Assembly (NCBI RefSeq): GCF_030684035.1
Contig: NZ_JAUXPI010000020.1
Location: forward strand, 1-64,000
From: Phaeovulum sp.
GTDB taxonomy: Bacteria > Pseudomonadota > Alphaproteobacteria > Rhodobacterales > Rhodobacteraceae
Direction: 5' to 3'
DNA length: 64,000 nucleotides
Part shown: piece by piece, positions 1 to 64,000 of the stretch
Position numbering within the stretch: position 1 is the stretch's first letter
Layout of the letters: each line of letters starts with the position of its first letter
The notes under the pieces: model-generated
The model's database searches: none
What the model was told of the DNA's origin: nothing
The model's input: only the letters and a program-made list of their open reading frames with translations
Translations under genes and position numbers: made by a program

Positions 1-138
1 GCTGCAGCACAACGCCAAACCGAAGCCCTTCGTCTGGAGCAAGACCGCCGATGATATCATCACCCGCGAGCGCCGCGCGCTCGATGCTCTCGATGAAATC
101 AGGGGAAATCGGTAGCAAATGTCAGACTCGGAACACTA
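1..138. mobile_element. IS630-type element, one end only
   Basis: The window begins inside an insertion sequence. After the transposase stop codon a short non-coding tail (116-136) ends in the bases AGACTCGGAACAC and is followed by TA at 137-138. IS630 elements insert at and duplicate TA, so I place the element boundary at 136 and read 137-138 as target. The other end lies outside the window, so the partner repeat and completeness cannot be checked. Confidence 0.55.
2..115 (+). CDS. IS630-family transposase, C-terminal fragment
   Basis: Thirty-seven codons remain before the TAG at 113-115; the 5' part is cut off by the window edge. The peptide contains the block KPKPFVWSKTADDI, which I recognise as the extreme C-terminus of IS630-type DDE transposases. 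The catalytic acidic residues would lie upstream and cannot be seen. It would catalyse cut-and-paste insertion at TA. It lies 164 bp upstream of lon, where Rhodobacteraceae normally have clpX or other housekeeping genes, so it marks a rearranged boundary. Whether the gene is intact outside the window is unknown. Confidence 0.65.
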   Translation: MQHNAKPKPFVWSKTADDIITRERRALDALDEIRGNR

Positions 139-179
139 GGCGGCCGGATCGGCATTTTCGGCAAGTGGCTCCAGTATGG

Positions 180-210
180 GTTGATACACGTCGCTGCCAC
201 CCCTAGATAT
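180..210 (+). promoter_or_regulatory. candidate lon promoter
   Basis: TTGATA (181-186), a 17-bp gap and TAGATA (204-209) form a sigma70-like pair. The same bases can be read as a heat-shock (RpoH) type promoter: GTTGATA, 13 bp, then CCCCTAGAT (200-208), with one mismatch from the CTTG core. Lon genes are classical heat-shock genes, so the RpoH reading is attractive. It lies downstream of the IS630 end, so the insertion did not separate lon from this promoter. Confidence 0.4.
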
Positions 211-279
211 GGGGGCATCATCGGGGAAGGCTAGGTTGCCGAGGTCGGGGCCGCGCCTTTCTGCCAGAGAGGAAAAAAC

Positions 280-2685
280 ATGAACGACGTCCTCGCCTCG
301 TCTTATCCGGTCCTGCCGCTGCGCGATATCGTGGTGTTTCCGCACATGATCGTGCCGCTTTTTGTCGGGCGCGAAAAATCGGTGCGCGCACTGGAAGCCG
401 TGATGGCCGATGACCGCCAGATTCTGCTTGCGAGCCAGATGGACCCCGGGGTTGATGACCCCGAGGCCGAAGGCATCTATCGCGCGGGTGTGCTGGCCAA
501 CGTGCTGCAACTGCTCAAGCTTCCCGACGGCACCGTGAAGGTTCTTGTCGAAGGCAAAGCCCGGGTGCGGATTGCCGAATTCCTGCCCAACCCGCGGTTT
601 TTCGAAGCCCGGGCCGAGGCGCTGGCCGAGGTCGCTGGCGACGGCGCGACCGTGAAGGCGCTGGTGCGCTCGGTTGCAGAAGAGTTTGAGCGCTACGCCA
701 AGATCAAGAAGAACACCCCCGAAGAAGCGCTGAGCGCAATTGCCGAAGCTCAGGATGCCGCCAAGCTGGCCGACCTCGTTTCCGGCCACCTCGGCATTGA
801 AGTGGCGCAAAAGCAGGACCTTCTGGAAACCCTGAACGTCGCAGAGCGGCTGGAAAAGGTTTACGGGCTGATGCAGGGCGAGATGTCTGTGCTTCAGGTC
901 GAGAAAAAGATCAAGAGCCGCGTCAAGACGCAGATGGAGCGCACCCAGCGCGAATATTACCTCAATGAACAGATGAAGGCGATCCAGCGCGAGCTGGGTG
1001 ATGGCGAAGAGGGCCAGAACGAAATCGCCGAACTGGAAGAGCGCATCCACAAGACCAAGTTTTCCAAGGAGGCGCGCGACAAGGCGCAGGCCGAGTTGAA
1101 AAAGCTGAAGGCGATGAGCCCGATGAGCGCCGAGGCAACGGTAGTGCGCAACTACCTCGACTGGCTGCTGGCGCTGCCGTGGGGGGTGAAAAGCCGCGTC
1201 AAGAAAAACCTGACCGCTGCCGAAGCGGTGCTGGATGCCGACCACTACGGGCTGGACAAGGTCAAGGAGCGGATCGTCGAATATCTGGCGGTGCAGGCGC
1301 GTTCAAGCAAGCTGCGCGGGCCGATCCTGTGCCTTGTCGGCCCGCCCGGCGTTGGCAAGACCTCGCTGGGGCGCAGCGTGGCGCGCGCCACCGGGCGCGA
1401 GTTCATCCGCATTTCGCTTGGCGGGGTGCATGACGAAAGCGAGATCCGCGGCCACCGCCGCACCTACATCGGTTCGATGCCCGGCAAGATCATTCAGGCG
1501 CTGAAAAAGGCGAAGACCACCAATCCGCTGATCCTGCTCGACGAGATTGACAAGATGGGGCAGGATTTTCGCGGCGATCCGGCCTCCGCCATGCTTGAGG
1601 TGCTCGACCCCGAGCAGAATTCGACCTTCACCGACCACTATCTTGAGGTCGAATACGATCTTTCGAACGTGCTCTTTCTGACCACGGCGAACAGCTACAA
1701 CATGCCCGGCCCGCTTCTGGACCGGATGGAGATCATCCCGATCGAGGGTTACACCGAAGACGAAAAGCGCGAGATTGCGCGCCAGCACCTGCTGCCCAAG
1801 CAGATCAAGGGGCATGGGCTGAAAAAAACCGAGTTTTCGGTTTCCGATGCCGCGCTGACCGAAATCCTGCGCCACTACACGCGCGAGGCGGGGGTGCGCA
1901 ACCTTGAACGCGAGATCGCAAAACTGGCGCGCAAGGCGGTGACCGAGATCCTCAAGGGCAAGACCAAGGCAGTCAACGTGACGCCAGAGAAGGTCGAGGT
2001 CTATCTTGGCGTGCCGCGATTCCGCTTTGGGCTGGCCGAGGAAAAGGATCAGGTCGGCGTTGTTACCGGCCTCGCCTGGACCTCTGTCGGCGGCGATCTG
2101 TTGCAGATCGAGGCGCTGAAACTGCCCGGCAAGGGCCGGATGAAGACCACCGGCAAACTTGGTGACGTGATGAAGGAGTCGATCGAGGCGGCGTCAAGCT
2201 TTGTGCGCTCGATCTCGCCGGAAATCGGGGTGAAGCCTACCGTCTTCGAAAAAGTCGATATCCACGTTCACGTTCCCGAAGGCGCTACCCCCAAGGATGG
2301 GCCAAGCGCGGGCATCGCCATGGTCACCTCGATCGTATCGGTGCTGACCGGCATCGCGGTGCACCGCGATGTGGCGATGACTGGCGAGGTCACGCTGCGC
2401 GGCAATGTGCTGCCGATTGGCGGTCTCAAGGAAAAACTGCTTGCCGCATTGCGTGGCGGCATCAAGACCGTGCTGATCCCGCAGGAAAACGCCAAGGATC
2501 TGGCCGAGATTCCGGATAATGTGAAGGCCGGGCTGGAACTGGTGCCGGTCAGCAATGTGCGCGAGGTTCTTCGCCGCGCGCTGGTCCGGATGCCGGAACC
2601 TATCGTCTGGGACGAACTGGCAGAAGAAGCAGCGCAGGCGGCGCGCGGAACCGAGCCCGATGTGCAAAGCGCCGTGGCGCACTGA
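280..2685 (+). CDS. lon: ATP-dependent Lon protease (La)
   Basis: This is an 801-residue, full-length LonA-type protease that degrades misfolded and regulatory proteins in the cytoplasm. The N-terminal substrate-recognition domain (about 10-210) starts [15 protein letters not shown]. It is followed by a coiled linker with the [12 protein letters not shown] block and an AAA+ module with Walker A GPPGVGKT (residues 354-361) and Walker B LLDEIDKM (Asp about 421). The C-terminal protease domain has catalytic Ser676 in PKDGPSAG and Lys719 in LKEKLLA. The ATG is preceded by AGAGAGGAAA. The gene is bounded by an IS630 end upstream and an IS5-family element downstream, so the usual neighbours (clpX, hupB) are absent. 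Confidence 0.98.
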
Positions 2686-2702
2686 GACCTTGCAGGAAAC
2701 CG

Positions 2703-2733
2703 AAAAAGGCGCGCCGGCGGCGCGTCTTTTTTT
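2703..2733 (+). terminator. lon Rho-independent terminator
   Basis: A run of A is followed by a GC-rich arm (GGCGCGCC), the loop GGC, the arm GGCGCG and seven T. The A and T tracts pair with each other, so the hairpin could work in both directions. It ends 18 nt after the lon stop codon and 15 bp before the IS left end. Confidence 0.85.
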
Positions 2734-2748
2734 CGAGCAGATGCCTTA

Positions 2749-2762
2749 GGTCACATACTCAT
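2749..2762. repeat. IS427-group left terminal inverted repeat
   Basis: GGTCACATACTCAT, immediately inside the duplicated TA at 2747-2748. It differs from the right repeat at two central bases. Confidence 0.85.
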
Positions 2763-2822
2763 AAAGGGGATTCACAAGGTTACGGAGATCTGATTCACTT
2801 TCCCGCAGCACGGGAGGTGTCG

Positions 2823-3188
2823 ATGGCGCGCTTTGATCTGACGGATTTCGAGTGGGATGTGATCCAGCCTTTGCTGCCGACCAAGGTGCGCGGGGTGAAG
2901 CGGGCGGATGACCGCAAGGTGCTGAACGGGATATTCTGGCGCCTGCGGACCGGGGCGCCCTGGGCGGATATTCCGGCGCGCTACGGCCCCCACACGACCT
3001 GCGTGAACCGGTTCAACCGATGGCGGAAGGCCGGTCACTGGGCTCGTATTCTACAAGCGGTATCAGAGGCTTACGACGGTGATGTCCAGATGATAGACAG
3101 CTCCTCCATCCGGGTCCACCAGCACGGGGCGAATGGCCCGAAAAAGGGGGGCGATCCGATTGCATGGGTCGCTCGCGCGGCGGGTTGA
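2823..3188 (+). CDS. IS427-group transposase, ORF A (5' frame)
   Basis: This is the N-terminal part of an IS5/IS427 DDE transposase, starting MARFDLTDFEWDVI and containing the first catalytic Asp in QMIDSSSIRVHQ. I chose the ATG at 2823, which has GGGAGG eight bases upstream; an in-frame GTG at 2817 is less likely. The frame runs to 3188, but its last 13 or so codons do not match the family. The family's sequence continues in the -1 frame after the A5G6 run at 3141-3151. A -1 slip there gives KKGGRSDCMGRSRGG, which fits IS427 transposases. The full enzyme would be 2823-3592. Confidence 0.85.
   Translation: MARFDLTDFEWDVIQPLLPTKVRGVKRADDRKVLNGIFWRLRTGAPWADIPARYGPHTTCVNRFNRWRKAGHWARILQAVSEAYDGDVQMIDSSSIRVHQHGANGPKKGGDPIAWVARAAG
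3141..3151 (+). promoter_or_regulatory. slippery site for transposase frameshift
   Basis: Five A followed by six G lie where ORF A must pass into ORF B. Moving one base back here joins the two frames without an intervening stop and restores the conserved family sequence. This fits programmed -1 slippage by ribosome or RNA polymerase, as is common in two-frame IS5-family members. A plain inactivating base loss or gain cannot be excluded. Confidence 0.65.
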
Positions 3189-3592
3189 CCACGAAGATCC
3201 ATGCCTTGGTGGATGCCTTGGGACGCCCGATCCTGCTGAAACTCACCGAAGGTCAGGCCCATGACGGGCGCTCGGCGGCCGATATGTACGGCAGTGTCCG
3301 GGCCGGTCACACCCTGCTTGCCGACCGCGCCTACGACAGCGATGGCTTGCGCGACATGCTGGCGGAACGAGGGGCGGTGGCCAACATCAGGCTGATGCCG
3401 ACCCGCAGGCGCTTCCCGGCTTTCGACGCCGAACTCTACAAACAGCGAAACCACGTTGAGAGGTTCTTCAGTAAACTCAAACACTTCCGCGCCATAGCTA
3501 CCCGATACGACAAACGTGATGACAACTTCCTCGCCTCCGTCCAACTCGCATCCCTGCGGATATGGTTGCGGACATATGAGTCGGTGACCTAA
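3164..3592 (+). CDS. IS427-group transposase, ORF B (3' frame)
   Basis: This is the C-terminal catalytic part, starting in this frame with MGRSRGGLTTKIHA. It carries the second catalytic Asp in LLADRAYDS and the Glu in QRNHVERFF. It overlaps ORF A and is probably made only as a fusion with it by frameshifting. The stop codon TAA (3590-3592) lies outside the element: the final T and A are the duplicated target and the last A is chromosomal, so the transposase depends on its TTAA target for a stop. Confidence 0.85.
   Translation: MGRSRGGLTTKIHALVDALGRPILLKLTEGQAHDGRSAADMYGSVRAGHTLLADRAYDSDGLRDMLAERGAVANIRLMPTRRRFPAFDAELYKQRNHVERFFSKLKHFRAIATRYDKRDDNFLASVQLASLRIWLRTYESVT
3576..3589. repeat. IS427-group right terminal inverted repeat
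   Basis: ATGAGTCGGTGACC, the complement of the left repeat with two mismatches. It is followed by the duplicated TA at 3590-3591. Its last C supplies, on the minus strand, the G of the bdhA stop codon TAG. Confidence 0.85.
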
Positions 3593-4362
3593 AGCGCGGT
3601 CCAGCCACCATCGACCGAGATTGTGGTGCCGGTGATCTGCTCTGCCGCAGGCGAGCAGAGAAACACCACGGTGCCACCCAATTGCTCGACAGTGGCGAAT
3701 TCGCGCGAGGGCTGGCGCTCGAGCATCACTTTCTTGATCACATCCTCGCGGCTCATGGAGTGGGTTTTCATCTGGTCGGGGATCTGCGCTTCCACCAGCG
3801 GGGTCAGCACATAGCCGGGGCAAATCGCGTTGCAGGTGATCGGCTCCTGCGCGGTTTCCAGCGCCACGGTCTTGGTCAGCCCGACGATACCGTGCTTGGC
3901 GGCGACATAGGCGGATTTGTAGGGGCTGGCGGTCAGGCCATGCGCCGAGGCGATGTTGACCACCCTGCCCCAGCCGCGCTTGCGCATCTGCGGCAGGGCC
4001 GCGGCGATGGTGTGGAATGCGGAACTGAGGTTGATCGCGATCACGGCATCCCACTTTTCCGCCGGAAAGCTCTCGACGGGCGACACATGCTGAATGCCCG
4101 CATTGTTCACCAGAATGTCGCAACCGCCCGCCGCATCCACCAGCGCCCGGCACGCGTTGCCATTCGACATGTCGGCCTTGATGTAGCGCGCGCGCACGCC
4201 GAATTCGGCGGCGATGGCGGCGGCAAGGGCGTGGTCCTCGGGGAGGTCGGTGAAGGAATTCAGCACCACATCCGCCCCCGCCCGCGCCAGTTCGCGCGCC
4301 ACGCCAAGCCCGATGCCCGAGTTCGACCCGGTGATGACCGCCGATTTGCCTTTGAGTGTCAT
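3589..4362 (-). CDS. bdhA: D-beta-hydroxybutyrate dehydrogenase (SDR family)
   Basis: This 257-residue classical short-chain dehydrogenase should oxidise 3-hydroxybutyrate to acetoacetate with NAD, in polyhydroxybutyrate or ketone-body use. It has the cofactor motif TGSNSGIG near residue 12, NNAGIQHV, the catalytic Ser in NIASAHGL, and YVAAKHG with the Tyr/Lys pair. The C-terminus ISVDGGWTAL is the family norm, so the protein is complete. The start at 4362 has GGGAG nine bases upstream; an upstream in-frame ATG at 4431 would add 23 unconserved residues encoded by a terminator. An IS427-group insertion changed its stop from TAA to TAG without altering the product. A terminator lies in its leader at 4401-4428. 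Confidence 0.92.
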   Translation of the reverse strand: MTLKGKSAVITGSNSGIGLGVARELARAGADVVLNSFTDLPEDHALAAAIAAEFGVRARYIKADMSNGNACRALVDAAGGCDILVNNAGIQHVSPVESFPAEKWDAVIAINLSSAFHTIAAALPQMRKRGWGRVVNIASAHGLTASPYKSAYVAAKHGIVGLTKTVALETAQEPITCNAICPGYVLTPLVEAQIPDQMKTHSMSREDVIKKVMLERQPSREFATVEQLGGTVVFLCSPAAEQITGTTISVDGGWTAL

Positions 4363-4400
4363 GTGCTGCTCCCGATGCGCTTTCGCCCAAGGCATGGAGC

Positions 4401-4428
4401 AAAAAAAACGCCCGCACAAGGCGGGCGT
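4401..4428 (-). terminator. terminator upstream of bdhA
   Basis: Read leftward: ACGCCCGC (8-bp stem), loop CTTGT, GCGGGCGT, then a run of T (complement of the A run at 4401-4407). It is a textbook Rho-independent terminator. It lies 38 nt before the bdhA start, downstream of a promoter at 4482-4510, so it ends either a small RNA or an attenuated bdhA leader. Confidence 0.85.
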
Positions 4429-4475
4429 CAAGTCATGAGGCAGGTTTCATACAGGCAAGAAACCTATCGAGCAGT
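4401..4475 (-). ncRNA. candidate small RNA or attenuated bdhA leader (about 75 nt)
   Basis: A promoter at 4482-4510 and the terminator at 4401-4428 define a leftward transcript of about 75 nt. It begins near 4475 and forms a first hairpin with stem AGGTTTC/GAAACCT (4459-4465 and 4442-4448) and a 10-nt loop. A short single-stranded stretch and the 8-bp terminator hairpin follow. No convincing reading frame is present. I do not recognise it as a named family. It could be a stand-alone sRNA or a transcription-attenuation leader of bdhA. Confidence 0.5.
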
Positions 4476-4481
4476 GAGATC

Positions 4482-4510
4482 TTTATAGGCCTAACTCCGC
4501 CGCACTCCAA
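4482..4510 (-). promoter_or_regulatory. promoter for the bdhA-leader transcript
   Basis: On the minus strand TTGGAG (4510-4505), a 17-bp spacer and TATAAA (4487-4482) form a good sigma70-type promoter with predicted start near 4475. It is one of the best promoter matches I found in the window. Confidence 0.6.
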
Positions 4511-4519
4511 GAGAAATGT

Positions 4520-4566
4520 TTGCGTCAGCGGCAAGGCTTGGCTAGCGTTGTTCCTGCAATTGCAGG
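4520..4566 (+). promoter_or_regulatory. candidate promoter and palindromic operator of the binding-protein gene
   Basis: TTGCGT (4520-4525), 17 bp and TAGCGT (4543-4548) form a weak promoter directed at the gene at 4586. A perfect 14-bp palindrome, CCTGCAATTGCAGG (4553-4566), covers the predicted start site, as expected for a repressor operator. No local transcription factor gene points to the regulator. Confidence 0.4.
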
Positions 4567-4585
4567 GCAAAGGGAGATTGTTGCC

Positions 4586-6406
4586 ATGTCGGGATCGGTG
4601 TTTTTCCGCAAACTGCGCCCCGCTTTGGCGGCAATCGGTCTTGTTTTCATGGGCGCGGCCGTCGGGGCAGAGCCGCAACACGCAATCGCCATGTACGGCA
4701 CCCCGGCGCTTCCGCCCGATTTCGCCCATCTGCCGCAGGCCAACGCCGATGCGCCGAAGGGCGGCGAGATCCGGTTTGGCGAATCGGGCGGGTTTGATTC
4801 GCTCAACCCCTGGATCCTGAAAGGTCGTGCCCCCGCGGCGATCGGCTCCTACACCGTCGAAACCCTGATGGGCCGCAGTTATGACGAACCCTTCACGCTT
4901 TACGGCCTGCTTGCCGAAAGCGTGGATACCGACGATGCGCGCAGCTGGGTCGAGTTTACCTTGCGCGACGGCGCGCGGTTTTCCGACGGCACGCCGGTGA
5001 CCATCGACGACGTGATGTGGAGCTATGAGATGCTCGGCACGCTCGGGCATCCGCGCTACCACACCGCCTGGGCGAAGGTGGCGAAGATGGAACAGACCGG
5101 GCCGCGCTCGCTGCGCTTCACCTTCACCGAACCCGACCGCGAACTGGCGCTGCTGATGGGAATGCGCCCGGTGCTGAGCCGCGCACAGTGGCTGGGCAAG
5201 GACTTTGCCGCGACCACGCTTGAGGTTCCGCTTGGCTCCGGCCCCTATGTGGTCGATCGCTTCGAGGCGGGGCGCTACATCGTGCTGAAACGCAACCCCG
5301 ACTGGTGGGGGGCCGATCTGCCGTTCAACCGCGGCCTGCACAACTTCGACGAAATCCGCTACGACTATTTCGGCGATGGCGGCATCGTGTTCGAGGCGTT
5401 CAAGGCCGGCGAGATTTCAAGCTGGCGCGAGGGCAATTCGGCAAAATGGACCTCGGCCTATGATTTTCCGGCGGTCACCAGCGGCCAGGTGGTGAAATCC
5501 GAAATCCCGCACCAGCGGCCCTCGGGCATCACCGGGCTGGTGTTCAACACCCGGCGCGCGCAGTTCGCCGACTGGCGCGTGCGCGAGGCGCTGACCGAAG
5601 TGTTCAACTTCGAATTCATCAACGCCACGCTGAACGGTGGCACCGAGCCGCGGATCGCCTCGTATTTCTCCAACTCGCCGCTTGGCATGGTTCCCGGCCC
5701 CGCCAGCGGCCGCGTGGCAGAGCTGCTTGCCCCCTTTGCCGCCGACCTCGTGCCAGGCACGATCGAGGGCTACAGTCTGCCGGTCGGCGATGGCACCGAG
5801 CTTAACCGCGCCAACACCCGCACCGCGCTGGCGCTGCTTGAGGAGGCGGGCTGGGCGGTGCAGGATGGCGCGCTGAAAAATGCCGCGGGCGAGGTGTTCA
5901 GCTTTGAAATCGTGCTGGCGCAGGGCGCGCGCGAGGTGATCTCGATCGTCGAGATCTACACCCAGGCGCTGGCGCGGCTGGGCATCACCCCGAAGGTCAC
6001 GCTGGTCGATTCCGCGCAATATACCGAACGCACCAACGCCTATGATTTCGACATGGCCTGGTATGTCCGCGGCCTCTCGCTCAGCCCCGGCAACGAGCAG
6101 TTGCTCTACTGGGGCTCGAAAGGCGTGAACGAACCGGGCAGCCGCAACTGGATGGGCATGGCGTCGCCCGCCGCCGAGGCGATGATCCAGGCAATGCTCG
6201 AATCGCGCGACCAGGCCGAGTTCGTGGCGGCAACGCAGGCGCTTGACCGGATATTGACCGCCGGGCGCTATGTGATTCCGATCTGGTACAGCCAGGTTTC
6301 GCGGCTTGCGCATGACCGCAGCCTGCACTTTCCCGCGCATGTGCCGCTTTACGGCGACTGGCTTGGCTATCAACCCGATGTCTGGTGGCATGACGCCGCG
6401 AAGTGA
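4586..6406 (+). CDS. extracellular solute-binding protein, family 5 (YejA-like peptide/microcin type)
   Basis: This 606-residue periplasmic binding protein of the SBP_bac_5 group belongs to an ABC importer for peptides or related compounds. The N-terminus RKLRPALAAIGLVFMG ... VGA is a Sec signal peptide, probably cut near residue 26. The mature protein begins with HAIAMYGTPALP and has the subfamily block GGFDSLNPWILKG. Later features include GLVFNTRRAQFADWRVREAL, typical of YejA/AppA-like proteins. The ATG at 4586 follows AGGGAGA; upstream in-frame starts lie inside the palindrome region. No permease or ATPase genes follow, so its transporter partners must be encoded elsewhere. Confidence 0.9.
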   Translation: MSGSVFFRKLRPALAAIGLVFMGAAVGAEPQHAIAMYGTPALPPDFAHLPQANADAPKGGEIRFGESGGFDSLNPWILKGRAPAAIGSYTVETLMGRSYDEPFTLYGLLAESVDTDDARSWVEFTLRDGARFSDGTPVTIDDVMWSYEMLGTLGHPRYHTAWAKVAKMEQTGPRSLRFTFTEPDRELALLMGMRPVLSRAQWLGKDFAATTLEVPLGSGPYVVDRFEAGRYIVLKRNPDWWGADLPFNRGLHNFDEIRYDYFGDGGIVFEAFKAGEISSWREGNSAKWTSAYDFPAVTSGQVVKSEIPHQRPSGITGLVFNTRRAQFADWRVREALTEVFNFEFINATLNGGTEPRIASYFSNSPLGMVPGPASGRVAELLAPFAADLVPGTIEGYSLPVGDGTELNRANTRTALALLEEAGWAVQDGALKNAAGEVFSFEIVLAQGAREVISIVEIYTQALARLGITPKVTLVDSAQYTERTNAYDFDMAWYVRGLSLSPGNEQLLYWGSKGVNEPGSRNWMGMASPAAEAMIQAMLESRDQAEFVAATQALDRILTAGRYVIPIWYSQVSRLAHDRSLHFPAHVPLYGDWLGYQPDVWWHDAAK

Positions 6407-6489
6407 AGCTGTCTGTGACCGATTTTGCTTTTCCTGCGGCCGCTTCAGCGCCAGACTGAAGCTGATCCGGCAATGCGGAGGAACAGGCG

Positions 6490-6816
6490 ATGAAATGGCA
6501 CCATGTGCAGGAAAACTGGCCGGCGTTCTACGAGGCTATCCTTGACCGTTGGCCCGATGCCGATGAGGCCGATCTGGAAGAGATCGACGGCGATCAGCGC
6601 GCCTTCATCGCCTATATCGCCGAGCTGACCGGCGGCGAACCGGCAGACGCGCGCGAGGAGATTCGCGAATGGCTGATGGGTGAATTGCCGTCTGACGTGG
6701 TCATGGACCCGCGCCACGACAACCATTCGATCGCGCTTTCGGGCAAATATGTCGGCGAGGGCGAAGACGAATCGGATGACGACGCCCGCTTTGGCGATGA
6801 CAGCGCCGACGGTTGA
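6490..6816 (+). CDS. CsbD-like small acidic protein
   Basis: This 108-residue, strongly acidic protein has no signal peptide or membrane segment. The N-terminal half (W, NW, DLEEIDGDQ, EEIREWL) has the spacing of CsbD-family stress proteins. The C-terminal 30 residues are an Asp/Glu-rich tail (GEGEDESDDDARFGDD). An AGGA-type ribosome site precedes the ATG. It stands alone: the gene before is a binding protein and the gene after is an acyl-CoA synthetase behind a repeat. The family is stress-induced in other bacteria; its molecular function is not established. Confidence 0.65.
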   Translation: MKWHHVQENWPAFYEAILDRWPDADEADLEEIDGDQRAFIAYIAELTGGEPADAREEIREWLMGELPSDVVMDPRHDNHSIALSGKYVGEGEDESDDDARFGDDSADG

Positions 6817-6818
6817 CG

Positions 6819-6870
6819 CCGGGGGGCCAGCCCCCCGGACCCCCCGGGGTATTTTTGCATTGAAGAAGCG
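6819..6870 (+). repeat. dispersed intergenic repeat, long form
   Basis: Two G/C hairpin elements (CCGGGGGG/CCCCCCGG around CCAG at 6819-6838, then CCCCCGGGG) are followed by TATTTTTGCATTGAAGAAG. The order hairpin, TATTT, GAAG matches the copy at 44081-44131 on the other strand and resembles the shorter copies at 21068, 28327, 43915 and 59681. It starts 3 nt after a stop codon. Confidence 0.7.
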
Positions 6871-6942
6871 GGCCGGGCCAGCGCCGCGACCGGCAAGGGG
6901 GCACGGGTTGCATCGGATGCGCCGCGCGGGTAGCAGGAAGCC

Positions 6943-8463
6943 ATGCGCGCTGTCTGCAATCATGCCCTCCCCGACCCCTGCCCCGCCGCCTTCAACATGG
7001 CCGCGCATGTGCTGGCGCGCGCGCCCGCGCTTGGCACGAAATCGGCGCTGATGATCGTCACCGCGACCGAGGCCGAGCGCTGGAGTTATGCGCGGCTCGA
7101 GGAGGCGGTGCGGGGATGCGCCACCGGGCTGCTGGCGCTGGGGCTGGAACCCGGCGCGCGGCTGCTCCTGCGGCTGGGCAACACTCCCGAATTCGCCGTG
7201 GCGTTTCTGGGTGCCATCGCGGCTGGGCTGGTTCCGGTGCCGACCTCGTCGCAATTGACCGCTCCCGAGATCACCAGGCTTGCGCGGGAGCTTTCGCCGG
7301 CGCTGGTGATTGCGGGCGAAGCCATTGCCCTGCCCGATCACCCTGCCCCGGTCTTGCGCGAAAGCGCGCTGCGCGGCTTTGAGGCGCTGGAACCCGCCGC
7401 CTATGCGATGGGCGGCCCAGACCGACTTGGCTATATCATCTACACCTCGGGCACCTCGGGACGGCCGCGCGCGGTGATGCATGCGCATCGCGCCATCTGG
7501 GCGCGGCGGATGATGCATGCGGGCTGGTACGGGCTTGGCGAAACCGACCGCTTGTTGCATGCGGGTGCCTTCAACTGGACCTATACACTCGGCACCGGGC
7601 TGATGGACCCCTGGTCGGTCGGCGCGACCGCACTCATTCCCGGCGAGGGCGTTACCTCCGACCAGTTCGGGCATCTGCTGCGCCGCTATGATGCGAGTAT
7701 TTTCGCCGCGGTTCCCGGTGTTTACCGGCAGATATTGAAGCACGACGAACGGCTGGTGCTGCCCCGTTTGCGGCATGGGCTGAGCGCCGGCGAATCGCTT
7801 TCACCCGGTTTGCGCAGCGCCTGGAAAGACGCGACGGGCACTTCCCTGCACGAGGCGCTTGGCATGTCGGAATGCTCGACCTTCGTCTCTTCCTGTCCGG
7901 GGCACCCGGCACCCGCAGGCACCATTGGCTACCCGCAGCCCGGGCGTCATCTGGCGGTGCTGGGGCCCGATGGCACCCCGGTCGGGCGCGGCGAGCCCGG
8001 CATTCTGGCGGTGCATCGGTCCGACCCCGGGCTGTTCCTCGGCTATCTTGATGCGCCCGAAGAAACCGCGGCGCGGTATCAGGGCGACTGGTTCGTGACC
8101 GGCGACACGGTAACGATGGCCGGGGATGGTGCCATTGCCTATGTCGCCCGGTCCGACGACATGATGAATGCGGGCGGCTATCGGGTATCACCGCTCGAGG
8201 TGGAGGCGGCGCTGATGGCGCATCCTGCGGCGGGCGAAGTCGCGGCGGTGGAGTTGCGGGTGAAGCCCGAGGTGTGCGTGATCGCGGTCTTTTACACCGG
8301 CAGCGCCGGGGCCGAAGCGCTGGAAACCCATGCCGCAGCCTGCCTTGCCCGCTACAAGCAGCCACGGATCTACATCCATCTTGCGGCACTGACAAAAAAC
8401 GCCAATGGCAAGCTCAATCGAGGCGCGATGCGGCGCGCCGAGGAGGCGCGGCGTGGGCTTTGA
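6943..8463 (+). CDS. AMP-forming acyl-CoA synthetase / ligase
   Basis: This 506-residue ANL-superfamily enzyme activates a carboxylic acid with ATP and transfers it to CoA. The phosphate-binding loop is YTSGTSGRPRAV (about residues 167-178). Further motifs are ALGMSECS, the adenylate-binding GDWFVTGDTV and the C-terminal catalytic Lys in TKNANGKLNRG. The overall look is closest to benzoate- or acetate-CoA ligase-like members; the substrate cannot be assigned. The ATG at 6943 follows AGGAAG. It overlaps the LysE-type gene by 11 nt and leads a four-gene tight operon to 10922. Confidence 0.85.
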   Translation: MRAVCNHALPDPCPAAFNMAAHVLARAPALGTKSALMIVTATEAERWSYARLEEAVRGCATGLLALGLEPGARLLLRLGNTPEFAVAFLGAIAAGLVPVPTSSQLTAPEITRLARELSPALVIAGEAIALPDHPAPVLRESALRGFEALEPAAYAMGGPDRLGYIIYTSGTSGRPRAVMHAHRAIWARRMMHAGWYGLGETDRLLHAGAFNWTYTLGTGLMDPWSVGATALIPGEGVTSDQFGHLLRRYDASIFAAVPGVYRQILKHDERLVLPRLRHGLSAGESLSPGLRSAWKDATGTSLHEALGMSECSTFVSSCPGHPAPAGTIGYPQPGRHLAVLGPDGTPVGRGEPGILAVHRSDPGLFLGYLDAPEETAARYQGDWFVTGDTVTMAGDGAIAYVARSDDMMNAGGYRVSPLEVEAALMAHPAAGEVAAVELRVKPEVCVIAVFYTGSAGAEALETHAAACLARYKQPRIYIHLAALTKNANGKLNRGAMRRAEEARRGL

Positions 8464-9085
8464 GCTTTGGCTGGTGTTTGCTGCGGCCTCGCTGGCGTTG
8501 GCGCTGACGCCGGGGCCGAATTCGCTGCTGGTGCTCGATCACGGGGCGCGGCACGGCTTTGGCCGCGCCGCCTTCACCGCGATCGGCTCGGTCAGCGCCA
8601 TGCTGGCGATGGTGGCGGCGTCGATGACGGGGCTTGGGGACTTGATGCTCGCCTCCGGCGAGGCGTTCCTGGTGCTCAAATGGGCGGGGGCGGCCTATCT
8701 TGTCTGGCTCGGGCTGCGGCTCTGGCGGGCACCGGGCCTTGCGGCCCGTGCGCCTGCGGCGGGCGGGGCCGCGCGCATCACCCGGCGCGCCGCATTCGGT
8801 CAAGGGGCGCTGGTGATGCTGTCGAACCCGAAGACGATTCTCTTCTTCACCACCTTCCTGCCACAGTTCATGGACCCCGCGCGCCCGCTTTTGCCGCAAT
8901 TCGTGGTGGCAGGGGCAACGCTGGGAATGGCCGAGATTGGCGTGGAATGGGCGCTTGGCGCGGCGGCGGGGCGGCTGGCACCCTGGCTGATCCGCCATGC
9001 ACGGGCCTTCAACCGCCTGACCGGCGGTGCCTTCATCATGATCGGCGGCATGGTCGCGCTGAGCAGAAACGGAGCCGCGAGATGA
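8453..9085 (+). CDS. LysE/RhtB family amino-acid exporter
   Basis: This 210-residue inner-membrane protein has about six hydrophobic segments. The diagnostic N-terminal motif is ALTPGPNSLLVLDHG, and the mid-region GQGALVMLSNPKTILFFTTF is typical of LysE/RhtB translocators that export amino acids or homoserine derivatives. I chose GTG at 8453 because it follows GAGGAGG and places the first membrane segment at the N-terminus; an ATG at 8405 would add 16 residues lying inside the preceding gene. The end overlaps the next start (ATGA at 9082-9085). The substrate is unknown. Confidence 0.88.
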   Translation: MGFELWLVFAAASLALALTPGPNSLLVLDHGARHGFGRAAFTAIGSVSAMLAMVAASMTGLGDLMLASGEAFLVLKWAGAAYLVWLGLRLWRAPGLAARAPAAGGAARITRRAAFGQGALVMLSNPKTILFFTTFLPQFMDPARPLLPQFVVAGATLGMAEIGVEWALGAAAGRLAPWLIRHARAFNRLTGGAFIMIGGMVALSRNGAAR

Positions 9086-9720
9086 CCACAATCGACATTT
9101 TTTCCGACCCCGTCTGCCCCTGGTGCCTGATCGGCCGCGCTCATCTGATGGCAGCGCTTGCGGCGCGGCCCGGGCATGGGTTGACCATTGCCTGGCACCC
9201 GTTCCAGCTTGACCCGGATATTCCCGCCGAAGGCGTGGCGCGGCAGCCGCATATGGAAGCGAAGTTCGGCGGGGCCGCTGCTGTGGCGCGGGCAAATGCG
9301 CAGGTCGAGGCGGCGGCGGCAGAGGCCGGGGTCGCGGTGGACATTGCGGCGATTACGCGCCGCCCCAACACCTTCAACGCGCATCGGCTGATCCATTGGG
9401 CCGGGCTTGAGGCACGGCAAGATGCCGTGGTCGCGGGCCTCGTGCACGCCTATTGGGCCGAGGGGCGCGATATCGGCGCAGCCGAGGTGCTGGCCGACAT
9501 AGCCGAGAAAGCGGGCATGGACCGTGCCGCCGTGACGCGGCTTTTGGCAAGCAATGCCGATGCCGATGAGGTTGCCGCGCGCGAAGCGCATGCCCGCGCC
9601 CGTGGCTTGCGCGCGGTGCCGACCTTCGTGATCGGCAATGCCCACGCCGTCGAAGGCGCGCAACCGGCGGAATTCTGGCTGCGGGTGATTGACGAGTTGG
9701 CAGGCGAGGCAGCGCGTTGA
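9082..9720 (+). CDS. DsbA-family (FrnE-like) thiol oxidoreductase
   Basis: This 212-residue cytoplasmic DsbA/FrnE-type protein has the thioredoxin-fold active site SDPVCPWCLIG (residues 8-18) and the cis-Pro region RAVPTFVIGN near the C-terminus. A helical insertion lies between them, as in 2-hydroxychromene-2-carboxylate isomerase relatives. There is no signal peptide, so it differs from periplasmic DsbA. It is coupled by ATGA overlap to the LysE-type gene before and by overlapping stop/start to the efflux gene after. Probably a disulfide or glutathione-linked redox enzyme; the substrate is not known. Confidence 0.88.
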   Translation: MTTIDIFSDPVCPWCLIGRAHLMAALAARPGHGLTIAWHPFQLDPDIPAEGVARQPHMEAKFGGAAAVARANAQVEAAAAEAGVAVDIAAITRRPNTFNAHRLIHWAGLEARQDAVVAGLVHAYWAEGRDIGAAEVLADIAEKAGMDRAAVTRLLASNADADEVAAREAHARARGLRAVPTFVIGNAHAVEGAQPAEFWLRVIDELAGEAAR

Positions 9721-10922
9721 GCGCACCCGGCGCGCCACGGCTGCGGCTTTTCGAATTTACCGCGCTTCTGGCCTTTCTCGCGGCCAACGTGGCCTTTGCC
9801 ATCGATGCGATGCTGCCCGCGCTGGGCGAGATTGCCGCCGAGCTTTCGCCGGGCAATGCGAACCGCGCGCAACTGGTGTTGACGGCATTCATGCTGGGGC
9901 TCGGGCTTGGCACGTTCTTCTCGGGCCCGCTGTCGGATGCGATCGGGCGCAGGGCCACCATCGGCTGGGGGGTGGGGCTTTACATCCTCGGTGCCGGGCT
10001 TGGCGCGATTGCGCAGAATCTGGAGCTTTTGCTTGCGGCGCGGTTTTTGCAGGGTATCGGCGCTGCCGGGCCACGGATAGCCAGCCTGGCGATGGTGCGA
10101 GATCTGTACGCCGGGCGCGAGATGGCGCGGGTTTCAAGCTTCATCGCGATGATCTTCATCCTGGTGCCTGCCGCAGCCCCGGCGCTGGGGCAGATGATCA
10201 TCGGCTTTGCCGGGTGGCGCGGGGTGTTCGTGGCCTTCGTGCTGTTTTCCGCCACCTCGCTTGGCTGGCTCATGCTGCGCCAGCCAGAGACGCTGGACCC
10301 ATTGCGGCGGCGGCCGTTCCGGTTTCAAAGCCTGCGCGCGGGGGCGATCGAGGTGCTCGGCAACCGCGAGGTGCGGCTTTACACGGTGGTCATGGCGCTT
10401 GGCTTTGGGCAGATGTTCGCGCTGCTTTCCTCGGCGCAGCAGATATTCGCCGATGTCTACGCCATAACCGAAGCCTTTCCGCGCTGGTTCGCGCTGATGG
10501 CGCTGCTCTCGGGTGCCGGTACGGTGCTGAATGCGCGCTTCGTGATGCGGCTGGGAATGCGGCGGATCGTGCGCGCGGCCTATGCGATGCAGGTGATCGC
10601 GGCGGCGCTGATGCTGGGCGTGCTGGCATTGGGCGCGCTTCCCGCGGGCGTGGCATTCGCCGCGTTCTTCGTCTGGGCGGTGAGCCTTTTCTTCATGGCG
10701 GGGGTGACGTTTGGCAACCTCAACGCGCTGGCGATGCAGCATTTGGGGCATCTGGCGGGAATGACGGCTTCGGTGGTGATGGCGGTTTCGACGGTGCTGG
10801 CGGTGGCAATCGCCGCCCCGATCGGGCTTGCCTTCGACGGCACCCCGCTGCCGGTGGTGTTGGGCGCGCTGGTGGCCTCGGCTGCCGCCTGGGGGCTGAT
10901 GGGGCGGGCGCGAGAGATCTGA
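9717..10922 (+). CDS. Bcr/CflA family multidrug efflux MFS transporter
   Basis: This 401-residue 12-TM major-facilitator protein has the family motif A GTFFSGPLSDAIGRR after the second membrane segment, and RFLQGIGAAGPRIA corresponding to motif C-type drug:H+ antiporters. The N-terminus has FIDAM-like sequence (VAFAIDAMLPALGEI) typical of Bcr/CflA. Translation apparently starts at TTG 9717 inside the previous stop codon. It is the last gene of the rightward operon and converges on mfd. Likely exports drugs or sulfonamide-like compounds; actual substrates are unknown. Confidence 0.88.
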   Translation: MSAPGAPRLRLFEFTALLAFLAANVAFAIDAMLPALGEIAAELSPGNANRAQLVLTAFMLGLGLGTFFSGPLSDAIGRRATIGWGVGLYILGAGLGAIAQNLELLLAARFLQGIGAAGPRIASLAMVRDLYAGREMARVSSFIAMIFILVPAAAPALGQMIIGFAGWRGVFVAFVLFSATSLGWLMLRQPETLDPLRRRPFRFQSLRAGAIEVLGNREVRLYTVVMALGFGQMFALLSSAQQIFADVYAITEAFPRWFALMALLSGAGTVLNARFVMRLGMRRIVRAAYAMQVIAAALMLGVLALGALPAGVAFAAFFVWAVSLFFMAGVTFGNLNALAMQHLGHLAGMTASVVMAVSTVLAVAIAAPIGLAFDGTPLPVVLGALVASAAAWGLMGRAREI

Positions 10923-10973
10923 TCGCGGCTGGCGCGCCGCGCGGGGGCTATCAGGGCCAAGGCAGGCGGCTCG

Positions 10974-13900
10974 TTATTTTTGCCGCGCCGCCTCTTCGCG
11001 GACCTTCTCGGCCAGATCGCGGGCAATGCCGAAAGCGCCCTTGATCTTGTCGGCCTCCGCCTTCCAGTCGCGCCGCACCACCACCTTGTTGCCGACGATC
11101 TTTGCCATGCCGCGTTCGGCGCCAAGAAACTCGACCAAGCCCGCCGGGTTGGGAAACTTGTCCTGGTGAAACTGTACCGTGGCACCTTTTGGCCCGGCAT
11201 CCATGCGCGCGATGCAGGCGCGTTTGCACATCGCCTTGATGCGGACCACCAGCATCAGCGTGTTCACCTCGCGCGGCAGTGCCCCGAAGCGGTCGATGAG
11301 TTCAGCGGCAAAACCTTCCAGCTCGGCCTTGGTGGTCAGGCGTGAGAGGCGGCGGTAGAGACCGAGGCGGGTATCGAGGTCGGGCACATAGGCCTCGGGG
11401 ATCATCACCGGCACCCCGAGGTTGATCTGCGGGGCCCATTGGCCGTCATCATCGATGGGGCTTTCGATCTGGCCCGAGCGCAGCTTGGCGATGGTTTCCT
11501 CAAGCATCGCCTGATAAAGTTCGTAGCCCACTTCCTTGATATGGCCCGATTGTTCTTCGCCCAAAAGGTTGCCCGCGCCGCGCAGATCAAGGTCTTGCGC
11601 CGCAAGGCTGAAGCCCGCGCCGAGGCTGTCGAGGCTGCCGAGCAGCCGCAGGCGCTTTTCGGCGGCGGGGGTCAGCCGCATCCGTGGCCGCGTGGTCAGG
11701 TAGCAATAGGCCCGCGTCTTGGCGCGCCCCACCCGGCCGCGGATCTGGTAAAGCTGCGCCAGGCCGAACATGTCGGCGCGGTGCACGATCATGGTGTTGG
11801 CGGTCGGAATGTCGAGCCCGCTTTCCACGATCGAGGTGGCCAGCAGCACATCGTATTTGCCATCGTAAAAGGCGTTCATCCGGTCATCAAGCTCGCCCGC
11901 CGCCATTTGACCATGGGCGACGATGAAGCTGACCTCGGGCACATGATCGCGCAGGAAGGCTTCGATTTCGGGCAGATCGGCGATGCGGGGCACGACGTAA
12001 AAGCTTTGCCCGCCACGAAAGTGTTCGCGTAAAAGCGCCTCGCGCAGGGTCACCGTGTCGAACTCGCTCACATAGGTGCGGATCGCCAGCCGGTCCACTG
12101 GCGGGGTGCCGATGATCGAAAGGTCGCGCACCCCGGTGAGGCTGAGTTGCAGCGTGCGTGGGATCGGCGTCGCGGTCAGCGTCAGCACATGCACCTCGGA
12201 GCGCATTTCCTTCAGCCGTTCCTTGTGGCCGACGCCGAAATGCTGTTCCTCGTCGATCACCAAGAGGCCGAGGTTGGCGAATTTCACCCCCTTGGCCAGC
12301 ACCGCATGGGTGCCGATGACGATATCGACGGTGCCTTCCGCGAGCCCCGCGCGGGTGCGGCTGGCGTCTTTCGCCGAGACGAAGCGCGACAGCGGGCGGA
12401 CGCTGAGCGCGGTGCCGCGCAGGCGTTCGGTGAAGGTCTTGAAATGCTGGCGGGCAAGCAGCGTGGTCGGAGCGATGACCGCCACCTGCATGCCGCTCAT
12501 CGCCGCGACGAAGGCGGCCCGCATTGCCACCTCGGTCTTGCCGAAACCGACATCGCCGACGATCAGCCGGTCCATCGGACTGCCTGCGGCAAGGTCGGTG
12601 ACGACATCCTCGATGGCGGCAAGCTGGTCGTCGGTCTCGGTCCACTGGAAGCGGGCGGCAAAGGCCTCCCATTCGTGGTGCGGGGCTTGCAGGATCGGGG
12701 CGGCGCGCAGGTGGCGCTCGGCGGCGACCCGCATCAGCTTTTCGGCAATCTGGCGGATCCGTTCCTTGAGCTTGGCCTTCTTCGCCTGCCAGGCCCCGCC
12801 GCCAAGCTTGTCGAGCAGCCCTTCCTCGTGGCCGAAGCGGCTGAGCAGTTCGATGTTCTCGACCGGCAGGTAAAGCCGGTCGCCGCCCGCGTATTCAAGC
12901 GCCACGCAATCATGCGGGGCACCAAGTGCGGTGATGGTTTCCAGCCCCTTGTAGCGCCCGACCCCGTGATCGACATGCACGACAAGATCGCCGGGTGACA
13001 GGCTTTGCGCCTCGGTCAGGAAGTTGTCGGCGCGGCGGCGGCGCTTGGGGGCGCGGATCAGCCGGTCGCCGAGCACGTCCTGCTCGGATATCACCGTCAG
13101 CCCCTCGGCCTCGAAACCCAGTTCAAGCGGCCAGACGGCAAGGCCGAGGCCGGTGGTTGCAAGATCGCGGGCGTCGCGCAAAAGCGTGGCACCTTGCAGG
13201 CCCTCGTCTTCCAGCAGGCCCTTGAGGCGCTCGCGCGCGCCTTCGGAAAACGAGGCGAGCACCACCATATCACGCGCGTTACGCGCGCGAATATGATCCT
13301 TCAACGCACCGAAAAGGCTGACGTTTTCCAATTGGCGCTCGGCCGAGAAATTGCGCCCGATCCGGCCCCCCGCATCCAGCACCCCTGGCCCGGTCGGCTG
13401 CGGCAGCACCGAAAGGCGCACCGCGCGCAGCCCGGCAAGCGCCGCCTCCCAGGCGGCATCGTCGAGGTAAAGCAGCGCGGGAGGCGCGGGTTTATAGACT
13501 GTATCGAGCCGATCGCGGCGGGTCATCGCCTCGCGGCGGGTATCATACTGGTCGGCGATGCCTTCCCAGCGGCTGATCCGCTGCGCCTCAAGCTGATCGT
13601 CGAGCATCACCGAGGCACCAGGCAGATAGTCGAAAAGCGTTTCGAGCCTTTCGTGGAAGAACCCGAGCCAGTGTTCCATACCGGCGTGCTTGCGGCCCGC
13701 GCTCACGGCTTCGTAAAGCGGATCATCGGTGCCGCCGGCACCAAATTCCACCCGGTAGTTCTGCCGGAACCGCGCAATTGCGGCGTCGTCTAGGATCACC
13801 TCGCTTACCGGTGCCAGTTCCACCGCGTCGAGCTTTTGCGTGGTGCGCTGGGTGATCGGGTCAAATCGGCGCGCGCCGTCGAGCACATCGCCAAAAAGAT

Positions 13901-14426
13901 CGAGCCGCACCGGGCCACCTTCGCCCGGCGGGAAAATGTCGATGATGCCGCCGCGCACCGCATAATCGCCCGGCTCCGACACCGAAGACGCGGGCGAAAA
14001 CCCCATGCGGGCAAGGAAGGCGCGCAGCGCGGCCTCGTCAACGCGCCCACCGACGCGCGCGGTAAAGCTGGCATCGCGCAAGAGCGCGCGCGCGGGCAGG
14101 CGCTGCATTGCCGCCGCAAGCGTGGTCAGAAGCACGAACGGCCCCGGCACCGCATCGCGTGCCAGCGCCGCCAGCGTGGCCATGCGGGTGGCGGAAATGG
14201 CGGGGTTGGGCGAAACCCTGTCATAGGGCAGGCAATCCCATGCCGGAAAGCCGAGCACGGTGGCGGTGGGTGCGAAAAACCCGAGTGCCGCGCGCATCGC
14301 CTCCATCCGGCGATCATCGCGCGCCACATGCACCACCGGCGCACCACGCGCCAGTTCGCGCGCCAGAAGCCGCGCGTCAAACCCTTCGGGTGCCCCGGAA
14401 AGGGTGATATGTGCCGGTTTTTCCAA
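10974..14426 (-). CDS. mfd: transcription-repair coupling factor Mfd
   Basis: This 1150-residue SF2 translocase removes stalled RNA polymerase and recruits UvrA. Its N-terminal UvrB-like region contains GFPAWDCLPYDRVSP. The RNA-polymerase-interacting domain includes GDLVVHVDHGVGRY. The motor has Walker A GDVGFGKTEVA, the DEEQHFGV box and the motif VI region QIRGRVGR. Length is normal for the family. Translation apparently begins at TTG 14426, two bases after the stop of the upstream membrane protein, with no strong ribosome site, suggesting translational coupling. The C-terminus converges with the MFS gene. Confidence 0.97.
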   Translation of the reverse strand: MEKPAHITLSGAPEGFDARLLARELARGAPVVHVARDDRRMEAMRAALGFFAPTATVLGFPAWDCLPYDRVSPNPAISATRMATLAALARDAVPGPFVLLTTLAAAMQRLPARALLRDASFTARVGGRVDEAALRAFLARMGFSPASSVSEPGDYAVRGGIIDIFPPGEGGPVRLDLFGDVLDGARRFDPITQRTTQKLDAVELAPVSEVILDDAAIARFRQNYRVEFGAGGTDDPLYEAVSAGRKHAGMEHWLGFFHERLETLFDYLPGASVMLDDQLEAQRISRWEGIADQYDTRREAMTRRDRLDTVYKPAPPALLYLDDAAWEAALAGLRAVRLSVLPQPTGPGVLDAGGRIGRNFSAERQLENVSLFGALKDHIRARNARDMVVLASFSEGARERLKGLLEDEGLQGATLLRDARDLATTGLGLAVWPLELGFEAEGLTVISEQDVLGDRLIRAPKRRRRADNFLTEAQSLSPGDLVVHVDHGVGRYKGLETITALGAPHDCVALEYAGGDRLYLPVENIELLSRFGHEEGLLDKLGGGAWQAKKAKLKERIRQIAEKLMRVAAERHLRAAPILQAPHHEWEAFAARFQWTETDDQLAAIEDVVTDLAAGSPMDRLIVGDVGFGKTEVAMRAAFVAAMSGMQVAVIAPTTLLARQHFKTFTERLRGTALSVRPLSRFVSAKDASRTRAGLAEGTVDIVIGTHAVLAKGVKFANLGLLVIDEEQHFGVGHKERLKEMRSEVHVLTLTATPIPRTLQLSLTGVRDLSIIGTPPVDRLAIRTYVSEFDTVTLREALLREHFRGGQSFYVVPRIADLPEIEAFLRDHVPEVSFIVAHGQMAAGELDDRMNAFYDGKYDVLLATSIVESGLDIPTANTMIVHRADMFGLAQLYQIRGRVGRAKTRAYCYLTTRPRMRLTPAAEKRLRLLGSLDSLGAGFSLAAQDLDLRGAGNLLGEEQSGHIKEVGYELYQAMLEETIAKLRSGQIESPIDDDGQWAPQINLGVPVMIPEAYVPDLDTRLGLYRRLSRLTTKAELEGFAAELIDRFGALPREVNTLMLVVRIKAMCKRACIARMDAGPKGATVQFHQDKFPNPAGLVEFLGAERGMAKIVGNKVVVRRDWKAEADKIKGAFGIARDLAEKVREEAARQK

Positions 14427-14428
14427 GG

Positions 14429-14959
14429 CTAGTTCAGAATCGAGATGTTGAGGTTCTGCACCATGCCCCAGAACGCGGTAATGGTCAGCGCAACGATGCC
14501 GACCAGTTGCACATGCAGCCGGTGGCGCGAGAGCACATGGATCAGCACTTCGGTGGAAGGAACGCCCTCGGTCAGCGCGGCTTCGTAATGCTGCGCCACC
14601 CGCAGGCTGAGCCAGGCGACAAGGGTCATCGGCACGGCAATGAAGGAAAGCGCCTGGCAGAATTCCACTTGGTAGGCAAAGCCGAGCAACAGCACAACGG
14701 TCATCAGGAAAGACCCCAGTGCGGTTGCTGCCAGCCCGCCCTCACGCGCGACAAGCAGGTAGCGCGCGACATTGAGCCGCATCAGCGTGTGGAGCTGTTC
14801 CGCCGCCACGCCACCGCGCCTGCGCGCCCGGATCACCATATCCCAAGGCACCCCGATCACCCAACGCGAGGCCGAAGACCAGGTGACCGCAAGCGCGATC
14901 CAATACCAGAGGTTGGAAAACGAGCGCATATCGATCAGGTCGGTGAGGGTCTGCAACAT
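14429..14959 (-). CDS. conserved four-helix membrane protein (Rhodobacteraceae 'component of SufBCD complex' type)
   Basis: This is a 176-residue protein with about four hydrophobic segments (residues about 18-35, 75-100, 105-125, 150-172) and a basic loop RARRRGG. I chose the ATG at 14959; an extension to 15091 would run over the hemB leader and is basic and unconserved in look. It lies directly upstream of mfd and probably shares its transcript. Similar proteins in this family are often labelled as components of the SufBCD complex, but I see no Fe-S or Suf motif and treat the function as unknown. Confidence 0.7.
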   Translation of the reverse strand: MLQTLTDLIDMRSFSNLWYWIALAVTWSSASRWVIGVPWDMVIRARRRGGVAAEQLHTLMRLNVARYLLVAREGGLAATALGSFLMTVVLLLGFAYQVEFCQALSFIAVPMTLVAWLSLRVAQHYEAALTEGVPSTEVLIHVLSRHRLHVQLVGIVALTITAFWGMVQNLNISILN

Positions 14960-15095
14960 GTCCAACAAGGCCTCTGGCTGACGTGGCGCGACACTAGTGC
15001 AAGTTCTGGCCGAGCGGAACACCCCGCAAGAGCCCCTTGAGGCGACGCGCTTTCCGTGCCACGCAAGCAACCGGAACTTGCGAAAGGCCAAGCCG

Positions 15096-16097
15096 ATGAC
15101 CCCGATTCAGGCCCCCTTCCCCGCCACGCGGCTGCGCCGCTTGCGCGCCAGCGCCGCGCTGCGCGACCTTGCGCAGGAAAACCACCTTTCGGTGAAAGAC
15201 CTGATCTGGCCGGTGTTCGTGACCGACGTGCCCGGTGCCGATGTCGAAATTGCCTCGATGCCCGGCGTGGCGCGGCGCACGCTGGCGGGAACGGTGGCGG
15301 CGGCGGAAGAGGCGGCGCGGCTGGGTATTCCGGCCATTTGCCTCTTTCCCTACACCGACCCCGCGCTCAAGACCGAGGCCTGCGAGGTCGCCTGGGACGA
15401 AAACAATCTGGTCAACCGCACCATTCGCGCGATCAAGGCGCGGGTGCCCGAGGTGGCGATCATGACCGATGTGGCGCTTGATCCCTACAATGCCAACGGC
15501 CATGACGGGCTGGTGCGCGATGGCATCATTCTGAACGATGAAACCAATGTGGCGCTGGTGAAGATGGCGCTGGCGCAGGCCGATGCGGGGGCCGATATTC
15601 TTGGCCCCTCCGACATGATGGATGGCCGCATTGGCACCATGCGCGCGGCGCTGGAGGCGGTCGGGCACAAGAACGTGGCGATTCTGTCCTATGCGGCGAA
15701 ATATGCCAGCGCGTTTTACGGCCCGTTCCGCGATGCCGTGGGGGCCACGGGCGCGCTCAAGGGTGACAAGAAGACCTATCAGATGAACCCGGCCAACTCC
15801 GACGAGGCCTTGCGGCTGGTGGCGCGCGATCTGGCCGAGGGGGCCGACATGGTGATGGTCAAGCCGGGGATGCCCTATCTCGACATCGTGCGGCGGGTGA
15901 AGGATGCCTTCGGCGCGCCGACCTATGCCTATCAGGTCTCGGGCGAATACGCGATGATCGAGGGCGCGGCGCGCGCCGGCTGGGTCAATGGCGATGCGGT
16001 GATGCTCGAAAGCCTGATGGCTTTTCGCCGCGCCGGTTGCGATGGTGTGCTGAGCTATTTCGCGCCGCGCGTGGCGCGCGCGCTGGCGGCGCGCTGA
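15096..16097 (+). CDS. hemB: delta-aminolevulinic acid dehydratase (porphobilinogen synthase)
   Basis: This 333-residue enzyme condenses two 5-aminolevulinate molecules to porphobilinogen for heme, siroheme and, if present, bacteriochlorophyll. The active-site lysines are in SYAAKYASAFYG and VMVKPGMPYL. The metal loop reads DVALDPYNANGHDG (residues 125-138). The three zinc cysteines of the E. coli-type enzyme are replaced by Ala127, Asp129 and Asp137, so it is of the non-zinc (Mg-stimulated or metal-independent) type known in Rhodobacter. ATG 15096 was chosen because homologues begin near MTPIQAPFP; an upstream start would add 33 residues overlapping the divergent gene's leader. Confidence 0.96.
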   Translation: MTPIQAPFPATRLRRLRASAALRDLAQENHLSVKDLIWPVFVTDVPGADVEIASMPGVARRTLAGTVAAAEEAARLGIPAICLFPYTDPALKTEACEVAWDENNLVNRTIRAIKARVPEVAIMTDVALDPYNANGHDGLVRDGIILNDETNVALVKMALAQADAGADILGPSDMMDGRIGTMRAALEAVGHKNVAILSYAAKYASAFYGPFRDAVGATGALKGDKKTYQMNPANSDEALRLVARDLAEGADMVMVKPGMPYLDIVRRVKDAFGAPTYAYQVSGEYAMIEGAARAGWVNGDAVMLESLMAFRRAGCDGVLSYFAPRVARALAAR

Positions 16098-16132
16098 ACC
16101 GGCAAAGCCTTGCCGGGGCAGCACAAGCAACG

Positions 16133-16161
16133 GTGACAGGCCGCGCGATTGCGTCTATAAC
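16133..16161 (+). promoter_or_regulatory. candidate promoter of the SYLF lipoprotein gene
   Basis: GTGACA (16133-16138), a 17-bp spacer and TATAAC (16156-16161) each match the sigma70 consensus at five of six bases. The predicted start is near 16168, giving a leader of about 47 nt before the ATG at 16215. Confidence 0.5.
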
Positions 16162-16214
16162 TGGTGGCAACGGGTCGCGAAAAGGCCCGACACCCCGAGC
16201 GAGCGGAGCCCCAG

Positions 16215-16772
16215 ATGACCCAGATGAACCGGCGCAGTCTCATTCTTGTCGGAGGCGCGAGCCTCGGCCTTGCCGCTTGCGGCAACGGCATTGGCGGATC
16301 CGGTGCCGCCGCTATCGATGCGCGTGTCGATGAGGCGCATAATTTCCTGTTGACCCGCTACCCCGGCGCTCAGGCGCTGTTGAGCAAGGCGGTGGGCGTG
16401 CTCTACATGCCGCTGATGACCGAAGCCGGGTTCTGGTTCGGTGGTGCCTTCGGGCGCGGCGCGCTGCGGGTAAACAATGTCACCGTCGATTACTACGTCG
16501 CCGCCGAAGCCAGCATCGGGCCGCAGATCGGCGTTCAGCAGTATTCGCACGCCCTCTTGTTCATGACCGAAAAGGCGCTGGCCGATTTCCGCCACGCCGA
16601 TGGCTGGGCGCTTGGGGCCGACGTGCGCTATGCCACCCCCGACGGCGGCGGCTCCATCGGTGCCGACACCACCACCACGCTGGCCCCTGTGATCGCCATG
16701 GTTTACGGGCAAAGCGGGTTGATTGTCGGGGCGTCGCTGGCGGGGATCAAATACACGCGCATCCTGCCCTGA
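16215..16772 (+). CDS. SYLF-domain (YSC84-type) lipoprotein
   Basis: This 185-residue protein begins MTQMNRRSLILVGGASLG and has the lipobox LAAC, so it is probably a lipid-anchored envelope protein. The remainder fits the bacterial SYLF/Ysc84 domain: a helical start (NFLLTRYPGAQALLSKAVGVLYMP) followed by Gly-rich strands, ending SGLIVGASLAGIKYTRI. Such domains bind lipids in eukaryotes; the bacterial role is not established. I chose ATG 16215 over an upstream in-frame start at 16164 because it gives a proper lipoprotein signal. It has its own promoter-like sequence and converges with the transglycosylase gene. Confidence 0.82.
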   Translation: MTQMNRRSLILVGGASLGLAACGNGIGGSGAAAIDARVDEAHNFLLTRYPGAQALLSKAVGVLYMPLMTEAGFWFGGAFGRGALRVNNVTVDYYVAAEASIGPQIGVQQYSHALLFMTEKALADFRHADGWALGADVRYATPDGGGSIGADTTTTLAPVIAMVYGQSGLIVGASLAGIKYTRILP

Positions 16773-16781
16773 GGCGCGCGC

Positions 16782-17378
16782 TCAGCTTCCCAGTATCGCC
16801 TTCACATAGGACTGGGTTTCCGCGTAGGGCGGAATGCCGCGATGTTCGGCCACCGCATCGGGCCCGGCGTTATAGGCGGCAAGCGCCAGACGCCAGTTGC
16901 CGAAGCGGTCGTATTGCGTGCGCAGGTAGCGCGCGCCGCCATCGAGGTTCTGCACCGGGTCGGTGGGGTCAATGCCAAGCGCCGCTGCCGTGCCGGGCAT
17001 GATCTGCGCCAGGCCGATCGCGCCCTTGGCCGAAACCGCGGCCTCGTTCCAGCCGCTTTCCTGCTGCACCAGACGCAGGAACAGCTCTTCCGGCACGCCG
17101 TGCAGGCGCGCGGCGCTGCGCGCGACCTCAAGATGCACCCCCCGGTAGGTGCCGCGCCAGCGCGGAATATCGCCGTCATCATTATCCGATTTCGGCCGCA
17201 GCCGGGCCGAGTTTTCGTATTGCCCGGAAAGGTGGCTGTCGATGAACTGGCCCTGCAAGGCAAAGGCGGCGCGGCGGCTTGCGGGCGCAGGGGTGCCAAG
17301 CCGCAACCCTTCGGCCGCCGCCGCAAGCGGCAGCAAAACCGCCAGTACCGCCAGAACGAAACCCCGCAGCGCCTGCAT
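16782..17378 (-). CDS. periplasmic lytic transglycosylase (SLT domain)
   Basis: This 198-residue enzyme cleaves peptidoglycan glycan strands. A signal peptide (MQALRGFVLAVLAVLLPLAAA) ends near residue 23. The goose-lysozyme-like SLT domain carries catalytic Glu107 in VQQESGWNE, then GAIGLAQIMPGTA and the substrate-binding AAYNAGPDAV. The region between (about 40-75) is polar and unassigned. ATG 17378 was chosen since upstream codons are Arg-rich and precede the signal peptide. It is a single gene ending 9 nt from the convergent SYLF lipoprotein gene. Confidence 0.9.
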   Translation of the reverse strand: MQALRGFVLAVLAVLLPLAAAAEGLRLGTPAPASRRAAFALQGQFIDSHLSGQYENSARLRPKSDNDDGDIPRWRGTYRGVHLEVARSAARLHGVPEELFLRLVQQESGWNEAAVSAKGAIGLAQIMPGTAAALGIDPTDPVQNLDGGARYLRTQYDRFGNWRLALAAYNAGPDAVAEHRGIPPYAETQSYVKAILGS

Positions 17379-17549
17379 TGAACCCCGCCAAAGACCGCGC
17401 CGCAGTATAGCCGCGCCGCGCGCGCCTGACCAGCGCGCGCGCGTGCCCCGGCACAAAATCGCGCATCGCGCGCGGCAGAATTCAGCTTTCCTTAACCATC
17501 ATCGGGTGGTCTAACGCGGGAAACGCGGCGGATTCGGGCGGAGGGCTTC

Positions 17550-18047
17550 ATGGCGGGTTCAGTCAACAAGGTAATTCTGATCGGCAACCTCGGGCGCGAC
17601 CCCGAAGTGCGCACCTTTCCTTCGGGTGGCAAGGTCGCGAACCTGCGCATTGCCACCTCGGAGAGCTGGCGCGACAAGCAATCGGGCGAGCGCAAGGAAA
17701 GGACCGAGTGGCATTCGGTGGCGATCTATTCCGAGCCACTGGTGCGGGTGGCCGAGCAATACCTCAAGAAGGGGTCCAAGGTCTATATCGAGGGCCAGCT
17801 TGAAACCCGCAAATGGCAAGACCAATCGGGCGCTGACCGCTACACGACCGAGGTTGCACTGCGCCCGTTCCGCAGCGAACTGACCATGCTTGACGGGCGT
17901 GGCGAGGGCGGCGGCAGCAGCAGCAGTGGCGGCGGTTACGATCAGGGCGGCTTTGGCGGCGACGACAGCGCGCCGCGTGGCGGCGCTGCCTCGGGCGGCG
18001 GCGCAGGCGGCGGGCGCGCCGATTTTGACGACGAGATTCCGTTCTGA
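17550..18047 (+). CDS. ssb: single-stranded DNA-binding protein
   Basis: This 165-residue SSB has the OB-fold start [21 protein letters not shown] and the block [13 protein letters not shown] Gly/Ser-rich linker (about 115-155) precedes the acidic C-terminal tip DFDDEIPF that binds replication and repair proteins. ATG 17550 follows GGAGGGC. It protects single-stranded DNA in replication, recombination and repair. It is separated by 81 nt from the radical SAM gene downstream. Confidence 0.97.
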
Positions 18048-18128
18048 GGCGGCTGCGGGGCCAGGCCGACGGGCGCGGGTGCAGCGTGGCCGCTGGCGCG
18101 GCCCTGCCTGACGCGCGCTGAGCCTGCG

Positions 18129-19184
18129 ATGCCCCGCCCCGGCGCGCGCCGCGCCCTGACCAACGTTGCGGACCTGATAGCAAGCGGCTTGGCCGCTTCG
18201 GCGGATGCGCCTGCCCTGCAACGGGTCGCCACAGATTTCCAGATCCGGATTCCACCCCAGATGGCCGCGGCTGCCGCGGGCGCTGTTGATGGCCCGGTCG
18301 CGCGGCAGTTCGTGCCAACTGCTGCCGAGCTTGTGGTTGCGGCGGGCAGCCTGCACGACCCGATCGGCGACGCGGCGCACCAGCCCGCACCGGGGCTGAC
18401 GCATCGCTACCCGGACCGGGTGATCCTGCATGTGACCCGCACCTGCGATGTCTATTGCCGGTTCTGCTTTCGCCGCGAGGTGGTCGGCGAAAGCGGACCC
18501 TTGCCGGAACCCGAGCTTGCCGCGGCGCTGGCCTATATCCGCGCGACGCCCGCGATTCGCGAAGTGATCCTGACCGGCGGCGACCCGTTGACGCTTTCGC
18601 CGCGCCGCCTTGCGGCGCTTTGCGCCCGGATCGCCGGGATTGGCCATATCGAGGTGCTGCGCATCCACAGCCGCACCCCGGTGGTGGCACCGGAACGGAC
18701 CAGCCCGGCGCTGATTGCAGTGCTGAAATCGGTGCCGGTGCTCTATCTGGTGATCCACACCAACCATGCGGACGAGTTGACCCCCGCAGCGGTTGCGGCG
18801 CTGGCGCGGCTGGCGGATGCGGGCATACCGCTTTTGTCGCAAACCGTGCTGCTGCGGCGGGTGAACGACAGTGCCGAGGCGCTGGCGGCGCTGTTTCGCG
18901 CGCTTCTGCGGCATCGGGTGAAGCCCTATTACCTGCACCACTGCGACCTTGCGCGCGGCACCGGCCATTTTCGCACCACCATTGCCGAGGGGCAGCGGAT
19001 CATGGCGGAATTGCGCGGCAGGCTTTCGGGTCTCTGCCTGCCGGGCTATGTGATCGACATTCCCGGCGGCTTTGGCAAGGTGCCGGTTCTGCCCGGCTAT
19101 GTGGAGGAAACCGGCATTCCGGGCCGCTACATGCTGCGCGATCATCAGGGGCGGCTGCACCCCTACGCCGACCCCGAAGGCTGA
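18129..19184 (+). CDS. lysine 2,3-aminomutase-family radical SAM/PLP enzyme (EpmB/KamA-like)
   Basis: This 351-residue enzyme has the radical SAM cluster motif CDVYCRFC (Cys106, Cys110, Cys113) and the PLP-binding lysine (about Lys317) in PGGFGKVPV. At this length it is closer to EpmB (about 340 residues), which makes beta-lysine for elongation factor P, than to clostridial lysine aminomutase (about 415). No efp or epmA gene lies in the window, so the substrate and target are uncertain. The ATG at 18129 has only a weak ribosome site. guaA follows 47 nt later. Confidence 0.85.
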   Translation: MPRPGARRALTNVADLIASGLAASADAPALQRVATDFQIRIPPQMAAAAAGAVDGPVARQFVPTAAELVVAAGSLHDPIGDAAHQPAPGLTHRYPDRVILHVTRTCDVYCRFCFRREVVGESGPLPEPELAAALAYIRATPAIREVILTGGDPLTLSPRRLAALCARIAGIGHIEVLRIHSRTPVVAPERTSPALIAVLKSVPVLYLVIHTNHADELTPAAVAALARLADAGIPLLSQTVLLRRVNDSAEALAALFRALLRHRVKPYYLHHCDLARGTGHFRTTIAEGQRIMAELRGRLSGLCLPGYVIDIPGGFGKVPVLPGYVEETGIPGRYMLRDHQGRLHPYADPEG

Positions 19185-19231
19185 AGCGCTCGGCCCTTGC
19201 ACGGCGGCGTTTTGCGCCCTAAAGGCTGGCC

Positions 19232-20788
<1,557 letters not shown>

Positions 20789-20789
20789 C

Positions 20790-21065
20790 ATGAGCTTTCA
20801 CCTCTCGGGCCGCCTGATCTGCGCCAGCGAGGCCGAGGCGGCGCGGGTGCGGGCGCATTTGCCCAAGCACATCCGCCTGACGCGGGCAGAGCCGGGTTGC
20901 CTCAGCTTTGCGGTGGAGCCGACCCCTGACCCGCTGATCTGGCAGATCGACGAGGCATTTACCGACCCGGCGGCCTTTGCCGCGCATCGGGCGCACACGG
21001 CGGCAAGCCTCTGGGCGCGTGAAACGGCCGGTATCCGGCGCGATTATCGCAGCTGGGAGACCTGA
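20790..21065 (+). CDS. antibiotic biosynthesis monooxygenase (ABM/YgiN-like) family protein
   Basis: This 91-residue protein has the dimeric alpha+beta-barrel pattern of ABM proteins: an N-terminal strand (SGRLICASEAEAARV), EPGCLSFAVEPT in place of the usual EPGC(L/I)xY block, and FTDPAAFAAHRAHTAA near the end. Members act as quinol or heme-type monooxygenases, or as unknown small enzymes. It is tightly coupled to guaA and ends just before an intergenic repeat. The specific reaction is unknown. Confidence 0.8.
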   Translation: MSFHLSGRLICASEAEAARVRAHLPKHIRLTRAEPGCLSFAVEPTPDPLIWQIDEAFTDPAAFAAHRAHTAASLWARETAGIRRDYRSWET

Positions 21066-21067
21066 AG

Positions 21068-21104
21068 GCGCCTCCGGCGGGGGGATATTTCGCCTGAAGC
21101 AGGC
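21068..21104 (+). repeat. dispersed intergenic repeat, short form
   Basis: CGCCTCCGGCGGGG ... ATATTTCGCCTGAAGCAGG: a small GC hairpin, ATATTT and GAAGCAG. It fills the gap between two convergent genes. Related copies are at 28327, 43915 and 59681 (plus strand) and 59721 (minus strand). Confidence 0.75.
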
Positions 21105-21566
21105 CTAAAGCGGCAGGAGCGTGGTCGATTTGATCTCTTCCATCGACAGGAGTGCCGTGACGTTGTGGATTTTCACTTCGGAAATCAGCGCCTGATAGAA
21201 CTGGTCATAGGCGCGGGCGTTGCGCACGCGGATCTTCAGGATGTAATCGATGTCGCCCGCGAGGCGGTGCGCCTCGAGCACTTCGGGGCGGGCGCGCAGC
21301 GCATTGAGGAACTTGCGCTGCCACTCGACCTCGTGTTCGCTGGTGCGGATCAGCACGAAAAAGCAGGCCTCCAGCCCCAGCGCCTCGGCATCGAGCAGCA
21401 CGGTCTGGCGACCGATCACGCCGAGATCCTTCATCTTGCGGATGCGATTCCAGACCGGGGTCTTGGAAGAGCCGACCTTGCGGGCGATTTCATCGAGCGA
21501 CTGACCGGCGTCTTCCTGAAGCTGCGCAAGAATTTTCCGATCCATCTCGTCAAGCCGGGCAGCCAT
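21105..21566 (-). CDS. Lrp/AsnC family transcriptional regulator
   Basis: This 153-residue regulator has an N-terminal winged helix-turn-helix (RLDEMDRKILAQLQEDAG; SLDEIARKVGSSKTPVWNRI, about residues 4-60) and a C-terminal RAM/AsnC effector domain ending KSTTLLPL. ATG 21566 was chosen since the upstream extension to 21623 overlaps the shared control region and is basic and unconserved. It is divergent from the sulfate-assimilation operon, the usual Rhodobacteraceae arrangement, so control of cobA-cysIH and of itself is the natural inference. The effector is probably an amino acid such as cysteine, but this is not shown by the sequence. Confidence 0.9.
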   Translation of the reverse strand: MAARLDEMDRKILAQLQEDAGQSLDEIARKVGSSKTPVWNRIRKMKDLGVIGRQTVLLDAEALGLEACFFVLIRTSEHEVEWQRKFLNALRARPEVLEAHRLAGDIDYILKIRVRNARAYDQFYQALISEVKIHNVTALLSMEEIKSTTLLPL

Positions 21567-21596
21567 TCGGATTTTCCTTCTGAAGCGAAATGCACG

Positions 21597-21666
21597 TTCC
21601 TTTGGTTGAGATATACAGAACAATGTTCCTTATCTGCAAGAGGGCATGGCGGATATGGGGAACAGT
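21597..21666. promoter_or_regulatory. divergent control region of the Lrp-type regulator and cys operon
   Basis: Repeated GTTC/GAAC half-sites occur here: GTTCC (21597-21601), the dyad GAACAATGTTC (21618-21628) and GGAACAG (21660-21666). TTGAGA (21606-21611), 18 bp and TTATCT (21630-21635) form a possible rightward promoter whose spacer contains the dyad. The arrangement suits binding by the adjacent Lrp-type regulator. Confidence 0.4.
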
Positions 21667-21686
21667 TTTCTATATTGGGGGAAAGA

Positions 21687-22469
21687 ATGAGGTGCCCGAT
21701 GCGTGATCTTCCAGCCGTTTCTGCCGCAGCACTTGTCACCTTCGCGGGGGCCGGGCCGGGGGCTGCGGACATGCTGACGCTGGCGGTGGCGCGGGCGCTT
21801 GCGGCGGCGGATGTGGTGTTGCACGACCGGCTGGTGTCGCCCGGGGTGCTGGCGCTGGCCGGGCCGCAGGCGCGCATCATCGAGACCGGCAAGCAGGGCT
21901 TCGGCCCCGCCATGGCGCAGGGCGACATTTCGGCGCTGATGCTGGCCTTCGCGCGCGCCGGTCATGCGGTGCTGCGGCTCAAGTCGGGCGACCCGGCGGT
22001 GTTCGGGCGGCTCGATGAGGAGATCGAGGCGCTGGAGGCGGCGGGGATTGGCTGGCGCATCTTGCCGGGAATTACCGCGGCCTCGGCGGCGGCGGCGGCA
22101 CTTGGGGCAAGCCTCACCCGGCGCGGGCGCAACGGCGAGCTGCGGATCGTGACCGGGCACGATATGGCGGGTTATGCCGAGCAGGATTGGCGCGCGCTGG
22201 CGCGGCCGGGCGCGGTGGCGGCAATCTACATGGGGCGGCGGGCGGCGCGGTTCGTGCAGGGGCGGCTCTTGATGCATGGTGCCGACCCCGCGACGCCGGT
22301 TGCCATTGTCGAAAACGCCTCGCGCGCCGATCAGCGGGTGATTGCGGCGCGGCTGGGCAGCCTTGTCGCCGAGCTGGCGGGCGTCGATGGCCCCGCCGTG
22401 CTGATGCTGGGGCTTGCGCCGCGCGCCGCCGAAGCCGCCGTGCCCGATCTGCGGGAGGCGCTGCGATGA
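21687..22469 (+). CDS. cobA: uroporphyrinogen-III C-methyltransferase (SUMT domain of siroheme synthase)
   Basis: This 260-residue protein methylates uroporphyrinogen III to precorrin-2, the first step to siroheme for CysI. Family motifs are FAGAGPGAADMLTLAVARAL, LKSGDPAVFGR and the SAM-binding region RILPGITAASAAAA. It lacks the N-terminal dehydrogenase/ferrochelatase half of E. coli CysG, so the last siroheme steps must be encoded elsewhere. ATG 21687 has GGGGGAAAG upstream; a second ATG at 21699 is possible. Its stop overlaps the DUF2849 start (ATGA). Confidence 0.92.
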   Translation: MRCPMRDLPAVSAAALVTFAGAGPGAADMLTLAVARALAAADVVLHDRLVSPGVLALAGPQARIIETGKQGFGPAMAQGDISALMLAFARAGHAVLRLKSGDPAVFGRLDEEIEALEAAGIGWRILPGITAASAAAAALGASLTRRGRNGELRIVTGHDMAGYAEQDWRALARPGAVAAIYMGRRAARFVQGRLLMHGADPATPVAIVENASRADQRVIAARLGSLVAELAGVDGPAVLMLGLAPRAAEAAVPDLREALR

Positions 22470-22771
22470 CCCGCGAGGTGGTGGCGAAAGTGGTGACCGG
22501 CAACGATCTGCGGCTTGGCGATGTGGTCTACCGTGCCGCCAACGGCGCATGGGTGCGCGCCCTGAGCGCGGCGGAGCTGATCGAGGATGTGGCGATTGCG
22601 GACCTGAAGCTGCTGGAGGCGATGGCGCAGCAGGGCGATGTCGTGGGGGTTTACCTTGCCGATGCGCGGCGCGGCCCGGCAGGGCCGGAGCCGGTGCATT
22701 TTCGCGAGGCTTTCCGGGCGCGCGGCCCTTCCAACTACCGGCACGGCAAGCAGGAGACACGGCATGTATGA
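22466..22771 (+). CDS. DUF2849 protein of the sulfite-reduction operon
   Basis: This 101-residue soluble protein, starting MTREVVAKVVTGNDLRLGDVV, matches DUF2849, a small family found almost only between siroheme synthase and sulfite reductase genes in alphaproteobacteria. It has no cysteines or obvious cofactor motif. It overlaps cobA by 4 nt and cysI by 8 nt, so the three are translationally coupled. A role in siroheme delivery or CysI assembly is an inference from this fixed position only. Confidence 0.85.
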   Translation: MTREVVAKVVTGNDLRLGDVVYRAANGAWVRALSAAELIEDVAIADLKLLEAMAQQGDVVGVYLADARRGPAGPEPVHFREAFRARGPSNYRHGKQETRHV

Positions 22772-24428
22772 CTACACCGATTTTGACGAGGCCTTCGTGC
22801 GCGCCCGGGTCGAGCAGTTTCGCGGGCAGGTGGCGCGGCGGCTGGATGGAGGGTTGAGCGAAGAGGAGTTTCGCCCGTTCCGCCTGATGAACGGGCTCTA
22901 TCTGCAATTGCACGCCTACATGCTGCGGGTGGCGATACCCTACGGCACGCTTTCGGGCCACCAGATGCGCGCGCTTGCCGATATTGCCGAGCGTTGGGAC
23001 AAGGGCTACGGCCATTTCACCACGCGGCAGAACATCCAGTTCAACTGGCCCAAGCTCGCGGATGTGCCCGAGATTCTTTCGGCGCTGGCCGATGTGGGCA
23101 TGCATGCGATCCAGACCAGCGGCAACTGCATTCGCAATGTCACCGCCGACCAATTCGCCGGGGCGGCAGCGGACGAGATTGAAGACCCGCGCCCGGTGGC
23201 AGAGCTGATCCGGCAATGGTCCTCCGACCATCCGGAGTTTCAGTTTCTGCCGCGCAAGTTCAAGATTGCCATTACCGGCAGCCCCAATGACCGCGCGGTG
23301 ACGCGGGCGCATGACATCGGCTTGCGGATGCTGCGGGTGGGCGGCTTACCGGGGTTCGAGGTGATCGTTGGCGGCGGGCTTGGGCGCACGCCGATGCTGG
23401 GGCAGGTTATTCGCCCGTTCTTGCCGAAAGCCGACCTGCTGCCCTATCTGGAAGCAATCGTCGCGGCCTATAACCTCGCCGGGCGGCGCGACAACAAATA
23501 CAAGGCGCGGCTGAAGATTACCGTATTCGAGGGCGGGCTGGAGGCCTTCCGCGACGCGGTGGAGGCCGAATTCGCGCGCACCCGTGCGGCGTTCAGCGGT
23601 GTTGACCAGGTGCTGCTCGCCGAGATCGAGGCGGCATTTGCACCCCCTGCCCTGCCCCTGCGCGACGCTTCGCCCTATCATTCCGCACGCACCGCCGACG
23701 CCGCGCTGCGGGCCTTTGCCGCGCAAAACGTGGCACCGCACCGGCTGCCGGGTTACGGCATTGTCACGGTCAGTCTCAAGGCGCATGGCGAAACGCCGGG
23801 CGATGCGACGGCGGCACAGATGCGCGCGCTGGCCGATCTTGCCGATGCTTACAGCGCGGGCGAATTGCGCATCAGCCACGAACAGAACGTGATTTTGCCG
23901 CATGTGGCGCTGGCCGATCTGCCCGCGCTGCACCGCCGGCTGCAAGCGGTCGGGCTTGCCAGTGCCAACGCCGGGCTGATCTCCGACATCATCGCTTGCC
24001 CCGGCATGGATTACTGCGCGCTGGCCACCGCCCGCTCGATTCCGGTCGCGCAGGAAATTGCCACGCATTTCAAGGCGCTGGGGCTGGAGGAGGAAATCGG
24101 TGCGATCAAGCTCAAGATCTCGGGCTGCATCAACGCCTGCGGCCATCACCATGTCGGGCATATCGGCATATTGGGGCTCGACCGGGCCGGGGTGGAAAAC
24201 TACCAGATCACGCTGGGGGGCGACGCCAGCGAGCGCGCGGCGATTGGCGACAAGACCGGGCCGGGCTTTGCCTATGATGAAATCGTGCCCGCCATCGAGC
24301 GGATTCTGCGCGCCTATCTGGCGCTGCGGTTGCGGCGCGAGGAAAGTTTCATCGAAACATTCCGCCGCCTTGGGCCTGCGCCCTTCAAGGCAGCGCTTTA
24401 CCGCGAGGGCGCGCGCCGTGCCGCCTGA
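22764..24428 (+). CDS. cysI: sulfite reductase, siroheme/4Fe-4S hemoprotein
   Basis: This 554-residue enzyme of the nitrite/sulfite reductase family performs the six-electron reduction of sulfite to sulfide. The siroheme-Fe4S4 ligands are in ACPGMDYC and GCINACGHHHVGH. Both ferredoxin-like repeats are present, starting with GHFTTRQNIQFNWP and SHEQNVILPHV. The setting (cobA, cysH, DUF934) favours sulfite over nitrite. No flavoprotein CysJ is nearby, so it probably takes electrons from ferredoxin, perhaps via the fpr product at the end of the operon. ATG 22764 follows CAGGAG and overlaps the DUF2849 end; the cysH start lies within its last codons. Confidence 0.93.
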   Translation: MYDYTDFDEAFVRARVEQFRGQVARRLDGGLSEEEFRPFRLMNGLYLQLHAYMLRVAIPYGTLSGHQMRALADIAERWDKGYGHFTTRQNIQFNWPKLADVPEILSALADVGMHAIQTSGNCIRNVTADQFAGAAADEIEDPRPVAELIRQWSSDHPEFQFLPRKFKIAITGSPNDRAVTRAHDIGLRMLRVGGLPGFEVIVGGGLGRTPMLGQVIRPFLPKADLLPYLEAIVAAYNLAGRRDNKYKARLKITVFEGGLEAFRDAVEAEFARTRAAFSGVDQVLLAEIEAAFAPPALPLRDASPYHSARTADAALRAFAAQNVAPHRLPGYGIVTVSLKAHGETPGDATAAQMRALADLADAYSAGELRISHEQNVILPHVALADLPALHRRLQAVGLASANAGLISDIIACPGMDYCALATARSIPVAQEIATHFKALGLEEEIGAIKLKISGCINACGHHHVGHIGILGLDRAGVENYQITLGGDASERAAIGDKTGPGFAYDEIVPAIERILRAYLALRLRREESFIETFRRLGPAPFKAALYREGARRAA

Positions 24429-25164
24429 GGGGGAAATCGGGGCGCGGGTTGCGGCGCTGAACCTTGCCTATCGCCACCACGGCGCAACGGCGGTGGTCGA
24501 GCGCGCGCTCAAGGACCCGGCAGTGGGCAATGTGGCGCTGGTCTCGTCATTCGGGGCCGAATCGGTGGTGCTGTTGCACATGGTTTCGGTGATCGCGCCG
24601 GGCACACCGGTGCTGTTCGTCGATACAAGGATGCTCTTTGCCGAAACGCTCGCCTACCAGCACGAACTGGCCGAGCGGCTGCGGCTGACCGACCTGCGCA
24701 CCATCCGCGCCGCCGAAAGCGCGCTGGCGATGGACGACCCCGACGCCACCTTGCACCGTTTCAGCACCGATGCCTGCTGCAACCTGCGCAAGGTGGTGCC
24801 GCTGGAAGGCGCGCTTGCGGGCTTTGCCGCCTGGATCACCGGGCGCAAGCGCTATCAGGGTGCGACGCGGGCGATGCTGGAGTTTTTCGAGGCGGAAACC
24901 CAGACGCGGATGAAGATCAACCCGCTGGCGCATTGGGGGCGCGAGGACGTGGAAGACTACATGATCGAAAACCGCCTGCCCCGGCACCCGCTGGTGGCAC
25001 GCGGCTTTCCCTCGATCGGTTGCGCCCCCTGCACCAGTGCGGTGCGCCCCGGCGAAGACCCGCGGGCCGGGCGCTGGCGGGGCGATGCGAAGGCGGAATG
25101 CGGTATTCATTTCATCGGCGGCAAGGTGGTGCGCGATCCGGTGTCCGAGGAGAAGGTGGCATGA
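24418..25164 (+). CDS. cysH: assimilatory adenylylsulfate (APS) reductase
   Basis: This 248-residue PAPS/APS reductase-fold enzyme reduces activated sulfate to sulfite. The PP-loop region is VSSFGAESVVLLHM. Two cysteine pairs, TDACCNLRK and SIGCAPC, are the 4Fe-4S ligands that mark APS-type rather than PAPS-type enzymes. The C-terminal catalytic Cys is in AECGIHF. It starts at GTG 24418 inside the end of cysI (11-nt overlap) and ends in the ATGA overlap with the DUF934 gene. No sulfate adenylyltransferase gene lies in the window. Confidence 0.93.
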   Translation: MPPEGEIGARVAALNLAYRHHGATAVVERALKDPAVGNVALVSSFGAESVVLLHMVSVIAPGTPVLFVDTRMLFAETLAYQHELAERLRLTDLRTIRAAESALAMDDPDATLHRFSTDACCNLRKVVPLEGALAGFAAWITGRKRYQGATRAMLEFFEAETQTRMKINPLAHWGREDVEDYMIENRLPRHPLVARGFPSIGCAPCTSAVRPGEDPRAGRWRGDAKAECGIHFIGGKVVRDPVSEEKVA

Positions 25165-25532
25165 GCGTGATCGTGCGCGATGACGGGTTTCACCCGGATG
25201 ACTGGCACGGCGCGGTCGAGGAGGTCGCCGCCGATGCGCCCGAGGCGCGACTGACGTCGCTCGCGGCAAGCGACGCGCTGCTGCGGGTGCATTTTGCCGC
25301 CTTCAGCGACGGGCGCGGGTTCACCCTGGCGCGGCGATTGCGGGCGCTTGGTTTTGGCGGGCGGCTGCGCGCGGCAGGGCCGCTTTTGCCGGATCACTAC
25401 GCGATGGCGCGGCGCTCGGGGTTCGACGAGGTCGAGATTCCGCCCGAAATTGCGGCGCGCCTGCCGGTGCAGCACTGGCTTGCCCGCGCAAATTGGCGTG
25501 AAAATGACTATCAGCGCCGGTTGCGCGGCTAA
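25161..25532 (+). CDS. DUF934 protein (sulfur assimilation operon)
   Basis: This 123-residue protein contains FTLARRLRALGFGGRLRAAGPLLPDHYAMARRSGFDEVE-type sequence (about residues 54-92), diagnostic of DUF934. The family is consistently next to cysH/cysI in proteobacteria and is sometimes labelled as an oxidoreductase subunit, but it has no cofactor motif that I can see. It is coupled to cysH by ATGA. fpr follows after 44 nt with its own ribosome site. Confidence 0.88.
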   Translation: MSVIVRDDGFHPDDWHGAVEEVAADAPEARLTSLAASDALLRVHFAAFSDGRGFTLARRLRALGFGGRLRAAGPLLPDHYAMARRSGFDEVEIPPEIAARLPVQHWLARANWRENDYQRRLRG

Positions 25533-25576
25533 AAAACGTCTTTCCGCCACAGGTTAGAATGCCTAGAAGGTATCCC

Positions 25577-26419
25577 ATGTTTGACCGAAACCTTGACCGA
25601 GTATCCTTGCCCGTGACCGAACCCCAAGCCGCAGCACCCGCCCTGCCCGATGCGCAAACTGTCCGTTCGGTGACGCATTGGACCGACTCACTGTTTTCGT
25701 TCCGCGTCACCCGGCCGCAAAGCCTGCGCTTCCGTTCGGGCGAATTCGTGATGATCGGGCTTCTCGATGAGCGCGGCAAGCCGCTTTTGCGGGCCTATTC
25801 GATTGCCTCTCCCGCCTGGGATGATGAGCTGGAGTTCTATTCGATCAAGGTGCCCGATGGGCCGCTGACCTCGCGGTTGCAGCACATCCAGCCCGGCGAG
25901 CAGATCATTCTGCGGCCCAAGCCGGTGGGAACGCTGGTGCATGATGCGCTTTTGCCGGGCAAGCGGATCTGGTTTCTGGCCACCGGCACCGGCATTGCGC
26001 CTTTTGCCAGCCTGATGCGCGAGCCCGAGACCTATGAGAAATACGAGCAGGTCATCATGATGCACACCTGCCGCACCCAGGCCGAGCTTGAATATGGCCG
26101 GCAACTGGTCGAAAGCCTCACCGACGACCCGCTGATTGGCGAGATGGTGGCGGGCAAGCTGATCTACTACCCCACCACCACCCGCGAGCCTTCAGACCAT
26201 ATGGGGCGGATTACCGACAACCTTGCCAGTGGCAAGGTCTTTGCCGACCTTGGCGTTGCGCCGATGAACCCGGCCGATGACCGGGCCATGGTCTGCGGCA
26301 GCCTTGCCTTCAACATCGATGTCAAGGCGGTGCTGGAAGGCTTTGGCCTGCGCGAAGGCGCCAATTCCGAGCCGCGCGAATATGTGGTGGAAAAGGCATT
26401 CGTCGGCGACGGCATCTGA
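25577..26419 (+). CDS. fpr: ferredoxin/flavodoxin-NADP+ reductase
   Basis: This 280-residue FAD enzyme exchanges electrons between NADPH and ferredoxin or flavodoxin. It has the FAD-binding RAYSIASP, the NADP-binding GTGIAPFASL, and a C-terminus ending VEKAFVGDGI, typical of the bacterial-type FPRs studied in Rhodobacter capsulatus. I chose ATG 25577 because AGAAGG lies seven bases upstream; ATG 25559 would add six residues. Its place after DUF934 suggests it supplies reductant for CysI, though homologues also respond to oxidative stress. A strong two-way terminator follows. Confidence 0.93.
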   Translation: MFDRNLDRVSLPVTEPQAAAPALPDAQTVRSVTHWTDSLFSFRVTRPQSLRFRSGEFVMIGLLDERGKPLLRAYSIASPAWDDELEFYSIKVPDGPLTSRLQHIQPGEQIILRPKPVGTLVHDALLPGKRIWFLATGTGIAPFASLMREPETYEKYEQVIMMHTCRTQAELEYGRQLVESLTDDPLIGEMVAGKLIYYPTTTREPSDHMGRITDNLASGKVFADLGVAPMNPADDRAMVCGSLAFNIDVKAVLEGFGLREGANSEPREYVVEKAFVGDGI

Positions 26420-26441
26420 TCAGGAAGTATTACGAAAAACA

Positions 26442-26469
26442 AACGCCGCGCAACATGTTGCGCGGCGTT
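26442..26469. terminator. bidirectional terminator between fpr and the Ala-rich gene
   Basis: A perfect 13-bp inverted repeat (AACGCCGCGCAAC / GTTGCGCGGCGTT) with an AT loop. Rightward it is followed by TCTTCATTC. Leftward it is followed by a T-rich run (complement of the A-rich 26434-26443), so it serves both convergent genes. Confidence 0.85.
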
Positions 26470-26492
26470 CTTCATTCAAGATACAAGCCGGA

Positions 26493-26969
26493 TCAGAGCC
26501 CGAGCGCAGCCTTGACCTGGTCGAGCGCGATTTGCAGCTGCGCCGGATTTGCCGCCGCGGCCTCCACCGCCGCTTTCAGCGCGGCCTTGTTCGCATCGGC
26601 CAGTGCCGAGGCGTCGATCAGTTGCGCGACCTTGGCGGCATCGAAGTTCGCCGCATCGAGAAGCGCTGCCGGGCTGAGCGCCGCGGCGGTGGCTGCAGCC
26701 GCAGCGGCAGCCGCGGCGGCGTCAACGGCAGCCTGCGCCGCCGCAGCGGCATCGGCTTCGGCCTTGGCAGCGGCTGCGTCAGCTTCGGCCTTGGCGGCGG
26801 CTGCGGCATCGGCTTCGGCCTTGGCGGCGGCGGCAGCTTGCGCCGCAGCCGCCTGGGCAGCTTGCGCCGCAACTTCGGCTGCCTTCTGGGCAGGCACATA
26901 GCTGAATTGGTAATAGCCCAGTCCGGCGGCTACGATCACCACAGCTCCGGCAATAATCGACTTGTTCAT
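26493..26969 (-). CDS. membrane-anchored Ala-rich repeat protein
   Basis: This 158-residue protein of unknown function is about half alanine. An N-terminal anchor ([18 protein letters not shown], residues 5-22) is followed by an Ala/Lys/Glu helical stretch (about 28-98) with the unit KAEADAAAA repeated three times, likely a long helix or coiled coil. A less repetitive C-terminal part (about 100-158) has ANFDAAKVAQLIDAS and DQVKAALGL. The ATG at 26969 has GGAG seven bases upstream; ATG 26981 is the alternative. It probably extends from the inner membrane into the periplasm. It is divergent from infC and has its own promoter and leader hairpin. Confidence 0.75.
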   Translation of the reverse strand: MNKSIIAGAVVIVAAGLGYYQFSYVPAQKAAEVAAQAAQAAAAQAAAAAKAEADAAAAAKAEADAAAAKAEADAAAAAQAAVDAAAAAAAAAATAAALSPAALLDAANFDAAKVAQLIDASALADANKAALKAAVEAAAANPAQLQIALDQVKAALGL

Positions 26970-26980
26970 TTGCGTCTCCA

Positions 26981-27010
26981 TTACCCCACCCACTGGGGGG
27001 ACGTAATGTT
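26981..27010 (-). promoter_or_regulatory. leader hairpin of the Ala-rich gene
   Basis: CATTAC (27006-27001 on the minus strand) and GTAATG (26985-26980) enclose a C-run facing a G-rich arm, forming a hairpin in the predicted 5' leader that includes the alternative ATG. It is about 11 nt from the chosen start and could mask or expose the GGAG ribosome site. Confidence 0.35.
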
Positions 27011-27037
27011 TATACGCCGAAATTGCGCCCAGTTGAA
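27009..27037 (-). promoter_or_regulatory. promoter of the Ala-rich gene
   Basis: On the minus strand TTCAAC (27037-27032), 17 bp and TATAAA (27014-27009), with predicted start near 27002. Good -10 and spacing, moderate -35. Confidence 0.5.
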
Positions 27038-27165
27038 TAGAACATTGCTGCGGCGCGGCGGCTGGGCTGGCGGCGCGCTGCCGAATGTGGTTGAAGATAC
27101 CGGCGCGCGCCGCTATTTTGCGCGCCACCAAACCTATGCCCGGCCACCACAAAAGGAACACAACC

Positions 27166-27705
27166 ATAGCCCGCAGACCCCACAATGCCCCGCCGCAGCG
27201 CGATACCGGCCCCCGCATAAACGACCGCATACGCGCCCCGGAAATCCGCCTGATTGATGCCGAGGGCGAGAATGTGGGGGTTGTTACCCCGGCCCGGGCA
27301 ATGGCGATGGCCGAAGAGGCTGGCCTCGATCTGGTCGAAATCTCGCCTACTGCCGTGCCTCCGGTCTGCAAGATCATGGATTTCGGCAAGTTCAAGTTCG
27401 AGCAGCAAAAGCGCGAGGCCGAGGCGCGGCGCAAGCAGCACATCATCGAGATCAAGGAAATCAAGTTCCGGCCCGGCACCGATACCCATGACTATGAGGT
27501 CAAGATGCGCTCGGTGATGAAGTTCCTCGACGAGGGCGACAAGGTGAAGGTGACCTTGCGCTTTCGTGGCCGCGAGATGGCGCACCAGCAGCTTGGCCTC
27601 GAATTGCTGAACCGCGTTGCCGCCGATGTGGGCGAGGCGGGCAAGGTCGAGTCGATGCCGCGGCTTGAAGGCAGGCAGATGGTGATGATGATCGGCCCGA
27701 AATAG
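27166..27705 (+). CDS. infC: translation initiation factor IF-3, probable ATA start
   Basis: This IF-3 of 179 residues, counted from the ATA at 27166, has an N-domain starting [19 protein letters not shown] and the signature [17 protein letters not shown]. The C-domain contains [18 protein letters not shown] and ends MMIGPK. The only upstream ATG (27136) would add ten residues without homologues and has no ribosome site. In contrast AAAAGGA (27151-27157) is spaced perfectly for ATA. IF-3 discriminates against non-standard starts, and infC genes often use AUU or AUA for self-limiting control, so a start at ATA is the best reading. A terminator follows at 27732. Confidence 0.9.
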
Positions 27706-27731
27706 GTGCCAGGCATCCCGGCGTTGCCCCG

Positions 27732-27758
27732 AACCCTTCCGCAACCGGGAGGGTTTTT
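27732..27758 (+). terminator. infC terminator
   Basis: AACCCTTCC, loop GCAACC and GGGAGGGTT (one G-U pair) are followed by T, 27 nt after the infC stop. Confidence 0.8.
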
Positions 27759-27780
27759 CTTTGGGCAAAGCGGGGGGCTG

Positions 27781-27816
27781 AAAATAAAAGCGCTGCGGGA
27801 GGGAGGCCCGCAGCGC
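27781..27816 (-). terminator. terminator of the candidate FNR-controlled sRNA
   Basis: Read leftward: a 10-bp stem GCGCTGCGGG/CCCGCAGCGC with loop CCTCCCT, followed by TTTTATTTT. The plus-strand side lacks a comparable T run, so it mainly stops leftward transcription. The loop itself is complementary to Shine-Dalgarno sequences. Confidence 0.8.
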
Positions 27817-27906
27817 GTTTCTTGGGGCTAAGCGAGGGAGAACGCCACCACCCCTGGGCAGATTCCGCGCGGCGGGAGGGCCGCATCAGGGAGATCGGAA
27901 CCTGTT
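27782..27906 (-). ncRNA. candidate FNR-controlled small RNA with C-rich anti-SD loops
   Basis: The predicted transcript of about 125 nt runs from A27906 to the terminator T-run near 27782. It holds four CUCCC-type motifs: near 27888-27893, in the loop of a 5-bp hairpin GCGGC/GCCGC (loop CCTCCC, 27874-27879), near 27835-27840, and in the terminator loop (27800-27806). Such motifs can pair with GGGAGG ribosome sites. No good reading frame is present. The promoter has an FNR box centred at -41.5. It is placed between the infC terminator and an abrB-like remnant. The idea recalls low-oxygen sRNAs such as PcrZ and the CCUCC-loop CcsR RNAs of Rhodobacter; I cannot test homology. Confidence 0.55.
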
Positions 27907-27912
27907 GTGGCT

Positions 27913-27954
27913 TTTCTACGCGGCGGTGCGGCAAATTTCCTTGATTTGGGTCAA
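27913..27954 (-). promoter_or_regulatory. FNR/FnrL box and -10 element of the candidate sRNA
   Basis: TTGATTTGGGTCAA (27941-27954) matches the FNR/FnrL consensus TTGAT-N4-ATCAA at nine of ten fixed positions. On the minus strand a TAGAAA element (27918-27913) lies downstream with predicted start at 27906. That puts the box centre (27947.5) at exactly -41.5, the class II activator position. It could also act rightward on 28022. Confidence 0.6.
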
Positions 27955-28021
27955 CTTGGTGTCAGCAAGGGGTGCGACACAATGTCATGCTCAGGGTAGG
28001 CCGGGGCGTGATGGAGGTAGC

Positions 28022-28319
28022 ATGCGCAAGCACTTGGGCGAACGGGCGCTGACGATTTTGGCGGCGGCGACCGGGGCTTGGATTTTCGGCGCTGCTGGCG
28101 TTGATATTGGTGGTTTTCTTCGAAGTGGCGCATCTGCTGTCACCGGCTCCGGCGCTTGACGTGTTATTGTCGTTTCTGCCCGGCGGGCAGGCGGAAATGG
28201 TGGTAATCGCGATTGTCGCCGGGTCTGACGTGGCCTTTGTGGTCACCCATCATCTGACGCGGCTCATTCTGGTGATTCTTGCGGCACCGGTCATCGGCCG
28301 CTGGCTGGGGCCGAAATAG
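28022..28319 (+). pseudogene. remnant of an AbrB-family membrane protein
   Basis: Two overlapping frames hold pieces of what looks like one membrane protein. From 28022 (MRKHLGERALTILAAATGAW, with a GGAGG site upstream) a start-like segment is read. In another frame, from about 28080 to 28319, comes ALLALILVVFFEVAHLL and FLPGGQAEMVVIAIV ... DVAFVVTHH, which I recognise as the C-terminal end of AbrB/'ammonia monooxygenase-like' proteins. About 250 residues of the middle are missing and the frames do not join. I read it as an internally deleted, frameshifted relic; a short expressed peptide is possible. Confidence 0.5.
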
Positions 28320-28326
28320 GCGCTCC

Positions 28327-28363
28327 GCGCCTGCCTCCGGCGGGGATATTTGGCCTGAAGCAG
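28327..28363 (+). repeat. dispersed intergenic repeat, short form
   Basis: GCGCCTGCCTCCGGCGGGG then ATATTTGGCCTGAAGCAGG, nearly identical to 59681-59717 and related to 21068 and 43915. It lies between the abrB remnant and the convergent glycosyltransferase gene, ending 4 nt from that gene's stop. Confidence 0.75.
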
Positions 28364-28367
28364 GAGC

Positions 28368-30569
28368 TCAGAGACGGGCCATTTCCTGCCGGATCAGCCG
28401 GTTGTCGCCGCGCGCCAGCACCCAATGCCCAAGGCGGCGGGCGAGCGCGGGGTGGCCGCCCTCGATTGCGCGCTTGAAAAGTTCGCGCTGGTAGCGGGGA
28501 AATTCGCGGCGCGCGCGCAGGCGGCGGTAAAATTCCGCCTCGGTCAGCGACCCGTCGAGCGCGGCAAGGATGATCGGGTTGAGAATTCCCATCTGGTGCA
28601 GCGAGGAGCCGAGGCGGTGGCCCAGAAGCGGCGCGCGCAGCTTTACCGCATTTGGCGCGGTGAATCGCGCGGCGTGGCCGGCATCAAGCGGCTCGTAGGG
28701 GTCGTAGAGGATCGAGACGCGGCGGGCAGAGCGGCTTGCAACCGCAGCGTCGCCGTATTTGTCGGACCAGTCACGATCCCAGGCCACCTTGTAGCGGGTT
28801 TCCCAGGGCACCAGCGCGCGGTCGAGCGTCGATTGCGGGCTGATTGCCACCACATCCGCCCCCGGACAGGCACCGGCGAAGGCGCAGGCCGCGTAGCCGC
28901 CCATCGAGGCACCGTAAAACACCACCCGCTCGAACTGCGCAAAGAACCCGGTCGCCGCGAGGCGGTCGAATTCAGATGCCACCCAGGGGTCGCGATACCA
29001 GGTCCAGCCGCCTGCCATGACCCCGAGCATCGACCAACCCTGCTTTTCGATGAAATGAAAGCCCCAGGGTCGGCGTTCCTCGCGCTTGTTCATGGCAATG
29101 TCGAGGTTGTCGAAGGTTACCACCAGGGTGCGGCCGCGCGGGATGTAGAGGAAGGAGTGGCTGCCGTTGTCGCGGTAGAACCCCTCTGGCCCGGCGAGGC
29201 TGCGGGCAATCTCGGCCCAGGCGGGGTCGGTTTCGGTTGCGGCGGGGGGCAATGGGGTAAAGCGGGCGCGGGTGATTTCGACCCCGCCATCATCGCGGCT
29301 GGAAAGCGCCTCAAGCGTGCCGCGTTCCTTCAGGAACGGGTAGCTGCCGGAACCTTTGCGAATGTCGAGAAGCATCCGGCTATCGGCGTGGATGCATGCT
29401 TCAAGAACGGGGGCCAGGTGCTTGATCTTGTTGACATCGCCAAAGCCCGAGAGGTTGGCGACCAGATCGGTCGGGCGGAGCGATGCGGCGTCACGCACCA
29501 CCCGCACGCGGGCAGGCTCGACACCGTTCTCGGCCAGAAACGCGCGGTAGGGCGCGACCCAGTCGGAGGCTTTCTCGGGCCATTCGCCCTTGTGCGTGAG
29601 GTCGATCAGCGCAATGTCGCAATCCCATTTGGCATGCGCGGCCAGCGCCAGGCTTTGCGCCGTGCCACCGACATCGGCGAAAGAGGCAACCTCGGGAAGG
29701 TCGATCGCGTCGATCAGCCCCGCATCGAACAGCCGCCTGCCGCGCCCCTTGATCGGTGCCGTCTCGGGCCGGATGTCGTGCTTTGCGACAAGCATGGCAA
29801 GGTAGCTGCCCGGTGGAGGCAGGCCGCCATGGCGCAGCCCCAGTTCGCGTTTGTTCGAGGCCCAGATATGCAGCGCGGTGGTGCGGGGGGTGATCAGCTT
29901 TGCCGCGACTTTTTCGGCTTTGAGGAACTTCGTGCGGTCGGGAAAGGTGATCGGATAAAACGCATCGAGCGGCTGCACCTTTGCCTTCAGCCGGTGCTTG
30001 GCCACGAAATGGCTGATCATCATCGGACCCCAGACACCCCAGGGCTGCTGGCTGACATGCACCGGTCTGCCTGCCGCCTTTGCCGCCTGATATTCGGCGC
30101 GCAGCGCAGGTTTGACAAATTCGGGAATCGCGGAGCGGTCCGACATGAAATCGAGAATATCGGCCAGAATCGCGCTGTCGGCGGGCAGGCCCAGCACGGC
30201 GTTGTTCACCCGTGTCTCGCCCGGCAGCTCGAAGCCCATCACATAGTCGCCTTCGCAGTCGATCGGGCGGTGGCAATAAACGTCGGTATCAACCCAGATC
30301 AGGCCCGGGTTCTGCGCGATCATGTGGATGCGGAAGAGATCGGCGAACAGCGCGAAGCTGTCTTTTTTCTCGTATTTGATGAAATCGTCGGTATCGAGCA
30401 CCTCGCGCCCGTCGCGGCGGATGACCCCGGCGGGCACATTGGGAATGTCTTCGTAGGAATAGAGGGTGATCTTTTGCCCGGCATCAACGAAGGATTTGAG
30501 GCAAAGCTGCTCCATCCAGCTAAGCGCGCCACCGATCCACAGCGTTCCAACCTCGCGCACCCGCCCCAT
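28368..30569 (-). CDS. glycosyltransferase fused to a hydrolase-like domain
   Basis: This 733-residue cytoplasmic protein has no signal peptide. Residues about 1-240 form a capsule-type glycosyltransferase (Gly_transf_sug-like) with the DxD motif WVDTDVYCH (Asp94, Asp96). Residues about 290-420 are unassigned but contain a nucleotide-binding-like FADVGGTAQSLALAA. Residues about 470-690 resemble an alpha/beta hydrolase, with the nucleophile elbow YGASMGGYAA (Ser555) and later LGHRLGSSLHQMGI. The last domain is clearly related to the protein at 34272-35231. It is divergent from the large GT2 gene at 30706. A role in transferring and modifying a surface sugar is inferred; substrates are unknown. 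Confidence 0.75.
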   Translation of the reverse strand: MGRVREVGTLWIGGALSWMEQLCLKSFVDAGQKITLYSYEDIPNVPAGVIRRDGREVLDTDDFIKYEKKDSFALFADLFRIHMIAQNPGLIWVDTDVYCHRPIDCEGDYVMGFELPGETRVNNAVLGLPADSAILADILDFMSDRSAIPEFVKPALRAEYQAAKAAGRPVHVSQQPWGVWGPMMISHFVAKHRLKAKVQPLDAFYPITFPDRTKFLKAEKVAAKLITPRTTALHIWASNKRELGLRHGGLPPPGSYLAMLVAKHDIRPETAPIKGRGRRLFDAGLIDAIDLPEVASFADVGGTAQSLALAAHAKWDCDIALIDLTHKGEWPEKASDWVAPYRAFLAENGVEPARVRVVRDAASLRPTDLVANLSGFGDVNKIKHLAPVLEACIHADSRMLLDIRKGSGSYPFLKERGTLEALSSRDDGGVEITRARFTPLPPAATETDPAWAEIARSLAGPEGFYRDNGSHSFLYIPRGRTLVVTFDNLDIAMNKREERRPWGFHFIEKQGWSMLGVMAGGWTWYRDPWVASEFDRLAATGFFAQFERVVFYGASMGGYAACAFAGACPGADVVAISPQSTLDRALVPWETRYKVAWDRDWSDKYGDAAVASRSARRVSILYDPYEPLDAGHAARFTAPNAVKLRAPLLGHRLGSSLHQMGILNPIILAALDGSLTEAEFYRRLRARREFPRYQRELFKRAIEGGHPALARRLGHWVLARGDNRLIRQEMARL

Positions 30570-30705
30570 ACCTGCACTCTGCCCCTTGTTTTGACACCAT
30601 ATTGCGCCAAAGCCCCGGCGCTGCCAATGGCTTTGGGCGGGCCACGTTTGCCTGCGCCGCCGACTGTGCTAGGAAAGTTCCAACGCGGCGTGAACGGGGC
30701 AGGAA

Positions 30706-32988
30706 ATGGCGAGGGCGGTGGTGGTGCAAAGCACGTTGGGCGCGCTTGGCCCGGTGCTTGACGCGCTGGCCTGGCCCGAGGGCGAGGGCTATGCCTTCCG
30801 CATTTTCTTTGCCGCACCCGCCGCGCGCGAAAGCTTTACCGACGCCCGCCGCCCCGGCTGCGCCGAGGTGCGCGAATTGCGCGAAATTTCGGGCGGCATG
30901 ATGGTGGCGGGCCAGAGCCCTGCCCTGCCGCTGCGGCTGGCGATGGCAGAAGGCGAGATCGAGATCGTGCCGGACCTGCCGGACCTTGGCCCCTTTGCCG
31001 GAACCAACGCGCTTTTGGCGCTTCGGCTGGAAGAATCCGCCGATGTGGTTCTGGAATGGCTTGCCTACCACGCCGGGCAGCACGGCGCAGAAAGCGCGGT
31101 CATCATCAACCGCGCCCCGCCCGACAGCCCGGCAGGCGGCCCGGCGGAGTTTGCCGAGGCGCTGGAACGCGGGCTTGAGGCGCGCGGCCTTGGCCTGCCG
31201 GTGGCGGTGATCGACAGCGTGGTGCCCCTGGGCAAACCCGGATGGGGGCCTGAAAACCACCTCTATCTGGCCCCCGACGCCCCCGGCAAGGACCGCATGA
31301 AGATGCCCGCGCATGACCTCTGGCGGGCACCGCTTGGGCAGGGCGTGGTCTATGAAATCGCCAAGTGGCGCTATCTGGCGCGGGCGCGCGCGGTGCTGGC
31401 GCTCGATGTGACCGACTTGCTGGCAATGCGCGCGCCCGATGCGCCCACTGCCTTTGACCTTTGCCTAGCGGCAAAGGGTGGCGTGGTGCTGCTTGCCGGG
31501 CGGCGCATCTACCCCTGGCGGGTGCGGCAGGGCGAGCCTGCGCGCTTTGCCGACCATATCTGCCAGCAGTTCGACGCCCGCCGCGGCATCGCGCGATGGG
31601 GGGTCGCGCCCGAGAGGGCGGGGCTGCAAAACACCTGGCGCGCGATCCGCGTGGCCTATGCACGGCCGGAGACCGGGCAAGTGGTTCCATTCTGGCGCGC
31701 GATGGCGCTTCGAGTGCCGGGTCGCGCCGCCTCCGAGCTTGCGCCAAAGACCTCGCTGGTGGAAGACCCCGCACTTGTGGCACTCGCCACCGGCGTTTTC
31801 GGGCACAAACCGATCAGGCCGCCGGTTTCAGCGGCCAAGCCAGCGCCCGCGCAGGCGCTTGCCGCCGGGCGCACGGCGATCGTGACCACGATGAAGAACG
31901 AAGGCCCGTTCATCCTTGAATGGCTTGCCTACCACCGCGCCATCGGGGTGCAGGATTTTCTGGTCTATACCAACGACTGCACCGACGGCACCGACACGAT
32001 GTTGCAGGTGCTGCAAGCCAAGGGGCTGGTGCAGCAGCGCGACAACCCGTTTCGCAGCATGAACCTGCCGCCCCAGCATGCGGCGTTGCAGGCGGCGGAA
32101 TCGGAGCCGGTGATTCGCGATTGCGGCTGGGCGATCTGCATGGATGTGGACGAGTTCATCAATATCAAGATCGGCGATGGCACCCTGCCCGCGCTTTATG
32201 CGGAAATGGGTTCTGCCAACATGATCTCGCTGACCTGGCGGCTTTTTGGCAATGCGGATGTGGACGGCTACGAAGACCGTTTTCTGCTCGACCAGTTCAG
32301 CCTTTGCGCGCCCGAAGTGGTGCGCAAGCCGCATCAGGCCTGGGGCTTCAAGACGCTGTTTCGCAATATCGACATCTACAAGAAGCTTGGCGTGCACCGG
32401 CCAAAGGGGTTGATCCCCGACCTTTGGGACCAGGTGGCATGGCTGAATGGTTCTGGCCGCCCGATGCCGCGCGAGATGTTCCGCAACGGCTGGCGCTCGA
32501 CGCTGGAAACCTACGGCTACGACTGGGTGCAGCTTAACCACTATGCCTTGCGCTCGGCCGAGAGCTTTCTGGTCAAGCGCGACCGTGGCCGGGTGAACCA
32601 TGTGGACCGCGATCAGGGCCTGCACTACTGGTTCCGGATGAACCACAACGCGGTCGAGGACCGCTCGATCCGGCGGATGCTGCCGGCGCTTGAAGCGGAG
32701 TGGGCGCGGCTGATGGCCGACCCCGAGATTGCCGCGGCACATGCCCATTCGGTTGCCTGCCACCGCGCGAAGATTGCCGAACTGCGCGCCGAGCCGGTTC
32801 CGTCGGCTTTCTACGCGGAGTTGACGGGCGAGCGGCTGAAGCGGCTTTCGCGGATGCTGCACATGTTCGGCTCGGCGGTGTTCAGCGCCGGACCCGGCAT
32901 CATTCCGCCCGATCTGCACAGCCGCGATCTGCCGCGCGGTTTCTTCTTTGCGCCCGAACCCGAACCCGAACCACAGGAGCCGCAGTGA
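30706..32988 (+). CDS. double-domain GT2/GT92-like glycosyltransferase
   Basis: This 760-residue protein has two related halves. The C-terminal half (from about 385) is a GT-A glycosyltransferase: TAIVTTMKNEGPFILEWLAYH, CMDVDEF (Asp480, Asp482) and GVHRPKGL. The N-terminal half (about 100-330) repeats the pattern in decayed form: NALLALRLEESADVVLEWLA, then LALDVTDLL (Asp234) where DVDEF should be. So a duplication has occurred and one copy has probably lost catalysis. The Pro/Glu-rich tail PEPEPEPQEPQ is unusual. ATG 30706 follows GGAA. It is followed after 76 nt by a single-domain relative, and should act with it in glycan synthesis. Confidence 0.82.
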   Translation: MARAVVVQSTLGALGPVLDALAWPEGEGYAFRIFFAAPAARESFTDARRPGCAEVRELREISGGMMVAGQSPALPLRLAMAEGEIEIVPDLPDLGPFAGTNALLALRLEESADVVLEWLAYHAGQHGAESAVIINRAPPDSPAGGPAEFAEALERGLEARGLGLPVAVIDSVVPLGKPGWGPENHLYLAPDAPGKDRMKMPAHDLWRAPLGQGVVYEIAKWRYLARARAVLALDVTDLLAMRAPDAPTAFDLCLAAKGGVVLLAGRRIYPWRVRQGEPARFADHICQQFDARRGIARWGVAPERAGLQNTWRAIRVAYARPETGQVVPFWRAMALRVPGRAASELAPKTSLVEDPALVALATGVFGHKPIRPPVSAAKPAPAQALAAGRTAIVTTMKNEGPFILEWLAYHRAIGVQDFLVYTNDCTDGTDTMLQVLQAKGLVQQRDNPFRSMNLPPQHAALQAAESEPVIRDCGWAICMDVDEFINIKIGDGTLPALYAEMGSANMISLTWRLFGNADVDGYEDRFLLDQFSLCAPEVVRKPHQAWGFKTLFRNIDIYKKLGVHRPKGLIPDLWDQVAWLNGSGRPMPREMFRNGWRSTLETYGYDWVQLNHYALRSAESFLVKRDRGRVNHVDRDQGLHYWFRMNHNAVEDRSIRRMLPALEAEWARLMADPEIAAAHAHSVACHRAKIAELRAEPVPSAFYAELTGERLKRLSRMLHMFGSAVFSAGPGIIPPDLHSRDLPRGFFFAPEPEPEPQEPQ

Positions 32989-33064
32989 GCGATCAGCAAA
33001 GCGACAGGCCAACCGCCAGCGCGTGCGCCGCGCCACCGCGCGGTGCCGGGGCAGGTGATTTCGG

Positions 33065-34150
33065 ATGAGCACCCAAGCACCCCGGTTTCTCGCCCTGCTC
33101 ACGGTCAAGAACGAGGCCAGCTTTCTGCTCGACTGGCTGGCACATCACCGCGCTGCGGGCTTCACCGATGTGCTGGCCGTTTCCAACGATTGCAGCGATG
33201 GCTCCGATGCGATGCTCGACAGGCTGGCGGCGCTTGGCTGGCTCGTGCATCTGCGCAACCCCGGCCCGCATCCGCAAGGGCCGCAATGGTCGGCTCTGAA
33301 ACTTGCCGAGCGGCATCCGCTGATGCGCGCCGCCGATTGGGTGATGACGCTCGACATCGATGAGTTTCTCAACATCCATGTCGGCGACCGCAGCCTTGCG
33401 GCGCTGATTGCTGCCTGCCCCGAGGCCGATGCGCTGGCGCTTTCCTGGCGGATGTTCGGCAATTGCGGGGTGGTCGATTATGTCGATCACCCGCTGCCCG
33501 CGCAGTTTCTGCGCGCGGCACCCGCAGAAATGCTCTGGCCGTGGCGGGCGCAGATGATCAAGACGCTCTGGCGAAATGACGGAACCTGGGCCAAGCCCGG
33601 GGTGCACCGCCCGCGCGCGCCCGACCCGGCGCGGCTGGCGGCGCAACGCTGGGTCGATGGCAGCGGCCGCAAATTGCCCGATCTTTACCGCAACGGGCGG
33701 CTTTTTGCGCCGCTTGGCCAGAACAACTGGGGACTGGCGCAGATCAACCATTACCCGCTCGGCTCGATGCAGGGCTATGTGGTGAAATGCGACCGTGGCC
33801 GTGCCAATCGCGATGCGGCGGCGTTTGATATGTCCTACTGGGTTGAACGCAATTTCTGCACCGATGACGATGCCTCGATTCTGGCGCTTGCCCCTGCGGC
33901 GGCGCGCTGGCGGGGCGAGCTTGCGGCGGATAATGAACTGGCGGCATTGCACCGGAAGGCGGTGGACTGGCGGGCCGGGCGATTCGCGGCTCTGATGCTG
34001 GAAGAGCAGTTCCGCGCGCTTTTCGGGCGTTTGCAACTGGCCCCGCCAAGCCAGCCGCTCAGCGCCGAGGCGGCGGCGCGGATGCTCGGCTGGGGGCGGC
34101 GAGGTACTGAAGCCGAAGCCGCAACAATGGCGCGCCGCCGCCGGGACTGA
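33065..34150 (+). CDS. GT2/GT92-like glycosyltransferase
   Basis: This 361-residue single-domain relative of the C-terminal half of the preceding protein starts LALLTVKNEASFLLDWLAHH. It has the DxD-type motif TLDIDEFLNI (Asp97, Asp99), LSWRMFGNCG, GVHRPRAPD and INHYPLGSM, all in family order. There are no membrane segments. It probably transfers a sugar in the cytoplasm to a lipid- or polymer-linked acceptor. Sharing of long motifs with 30706-32988 points to local duplication. The C-terminus is Arg-rich (MARRRRD). Confidence 0.85.
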   Translation: MSTQAPRFLALLTVKNEASFLLDWLAHHRAAGFTDVLAVSNDCSDGSDAMLDRLAALGWLVHLRNPGPHPQGPQWSALKLAERHPLMRAADWVMTLDIDEFLNIHVGDRSLAALIAACPEADALALSWRMFGNCGVVDYVDHPLPAQFLRAAPAEMLWPWRAQMIKTLWRNDGTWAKPGVHRPRAPDPARLAAQRWVDGSGRKLPDLYRNGRLFAPLGQNNWGLAQINHYPLGSMQGYVVKCDRGRANRDAAAFDMSYWVERNFCTDDDASILALAPAAARWRGELAADNELAALHRKAVDWRAGRFAALMLEEQFRALFGRLQLAPPSQPLSAEAAARMLGWGRRGTEAEAATMARRRRD

Positions 34151-34271
34151 CCGCGCTGAGAGGACAATCCGCCTTATTTTTGCACAGATTGGCCTTCAAC
34201 CGGCCTTGTGCAGTGGTATTATGGGCGGCGAGACGGCGCTTTTTCGCGGTCCTTCCAATGCGGGAAAGTTG

Positions 34272-35231
34272 ATGCAGGCCGAAACCGACGCCACCACCGA
34301 TCTTGCGGCCCTCAGCCCTGCGCAATGGGCGAAGAGGTTGGAAGAAATCGGCGACGAGGCGGGGTATTGCGAAAACCTCGGAGCGCGGCACCGGGTGTTC
34401 TTTTCCGACCAGGGGCCGGTGCTACTGGTCACCTTCGAGACTGTCGCCGAAATCCGCGCGCGCCAGCCGGACCAGTTGCCAATGGGCCATGCCATCGCTG
34501 CTTCGCGCGGCTGGTCGAGCCTGACAGTGATTGCCGATGGCGACACCTGGTTTCGCGACCGCGCGGTCTATGGCTATTTCGACAGGCTGGTGGACGACGC
34601 CTTTTTTGAAGATTTCGACCGCGTGGTGTTTTTTGGCGCGGGCATGGCGGGCTATGCGGCGGCGGCCTATGCGGTGGCGGCACCCGGTGCCACGGTGATC
34701 GCGCTGGCACCGCAAGCCACGCTCGAGCCGCGCATCGCGGGCTGGGACCATCGATTCGCCCATATGCGCCGGACCTCGTTCAGCGACCGTTACGGATATG
34801 CCCCCGACATGCTCGAAGGCGCGGGCGAGGCCTTTGTGGTGTTCGATCCGCTGGAGGCGATGGACGCGATGCATGCGGCGCTGTTTCGCAGGCCTTATGT
34901 CACCGCCCTGCCCTGCCCGACGCTCGGGCCAAATCTGGCGGGAATGCTCGACACGCTCGGGATGATCGAACCGATGCTGGTGGCCGCCTGCGAAGGGCGC
35001 TTCAGCGCGGCGGCGTTCTGGCGGCTTTACCGGCTGCGGCGCGATTCGGTGCGCTATCTGCGGCTCTTGGCGGCGCGGACTGATGCTGCGGGGCGACCAT
35101 TTCTGACCGCGCTCGTCGCCCGCAACGCGGCGCACAGGCTTTCGTCGCCGCGCTTTCGCAGCCGTCTTGCGCAGCTTGAAGAGGTGCTGGCCGTAAAGGG
35201 CATCACGCTGCCGCCGGAACGGCAGCGCTAG
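34272..35231 (+). CDS. hydrolase-like protein lacking the nucleophile serine
   Basis: This 319-residue protein is homologous to the C-terminal domain of the protein at 28368-30569. Shared blocks are RVVFFGAGMAGYAA (the partner has RVVFYGASMGGYAA), IALAPQATLEPR, SDRYG and LDTLGMIEPML. The nucleophile elbow Ser of the partner is Gly124 here, so ester or peptide hydrolysis is unlikely; it may be a binding or structural paralogue. Relatives are sometimes called phosphoadenosine phosphosulfate reductase, but there is no PP-loop or Cys motif to support that. ATG 34272 follows GGGAAAG; ATG 34221 is an alternative adding 17 residues. Confidence 0.7.
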   Translation: MQAETDATTDLAALSPAQWAKRLEEIGDEAGYCENLGARHRVFFSDQGPVLLVTFETVAEIRARQPDQLPMGHAIAASRGWSSLTVIADGDTWFRDRAVYGYFDRLVDDAFFEDFDRVVFFGAGMAGYAAAAYAVAAPGATVIALAPQATLEPRIAGWDHRFAHMRRTSFSDRYGYAPDMLEGAGEAFVVFDPLEAMDAMHAALFRRPYVTALPCPTLGPNLAGMLDTLGMIEPMLVAACEGRFSAAAFWRLYRLRRDSVRYLRLLAARTDAAGRPFLTALVARNAAHRLSSPRFRSRLAQLEEVLAVKGITLPPERQR

Positions 35232-35237
35232 GCTTTT

Positions 35238-35609
35238 TCAGGCGTTTGAAGCGGGTGGACCGGCCTCGGCATCGGCGGCATCCTCATCCGTGCCATCATC
35301 GCCATGCATCCGCGCCACATGAAACTGCACATGCCGCCGCGCGTGCCGGGTTCCGATGTCACCGGCTGAGGTTGCGGTATCGGGGGCAAAGCAGCCGCGA
35401 AACGGGTGCAAGGCGGCACCGAGGCCCGCCAGGGCAGCTTCAATGGCGGGGTCCCGCAGCACGATCAGCCGCCCTTCGGCGAACTGGCAGGAGGCAAGCC
35501 GCGCTCCGATTGCCCAGGCCAGACGCGGCAGATCGCCGCGCACCTCCAGCAATTCCTCTTCGCTATGCCCGCCCTGCGGACCCCGCTTTGCATCGTGCGA
35601 CTTGCTCAT
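35238..35609 (-). CDS. hypothetical protein, Asp/Ala-rich C-terminus
   Basis: This 123-residue soluble protein of unknown function has a very good ribosome site (AGGAGGG, six bases from ATG 35609). The middle (about 30-75) has LAWAIGARLASCQFAEGRLIVL, which could be a small alpha/beta domain. The last 25 residues are acidic and low-complexity. It lies 87 nt downstream of the DUF1127 gene and may share its transcript. No family recognised. Confidence 0.6.
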   Translation of the reverse strand: MSKSHDAKRGPQGGHSEEELLEVRGDLPRLAWAIGARLASCQFAEGRLIVLRDPAIEAALAGLGAALHPFRGCFAPDTATSAGDIGTRHARRHVQFHVARMHGDDGTDEDAADAEAGPPASNA

Positions 35610-35696
35610 GGCACCCTCCTGGGCCTGGCATCAGCTGCCTTGCCGCCGCAAGTATCCGCCCTGCACTGCCTGCCTGCAAGCGCTGGTGCCGGAAAA

Positions 35697-35921
35697 TCAG
35701 ATCCAGAAGCGGTCGGAAAAGACGTGATAGACGATACGGTCGCGACGGACGCCGATTTTTGCCAGTTCTGCGTCCGAAAGTGCTTCCAGCCGCTCGACCT
35801 CGGCAACCCGCGAGTGGCGGTCGATATAGGTGGCGATGCCCTGTGCAAGGCCGCTGAAGAAGGCGTTGATCCCTGCGGGAACTGTGGGCAGGCGCGGCGC
35901 GTGGGCGATGATGAAAGCCAT
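35697..35921 (-). CDS. DUF1127 small protein
   Basis: This 74-residue protein has the typical C-terminal DUF1127 block VERLEALSDAELAKIGVRRDRIVYHVF; the N-terminal region FFSGLAQGIATYIDRHS is an amphipathic helix. Short DUF1127 proteins in Rhodobacter are stress-induced and, in the CcaF1 case, are reported to bind RNA and affect sRNA maturation. ATG 35921 follows GGAG. Unlike the ccaF1 locus, I see no CCUCCUCCC-containing sRNA immediately downstream. Confidence 0.88.
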   Translation of the reverse strand: MAFIIAHAPRLPTVPAGINAFFSGLAQGIATYIDRHSRVAEVERLEALSDAELAKIGVRRDRIVYHVFSDRFWI

Positions 35922-36039
35922 TGGCGATCTCCGTGAGGTCTGTGGTTCCCCCTGACGGAGATATAAGTCAGCAGCGCTGCCACAACCACCATCGAGGACG
36001 CATGACCGCCATGCAATTGCTGCAGCGCAGAAGGCCAGA

Positions 36040-36351
36040 TCAGGCCGGGCAGCGGAACGCCCCGGCACGAACCTCGTAAACCGGCTCGCCCGGTCGCTGA
36101 AGATCAAAGACCACATGCGTGGCACCGGCTGCCCGGGCCTCGTCCTTCACCATGTTGCGCGCATACCGCAGCCCCTGATCGGCCAGAAGCGGGCCATAAA
36201 CGCCAGGTGCCATGCGGATATTGGTGATCAGCGTGCAGCCCGCAACCTCGGCGGCTGTAGCCTCGTTGATGCCCCGAACCCCGACCAGGCCGGGGTCGTT
36301 GCACGCGGCAAGCGCAAAAAGCGCGACAAGGGATGCTCCGAGACGTTTCAT
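36040..36351 (-). CDS. small lipoprotein, DUF4156-like
   Basis: This 103-residue precursor MKRLGASLVALFALAACNDP has a clear lipobox (LAAC), giving a mature lipoprotein of about 86 residues. The mature part (VAGCTLITNIRMAPGVYGPL; ARAAGATHVVFDLQ; VYEVRAGAFRC) has the spacing and paired cysteines of DUF4156/RcsF-like envelope lipoproteins. ATG 36351 was chosen as the signal peptide start. No operon partners are evident. Probably periplasmic, of unknown function. Confidence 0.72.
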   Translation of the reverse strand: MKRLGASLVALFALAACNDPGLVGVRGINEATAAEVAGCTLITNIRMAPGVYGPLLADQGLRYARNMVKDEARAAGATHVVFDLQRPGEPVYEVRAGAFRCPA

Positions 36352-36442
36352 CGTTGCGGCCTCCGGGGTCGATGGCAGGGCCATGCTGCGCGGGCGGCGC
36401 GCCGGGCGCAAGCCTGCCAATGGCCGCAGCCCCGGGGTGTGT

Positions 36443-36637
36443 TCAATTAACCTCGATCAGCATTTGCACCTCGTCGGTGCGCAGACGGGTAAGCCGCGCC
36501 CGGCAGCCATAGATCGGCATCGGTTCGGCAAAGCCGCCGCGTGCCACGCCGCGCCAGACCATCGTGGCAACTTTGCGCTTTGGCTTTCGCCCCAAATACC
36601 ATATGATGTGGATGCCAGACCCGAGCAGGCTGGCCAA
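36443..36637 (-). CDS. possible small protein (64 aa), low confidence
   Basis: This short frame (MASLLGSGIHIIWYLGRK ... RTDEVQMLIEVN) lies in the 318-bp space between the DUF4156-like lipoprotein and the divergent porin-like gene. It has plausible composition and the segment GGFAEPMPIYGCRARLTRL looks protein-like, but there is no good ribosome site and no family recognised. It could instead be leader or promoter DNA for the porin-like gene. Confidence 0.3.
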   Translation of the reverse strand: MASLLGSGIHIIWYLGRKPKRKVATMVWRGVARGGFAEPMPIYGCRARLTRLRTDEVQMLIEVN

Positions 36638-36669
36638 GACAACATATAGTAGAATTGGAAAAATTCAAA

Positions 36670-37332
36670 ATGCAGGCAACCTCTCCCCTCCACCGGGGCG
36701 CAACCCTTGCGCCATTGCTGATCCTGTTCGTGGCCGCCACCCCGGCGGCTGCGCAATCCACCGTCGGCCAATGGGACGGCGCCTACTTTGGCGGCTCGCT
36801 CGCGCTTGCCGGGCTTGGTGCCGACCGTGTTGCGGTAAGCCCGCCGGGCGATCAGCCCGGAACGCTGATCATCTCGGGCGCACTGGCGGCGGTTCAAGTC
36901 GGCTGGATGGGCCACAAGGGCAATCTGGTCTGGGGCATCGAGGGCGACGTGCAGCTTGGCCATGTCGCCGACGCCTTTTCCGCCGCACCTTACGATGCAA
37001 GCTCCACCGTCAGCCAGGCCGCCAGTCTGCGTCTGCTTGCAGGGATACCCGCGGGCCGCAAGGGGTTGCTCTATCTGAGCGGCGGCATCACCGCGGCCAA
37101 GATCGAATATTCGGTGACCGGCCCCGGTGGGCTGAACCTTGCCGATGATTCCTTCCATGCCGGATACGAGATCGGCGCGGGCTACGAACACGCGCTGAGC
37201 GCCAACTGGAGCGCCCGGCTCGAATACAAATATGCCAACTTCGGCAAGACCAACCTCAACGACGGCATCGGCGAAACCGAAGAAACGCCCGACTACCACA
37301 TGCTGCGGATCGGCATCAACCGGCGCTTCTGA
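36670..37332 (+). CDS. outer-membrane beta-barrel protein (Omp25/opacity-type)
   Basis: This 220-residue precursor has a signal peptide (about residues 9-30, ending AAAQS). The mature protein has alternating strands typical of eight-stranded barrels: DGAYFGGSLALAG near the start, NLVWGIEGDVQLG, and the C-terminal LEYKYANFGKTNL and LRIGINRRF ending in Phe, the outer-membrane assembly signal. ATG 36670 was chosen; a TTG at 36655 is also in frame. A TATAGT element lies at 36645-36650. It is a single gene, probably structural in the outer membrane. Confidence 0.85.
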   Translation: MQATSPLHRGATLAPLLILFVAATPAAAQSTVGQWDGAYFGGSLALAGLGADRVAVSPPGDQPGTLIISGALAAVQVGWMGHKGNLVWGIEGDVQLGHVADAFSAAPYDASSTVSQAASLRLLAGIPAGRKGLLYLSGGITAAKIEYSVTGPGGLNLADDSFHAGYEIGAGYEHALSANWSARLEYKYANFGKTNLNDGIGETEETPDYHMLRIGINRRF

Positions 37333-37420
37333 TCTGCCGGGGCAGCGGCGGGCAAGCAAGGGCGAACCCGCCGCCCAAAATTTGCTGGAAATGCCGCAGC
37401 CTTTGCGCTAGCGGGGGCGC

Positions 37421-38464
37421 ATGACAGACATGCTCACCATCGCCCGGCCCGACGATTTTCACCTGCATCTGCGCGATGGCGCGATGTTGCAGGGGGTGCT
37501 GCCGGAAACCACAAGGCATTTCGCCCGCGCTCTGGTCATGCCAAATCTGCTGCCGCCGGTGGTGACCACCGCCGATGCCCGCGCCTACCGAGACCGCATT
37601 CTTGCCCTGTTGCCCGAAGCTGCCGATTTCACCCCGCTGATGACGCTCTATCTGACCGAAACCACCGACCCCGAGGATGTCGCCGTCGGCGCGGCCGAGG
37701 GGTTGATCGCGGCGGTGAAGCTTTACCCCGCCGGTGCCACCACCAATTCGGCCTCGGGGGTGCGCAATTTCGACGCGGTGCGCGCCGTGCTGGAATGCAT
37801 GGCCGAGATTGGCCTGCCACTTTCGGTGCATGGCGAAGTGACCGATCCGCGGGTGGATATTTTCGACCGCGAGGCGGTGTTCATCGACACCGTGCTTGAC
37901 CCATTGCGCCGCGCCACGCCGGGCCTGCGGGTGGTGATGGAGCATATCACCACCGCCGAGGGTGTGGCCTATGCGCGGGCGGGCGGGCCCGACCTTGCCG
38001 CCACCATCACCACGCATCATCTGATCTTGAACCGCAATCACCTGCTCGCCGGGGGGATCAGGCCGCATTACTACTGCCTGCCGGTCGCCAAGCGCGAAAG
38101 CCACCGGCTGGCGCTGCGCGCGGCGGCAACGTCGGGCGAGCCGGGCTTTTTCCTCGGCACCGACTCGGCACCGCATATCGATGCGCTGAAAGAACACGCC
38201 TGCGGCTGCGCGGGCTGCTTTACCGCCACCAACAGCCTGCCTGTGCTGGCGCAGGTGTTCGAGGATATGGGCGCGCTCCCGCGGCTCGAAGGGTTCACCT
38301 CGCGCCATGGCGCGACCTTCTACCGCCTGCCGCCCAACACCGGCACAATGACGCTCGAGCGCCGCGCCAATCCGTTGCAGCTGCCCGAGAAGATTTTGAC
38401 CGGTGCCGGTCCGGTGACGGTGTTTGACCCCGGTTTTCCGCTTTACTGGCATGTTGCGCCCTGA
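37421..38464 (+). CDS. pyrC: dihydroorotase (class II)
   Basis: This 347-residue zinc amidohydrolase cyclises carbamoyl-aspartate to dihydroorotate in pyrimidine synthesis. The metal-binding HxH is in [13 protein letters not shown], the carboxylated Lys in [11 protein letters not shown], further His ligands in SVHGEVTD and VMEHITT, and the final Asp in LGTDSAPH. It is of the E. coli PyrC type in length. pyrE follows 28 nt later with its own ribosome site, forming a pyrCE unit. Confidence 0.96.
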
Positions 38465-38492
38465 GCGGGGAAGCCCCAAGAAAGGATCGCCG

Positions 38493-39173
38493 ATGATCGC
38501 CGCCGCCTTCCCGCCGAAACAGGAAATCGCCCGCCTGACGGCGCGCATGCTGCTGGAAATCGAGGCGGTGCATTTCAATGCCGCGGTGCCGTTCACGCTC
38601 GCCTCCGGGCTGCCATCGCCTACCTACATCGATTGCCGCAAGCTGATTTCGTTTCCGCGCATCCGCTCGGTGCTGATGGATTTCCTTGCAGTCACGGTGC
38701 TGCGCGAAGCCGGGTTCGAGGCGTTCAGCAATATCGCAGGCGGCGAAACGGCGGGCATTCCCTTTGCGGCACTGGTGGCCGAAAGGCTGGCGCTGCCGAT
38801 GACCTATGTGCGCAAGAAACCCAAGGGCTACGGGCGCAATGCGCGTATTGAAGGGGTGATGGGCGAGGGCGACAGAGTGCTTTTGGTCGAGGATCTGACC
38901 ACCGATGGCGGCTCAAAGCTCAGTTTCGTCGATGCGATCCGCGAAACTGGCGCAACTTGTGGCCACACAGCGGTGATTTTTTACTACGGCATCTTCCCCG
39001 AAACGCTGCCGAACCTTGCCGCGCACGGGCTGGCGCTGCACCACCTCTGCACCTGGTGGGATGTGCTTGCCGAGGCGCGCGAACAGGCCGCCTTTGATGC
39101 CGCAACGCTCGACGAGGTCGAGGCGTTCTTGACCAACCCCAGGCTCTGGCAGGACACCCACCGCAAGACGTGA
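38493..39173 (+). CDS. pyrE: orotate phosphoribosyltransferase
   Basis: This 226-residue enzyme adds PRPP to orotate to give OMP. The PRPP-binding motif is [25 protein letters not shown] and [11 protein letters not shown] are the other family blocks. ATG 38493 follows AAAGGA; an upstream frame from 38424 overlaps pyrC and is not used. It follows pyrC directly. The 173 nt after its stop carry the dnaB control region. Confidence 0.95.
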
Positions 39174-39247
39174 CGATTCGCGCGGTTTCGGTTACCATGG
39201 AATGTGGGCGCGCGGCGGGCGGTGGCAAAATCTGGGTCTGGCGGCGT

Positions 39248-39292
39248 TTGTCCACAGGGTTTTCCCGGCGGATGTGCACCGTTCTATACAAA
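39248..39292 (+). promoter_or_regulatory. dnaB promoter region with a DnaA-box-like site
   Basis: TTGTCCACA (39248-39256) differs at one base from the DnaA box TTATCCACA. Just downstream, TTCCCG (39262-39267), 17 bp and TATACA (39285-39290) form a possible promoter. The element GTGCAC-N5-TATACAAA (39274-39292) recurs exactly in spacing upstream of acnA (54591-54609). Confidence 0.45.
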
Positions 39293-39346
39293 TTGATCCC
39301 CGGGCCTGCATCGGCGATACCGGGGGCTTGAGCAAAGGGGGCAGCG

Positions 39347-40837
39347 ATGAGCGATGTGCGGGTTCTGCGCGATGTCGTGGCCGGAGCAACCCCTGATACC
39401 TTGCCCCATAATGTCGAGGCCGAGCAGCAGCTGCTTGGCGCGATTCTGACCAACAACGACATTTATGACCGCATATCGGCGCTGGTGAAGCCCGAGCATT
39501 TCTTCGAGCCGGTGCATCAGCGCATTTTCGAAGTGGCGCTGGCACGGATTCAGAAAAACGCCCTCGCCAGCCCGGTCACGCTCAAGGCCTATCTTGAAGA
39601 GGACGAAGGGCTGAAGGCGCTTGGCGGCCCGGCCTATCTGGCGCATCTCGCGGGCACCGCGATTGCGGCCTATGCGGCGCGCGACTATGCGCAGATGATC
39701 TATGATCTGTCGGTGCGGCGCGAATTGATCCGGCTTGGGCAGGATGTCTCGGCGCGCGCCTCCGAGGTGGCGGTGCATGACGATCCGCGCGAACAGATCG
39801 TGGCCGCCGAGCAGGCACTTTACAAACTTGGCGAGCAAGGCCACGCCGAGCGCGGTTTCGTATCGTTCCTGAAGGCCGCGCATGATGCCGTCAGCATTGC
39901 CAATGCGGCCTATCAGCGCGGTGGCGGGCTTTCGGGCATTGGCACCGGACTTGCCGATCTTGATCGCAAGCTCGGTGGTCTGCACCCTTCCGACCTCTTG
40001 ATCCTTGCCGGGCGCCCGTCGATGGGCAAGACCGCGCTGGCTACCAACATCGCTTTCAACGTCGCGCGCGCGCACCGCCGGGGCCGCTTGCCCGACGGGA
40101 CGGAAGGGTCGGTTCAAGGCGGCGTCGTGGGGTTTTTCAGCCTCGAGATGAGCGCCGAGCAACTCGCCGCCCGGATCCTTTCCGAAGCCTCGGAAGTGCC
40201 GTCGGAGCAGATCCGCCGTGGCGAATTGAGCGAGCACGAATTTCGCCGCTTTGTCGAGGCGGCGAAGGCGCTGGAAACCTGCCCGCTCTATATCGACGAT
40301 ACGCCCGCGCTGCCGATCAGCGCGCTGGCGGCGCGCGCGCGGCGGCTCAAGCGTACGCATGGGCTGGATGTGCTGATTGTCGATTACCTGCAACTGGTGC
40401 GCCCCGCCACGGCGCGCGACAGCCGGGTAAACGAGGTTTCGGAAATCACCCAGGGGCTGAAGGCGATCGCCAAGGATCTGGATATTCCGGTGATCGCGCT
40501 CAGCCAGCTCAGCCGCCAGGTCGAGAACCGCGAGGACAAGCGCCCGCAACTGAGCGATCTGCGCGAATCCGGCTCGATCGAACAGGATGCCGATGTGGTG
40601 ATGTTCGTGTTCCGCGAAGAATACTACAAGGAGCGCGAAAAGCCGGGCGAGCACGACCTTGAGGCCACCGCGAAATGGCAGCAGGCGATGGAGCAGGTGC
40701 ATGGCCGCGCCGAGGTGATCATCGGCAAGCAGCGGCACGGGCCAATCGGTTCGGTGATGCTCGCCTTCGAAGGTCAGCTCACCCGGTTTTCGAACCTCGA
40801 GCAGCACCACAGCCCACGCGGCGACGAGAGCTTCTGA
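39347..40837 (+). CDS. dnaB: replicative DNA helicase DnaB
   Basis: This 496-residue hexameric 5'-3' helicase has an N-terminal domain starting [18 protein letters not shown] that contacts primase, and a RecA-like motor with Walker [12 protein letters not shown] (about residues 223-233), Walker [11 protein letters not shown] and [12 protein letters not shown] with [16 protein letters not shown] 14-residue insert ([13 protein letters not shown]) lies after Walker A, as in other alphaproteobacteria. ATG 39347 has GGGGGCAG upstream. It stands as a single gene with its own promoter region, followed by alr after 65 nt. Confidence 0.97.
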
Positions 40838-40902
40838 GGCGCGGCGCGCATGGCGCGCCTTTCCGCTTGACCTTGACGATCCGGCTGTCACAACGAACCA
40901 CC

Positions 40903-41952
40903 ATGTCCAGTGCCATTCTCCAGATCGATCTTGACGCGGTGCTTGCCAACTGGCGGGCGCTTGATGCGGCTTCCGGGCCGGCCTGCGAAACCGCGGCAGT
41001 GGTCAAGGCCGATGCCTACGGGCTTGGTGCCGGCCGCGTCGCGCCGGCGCTGGCGCGGGCGGGAGTGCGGCGGTTCTTCGTGGCGCTGGCAGAAGAAGGT
41101 GCAGCGCTGCGCCAGACGCTTGGCGAGGCAGTCGATATATTCGTGCTCTCCGGCCATATGGCGGGCGACACCGAAACGATCGGCGAGCTTGGCCTGACCC
41201 CGATGCTCAATTCGCTCGATCAGGTGACACGGCATTTCGAGGCACTGCCGGGCGCGCCTTTCGGGGTGCAGCTTGATACCGGCATGAACCGGCTTGGCAT
41301 GGAGGCGGGCGAATGGGCCGCGGTCGCGCCGATCGTGCTTGGTGCCGCGCCACGGCTGTTTCTAAGCCACCTTGCCTGTGCTGACGAACCGGAGCACCCG
41401 GCCAATGCCGCGCAACTGACCGAATTTCACCGGCTGACGGATGGCACGGCGGTTCCGCGCTCGCTGGCGGCAACCGGTGGCGTCCTGCTCGGGCGCGACT
41501 ATTGCTTCGATTTGACCCGGCCCGGTATTGGCCTTTACGGCGGCGCGCCCTTTGCCGCTGCACGCCCGGTGGTACGGCTTTCGCTGCCGGTGGTGCAGGT
41601 CCGCGAGGTTCTGGCGGGCGAAACCGTGGGCTATGGCTGCACCTGGCGTGCCGACGAGGACAGCCGCATTGCCACGGTCGCCGCGGGCTATGCCGACGGT
41701 CTCATGCGCACGCTTTCGGGCAAGGGCACGCTTTGGGCCGATGGCACCCCCTGCCCGCTTGTCGGACGGGTCTCGATGGACCTCATCACCGTCGATGTGA
41801 CCCATCTGCGCGAGGTGCCCGAGGCTCTCGACATCCTTTGCGCCGAACAGGGCATCGAGGCGCTGGCCAGCGCGGCGGGCACCATCGGCTATGAGGTTCT
41901 CACCGCGCTCGGCCCCCGCTACGCGCGCCACTACATCGGGGGCGCTGGGTGA
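40903..41952 (+). CDS. alr: alanine racemase
   Basis: This 349-residue PLP enzyme makes D-alanine for peptidoglycan. The PLP lysine is Lys35 in [11 protein letters not shown] and the second catalytic base Tyr is in [19 protein letters not shown] and [12 protein letters not shown] are standard blocks. ATG 40903 is the natural start, about 21 residues before the PLP motif block; longer frames upstream overlap dnaB. It overlaps the mlaE-like gene by 4 nt (GTGA), so it heads a four-gene operon with lipid-transport genes. Confidence 0.95.
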
Positions 41953-42731
41953 ACCTGACCCGCCAGCTCGCGCGGCTCGGGCGCGGCGTGCTTGGCGCGG
42001 TTGCCGCCACCGGGCGGGTTGCGCTTTTTGCCGCAGATACCGTAAGCCACGCGCTGCGCCCACCGTTTTACGGGCGCGAGTTCCTGCTTGCGGTGTTGCA
42101 GATCGGCTGGCTCAGCCTGCCGGTGGTCGGGCTGACCGCGCTGTTCACCGGGGCGGCACTGGCGCTGCAGATCTATGCCGGCGGCGCGCGGTTCAATGCC
42201 GAAAGCGTGGTGCCCTCGATCGTCGCCATCGGCATGACCCGCGAGCTTGGGCCGGTGCTCGGCGGGCTGATGGTGGCGGCACGCGTCGCCTCCTCGATCG
42301 CCGCCGAACTGGGCACGATGAAAGTGACGGAGCAGATCGACGCGCTGGTGACGCTTTCAACCAACCCGCTGAAATACCTCGCGGTTCCCCGCGTCGCCGC
42401 GGCCACGCTGACGGTGCCGGTGCTGGTCGCGGTGGGCGACAGCATCGGCATCATGGGCGGCTGGCTGGTGGGGGTGAACCGGCTCGGTTTCAACTCGGCC
42501 ACCTACCTGCGCAACACCGCCGAGTTTCTCGAGGCCTGGGATGTCGGCTCGGGCCTGATCAAGGGCGCGGTCTTCGGCTTCATCGTGGCGGTGATGGGCT
42601 GCTACCACGGCATGCATTCGGGCCGCGGCGCGATGGGCGTGGGTGCCGCGACCAAATCGGCGGTGGTCGGTGCCTCGGTGCTGATCCTCGCCGCCAACTA
42701 CCTGCTGACGGAGGTATTCTTCTCGGCATGA
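41949..42731 (+). CDS. mlaE: MlaE/DUF140-type ABC transporter permease
   Basis: This 260-residue inner-membrane permease of the lipid-asymmetry (Mla/Ttg2/PqiA-type) family has five to six membrane segments. It has the characteristic [17 protein letters not shown] and [35 protein letters not shown]-type region (about 95-130), which includes the coupling helix. It starts at GTG 41949 within the alr stop and ends in ATGA overlap with the ATPase gene. The usual MCE-domain partner MlaD is not present downstream. Confidence 0.92.
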
Positions 42732-43474
42732 TCGAGCTTTTGGGCGTGCACAAGGCTTTCGGCACCAACCGGGTGCTGCGCGGGGTCGATCTGCGGGTTA
42801 CGCGCGGCACCTCGATGGTGATCATCGGTGGCTCTGGCACCGGCAAATCGGTGCTGCTGAAATGCATTCTCGGGCTCGAGCGCCCCGAGGCGGGCCTGAT
42901 CCGCGTCGCGGGGGAAGATGCAAGAAGAGCAGCGCGCGAGGCGTTTCTGGCCCGCTTCGGAATGCTGTTTCAGGGAGGCGCGCTTTTTGACAGCCTGCCG
43001 GTCTGGCAGAATGTTGCCTTTCGCCTGCTGCGCGGGGCGATGAAGCGGCCGCGCGACGCGGCGCGCGCCGTGGCGATCGAAAAACTCCGCCGTGTCGGGC
43101 TTGGGCCAGAGGTGGCAGAGCTTTACCCCGCCGAACTTTCCGGCGGCATGCAAAAGCGCGTCGGCCTTGCCCGTGCCATCGCCGCCGAGCCGGAAATCAT
43201 CTTTTTCGACGAACCCACCACCGGGCTCGACCCGATCATGGCCGGGGTCATCAACGAGCTGATCCGCGAGATCGTGGTTGAAATGGGGGCAACGGCAATG
43301 ACCATCACGCATGACATGCGCACCGTGCGTGCGGTCGCCGACACCGTTGCCATGCTCCATGAAGGCACCATACGCTGGGCCGGCTCTGTCGCGGAAATGG
43401 ACGCAACGCCCGACCCTTACGTGCATCAGTTCATTCATGGTCTCGGGCAGGGCCCGATCGCGGCGGTGCGCTGA
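42728..43474 (+). CDS. mlaF: MlaF-type ABC transporter ATPase
   Basis: This 248-residue ATPase has Walker A IGGSGTGKSVLL, Q-loop MLFQGGALFDSL (the 'GALFDSL' tail is typical of MlaF), signature LSGGMQKRVGLARA, Walker B IIFFDEPTTGLDP and H-loop ITHDM. It energises lipid movement with the permease encoded just before. ATGA overlap with mlaE and TGATG overlap with pqiA show translational coupling. Confidence 0.94.
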   Translation: MIELLGVHKAFGTNRVLRGVDLRVTRGTSMVIIGGSGTGKSVLLKCILGLERPEAGLIRVAGEDARRAAREAFLARFGMLFQGGALFDSLPVWQNVAFRLLRGAMKRPRDAARAVAIEKLRRVGLGPEVAELYPAELSGGMQKRVGLARAIAAEPEIIFFDEPTTGLDPIMAGVINELIREIVVEMGATAMTITHDMRTVRAVADTVAMLHEGTIRWAGSVAEMDATPDPYVHQFIHGLGQGPIAAVR

Positions 43475-43908
43475 TGCGGGGCTCGCGCTGGCTCAACCTT
43501 GCACTGCTGGTGCTGTTCCCGGTTTCATGGTTCGCACCGCTCCTGCGCGCGGGTCTGCTGCCGTTCTTCGACCTTGACGCCATTTCGGTAATCTCCGGGC
43601 TGCAGGCGCTCTGGCAAAAAGACGTGGCATTGGCTCTTCTGGTGACCTTCCTTGCGCTGTTCGCGCCCTATGTGAAAACACTGGGTCTGGCGCTGGTGCA
43701 ATTCGATCTTGCCTCGCCGCGGCTGATGCCGGTGCTGCGCGGGCTCGGGCGGCTTGCCATGGCCGACATCTTCCTGATGGCGCTCTACATCGTGCTGGCG
43801 AAAGGGGTCGGTCTGGGCCGCGTCGAAACCGCCTGGGGGCTTTATTTCTTCACCGGCTGCATTCTGGCCAGTCTCGCGCTTTCGCATTTCGGCGCGAAAG
43901 ACCGCTGA
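43474..43908 (+). CDS. pqiA: PqiA-family integral membrane protein
   Basis: This 144-residue protein with about four membrane segments (LALLVLFPVSWFAPLL; VALALLVTFLALFAPYV; ADIFLMALYIVLAKGVG; GLYFFTGCILASLAL) matches a single PqiA domain without the zinc-binding N-terminus. In E. coli PqiA works with the MCE protein PqiB in envelope lipid transport. Here the PqiB-type gene is missing and PqiA is coupled to MlaEF. It ends the operon, followed by a repeat. Confidence 0.85.
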   Translation: MRGSRWLNLALLVLFPVSWFAPLLRAGLLPFFDLDAISVISGLQALWQKDVALALLVTFLALFAPYVKTLGLALVQFDLASPRLMPVLRGLGRLAMADIFLMALYIVLAKGVGLGRVETAWGLYFFTGCILASLALSHFGAKDR

Positions 43909-43914
43909 CGCGGT

Positions 43915-43950
43915 CTGCCTCCGGCGGAGATATTTCGACTGAAGCAGGCC
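43915..43950 (+). repeat. dispersed intergenic repeat, short form
   Basis: CTGCCTCCGGCGGAG then ATATTTCGACTGAAGCAGG, seven bases after the pqiA stop. It is related to copies at 21068, 28327 and 59681. Confidence 0.75.
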
Positions 43951-44031
43951 GGATTTAGCGGGCATTAACCAAAGGCCGGGCATGCTGCTGCTGCGGTACA
44001 GGCGGGGACGCCGATGACCGCCTGAAGCAGG

Positions 44032-44077
44032 ACGCCCCGTTTCCCCGGTCAAGGCCGCCCGAGACGGGGCGTTTTTA
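44032..44077 (+). terminator. terminator before radA
   Basis: A 9-bp stem ACGCCCCGT/ACGGGGCGT with a long loop of about 23 nt is followed by TTTTT. It probably ends the alr-mlaEF-pqiA transcript. The 80 nt before it (43951-44031) hold nothing I can identify. Confidence 0.65.
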
Positions 44078-44080
44078 TGG

Positions 44081-44131
44081 ATGCTTCAGCGGAAATATCC
44101 CCGGGGGTGCGGGGGGCGGGCCCCCCGCTCT
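44081..44131 (-). repeat. dispersed intergenic repeat, long form, inverted
   Basis: The complement reads hairpin-forming GGGGGCCCGCCCCCCG, CACCCCCGGGG, ATATTTCCGCTGAAGCAT: the same plan as 6819-6870 on the opposite strand. It ends 34 bp before the radA start and probably lies in the radA leader. Confidence 0.7.
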
Positions 44132-44165
44132 TGTCGCGCCGGGGCGTTTCGGGCAGGAAGGGCGC

Positions 44166-45533
44166 ATGGCCAAGTCCCCAGCCTCTTTCAGCTGTTCGCA
44201 ATGCGGTGCGGTACACCCCAAATGGGCCGGGCGGTGCGATGCCTGCGGCGGCTGGAACACCCTGGTCGAAGACGCGCCGCTTGCCTCCGGGCCGGGGTCG
44301 CGCACGCTCGGCGGCGCGCGCGGGCGGCGGATAGCCCTGAGCTCGCTTGCAACCGAAGAGGCACCGCCGCCGCGGGCCGGCTCGGGGATGGAAGAGTTCG
44401 ACCGGGTGCTGGGCGGCGGGTTGGTGCCCGCCTCGGCGATCCTTCTGGCCGGGGATCCGGGGATCGGAAAATCGACGTTGCTGCTGCAGGTGGCGGCGAG
44501 TTTCGCGCGGCGCGGGCTTGGCTGTCTTTACATCTCTGGCGAAGAGGCCCCGGCGCAGGTCCGCATGCGTGCATCGCGGCTGGGGCTGAGCGATGCGCCG
44601 TTGCGGCTTGGTGCCGAGACCAGCCTGCGCGACATCCTGACCACGCTTGATGCCGAGCGCCCCGATCTCGCGGTGATCGATTCGATCCAGACGCTTTGGG
44701 CCGACATGGTCGATGCCGCCCCCGGCTCGGTAAGCCAGGTGCGCTCTGCCTGCCACGAATTGGTGAGCTTTGCCAAGAAGCGCGGCACATCGGTCATTCT
44801 GGTCGGGCATGTGACCAAGGAAGGCCAGATTGCCGGGCCGCGGGTGGTCGAGCATATGGTCGATACCGTGCTTTATTTCGAGGGCGAGCGCGGGCACCAG
44901 TTCCGCATTCTGCGGGCGGTGAAGAACCGTTTCGGACCGGCCGACGAAATCGGCGTGTTCGAGATGACCGGTGCCGGGCTGGCCGAGGTGCCCAACCCCT
45001 CGGCGCTGTTCCTTTCAGAGCGCGGCCAGTCGGCACCGGGGTCGGCGGTATTCGCCGGGATCGAGGGATCGCGCCCGGTGCTGACCGAGATCCAGGCGCT
45101 GGTGGCCCCCTCGACTCTTGCGACCCCGCGGCGCACCGTAGTCGGGCTTGATCCGGGGCGGGTTTCGACGATTCTGGCGGTGCTTGAAAGCCGCTGCGCC
45201 ATTCCCTTCACCGGGCTTGACGTGTTCCTCAACGTCGCCGGTGGCATGCGGGTGATCGAGCCTGCCGCTGATCTGGCACTTGCCGCGGCGCTTTTGAGCG
45301 CGCGCGAAGATGTGGCTTTGCCAGCGGATATGGTGATTTTCGGCGAAATCAGCCTGTCGGGGGCGCTGCGGCCGGTCGGGCAAGCGGAAAACAGGTTGAA
45401 AGAAGCGCAAAAACTTGGTTTTTCACAGGCTGTTGCGCCGGAGCGGACCAAGGCCGAACCGGGCGAAGGAATGCGCTTGCGCAAACTGCCCGATCTGGTG
45501 ACTTTCGTGGGCGAGATGTTCGGGGCGGGCTAA
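44166..45533 (+). CDS. radA: DNA repair protein RadA/Sms
   Basis: This 455-residue RecA-like branch-migration protein has a four-cysteine zinc finger SCSQCGAVHPKWAGRCDACG (about residues 7-26), Walker A GDPGIGKSTLLL, the RadA-specific KNRFGPADEIGVF and a C-terminal Lon-like domain with the decayed active site LPADMVIFGEISLSG. It helps finish recombination and repair. ATG 44166 follows GGAAGG. cvpA follows after 22 nt and purF after that, a common alphaproteobacterial order. Confidence 0.96.
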   Translation: MAKSPASFSCSQCGAVHPKWAGRCDACGGWNTLVEDAPLASGPGSRTLGGARGRRIALSSLATEEAPPPRAGSGMEEFDRVLGGGLVPASAILLAGDPGIGKSTLLLQVAASFARRGLGCLYISGEEAPAQVRMRASRLGLSDAPLRLGAETSLRDILTTLDAERPDLAVIDSIQTLWADMVDAAPGSVSQVRSACHELVSFAKKRGTSVILVGHVTKEGQIAGPRVVEHMVDTVLYFEGERGHQFRILRAVKNRFGPADEIGVFEMTGAGLAEVPNPSALFLSERGQSAPGSAVFAGIEGSRPVLTEIQALVAPSTLATPRRTVVGLDPGRVSTILAVLESRCAIPFTGLDVFLNVAGGMRVIEPAADLALAAALLSAREDVALPADMVIFGEISLSGALRPVGQAENRLKEAQKLGFSQAVAPERTKAEPGEGMRLRKLPDLVTFVGEMFGAG

Positions 45534-45555
45534 GCCCCGCGTTGGAAGGGATAAC

Positions 45556-46119
45556 ATGGACGGCTTCACTTTCATCGACGCCATTGTGGCCGTCATCATC
45601 CTTCTGTCGGCGATCCTTGCCTATAGCCGCGGTCTGGTGCGCGAGGGCCTTGCCATTGCGGGCTGGATTGCGGCGGCGGTGCTTGCCTACATGTTCGCCC
45701 CGGCGGCGCGACCGCTGATTGCGCAGGTGCCGGTGATCGACAAGTTCCTTGGCGACAGCTGCGAGCTCGCGACAATTGGCGGCTTTGCCACGGTTTTCGC
45801 GCTGGCGCTGATCGTGTTCTCGATCATCACGCCGCTTTTCGCCTCGGTGGTGCAGCGCTCGGCGCTTGGCGGCATCGATCAGGGCCTTGGCTTCCTGTTC
45901 GGGGTGGCGCGCGGCGTGGTGCTGGTGGCGGTGGCTTTCGTGGTTTTTGACCGGGTGGTGGTGGACCGTACCTTCCCGGTGGTGGATGATTCGCGCTCGG
46001 CACAGATATTCGCCTCGGTGCAGGCGAGCCTTGATTCCGAGATGCCGACAGACGCCCCCGGCTGGGTGGTGCAGCGTTTCGAGGCGCTGGTTGCGGCCTG
46101 CCCGGCACCGGTCAACTGA
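45556..46119 (+). CDS. cvpA: CvpA-family membrane protein
   Basis: This 187-residue protein has four hydrophobic segments in its first 125 residues, starting FIDAIVAVIILLSAILAYSRG, the CvpA signature. The C-terminal 60 residues are soluble. CvpA homologues precede purF in many bacteria and are needed for colicin V production or envelope stress tolerance in E. coli; the mechanism is unknown. ATG 45556 has a GGAAGGG site. Confidence 0.92.
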   Translation: MDGFTFIDAIVAVIILLSAILAYSRGLVREGLAIAGWIAAAVLAYMFAPAARPLIAQVPVIDKFLGDSCELATIGGFATVFALALIVFSIITPLFASVVQRSALGGIDQGLGFLFGVARGVVLVAVAFVVFDRVVVDRTFPVVDDSRSAQIFASVQASLDSEMPTDAPGWVVQRFEALVAACPAPVN

Positions 46120-46231
46120 GATCGCGCCCGAGGTATCGCCGCGCGGCCCGGATTGTAGCGACGCGAGGGCGTGACAGCCCCGCCGTTTGGCTCTAAACGA
46201 ACCGCACAGCCAAAACGGATTCGGACCCTTC

Positions 46232-47695
46232 ATGCAGCGCCAGCCCCGCCACCCATTCGACGCCGACAGATTGCACGAGGAATGCGGGGTATTCGGGGTG
46301 ATCGGGGTGGCGGAGGCGGCTAACTTCGTCGCCCTCGGGATGCACGCCTTGCAGCATCGCGGCCAGGAGGCGGGGGGCATCGTTTCTTACGACCCGGTAA
46401 GCGGCTTCAACTCTGCCCGCCGGTTCGGCTATGTGCGCGACAGTTTCACCAAGGCGAGCCTGATGGAAACGCTGCCGGGCGATCTGGCGATCGGCCATGT
46501 GCGCTATTCCACCGCCGGGTCGAAAGGCAGCACGGCGATCCGCGACGTGCAGCCGTTTTTTGGTGAATTCTCGATGGGCGGCTGCGCCATTGCGCATAAC
46601 GGCAACCTGACCAACGCCACCGCCCTGCGCCGCGAGCTGATCGAACGCGGTTCCATCTTCCAGTCCTCGTCCGACAGCGAATGCATCATCCATCTGATGG
46701 CGCGCTCGATCCAGCGCACGCTATCGGAGCGCATCAAGGATGCCTTGCGCCGCGTCGAGGGTGCATTTTCCATTGTCGCGATGACCCGCACCAAGCTTAT
46801 CGGCGTGCGTGATGCGCTTGGGGTGCGCCCGCTGGTGCTCGGGCGCTTGGGCGAAGATGGCTATGTGCTTTCATCGGAAACCTGCGGGCTGGACATCATC
46901 GGCGCGGAGTTCCTGCGCGAGATCGAACCGGGCGAGATGGTGGTGATCTCGAAAGGCAAGATCGAAAGCACGCGGCCCTTCGGGGTGCCGCAAAGCCGTT
47001 TCTGCATTTTCGAGCACGTCTATTTCAGCCGCCCCGATTCAATCATCGGCGGCCGTTCGGTCTATGAAACCCGCCGCCAGATCGGGGTGGAACTGGCGCG
47101 CGAGGCACCGGTTGATGCCGATCTGGTCTGCCCGGTGCCCGACAGTGGCACCCCCGCGGCGATCGGCTTCGCGCATGAATCCGGCATTCCCTACGGCATG
47201 GGGATCATCCGCAATCAATACATGGGGCGCACCTTCATCGAGCCGACCGAGAGCATCCGCAACATGGGGGTGCGGCTCAAGCTCAATGTCAACCGCGCGC
47301 TGGTCAAGGGCAAGCGGGTGGTTCTGGTTGATGATTCGGTGGTGCGCGGCACCACCAGCCGCAAGATCAAGGACATGATCCTGGATGCGGGTGCCGCCGA
47401 GGTGCATTTTCGCATCGCCTCGCCGCCCACCCGCTGGCCCTGCTTTTACGGTGTCGATACGCCCGAGCGCAGCAAGCTGCTGGCCGCCAACATGACCGAA
47501 GAGCAGATGCGGGTCTGGATCGGCGTTGACAGCCTGCGCTTTGTCTCGCTCGACGGGCTATATCGCGCGGTGGGTGAAACCGGCGGCCGCGATGTCGCGC
47601 GGCCACAATATTGCGATGCCTGTTTTACCGGCGAATACCCGGTGCTGCCCGCCGATCAGATCGAGGCCGGTTTCAAGATGGCAGAGGCCAAGTGA
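46232..47695 (+). CDS. purF: amidophosphoribosyltransferase
   Basis: This 487-residue enzyme starts purine synthesis by making phosphoribosylamine from PRPP and glutamine. The catalytic N-terminal Cys of the mature enzyme is Cys18 in HEECGVFG, so a 17-residue propeptide is implied. The glutaminase domain has GHVRYSTAGSKG, the PRPP loop is VVLVDDSVVRGTTS and the C-terminal Cys-containing block is PQYCDACFTGEYP. ATG 46232 was chosen; the frame extends to a TTG at 46187. It overlaps the 55-residue ORF that follows (GTGA). Confidence 0.96.
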   Translation: MQRQPRHPFDADRLHEECGVFGVIGVAEAANFVALGMHALQHRGQEAGGIVSYDPVSGFNSARRFGYVRDSFTKASLMETLPGDLAIGHVRYSTAGSKGSTAIRDVQPFFGEFSMGGCAIAHNGNLTNATALRRELIERGSIFQSSSDSECIIHLMARSIQRTLSERIKDALRRVEGAFSIVAMTRTKLIGVRDALGVRPLVLGRLGEDGYVLSSETCGLDIIGAEFLREIEPGEMVVISKGKIESTRPFGVPQSRFCIFEHVYFSRPDSIIGGRSVYETRRQIGVELAREAPVDADLVCPVPDSGTPAAIGFAHESGIPYGMGIIRNQYMGRTFIEPTESIRNMGVRLKLNVNRALVKGKRVVLVDDSVVRGTTSRKIKDMILDAGAAEVHFRIASPPTRWPCFYGVDTPERSKLLAANMTEEQMRVWIGVDSLRFVSLDGLYRAVGETGGRDVARPQYCDACFTGEYPVLPADQIEAGFKMAEAK

Positions 47696-47859
47696 ACGAC
47701 GCGGCCGATACACCGGAGCGCTATCTTGCGCGCCTGCCCGCGCCAGAGCGCGCGGGCTTCAAGACCTCGAAAAGCGGGGTTCTGTTCACCCCGGAGCAGC
47801 CGCTGCCAGATGCGCTCGTGCACCAGATCCTCGCGCTGCGGCTGGCCGAGATCGGCTAA
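47692..47859 (+). CDS. short conserved-looking hypothetical protein
   Basis: This 55-residue frame starts at GTG 47692 inside the purF stop (VNDAADTPERYLARLPAPER) and ends HQILALRLAEIG. Codon use matches its neighbours and the GTGA coupling to purF supports expression. The C-terminal helix resembles the end of DUF1801-type proteins, but the match is too short to name. It ends 3 nt before the convergent zapA stop. Confidence 0.55.
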   Translation: MNDAADTPERYLARLPAPERAGFKTSKSGVLFTPEQPLPDALVHQILALRLAEIG

Positions 47860-47862
47860 GGG

Positions 47863-48243
47863 TCAGGCGGTCATCTCGTCAATCCGGTCGGCCAGCGCTT
47901 CGGTCTGCGCGGCGATCTCGGCAAAGGTATCGGTGACAATTTCCGGGATGACCGGCACTTCCACCCGCAGCGGGCTGGCCAAGGCTTCCGCCAGCGCCGC
48001 CTCGGCAGCCTCGGCGCGCTCCTGCGCCTCGCGCAGCTGGTCGTCATAACCCGCGGTCTTGTCGGCGAGCATCAGCCCGGCCATCAGCAGCATCCGCGCC
48101 TCCGGCAGGCGGCCCATCTGGGCCTGCAGAACTTCGGCCTCGGCCCCAAGAAGCGCCGCCGCCGAATGCAGGAAATGTTCTTCGCCGTCCTGGCAGGCAA
48201 CCTCGAAACTGCGGCCGCCGATTTCGATGCGAACCTCAGGCAT
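47863..48243 (-). CDS. zapA: cell division protein ZapA
   Basis: This 126-residue protein has an N-terminal ZapA domain (EVRIEIGGRSFEVACQDGEE) that binds FtsZ and stabilises the Z ring. A helical region (about 25-85) forms the dimer/tetramer stalk, and the tail PVIPEIVTDTFAEIA is extra. ATG 48243 was chosen by the domain start. Its first codons overlap the end of the upstream coiled-coil gene by 8 nt, so the two are co-translated. Confidence 0.88.
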   Translation of the reverse strand: MPEVRIEIGGRSFEVACQDGEEHFLHSAAALLGAEAEVLQAQMGRLPEARMLLMAGLMLADKTAGYDDQLREAQERAEAAEAALAEALASPLRVEVPVIPEIVTDTFAEIAAQTEALADRIDEMTA

Positions 48244-48736
48244 GCCCGGCCTCCATCTGCTCTGTGGCTTCCACCAGCGGCGCGAGGCCGGCGAGAATAT
48301 CGTCAAGCTCCGCCACTTCCGCAGCACGTTCGGCGCGCAGCGCGGCCAGTTCCGCCTGCATCGCCCGATTGACAAGCTGCGGGTCGGCAAGCCCCGCCTC
48401 GGCGGCGTCGGCAAGGGCGCGGTTTGCGGCGGAAAGGTCGGCGTTGGCGCGCTTCATCCACACCAGATCGCGCAGGTTCTGCTCGATTTCGGTCTTTGCC
48501 GCCGCAAGCTTGCGCTCAAGCGCGCCAAGCGTGGTTTCCTGCTTTTCACGGATTGCGCGCACCCGCTCTGAAAGCTGCGCGTTGGCGGCGCGCTCGGTCT
48601 CCAGCGCCTCACGCAGCGCGTCATCTGCCTCGGAGGCGGCGGCTGGGGCCGCCCGCTGCCCCAGCCGCTCCAACCCGGCACCGATGCGGGCAAGGGCTGC
48701 GCTGATGCGGCGTTCGTGGTCGGTCATGTCGCTCAT
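48236..48736 (-). CDS. zauP: coiled-coil partner of ZapA (ZauP-like)
   Basis: This 166-residue protein is almost entirely coiled coil: heptad-like REALETERAANAQLSERVRA, LERKLAAAKTEIEQNL and AMQAELAALRAERAAEV (about residues 40-150). In Caulobacter the gene directly upstream of zapA encodes ZauP, a coiled-coil protein that works with ZapA to focus the Z ring; position, overlap and architecture match here. The sequence alone would not prove it because coiled coils are poorly conserved. ATG 48736 follows GGAGG. It is divergent from tkt. Confidence 0.7.
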   Translation of the reverse strand: MSDMTDHERRISAALARIGAGLERLGQRAAPAAASEADDALREALETERAANAQLSERVRAIREKQETTLGALERKLAAAKTEIEQNLRDLVWMKRANADLSAANRALADAAEAGLADPQLVNRAMQAELAALRAERAAEVAELDDILAGLAPLVEATEQMEAGHA

Positions 48737-48941
48737 CTGCCGCCTCCGGTGGTGCGGTTGCCGGGTGCTGGCCGCCTTTTGCCGAATCGGCCCAAGGTGG
48801 CTCTGCACGGCAATCTTAACCCAAACTGCGCCCCGGTGACCCCCCCTTTTCGATCAAGGGCTTGGGCGGCGTGCTTGATCTTGCGCCGAGGCCTGTTATC
48901 AGGGAGCCACGCTTGCCACCCCCAGCCGAAAGGTCACCGTC

Positions 48942-50960
48942 TTGGATATCGCCTCGCTTCGCGCCAGCCACGCGCATCACTGGTCGCTTGCCACTGCCAT
49001 CAGGGCACTTGCGATGGATGCCGTGCAGGCCGCCAATTCGGGACACCCCGGCATGCCGATGGGCATGGCCGATGTGGCGACCGTGCTGTTTCAGCGGCAC
49101 CTGAAGTTTGATGCCGCGGCCCCGCACTGGGCCGACCGCGACCGCTTCATTCTTTCCGCCGGGCACGGGTCGGCGCTCCTCTATGCGCTGCTGCACCTGA
49201 CCGGGTACCGGCAGATGACGCTGGAGCAGGTGAAGAATTTCCGACAGTTGGGCGCGATCACCGCAGGCCACCCGGAATATGGCCATGCCGAGGGGGTGGA
49301 AACCACCACCGGGCCGCTTGGGCAAGGCCTTGCCACCGCTGTCGGTTTTGCCATGGCAGAGCAGTCGATGCAGGCGCGGTTCGGGGCCAAGCTGGTTGAC
49401 CACCGCACCTGGGTCATCTCGGGCGACGGCTGCCTGATGGAGGGTATCAGCCAGGAGGCGATCGGCCTTGCCGGAATGCAGCGGCTGAGCAAGCTGATCC
49501 TGCTTTGGGACAATAACGACATCACCATTGACGGGCGGGTTTCGCTTTCGGACCGGACCGACCAGCGCGCGCGCTTTGCCGCCTCGGGCTGGACGGTGCT
49601 GCACTGCGACGGCCACGACCCCGATGACATCGACCGCGCGCTGAGCGCGGCCAAGCAGGCCAATGGCCCGGTCCTCGTCGATTGCAAGACGATCATCGGC
49701 TTTGGCTCGCCGAAAAAGGCCGACAGTTCCGGCGCGCACGGCTCCCCCCTTGGTGCCGAGGAAATTGCCGCGACCAAGGCGATTTACGGCTGGCCGCATG
49801 GTCCCTTTGTCATTCCCGCCGCGATCAAGGCCGAATGGGAGGCGATCGGGGCGCGTGGCGCGGCAGACCGCGCCGCCTGGGAAGCGCGCCTTGCCGCCGC
49901 CGCACCCGGCAAACGCGCCGAATTCGTCCGCCAGATGTCTGGCGAACCGCCAAGGAAACTCGCCGCCGCGATCCGCGCCTTCAAGAAAGACGCCAGCGCC
50001 AAGGCACCGAAGGTTGCCACCCGCAAGGCGAGCGAAATGGTGCTGGCGGTGGTGAACCCGGTGATGCCCGAAACCATCGGCGGCTCCGCCGATCTGACCG
50101 GATCGAACCTCACCCGAACCGCCGATCTGGGCGTATTCACCGCCGAAAACCGCAAGGGCCGCTATGTCTATTTCGGCATCCGCGAACACGGCATGGCGGC
50201 GGCGCTGAACGGCATGTGGCTGCACGGCGGCGTGCGCCCCTACGGTGGCACCTTTCTGTGCTTTGTCGATTACGCCCGCGGTGCCATGCGGCTTTCGGCA
50301 CTGATGGGGCTGCCGGTCACCTATGTGATGACGCATGACAGCATCGGCCTTGGCGAAGACGGCCCCACGCATCAGCCGGTCGAGCACCTGGCCATTTGCC
50401 GCGCCACGCCCAATACCCACACATTCCGCCCCGCCGATGTGGTGGAAACCGCCGAAGCCTGGGAACTGGCGCTGACCAGCACCAGAACCCCCTCGGTGCT
50501 GGCGCTTTCGCGGCAGAACCTGCCGACCTTGCGCACCAGCCACAGCGCGCAGAACCTGACCGCGCGCGGTGCCTATGTGCTGGCGGAAGCGGCGGGCAAG
50601 CGGCAGGCGATCATCATGGCGACCGGCTCCGAGGTCGAGATTGCGCTCAGGGCGCGCGACATTCTGCAAGCGAAGGCCATCGGCACCCGTGTGGTTTCGA
50701 TGCCCTGCATGGAGCTCTTTGCGGCGCAAGATGCGGGCTACCGCCGCAAGGTGCTGCCTGCGGGCGCGGTGCGGGTGGCGGTCGAGGCGGCGGCGCGCCA
50801 GCCCTGGGACCGCTGGCTTCTGGGCGAGCGCGGCCGCGATGGCAAGGCCGGTTTCGTCGGCATGGAGGGCTTTGGGGCTTCGGCACCGGCCGAGCGGCTT
50901 TATGCCGAGTTCGGCATTACCGCCGAGGCGGTCGCGGCAAAGGTGCAGGCGCTTTTGTGA
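48942..50960 (+). CDS. tkt: transketolase
   Basis: This 672-residue thiamine-diphosphate enzyme of the pentose phosphate and Calvin cycles has [27 protein letters not shown], the ThDP motif [12 protein letters not shown] with [10 protein letters not shown], and [12 protein letters not shown]. Translation begins at TTG 48942 with AAAGG upstream, since no ATG lies before the conserved start [15 protein letters not shown]. The end overlaps the next gene by GTGA. No other pentose phosphate or Calvin-cycle genes are adjacent. Confidence 0.95.
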
Positions 50961-51892
50961 GCAAAACGCAGCCCGGGGCCGGATCGGGCAAGCCGCGCGC
51001 CGCCCTGCCCCTTGCCGGGATGGGGCCGCAGACCAAAGGCATCGCGCTCTTGTTGCTGGCGGTCTTGCTGTTCACGCTGATGGATGCGGCGGCAAAGACG
51101 CTTGGCACGCGCTACCACACCGGGCTGGTGGTTTGGGCGCGGTTCGCGGTCAATGCGGCGCTTCTGGCGCTGGTGTTCCGGGCGCGGTTGCCGGTGCTGG
51201 CGAAAAGCCGCCAGCCGGGGTTGCAGCTTTTGCGCGGGCTGACGCAGGTCGCAACCGTGACGCTGTTCTTTCTCTCGATCCGCTATATCGGTCTGGCCGA
51301 GGCGGCGGCGCTGACCGATATCAACCCGGTGCTCATCACCCTCGGGGCGGCGCTGTTTCTGGGCGAAAGGTTCGGGGTGCGGCGGCTGGCAGGCATCGCG
51401 GTGGCGTTTTGCGGGGCGATGATCATTTTGCGCCCCGGTGCCGGTGTGATGCACCCGGCGGCGCTTCTGGCGCTTGCCGCAGCCTTCACCTATGCGGCGG
51501 GGGCGCTGCTCACCCGCGTCGTGCGCGCCGACAGTGTTGCCACCTCGATGCTCTGGTCGGCCTTCATCGGCACTGCGCTCAGCTCACTCGCCCTGCCCTT
51601 TGTCTGGCAGCCGGTGGCGGCAGGTGATTTATGGCTTTTCGCGGCAATGGGGCTTCTTGGCACCGTGGCGCAGGGCTTGCTGATCCGCGCTTTCACCACC
51701 GCCGAGGCGAGCGCGCTTGCGCCATTTGGCTATGTGGGGCTGGTGTTTTCAGGCATCTGGGGCTTTGCCTTTTTCGGCCAGTTGCCCGATCGCTGGTCGG
51801 TGCTTGGCGCAGTTGTGATCGTTGCGGCGGGGCTTTATGTCTGGCACCGTGAGGCGCAGCAGGCGCGTGGCAGGGCGGGATCGGGGCGATAA
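50957..51892 (+). CDS. DMT-superfamily (EamA) transporter
   Basis: This 311-residue protein has ten membrane segments in two EamA repeats, with [13 protein letters not shown] in the first and [15 protein letters not shown] in the second. The motif [20 protein letters not shown] is typical of the S-adenosylmethionine/metabolite-type EamA proteins. GTG 50957 lies in the tkt stop. It is coupled (TAATG) to the acyltransferase gene. The substrate is not known. Confidence 0.85.
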
Positions 51893-52827
51893 TGGCGGGC
51901 GGAAGGCGGGGCAGGACAGTTGCGAACTGGCTGATCAACCTGATCGCGCGCGGCTTTGTCGGCAGCATGCTGGCCCTGCCCTACCGCTGGCGGGTGCCGC
52001 TGGCGGGCTGGCTGATGGCGCGGGTTGTCGGGCCGCTGGCGGGCTACAGCCGCCGGGCGAGGGCAAGCCTTGCATTGGCGCTGCCCGAATTGCCTGAGCC
52101 GGAGCGGCGGCGGCTGGCGCGCGCCTCGCTCGACAATGCGGGCCGGGCGGTGATCGAATCCTACTCCGGGGCCGAGTTTCTCGCGCATCTGGGCGGGCAA
52201 GTACCAAGCGGGCCGGGGATGCAGGCGCTGCGCGACGCGCTGGCGGCAGGGCGACCGACGCTGCTGGTTTCAGGCCATATCGGCAATTACGATGCCTTTC
52301 GCGGGGCGCTGGCCAATTCGGGCCTGCGCATTGGCGCGCTTTATCGGCCTGCCAACAACCCCTGGGTCAACGTGCATTATGTGCGCGCCATGTCGGGCAT
52401 TGCCACGCCGCTTTTTGCGCGCGGGCGCGAGGGCCTTGGCGCGATGATCCGGTTTTTGCGCGGCGGCGGGGTGCTGGGCGTGCTTTTCGATCAGCACCCG
52501 CCAAGCGGCGTGGTGCTGCGCTTCTTTGGCCGCCCGACCCTCACCACCCTGTCGGTGGCCGAACTGGCGCTGAAGTACAATGCGCTGGTAGTGCCGATCT
52601 ACGCGCTGCGCCGCGCCGACGGGCTACACTTTGACCTTGTGACCGAGGCCCCGATTACGCATGCCTCACCCGAGGCGATGATGCAGGCCTTGAGCGACAG
52701 CCTCGAGGCGCGGGTGCGGGCAAACCCGGGGCAATGGCTCTGGGCGCACAAGCGCTGGCGGCTGGACGCGGCCGAAACTTCGGCTGGAACCGAGGCCGCC
52801 GCCGAAGCGCCACCGCGGCGCTTGTGA
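51892..52827 (+). CDS. LpxL/HtrB-family lipid A acyltransferase, copy 1
   Basis: This 311-residue membrane-associated acyltransferase has an N-terminal membrane anchor (INLIARGFVGSMLALPY), then LVSGHIGNYDAFRG in place of the usual H(x4)D catalytic block, FDQHPPSGVVLRFFGRP and LWAHKRWRL near the C-terminus. It should add a secondary acyl chain to lipid A or a related lipid. The C-terminal tail is Ala/Glu-rich. Copy 2 follows after 49 nt. In both copies the first acyltransferase box reads GHxGNYD, as in LpxL-like proteins of this group. Confidence 0.85.
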   Translation: MAGGRRGRTVANWLINLIARGFVGSMLALPYRWRVPLAGWLMARVVGPLAGYSRRARASLALALPELPEPERRRLARASLDNAGRAVIESYSGAEFLAHLGGQVPSGPGMQALRDALAAGRPTLLVSGHIGNYDAFRGALANSGLRIGALYRPANNPWVNVHYVRAMSGIATPLFARGREGLGAMIRFLRGGGVLGVLFDQHPPSGVVLRFFGRPTLTTLSVAELALKYNALVVPIYALRRADGLHFDLVTEAPITHASPEAMMQALSDSLEARVRANPGQWLWAHKRWRLDAAETSAGTEAAAEAPPRRL

Positions 52828-52876
52828 TCTGCGGCGGGGCGGCCTAAGTCTGCCCCGATGCCCGCCCGGAGGAACC

Positions 52877-53734
52877 TTGCGCGACAAGTTGACCAACCTT
52901 TTCTTCCGCATTCTGGTGGCTGTCGCGATGGCGCTGCCCTACCCTGCGCGGGTGCGGTTTTTCGGCTGGGTGGTGGCGCATTTCGTCGGGCCGCTTGCGG
53001 GCTACGGCGCCCGGGTGCGCGCCAATCTGGCACTGGTGCACCCGGAGATGCCCGAGGCCGAGGTGCGCCGCCTGACGCGGGCCGTCTGCGACAATATCGG
53101 ACGCACCCTGATCGAGACCTATTCGGGGGCAGAGTTCAAGGCGCGTGCGGCAAAATCGCCCACCAGCGGTGCCGGTTTCGCGGCGCTTGAGGCGGCGCAG
53201 CGCGCGGGCCGCCCGGTGGTGTTTGTCTCGGGCCACTTTGGCAATTACGACGTGCTGCGATCCTGGCTTGGCGCGCGCGGCCAGCCGGTTGGCGCGCTTT
53301 ACCGGCCGTTTCCCAATGCCCATTTCGACACGCATTACCGCGCCGCGATCACCGCGATCAGCGGGCCGATCTTTCCACGCGGGCGCCGGGGGCTGGCGGA
53401 GATGTTGCAGCATGTGCGCGCGGGCGGCATGGTCGGCATGCTGATCGACCAGCACAAATGGGGGGCTGCGGCGCTGAAATTCATGGGGCATACGGCGTAT
53501 ACTGCAACCTCGGCGGCCGAGATGGCGCTGAAATACGACGCGCTGCTCTTGCCATTCTACGGCGTGCGCCAGCCCGACGGGCTGAGTTTCGAGCTGGTCA
53601 TCGAGGCCCCGATTCCGCGCGGCACGCCCGAAGCCATGACCCAGGCGGTCAACGACAGTCTTGAGGCGCAGGTGCGCGCGCATATCGGGCAATGGTTCTG
53701 GATCACCCGGCGCTGGCCCGCGAAAGGCGATTGA
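52877..53734 (+). CDS. LpxL/HtrB-family lipid A acyltransferase, copy 2
   Basis: This 285-residue paralogue of the preceding protein shares LPYPARVRFFGWVVAHFVGPLAGY-type N-terminal sequence, FVSGHFGNYDVLRSW, GALYRPFPN, LIDQHKWGAAALKFMG and WITRRWP. It starts at TTG 52877, seven bases after GGAGGA, and has no ATG alternative. The tandem pair suggests two acylation steps or chain lengths. It converges with the DUF1223 gene, with 10 nt between. Confidence 0.85.
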   Translation: MRDKLTNLFFRILVAVAMALPYPARVRFFGWVVAHFVGPLAGYGARVRANLALVHPEMPEAEVRRLTRAVCDNIGRTLIETYSGAEFKARAAKSPTSGAGFAALEAAQRAGRPVVFVSGHFGNYDVLRSWLGARGQPVGALYRPFPNAHFDTHYRAAITAISGPIFPRGRRGLAEMLQHVRAGGMVGMLIDQHKWGAAALKFMGHTAYTATSAAEMALKYDALLLPFYGVRQPDGLSFELVIEAPIPRGTPEAMTQAVNDSLEAQVRAHIGQWFWITRRWPAKGD

Positions 53735-53744
53735 GGGGCGGCAC

Positions 53745-54491
53745 TCAGTCGAGGCGGGCAGCGGCGAGAATCGGGCCCGGAAGGGTGGAATACTTGCCGC
53801 TCTTGCGCAGCGATTGCACGATCACCGCAGCCCGGTCCGGCCCGGAAACGAGCGCTTCGAGCTGGAGCGGCGCGTGCCCGTCCCATTCGGCCACCGTTAC
53901 CCAGTCAGTTACCACATTGGCATAAGTCGCCTGCCGCCCGGCGTTTTCCCCGCGCGCAATGGAGACAACGATTTCCGGGCGATAGCGCACAATCTGCACT
54001 ACCGTGCCTTCGCTCAGCGGGGGTTCGGCCAGCGCCTCGATCAGCCAACCGCCGGGGCCATGGCTGACCCACAGATGCACCTGCGCGGGTGCGGCCGAAT
54101 GCGCCGCGAGGCTCGCCAGAACCTCGCCGCGGTCGGCACCGTTCATCGCTGACATTCCTGCCACGATCAGTTGCGGCGTATAGATGGCGCGCGCCCCTGC
54201 GGCGTAGGCATAGGCCTTTTGCCGCATGGTAAAGGCAGGCTGGGCAAGATCATCGACCCATCCGAGATAATCCCAGTAATCGACATGCAGCGACAGCGCC
54301 AGAACCCGCGGATCGGCAGCAATTTCGCGCAAGAGCGCATCGGCGGGCGGGCAGGAAGAACACCCCTGCGAAGTGAAAAGTTCGACCACCACTTGGCGGG
54401 GCGCGTCTGCTTGCGCCTGCGCGAGGGCCTGCCCTGCCAGCGCAAGCCAGACGGCGACGCCCGCCCCGATCACTGCCTGTTTCATGCTCAT
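53745..54491 (-). CDS. DUF1223 thioredoxin-like secreted protein
   Basis: This 248-residue precursor has a signal peptide cut near residue 25 (VWLALAGQALAQ). The mature start VELFTSQGCSSCPPADALL carries a CxxC-like pair (CSSC), the hallmark of DUF1223. HVDYWDYLGWVD and TPQLIVAG follow in family order. Probably a periplasmic redox-active or binding protein; function is not established. ATG 54491 follows GGGAG; ATG 54485 is also possible. Confidence 0.88.
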   Translation of the reverse strand: MSMKQAVIGAGVAVWLALAGQALAQAQADAPRQVVVELFTSQGCSSCPPADALLREIAADPRVLALSLHVDYWDYLGWVDDLAQPAFTMRQKAYAYAAGARAIYTPQLIVAGMSAMNGADRGEVLASLAAHSAAPAQVHLWVSHGPGGWLIEALAEPPLSEGTVVQIVRYRPEIVVSIARGENAGRQATYANVVTDWVTVAEWDGHAPLQLEALVSGPDRAAVIVQSLRKSGKYSTLPGPILAAARLD

Positions 54492-54590
54492 TCCGCTCCC
54501 GGCTTCGGGTCTTTCCTAAGCCTCAGGACGGGGCTTTGCCAATCAAGGTTTTGCGACCGGGGCGGAGGCGTGGCCTGGGCTTCCATTTTG

Positions 54591-54609
54591 GTGCACAATG
54601 GTATACAAA
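54591..54609 (+). promoter_or_regulatory. possible acnA promoter element shared with dnaB
   Basis: GTGCAC, five bases, then TATACAAA (54602-54609), about 85 nt before the acnA start. The same GTGCAC-N5-TATACAAA occurs at 39274-39292 before dnaB. A good -35 is not obvious. Confidence 0.35.
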
Positions 54610-54693
54610 AGACGCACGGCCCCTTGATTGCACGGGCCGGATGCTGCAAAAGCCTGCCAACACCCCCACCCTCGCGCCTCGGGAGGCCGCTTC

Positions 54694-57444
<2,751 letters not shown>

Positions 57445-57463
57445 GGCCCTGGCCAGAATGACC

Positions 57464-57496
57464 AAGGCCCCGGAGCGATCCGGGGCCTTTGGTTTT
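57464..57496 (+). terminator. acnA terminator
   Basis: A 10-bp perfect stem AAGGCCCCGG/CCGGGGCCTT with a 6-nt loop, followed by TGGTTTT, 20 nt after the stop. Confidence 0.85.
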
Positions 57497-57519
57497 CGCG
57501 GCGGCCGGATGCGCGCGCC

Positions 57520-58053
57520 TCAGTTTGCCGCAAAATGCCGCCGGATGCGCGCTTCAACCACGTTCGGGGTCAGCGCCCCGGCAAAGCGGTAAAGCACCTG
57601 CCCCTGCCCGTCGATCACGAAGGTTTCCGGCACCCCGTAAACGCCCCAGTTCACCGCCGTGTCGCGGCCGGTCAGATCGGCCCCGATCGCGGTGTAGGGG
57701 TTGCCCAGTTCGGACAGAAACTTCAGTGCCGCTGCCGGATCGTCTTTGTAGTTGACGCCGTAAACCGGTATCCCCTCGGCGGTAAGCTGGGTAATGATCG
57801 GATGCTCGATCCGGCAGGGCGCGCACCAGCTTGCCCAGAAGTTCACCAGCTTCACCGTGCCGTCGGTCAGCACATCGCTGCTGAGCGGTGGCAGGTCGGC
57901 CAGCGCCGTCACCACCAGCGCGGGGGCCTGCTGGCCGATCAGCGCCGAGGGAAGCTCGCGCGGGTTGTCGCGCCCCATGCCCCAGACAAACATTCCCGCC
58001 AGAGCCGCGAACAGCAGCGGCGGTGCCAGCATCAGCGGCGAGATTCTAGCCAT
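57520..58053 (-). CDS. ccmG: cytochrome c maturation thioredoxin CcmG (DsbE)
   Basis: This 177-residue periplasmic thioredoxin has an N-terminal anchor (LMLAPPLLFAALAGMFVWG). Its active site is FWASWCAPCRIEHP, and YGVPETFVIDGQG contains the cis-Pro. It keeps apocytochrome c cysteines reduced for heme attachment. ATG 58053 overlaps the ccmD stop by 8 nt. It is the last gene of the leftward operon that begins near yajC. Confidence 0.95.
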   Translation of the reverse strand: MARISPLMLAPPLLFAALAGMFVWGMGRDNPRELPSALIGQQAPALVVTALADLPPLSSDVLTDGTVKLVNFWASWCAPCRIEHPIITQLTAEGIPVYGVNYKDDPAAALKFLSELGNPYTAIGADLTGRDTAVNWGVYGVPETFVIDGQGQVLYRFAGALTPNVVEARIRRHFAAN

Positions 58054-58207
58054 TGCGGGCACCCATGCGTTTTTCCTGCGCGTCCAGTGCGCGCTTGATC
58101 CGCGCCGAACGCCACAGCGACTGCACCACCAGAGCCAAAAGCAACACCACGGTCACGCCATAGGCGCTCATCACGGTTACGGCGTATTTCCCAAGTTCAG
58201 GCATCAT
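58046..58207 (-). CDS. ccmD: heme exporter small subunit CcmD
   Basis: This 53-residue protein has one membrane segment (VTVMSAYGVTVVLLLALVVQ) followed by RSARIKRALDAQEKR, the CcmD pattern. It helps release the heme chaperone CcmE from CcmABC. It starts at ATG 58207 within the ccmC stop (ATGATG; 58204 is possible) and overlaps ccmG. Confidence 0.9.
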   Translation of the reverse strand: MMPELGKYAVTVMSAYGVTVVLLLALVVQSLWRSARIKRALDAQEKRMGARNG

Positions 58208-58932
58208 GCCAGCCTCTCCCGCGCTTCCAGCGCCTGCAAACGGCGCGAGCGCACTTCGGTGCGGGTGCGGATCAGCACCAGCACGATGAACAAGAGCACA
58301 AACCCCGCCATGCACAACAAGAGCGGATACCAGTAGACATCGGATACATTCTCCTCAGCATCCACCGACAGGCTTGCAGCCTGATGCAGGCCCTGGTTCC
58401 AGAAATTCACCGCATAGCGGCTGAGGAGCGCAAACACCGAGCCGACGAGGCAAAGCACGCCGGTCAGATCGGCGGCGGTATCGGGGTTGTCGATTGCCGC
58501 CCAGAGCGCGAGATAGCCGAGGTAGAAGAGGCCGAGGATCAGGAACGATGTCAGCCGCGGGTCCCATTCCCACCAGGTTCCCCACATCGGCTGCCCCCAT
58601 ATCGCCCCGGTAAAAAGCGCAATCAGCGTCATCACCAGCCCGATCGGCGCGGCGGCCTTGGCGGCAAGTGCCGAAACATGGTGGCGGCGGATCAGCCAGA
58701 TCAGCGAAGTGACCAGCATCATCGCCCAGACATTGATCGCCATCATCGCCGAGGGCACATGAATGTAGATGATCTTCACCGTGGTGCCGAAATTCGCGGC
58801 CTCGGGCGTGAAGAAGAAGCCCCAGATCAGGCCTGTCAGCAGCGTCACCACGGCAAGCCCGGTGAACCAGGGCAAGGCCCAGGCCGAGGTTTGCATGAAC
58901 TTCTTCGGATTGGCATATTCCCAGATCGACAT
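58204..58932 (-). CDS. ccmC: heme exporter protein CcmC
   Basis: This 242-residue protein has six membrane segments and the tryptophan-rich heme-handling motif WGTWWEWDPRLTSF. Heme-ligand histidines are in IYIHVPSAMMA and in the loop with NQGLHQAASLSV. It loads heme onto CcmE at the periplasmic face. It is separated from ccmB by 63 nt and overlaps ccmD. Confidence 0.96.
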   Translation of the reverse strand: MSIWEYANPKKFMQTSAWALPWFTGLAVVTLLTGLIWGFFFTPEAANFGTTVKIIYIHVPSAMMAINVWAMMLVTSLIWLIRRHHVSALAAKAAAPIGLVMTLIALFTGAIWGQPMWGTWWEWDPRLTSFLILGLFYLGYLALWAAIDNPDTAADLTGVLCLVGSVFALLSRYAVNFWNQGLHQAASLSVDAEENVSDVYWYPLLLCMAGFVLLFIVLVLIRTRTEVRSRRLQALEARERLA

Positions 58933-58995
58933 GGGGCGTGGCTACCTTTCTTGTTCTTCGCGCTCAATTCACTATCACGTCACCGCCGCCGACCT

Positions 58996-59652
58996 CTAGC
59001 GCAGATTGATCCGGATCGCGGCGGCGGCGGCAAAGGGAACCAGCGCCACGGTTGCGGCGGTGATACCGGCCAGCATCATCAGCGGCGTCGCGGTGGAACT
59101 GCCCTCGGCACCGCGCCCGATCAGCTCGGCCCCAAAGATCAACGTCGGCACATAAAGCGGCAACACCAGCAACGAAAGCAGCAAGCCGCCGCGTTTCAGC
59201 CCCACCGTCAGCGCCGCGCCAAAAGCCCCGAGCACCGAAAGCGCCGGCGTGCCAAGCGCCAGCGACACCACCAGCCAGAAATAGGCGGGCCCCGGCAGGT
59301 GCAGCAGCACCCCGAATACCGGCGCGGCCAGCACCAGCGGCAGGCCGGTGGTCAGCCAATGCGCCAGCGCCTTCATCGTCACCACCGCCTCCATCGGAAT
59401 CGGCGCGGTCGCGATCAGATCAAGCGAGCCATCTTCGAAATCAAGCGCAAAAATGCGGTCGAGCGACAGCAGGCAGGCAAGCAGCGCGCCGACCCAGAGA
59501 ATGCCCGGTGCTATTCGCGCCAGCGTGCCGCCCTCGGGGCCGACCCCGAAAGGCACCAGCACCGTCACGATCAGAAAGAACGCCAGCGACAGGCCAAAAC
59601 CGCCGCCCGCCCGCACCGCCAGCCGCAAGTCCCTGACCAGAAGCGCGATCAT
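58996..59652 (-). CDS. ccmB: heme exporter protein CcmB
   Basis: This 218-residue, six-TM permease starts MIALLVRDLRLAVRAGGG and has FALDFEDGSLDLIATAPIPMEAV, the CcmB signature region. It pairs with the CcmA ATPase to release holo-CcmE. The space to ccmA upstream (59653-59782) is unusually long for this operon and is filled by an inverted pair of intergenic repeats. Confidence 0.94.
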   Translation of the reverse strand: MIALLVRDLRLAVRAGGGFGLSLAFFLIVTVLVPFGVGPEGGTLARIAPGILWVGALLACLLSLDRIFALDFEDGSLDLIATAPIPMEAVVTMKALAHWLTTGLPLVLAAPVFGVLLHLPGPAYFWLVVSLALGTPALSVLGAFGAALTVGLKRGGLLLSLLVLPLYVPTLIFGAELIGRGAEGSSTATPLMMLAGITAATVALVPFAAAAAIRINLR

Positions 59653-59680
59653 GCGGTCCCCTTCCGGCGCGCGTGGCAGC

Positions 59681-59754
59681 CTGCGCCTCCGGCGGGGATA
59701 TTTGGACTAAAGCAGGCGCGTCTGCTTCGGTGGAAATATCCCCCGCGGAGCGCT
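59681..59754. repeat. inverted pair of dispersed repeats inside the ccm operon
   Basis: A short-form copy (GCCTCCGGCGGGG ATATTTGGACTAAAGCAGGC, 59681-59717) is followed four bases later by an inverted copy (TCTGCTTCGGTGGAAATATCCCCCGCGGAGC, 59721-59754). The two arms can pair over most of their length into one long hairpin in the ccmA-ccmB mRNA. Confidence 0.75.
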
Positions 59755-59782
59755 GCCCGGCCTGCAATGGCGCACCGCCCGG

Positions 59783-60427
59783 TCATGCGAAAGCCTCGTC
59801 AAAGCCGCCGCCCGCGCCGCCAGCAGCCGGAGCGCGGGCTTTCAGCGGGGTCAGGTCAAGCACTGCCGCCTCGTCAAGCCCGATGTCGATGTGGGTGGCG
59901 ATGAGCGCGGCACCGCCCGTGGCCAGATGGGCGCGGAGTGCCGCCGCAAAAAGCGCCACCGAGGCCGCGTCGAGCGACACCGTGGGTTCGTCGAGCACCC
60001 AGACGGGGCGACCGGTGACCAGAAGCCGGGCGAGGCCGAGGCGGCGTTTCTGGCCCGCCGAAAGGCTCATGGCGGCGCGCGCCGCGAGGGCGTCAAGGTT
60101 CATCGCCGCAAGTGCCGGGTCCACACGCTTGGGCTGGCCATAGATTGCGGCCCAGAACCGGAGGTTTTCGGTGACACTCAGCGTCGCCTTCAGCCCATCG
60201 GCATGCGAGGCATAGGCGATGCTGTCGGGCATAGCCTCGATGTGCCCCGCGAGCGGCGGTTGCAGGCCGGCGATGGTGCGCAGCAGCGTCGTCTTGCCGC
60301 AGCCATTCGGGCCGCGCAGCACCAGTGCGCGCCCCGCCGAAAGCGCGAAATGCACGCCTTCGAGAATCGCCACACCGCCGCGCGCCACCGCCAGATCAAC
60401 CACGGAAATCAGCGGGGCCATGGTCAT
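59783..60427 (-). CDS. ccmA: heme exporter ATPase CcmA
   Basis: This 214-residue ABC ATPase has Walker [15 protein letters not shown], signature [17 protein letters not shown], Walker [14 protein letters not shown] and His in ATHIDIG. It powers release of heme-loaded CcmE with CcmB. The C-terminal extension after residue 195 (Ala/Gly-rich) is longer than usual. Its start overlaps the stop of the Mth938-like gene (ATGA). Confidence 0.95.
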
Positions 60428-60792
60428 GCGCCCGCCTCGGGCAACGGCAGAAGCGCCGCGGCGATGCGGCGGCCCTCGACCAGCATGTGGTTGTAGCTGC
60501 GCGCCGCGGCTCCGGTGCCCATCGCGTCGAACATCAGGCCCGCCGCCGCCAGAGCATGCTTGAGCGGGGCGGGCAGCGGGGCCACGCCAGCGCCGGTGCC
60601 GATGAAGACCAGATCGACCGAACCGGCGAGCGCTGCGATTGCTTCCGCGTCGCCAAGCCCGCCCCAGCCTGAAACGCCACCGGCATGAATCAGGATCGGA
60701 CCGTGCAACACCTTGCCCTCGACGCGAAAGAACCCCGGTCCGATACTGTCGATCGGCAGGCCCGCGCCGAAGTCGGCCTCAGGGAACTGCAT
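60424..60792 (-). CDS. Mth938-like domain protein (DUF498)
   Basis: This 122-residue protein has the Mth938 fold pattern: an N-terminal strand region [31 protein letters not shown] and [20 protein letters not shown]. Members sit beside secF or ccm genes in Rhodobacteraceae; the human relative NDUFAF3 is a complex I assembly factor. It overlaps secF by 14 nt and ccmA by 4 nt. The bacterial function is not known. Confidence 0.88.
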
Positions 60793-61753
60793 CGAAGCCC
60801 TCCGCCCCGGGGCTCGGGGCGGGTTTCTTGGGTTCGCGGTTGACGCCGAGGTAGAGCACGATGTTCTTGGCGACAAAGACCGAGGAATAGGTGCCGACCA
60901 CCACCCCCCAGGTCATTGCAAAGACAAAGCCGCGGATCACGTCGCCGCCAAGCACCAGAAGCGTGATCAGCGCGATCAGCGTGGTGCCGGAAGTCATGAC
61001 CGTGCGGCTCAGCGTTTCGTTGACCGAAATGTTCATCACGTCACGCAGCGGCATGACCTTGTATTTGATCAGGTTTTCGCGCAACCGGTCAAACACGACC
61101 ACGGTGTCGTTGATCGAATAGCCAAGAATTGTCAGCAGCGCCGCGATGATCGACAGGTCGAACTTGAGCTGAAACAGCGCAAAAATGCCAACAGTCACCG
61201 TCACGTCATGCACCAGTGCGGCAACCGCCCCCACCGCATACTGCCATTCGAACCGCAGCCAGATGTAAAACAGGATCGCCGCCGTGGCCCCGAACACCGC
61301 CAGAAGCGCCGTCTTGATAAGTTCGCCCGAAACCTTTGGCCCGACCGATTCGACCGAGGCAAATGTCACCGCCGGATCGACCGCACGAAGCGCCGCCTCG
61401 ACCCCTGTCACAAGCTCGGGCGTGGCGCTTTCGGCACCTTGCTGGGCCTGGATGCGGATCATCGCCACATGTTTGTTGGCGGCGAAAGTGGGGTCGAAAA
61501 CTTCGGTGATCGAGACATCGCCAAGGTTCAGCGGTGCCACCGCTGACCGGTAGGCTCCGACGTCGATGGCGGTCGTCGTTTCGGTGCGGATCGTGGTTCC
61601 ACCGCGGAAGTCGATGCCGAAATTAAGCCCCATGATGGCGATCAGCAGCGCCGACACCAGCACCAGCATCGCCGAAAACCCGAACGTGCCCGCCTGCCAG
61701 CGGAAAAAGTCGAATTTGGTGTGTTCGGGGACGAGTTTGAGACGGAATGCCAT
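60779..61753 (-). CDS. secF: protein translocase subunit SecF
   Basis: This 324-residue protein has six membrane segments and the RND-like motifs GIDFRGGT and ILGYSINDTVVVFDRLREN. With SecD and YajC it uses the proton gradient to assist late steps of Sec export. It lies 9 nt after secD. Its C-terminus ([12 protein letters not shown]) runs into the Mth938-like gene. Confidence 0.96.
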   Translation of the reverse strand: MAFRLKLVPEHTKFDFFRWQAGTFGFSAMLVLVSALLIAIMGLNFGIDFRGGTTIRTETTTAIDVGAYRSAVAPLNLGDVSITEVFDPTFAANKHVAMIRIQAQQGAESATPELVTGVEAALRAVDPAVTFASVESVGPKVSGELIKTALLAVFGATAAILFYIWLRFEWQYAVGAVAALVHDVTVTVGIFALFQLKFDLSIIAALLTILGYSINDTVVVFDRLRENLIKYKVMPLRDVMNISVNETLSRTVMTSGTTLIALITLLVLGGDVIRGFVFAMTWGVVVGTYSSVFVAKNIVLYLGVNREPKKPAPSPGAEGFDAVP

Positions 61754-61762
61754 ATGTGCCCC

Positions 61763-63427
61763 TCAGACGGTGATGGTTTTCGGACGGCGGCGTTCGAACC
61801 AGAACACCAGCATCAGCCGGGTAACGTAAATCGCGGTGAAAACCGAGGTGATGATGCCGACCGTCAGCGTTACCGCAAAGCCGCGCACCGGGCCTGACCC
61901 GGCCAGAAACAGGATGGTTGCGGTGATGAAGGTAGTGATGTTGGCATCGACAATTGCCGACATCGCCTTTTGATAGCCAAGCTCGATGGCGCGGGCGGGA
62001 CCGCGCGCAGTGCGCAATTCCTCTCGGATCCGCTCGAATACCAGCACGTTGGCATCCACCGCCATGCCGATGGTCAGCACGATTCCGGCAATGCCGGGAA
62101 GCGTCAGCGTGCCGCCAATGGCCGAAAGCACACCGAAAATCAGCGCCATGTTGATGCCAAGCGCCACCGTCGCGAAGACCCCGAAGAGGCCGTAGGAGGC
62201 GATCATGAAGAACACCACTGCCGCCATGCCGACCAGCGCGGCGATCGAGCCCGCATCGATGCTGTCCTGCCCAAGCTCGGGGCCGATGGTGCGTTCCTCA
62301 AGGAAGGTCATCTTTGCGGGCAAGGCCCCGGCGCGCAGCAGCACCGCGAGGTTGGTCGAGGATTCGACGGTGAAATTGCCGGTGATGATGCCCGAGCCGC
62401 CAGGAATGTGGCTCTGGATCACCGGAGCCGAAATCACCTCTGCATCGAGCACGATGGCGAACAACTGGCCGATATTGGCGGCCGTGTAGTCGCCGAACTT
62501 GCGCGCGCCTGCCGGGTTGAAGCGGAACGAAACCGCAGGCCGCCCGTTCTGGTCAAAGTCGGGGCGCGCGTCGGTCAGCTCTTCGCCGGTGACAACCGGC
62601 ACCGCATCGAGCGTGTAGTTAAGCCCCTTTTCCTCGACCGATGGATAGATCACCTGGCCAATGCCAGGCACCGTGCCGGTAGCGGAGCCGCGCGCGATGA
62701 CCGGGTGAAAGCCAAGCTGCGCGGTGGTGCCGATCAGCGCCTTCAGCTCTTCGGCGGAGCCGATACCCGGCACCTGAATCAGAATCCGGTCGCTGCCCTG
62801 ACGCTGGATCGTCGGTTCGCGGGTGCCGACCTCGTCAACCCGGCGGCGGATGATCTCGAGGCTTTGCTGCATGGTGCGGTTGTCGGTTGCCAGCTTCTCG
62901 GCCTCAGAAAGGGTGACCACGATCTGGTCGCCCTCGGCGCTGATCGCCAGATCGTTCTGGCCGATCCCGGTCAGCGAAACCACCGGCGTCGCCAGCGAGG
63001 CGGCAATTTCAAGCGCCCGCGTCATTGCCGCGGGCTCGCCGATCTGCACCCGCAGAACACCGGGATCAGAGGGCGCGCGGCGCACGGCACCAACGGTCGC
63101 GCGCTCGTCTGCAAGCGCTTTGCGCAATTCTGGCCAGAGCGCATCCATCCGTGCCTTGTAGACATCGGCCAGCTGCACTTCCGCAAGCAGATGCGCACCG
63201 CCGCGCAGATCCAGCCCGAGGTTGACCAGCCCCGAGGGCAGCCAATCGGGCCAGGCGGCGCGCGCCGCTGCCTGGGCTTCGGTTTCGAACCCGGCCTTTT
63301 CAGAGGCCGCAATGGCGTCGTTATGCGCCTCGACACGACCATAGAAGAGGTTCGGCGCGGCAGAGACGATGCCGAACAGGCAAACGGCCAGAATCAGTAT
63401 CCGCTTCCACGATGGGATTTGCAGCAT
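61763..63427 (-). CDS. secD: protein translocase subunit SecD
   Basis: This 554-residue protein has the first membrane segment KRILILAVCLFGIVSAAP, LGLDLRGGAHLL at the start of the large periplasmic P1 domain (about 60-370), then five membrane segments with GMAVDANVLVFERIREE. ATG 63427 was chosen because upstream codons lack the expected N-terminus and overlap yajC. Ribosome site weak (GAGA). It forms SecDF with the next gene. Confidence 0.96.
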   Translation of the reverse strand: MLQIPSWKRILILAVCLFGIVSAAPNLFYGRVEAHNDAIAASEKAGFETEAQAAARAAWPDWLPSGLVNLGLDLRGGAHLLAEVQLADVYKARMDALWPELRKALADERATVGAVRRAPSDPGVLRVQIGEPAAMTRALEIAASLATPVVSLTGIGQNDLAISAEGDQIVVTLSEAEKLATDNRTMQQSLEIIRRRVDEVGTREPTIQRQGSDRILIQVPGIGSAEELKALIGTTAQLGFHPVIARGSATGTVPGIGQVIYPSVEEKGLNYTLDAVPVVTGEELTDARPDFDQNGRPAVSFRFNPAGARKFGDYTAANIGQLFAIVLDAEVISAPVIQSHIPGGSGIITGNFTVESSTNLAVLLRAGALPAKMTFLEERTIGPELGQDSIDAGSIAALVGMAAVVFFMIASYGLFGVFATVALGINMALIFGVLSAIGGTLTLPGIAGIVLTIGMAVDANVLVFERIREELRTARGPARAIELGYQKAMSAIVDANITTFITATILFLAGSGPVRGFAVTLTVGIITSVFTAIYVTRLMLVFWFERRRPKTITV

Positions 63428-63437
63428 GGATAAGGTC

Positions 63438-63776
63438 TCAGTTCGAGTTGGCGGCGGCGGGTTCGGTTTTCGACAGCACCTGCGCAACGGTGCCCTTGAC
63501 CACGCGCACCTTGACCCCGGTGGCAATCTCCACCTCAAGCTCGCCGTCCTCGCGCACATGGGTGACCTTGCCGATGATGCCGCCCGAGGTCACGACCATG
63601 TCGCCACGCCGCAGCGCCTCGACCATCGCGCGGTGTTCCTTGGCCTTTTTCTGCTGCGGGCGGATCAGCAGAAAATACATGATCGCGAAGATCAGGATGA
63701 GCGGAATGAACTGGGTAAGCGCGGAACCTGCGGCGGTGCCACCGGCGGCCTGTGCATAGGCGGGAGATGCGAACAT
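63438..63776 (-). CDS. yajC: preprotein translocase subunit YajC
   Basis: This 112-residue protein has one membrane segment (LTQFIPLILIFAIMYFLLI) followed by the conserved RPQQKKAKEH and the small beta-barrel KVTHVREDGELEVEIATGVKVRVVK. It is the first gene of the leftward yajC-secDF-ccm operon. Its promoter should lie in 63777-63865, where I saw no convincing -35/-10 pair. Confidence 0.95.
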   Translation of the reverse strand: MFASPAYAQAAGGTAAGSALTQFIPLILIFAIMYFLLIRPQQKKAKEHRAMVEALRRGDMVVTSGGIIGKVTHVREDGELEVEIATGVKVRVVKGTVAQVLSKTEPAAANSN

Positions 63777-63865
63777 GCTGTCCTCGTTTATTGATGGGGC
63801 GCAGGGCCCAAAAAGTCTGGCGCACCCTATCTGTGCACCCCGGCAAAGACAAGCAAGGGGTGAGC

Positions 63866-64000
63866 CTAGGGCGTGAAGCGCAAAGTCAGGCGCAGCGCGT
63901 AGGCCGGGTCAGTCAGTGCCGCCGGAGCGGGTGAAAACGGGGCCGCCGATTCGACAGCGGCCCGCGCTGCCTGATCGAGCGCCGCAATGCCGGAACTGGC
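63866..64000 (-). CDS. TonB-like protein, C-terminal fragment
   Basis: Forty-four codons before TAG (63866-63868) are visible; the 5' part lies beyond the window. The peptide SSGIAALDQAARAAVESAAPF followed after a short Pro/Ala loop by YALRLTLRF is the end of a TonB C-terminal domain, which contacts outer-membrane TonB-dependent receptors. The rest (anchor and Pro-rich region) would be outside. It is transcribed leftward, 89 nt before yajC. Confidence 0.7.
   Translation of the reverse strand, partial: ASSGIAALDQAARAAVESAAPFSPAPAALTDPAYALRLTLRFTP

Follow-up and report, generated by a model that had tools for sequence, protein, structure and literature searches.

The minus strand at positions 27781-27906 of the window (the whole stretch of 64,000 nucleotides that was analysed) was concluded to carry a stand-alone gene for a trans-acting small RNA (sRNA) that is probably activated by FnrL. 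Its CUCCC loops would cover Shine-Dalgarno sites, with rpoH as the best target; we put the probability of this reading at roughly 0.78. We infer transcription, oxygen control, pairing in the cell, the direction of regulation and Hfq dependence from the features described below. An oxygen-responsive, trans-acting role would fit the presence of an FnrL-like protein and a box, the fixed loops and the recurrent ribosome site of rpoH.

Anatomy of the small RNA gene

An earlier note on this DNA had proposed a minus-strand FNR box, a -10 element, an RNA of about 125 nt and a terminator. The promoter elements, hairpins and terminator were found at the positions first given, and the case proved stronger than had been claimed. 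Read directly on the minus strand, the order was FNR box, -10 element, RNA and terminator (Table 1), and a covariance-model match of the sRNA was located at 27905-27781 on that strand. The box, TTGACCCAAATCAA, agreed with nine of the ten positions of TTGAT-N4-ATCAA (minus strand, 27954-27941), as the note had counted. Re-reading of the sequence also placed A27906, the start expected from promoter geometry, exactly 41.5 bp from the box centre, and reproduced the 10-bp terminator stem, its loop CCUCCCU and the tract TTTTATTTT (27789-27781), which lies directly 3' of the stem on the minus strand.

The predicted fold of 27906-27782 had an energy of -59.7 kcal/mol (z = -4.6), and equal stability was reached by none of 200 shuffled sequences. 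Four CUCCC motifs were present, as had been claimed, but the placing of only two of them in hairpin loops was not upheld; in the predicted fold each of the four lies in a loop (AUC-UCCCU-GAU in loop 1, CCUCCC in loop 2, UUCUCCCU in loop 3 and CCUCCCU in loop 4). A coding function was rejected, the overlapping frames, inspected by eye, having no start and frame conserved across the homologs.

Table 1. Features of the sRNA locus and its neighbours (positions in the window)
Feature	Position	Strand	Remarks
infC (translation initiation factor IF-3)	27085..27705	plus	Pfam IF3_N, IF3_C; convergent, on the 3' side of the sRNA
sRNA gene, about 125 nt	27781..27906	minus	Start expected from promoter geometry; end at the U-tract
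Terminator hairpin, 10 bp	27790..27816	minus	Stem 27816-27807/27799-27790; loop CCUCCCU at 27806-27800
Hairpin 3	27824..27854	minus	Loop UUCUCCCU at 27842-27835
Helix 1	27859..27904	minus	27904-27896 with 27867-27859; encloses loop 1 and hairpin 2
Hairpin 2, GCGGC-CCUCCC-GCCGC	27869..27884	minus	From the fold
Loop 1 region, UCUCCCU	27888..27894	minus	Predicted rpoH seed; AUC-UCCCU-GAU in the fold
-10 element, TAGAAA	27913..27918	minus	TA 22 nt after the box
FNR/FnrL box, TTGACCCAAATCAA	27941..27954	minus	Centre 41.5 bp from the expected start
Promoter element, TGACATTGTGTCGCA	27973..27987	minus	Invariant core TGTCGCA (27979-27973); candidate RegA/PrrA/RegR-type site
733-aa protein, upstream neighbour	28368..30569	minus	No Pfam match

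Occurrence in relatives

BLAST with the region gave matches in 14 of 394 family genomes, the own genome included, three of the matches being short fragments that were set aside; within the own genus all four genomes, again including the own, matched. The covariance model was made from seven homologs from outside the own genus. At E 0.01 it detected the sRNA in at least 29 of the 394 family genomes, 11 of which reached 48 bits or more; this is a lower bound because eight candidates were scored per genome. In the genus of R. aestuarii, for which 150 candidates were scored in each genome, 15 of 18 genomes were positive at E 0.1, with best matches that were all at least 97 bits; R. capsulatus SB 1003 was among them, its match lying at 1,721,348-1,721,470 on the plus strand of contig C1 (the chromosome).

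A pattern scan of named genomes yielded 41 contigs. Strong model matches (E at most 1e-8) accounted for 23 of these, and such matches were found in Thioclava, Sinirhodobacter, Frigidibacter, Phaeovulum, Defluviimonas, Sedimentimonas, Rhodobacter aestuarii and others. Four contigs were weak model matches (L074, L091, L093 and L101), two were alike by eye (L073 and L098), and the other 12 had no model match and mostly look like chance.

Two of these 12, from other alphaproteobacteria (L078 and L104), nevertheless by eye showed an FNR box, a TA and hairpins with CUCCCU, and possibly represent a wider or convergent class. Nine relatives (L035, L037, L043, L049, L050, L073, L091, L093 and L101) were diverged; most had a box of the FNR type, C-rich loops and, close to the terminator, CUCCCUC, and another gene appears to recur beside some of them. 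At L036/L052 (G352, C30:6693-7123) two weak model matches adjoin behind one FNR box, perhaps as a diverged tandem pair.

An FNR-type promoter precedes the RNA

The 2.96-Mb genome contained 19 sites of the form TTGAYNNNNRTCAA versus five of the reversed pattern, so that one box by itself would be weak evidence. The covariance model had been built without promoter sequence, and TTGAYNNNNRTCAA was nevertheless located exactly 22 nt before a TA in all 11 model matches of at least 48 bits. The same spacing was seen in 26 of 26 homologs, 23 of which had been chosen with the box; R. capsulatus and some relatives have one nucleotide more, 23 nt, between box and TA. Among the 19 weaker matches (below 48 bits) a box preceded a TA by 22 nt in eight (L035, L038, L042, L045, L046, L049, L050 and L052), at a variable distance from the model. 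Two others (L037 and L043) had a box but no TA at the expected place, and in the other nine the centre contained no box belonging to the locus. Between the box and the -10 element most positions were poorly conserved.

A combined pattern of box, 22 nt, TA, 85-115 nt and CTCCCTC, which had been designed on members of the searched set, was present in 17 of 394 family genomes, and its reversed control in 0 of 394. Sixteen of the 17 were also covariance-model matches; the remaining one (G144) looks like chance. The conservation of this box-TA-CTCCCTC arrangement speaks against a chance occurrence of the box. What was found is a conserved FNR-type site in class II position at a dedicated promoter.

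An FnrL-like protein is encoded in the genome; its name rests on a reading of the cysteine-rich N-terminus and on a general Pfam domain match. The box could instead serve a regulator of the DNR, NnrR or CrpK type, so that the signal would be nitric oxide or some other cue instead of oxygen: four proteins in the genome passed the HTH_Crp_2 cut-off, and CrpK of R. sphaeroides is reported to share binding determinants with FnrL (PMC4263372). Against this, the half-sites TTGAY/RTCAA agree with the consensus reported for FnrL of R. capsulatus (PMC4634722), and a letter-identical box lies just before the likely start of the genome's own fnrL-like gene, inside its longest reading frame. Such a regulator is therefore considered improbable, and FnrL is the preferred activator. 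The main text of PMC4634722, searched for an FnrL ChIP signal at the R. capsulatus locus, had no match for rcc0161-rcc0164, infC or small RNA.

A second element, TGTCGCA, was present at most 32 nt upstream of the box in all 35 strong homologs and in none of the 16 diverged copies. The distance from its start to the box was 25 nt in 24 of 26 homologs and 24 nt in the other two. The window copy agreed with the RegR motif GNGRCRTTNNGNCGC at 10 of 11 defined positions. When the homologs were scored with the motifs reported in PMC5506826, the mean was 8.8/11 for RegR (6.9 when shuffled), 9.3/12 for PrrA (8.0 when shuffled) and 10.7/12 for RegA of R. capsulatus (9.8 when shuffled). The resemblance to a RegA/PrrA/RegR-type site is thus moderate, and a regulator of this type is a possible candidate. 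A RegA-like response regulator, named from its translation and a general Pfam domain match, is encoded in the genome.

The structure and its C-rich loops are conserved

Conservation of the hairpins and the box in relatives had been set beforehand as a test that could refute the proposal, and both were retained. In an alignment of 26 sequences the four helices were kept and 96.1% of cells paired. Double-sided changes occurred in 20 of 34 pairs versus 11.0 in shuffles, and in a seven-sequence set in 14 of 34 pairs versus 5.0; both alignments are biased towards structure, since the larger was fitted to the model and the smaller was hand-made from folds. The covariation score of the 26 sequences was 0.314, compared with 0.130 when shuffled, and slid partners reached at most 0.080. 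Helix 1 had double-sided changes in eight of its nine pairs, and 100% of cells were paired in the terminator hairpin in this set. Helix 1 was missed when RNAalifold was run on a plain MAFFT alignment, owing to gap placement; the model that was used came from a hand segmentation.

The C-rich loops were nearly fixed while the stems varied. With letter-identity counted over 9 nt, loop 1 (UCUCCCUGA) was kept in 23, loop 3 (UCUCCCUCG) in 24 and the terminator loop (CUCCCUCCC) in 25 of the 26 homologs. Hairpin 2 is optional, its loop being replaced and CUCCC absent in several relatives. The constant C-rich loops therefore number three, because the counts of four or five CTCCC per RNA take the terminator loop twice. 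A conserved structured RNA with C-rich unpaired loops, as expected of an sRNA with anti-Shine-Dalgarno loops, was thus found.

Neighbouring genes

By tblastn, infC was found on the 3' side and the opposite strand in 21 of the 26 homolog loci, and the 733-aa gene on the 5' side and the same strand in 14. It could be argued that there is no action in trans, and that the transcript shields infC from read-through or the hairpin acts as a second infC terminator; the sRNA is convergent to infC, and in the window its terminator lies near the end of that gene. However, a terminator-like hairpin belonging to infC itself, T-run included, lies at about 27735-27760; the T-run of the second hairpin is on the minus strand. 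Furthermore, in L108, L080, L085, L084, L090, L071, L102 and L088 infC is 765-2064 nt away with a gene between, and the loops are kept. A role confined to infC is consequently judged highly improbable, and the trans-acting sRNA is retained as the preferred reading.

On the other side, the nearest recognised upstream gene was the same-strand 733-aa gene in 10 of the 26 loci and a divergent glycosyltransferase or AbrB gene in nine, the AbrB remnant of the window included; none of the query genes was recognised upstream in the remaining seven. In the first 10 loci the box has no such divergent gene to serve, the nearest recognised gene being on the same strand. The box hence need not serve a divergent gene, and in some genomes (the nine with one adjoining) it could. 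Parts of the neighbourhood were also kept around the diverged copies L042, L045 and L046.

Counting paralogs, the C-terminal 200 aa of the 733-aa protein were matched in 45 of 61 family genomes. The idea that the sRNA travels everywhere with this gene was dropped: eight further genomes carrying a close relative of it (51-75% identity) were used, and the seven loci with 1.5 kb of downstream sequence showed no such unit; L126 ends about 0.3 kb after the gene.

Two further observations were made in the window. Positions 28022-28319 (plus strand) hold an abrB remnant, with an AbrB C-terminus by Pfam and the middle apparently missing; longer abrB frames occupy the same place in L096, L105 and L012. 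Behind infC, positions 26493-26969 (minus strand) encode a small protein made largely of alanine-rich repeats, and proteins with a similar start are found near infC in L006 and L092.

rpoH as candidate target

The earlier note had suggested target prediction from the loop bases. This was carried out and gave rpoH (RpoHI type) as the best candidate. The 9-nt complement of loop 1 was sought 1-11 nt before an ATG in seven genomes, and 37 matches were obtained (3 to 7 per genome), of which three were the sRNA gene's own complement and three were double counts. Among the 30 of the 37 matches that were opened, rpoH was the only cross-genus gene, with TCAGGGAGA lying 1-11 nt before its ATG in five of the seven genomes. 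In the own genome loop 1 (UCUCCCUGAU) is predicted to be able to form 10 continuous pairs with AUCAGGGAGA at rpoH.

Of the 29 genomes in which the sRNA was detected, 21 had the shorter motif AGGGAGA at most 25 nt upstream of rpoH, compared with 0 of the 15 in which it was not detected (p = 2e-6); for TCAGGGAGA the counts were 11 of 29 and 0 of 15 (p = 0.008). Both p values, as determined by the Fisher test, ignore shared ancestry. A genome was counted as lacking the sRNA on the basis of a covariance search in which eight candidates were scored per genome, or 150 in the genus of R. aestuarii. AGGGAGA was missing at rpoH in eight of the 29 sRNA genomes (the Frigidibacter genomes G207 and G400, R. 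aestuarii G398, and G116, G026, G411, G412 and G415). Among the Rhodobacter-genus genomes in which no sRNA was detected, G404 had TCAGGAAGA, G410 had TCACGAGGA and G408 had GGGAGAA near rpoH.

Upstream of other genes AGGGAGA was rare, being found at one of the 47 window genes, at none of the 161 genes from the 26 flank loci and at two of the 56 genes from 20 other loci. The duplex of loop 1 with rpoH had a predicted energy of -22.4 kcal/mol, compared with a window-gene background (50 genes selected) with a mean of -11.3, a standard deviation of 3.5 and a lowest value of -21.6; the rpoH of G020, a genome in which no sRNA was found, gave -21.1 kcal/mol. Duplex energy separates less well than the AGGGAGA motif, and AGGGAGA is a good ribosome site by itself. 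On the recurrence of this complementarity, rpoH (RpoHI type) is the best-supported target, and its repression is predicted.

There is a substantial chance, still short of even, that the rpoH match merely reflects lineage-specific usage of a ribosome site and that the sRNA really acts on other mRNAs, for instance that of an aldolase with TCAGGGAGA in this genus. An HpaI-type aldolase (named by reading) matched in three of four genus genomes (L163, L177 and L178), an acyl-CoA dehydrogenase matched in L156 and two further genus genomes had letter-identical matches, and leader sequences are common to closely related genomes. The cross-genus recurrence of rpoH and the rarity of AGGGAGA elsewhere count against this explanation, as do eight sRNA-negative relatives in which the RpoH N-termini are 91-94% identical and AGGGAGA is absent.

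The sRNA could also be real and FnrL-controlled but serve chiefly as a sponge, with C-rich loops that titrate an RNA-binding protein or G-rich RNAs instead of repressing individual mRNAs; this is unlikely, if somewhat less so than a different FNR-family regulator at the box. Each molecule has several near-identical loops, and these are more conserved (23 to 25 of 26) than the predicted rpoH site (21 of 29). Against such a role, loop 1 retains further positions (UCUCCCUGA) that match rpoH beyond the needs of a bare CUCCC, and the rpoH motif goes with detection of the sRNA. Pairing with ribosome sites, with rpoH foremost, thus remains the preferred function.

Proposed mechanism and significance

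In the proposed mechanism, falling oxygen would bring FnrL to the box at -41.5, where RNA polymerase would be recruited in class II geometry. A second regulator at TGTCGCA would probably help, a RegA/PrrA type being the first candidate. The resulting RNA of about 125 nt would fold into hairpins presenting CUCCC loops, whose pairing with GGGAG-type Shine-Dalgarno sequences would keep ribosomes from entering several mRNAs. With rpoH blocked, the heat-shock and oxidative-stress sigma factor would be damped in the absence of oxygen.

A more specific and tentative proposal, which we hold to be possible rather than probable, is that this FnrL-activated (possibly also RegA-activated) family is the anaerobic brake on RpoHI in the Rhodobacter group and that the rpoH ribosome site coevolved with loop 1. 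If this were true, the sRNA and AGGGAGA would be gained and lost together, and oxygen sensing would be connected directly to the heat-shock and singlet-oxygen response.

Enterobacteria are known to have base-pairing RNAs that FNR controls directly, and the Rhodobacter group is a classic model of oxygen-controlled photosynthesis. The characterised sRNAs of this group that are compared here are reported to respond to stress or photosynthesis regulators; in the present family a conserved promoter of the oxygen type and a fixed structure come together with a specific candidate target. Its presence in R. capsulatus makes it directly testable. Transcriptomes for RegA and FnrL (PMC5643017) and FnrL ChIP-seq (PMC4634722) have been published for that species, so that, with the sRNA in strain SB 1003, existing reads can be re-examined at one coordinate. 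The sRNA may explain some of the indirect FnrL effects which such studies left unassigned, and the FnrL peaks reported for R. sphaeroides include unassigned ones (PMC4263372). The sRNA was unnamed in the titles and abstract starts of the literature searched, a body of text that lies mostly outside the subscription journals. Since many sRNAs detected in R. capsulatus were reported in 2024 to await characterization (PMC11089165), the transcript may already stand in a supplementary list.

Comparison with known small RNAs

Neither the window nor any of 19 homolog loci had a match to an Rfam 15 family at gathering score. Sub-threshold matches to ncS01, ar14 and ar7 were obtained and membership was rejected in each case; ar14 (RF02344) scored 20.0 bits against a gathering score of 58.8 and ar7 (RF02342) 19.7 bits against 60, and neither had a match in the 19 homolog loci. 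As read from their alignments, ar14 and ar7 resemble the present sRNA in that their hairpins, the terminator among them, have C-rich loops of the CCUCC type.

RoxS/RsaE of Bacillus and Staphylococcus is a redox-linked sRNA whose C-rich motifs pair with Shine-Dalgarno sites; it belongs to a different lineage and has a different regulator, and the present sRNA has no Rfam match. The CcsR1-4 (cuckoo) RNAs of Rhodobacter have loops with CCUCC-type motifs and occur in the same bacterial family. The CcsR RNAs are reported to be processed from the ccaF1 (DUF1127) transcript, which has an RpoHI/RpoHII promoter (PMC10253847), whereas the sRNA described here has its own FNR-type promoter and lies mostly beside infC. 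The neighbours recognised here were infC, the 733-aa protein, a glycosyltransferase and AbrB, together with LDT-like and YeeE-like proteins by eye, Pfam having been applied to some.

FnrS of E. coli is an FNR-controlled sRNA that represses several targets without oxygen (cited in PMC4263372). FNR-type control would be common to both, but the present RNA has C-rich loops, is alphaproteobacterial and has no Rfam match. PcrZ of R. sphaeroides is described as low-oxygen-induced and dependent on PrrA and FnrL, with a PrrA site and an FnrL effect that is possibly indirect (PMC8139620); compared by description only, both RNAs may be under dual redox control. Two further RNAs of R. sphaeroides are reported to act on sigma factor mRNAs, UdsC on rpoHII (PMC9779115) and StsR on rpoE (PMC8307010). 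UdsC is derived from a 3'-UTR and StsR is controlled by RpoHI/RpoHII, whereas the sRNA here is predicted to act on rpoH of the RpoHI type. PcrZ and CcsR, which the earlier note had offered as precedents, are best seen as analogies. Judged by its promoter and loops, this family, which is absent from Rfam 15, would work like the FNR-controlled and C-rich-loop sRNAs of other bacteria.
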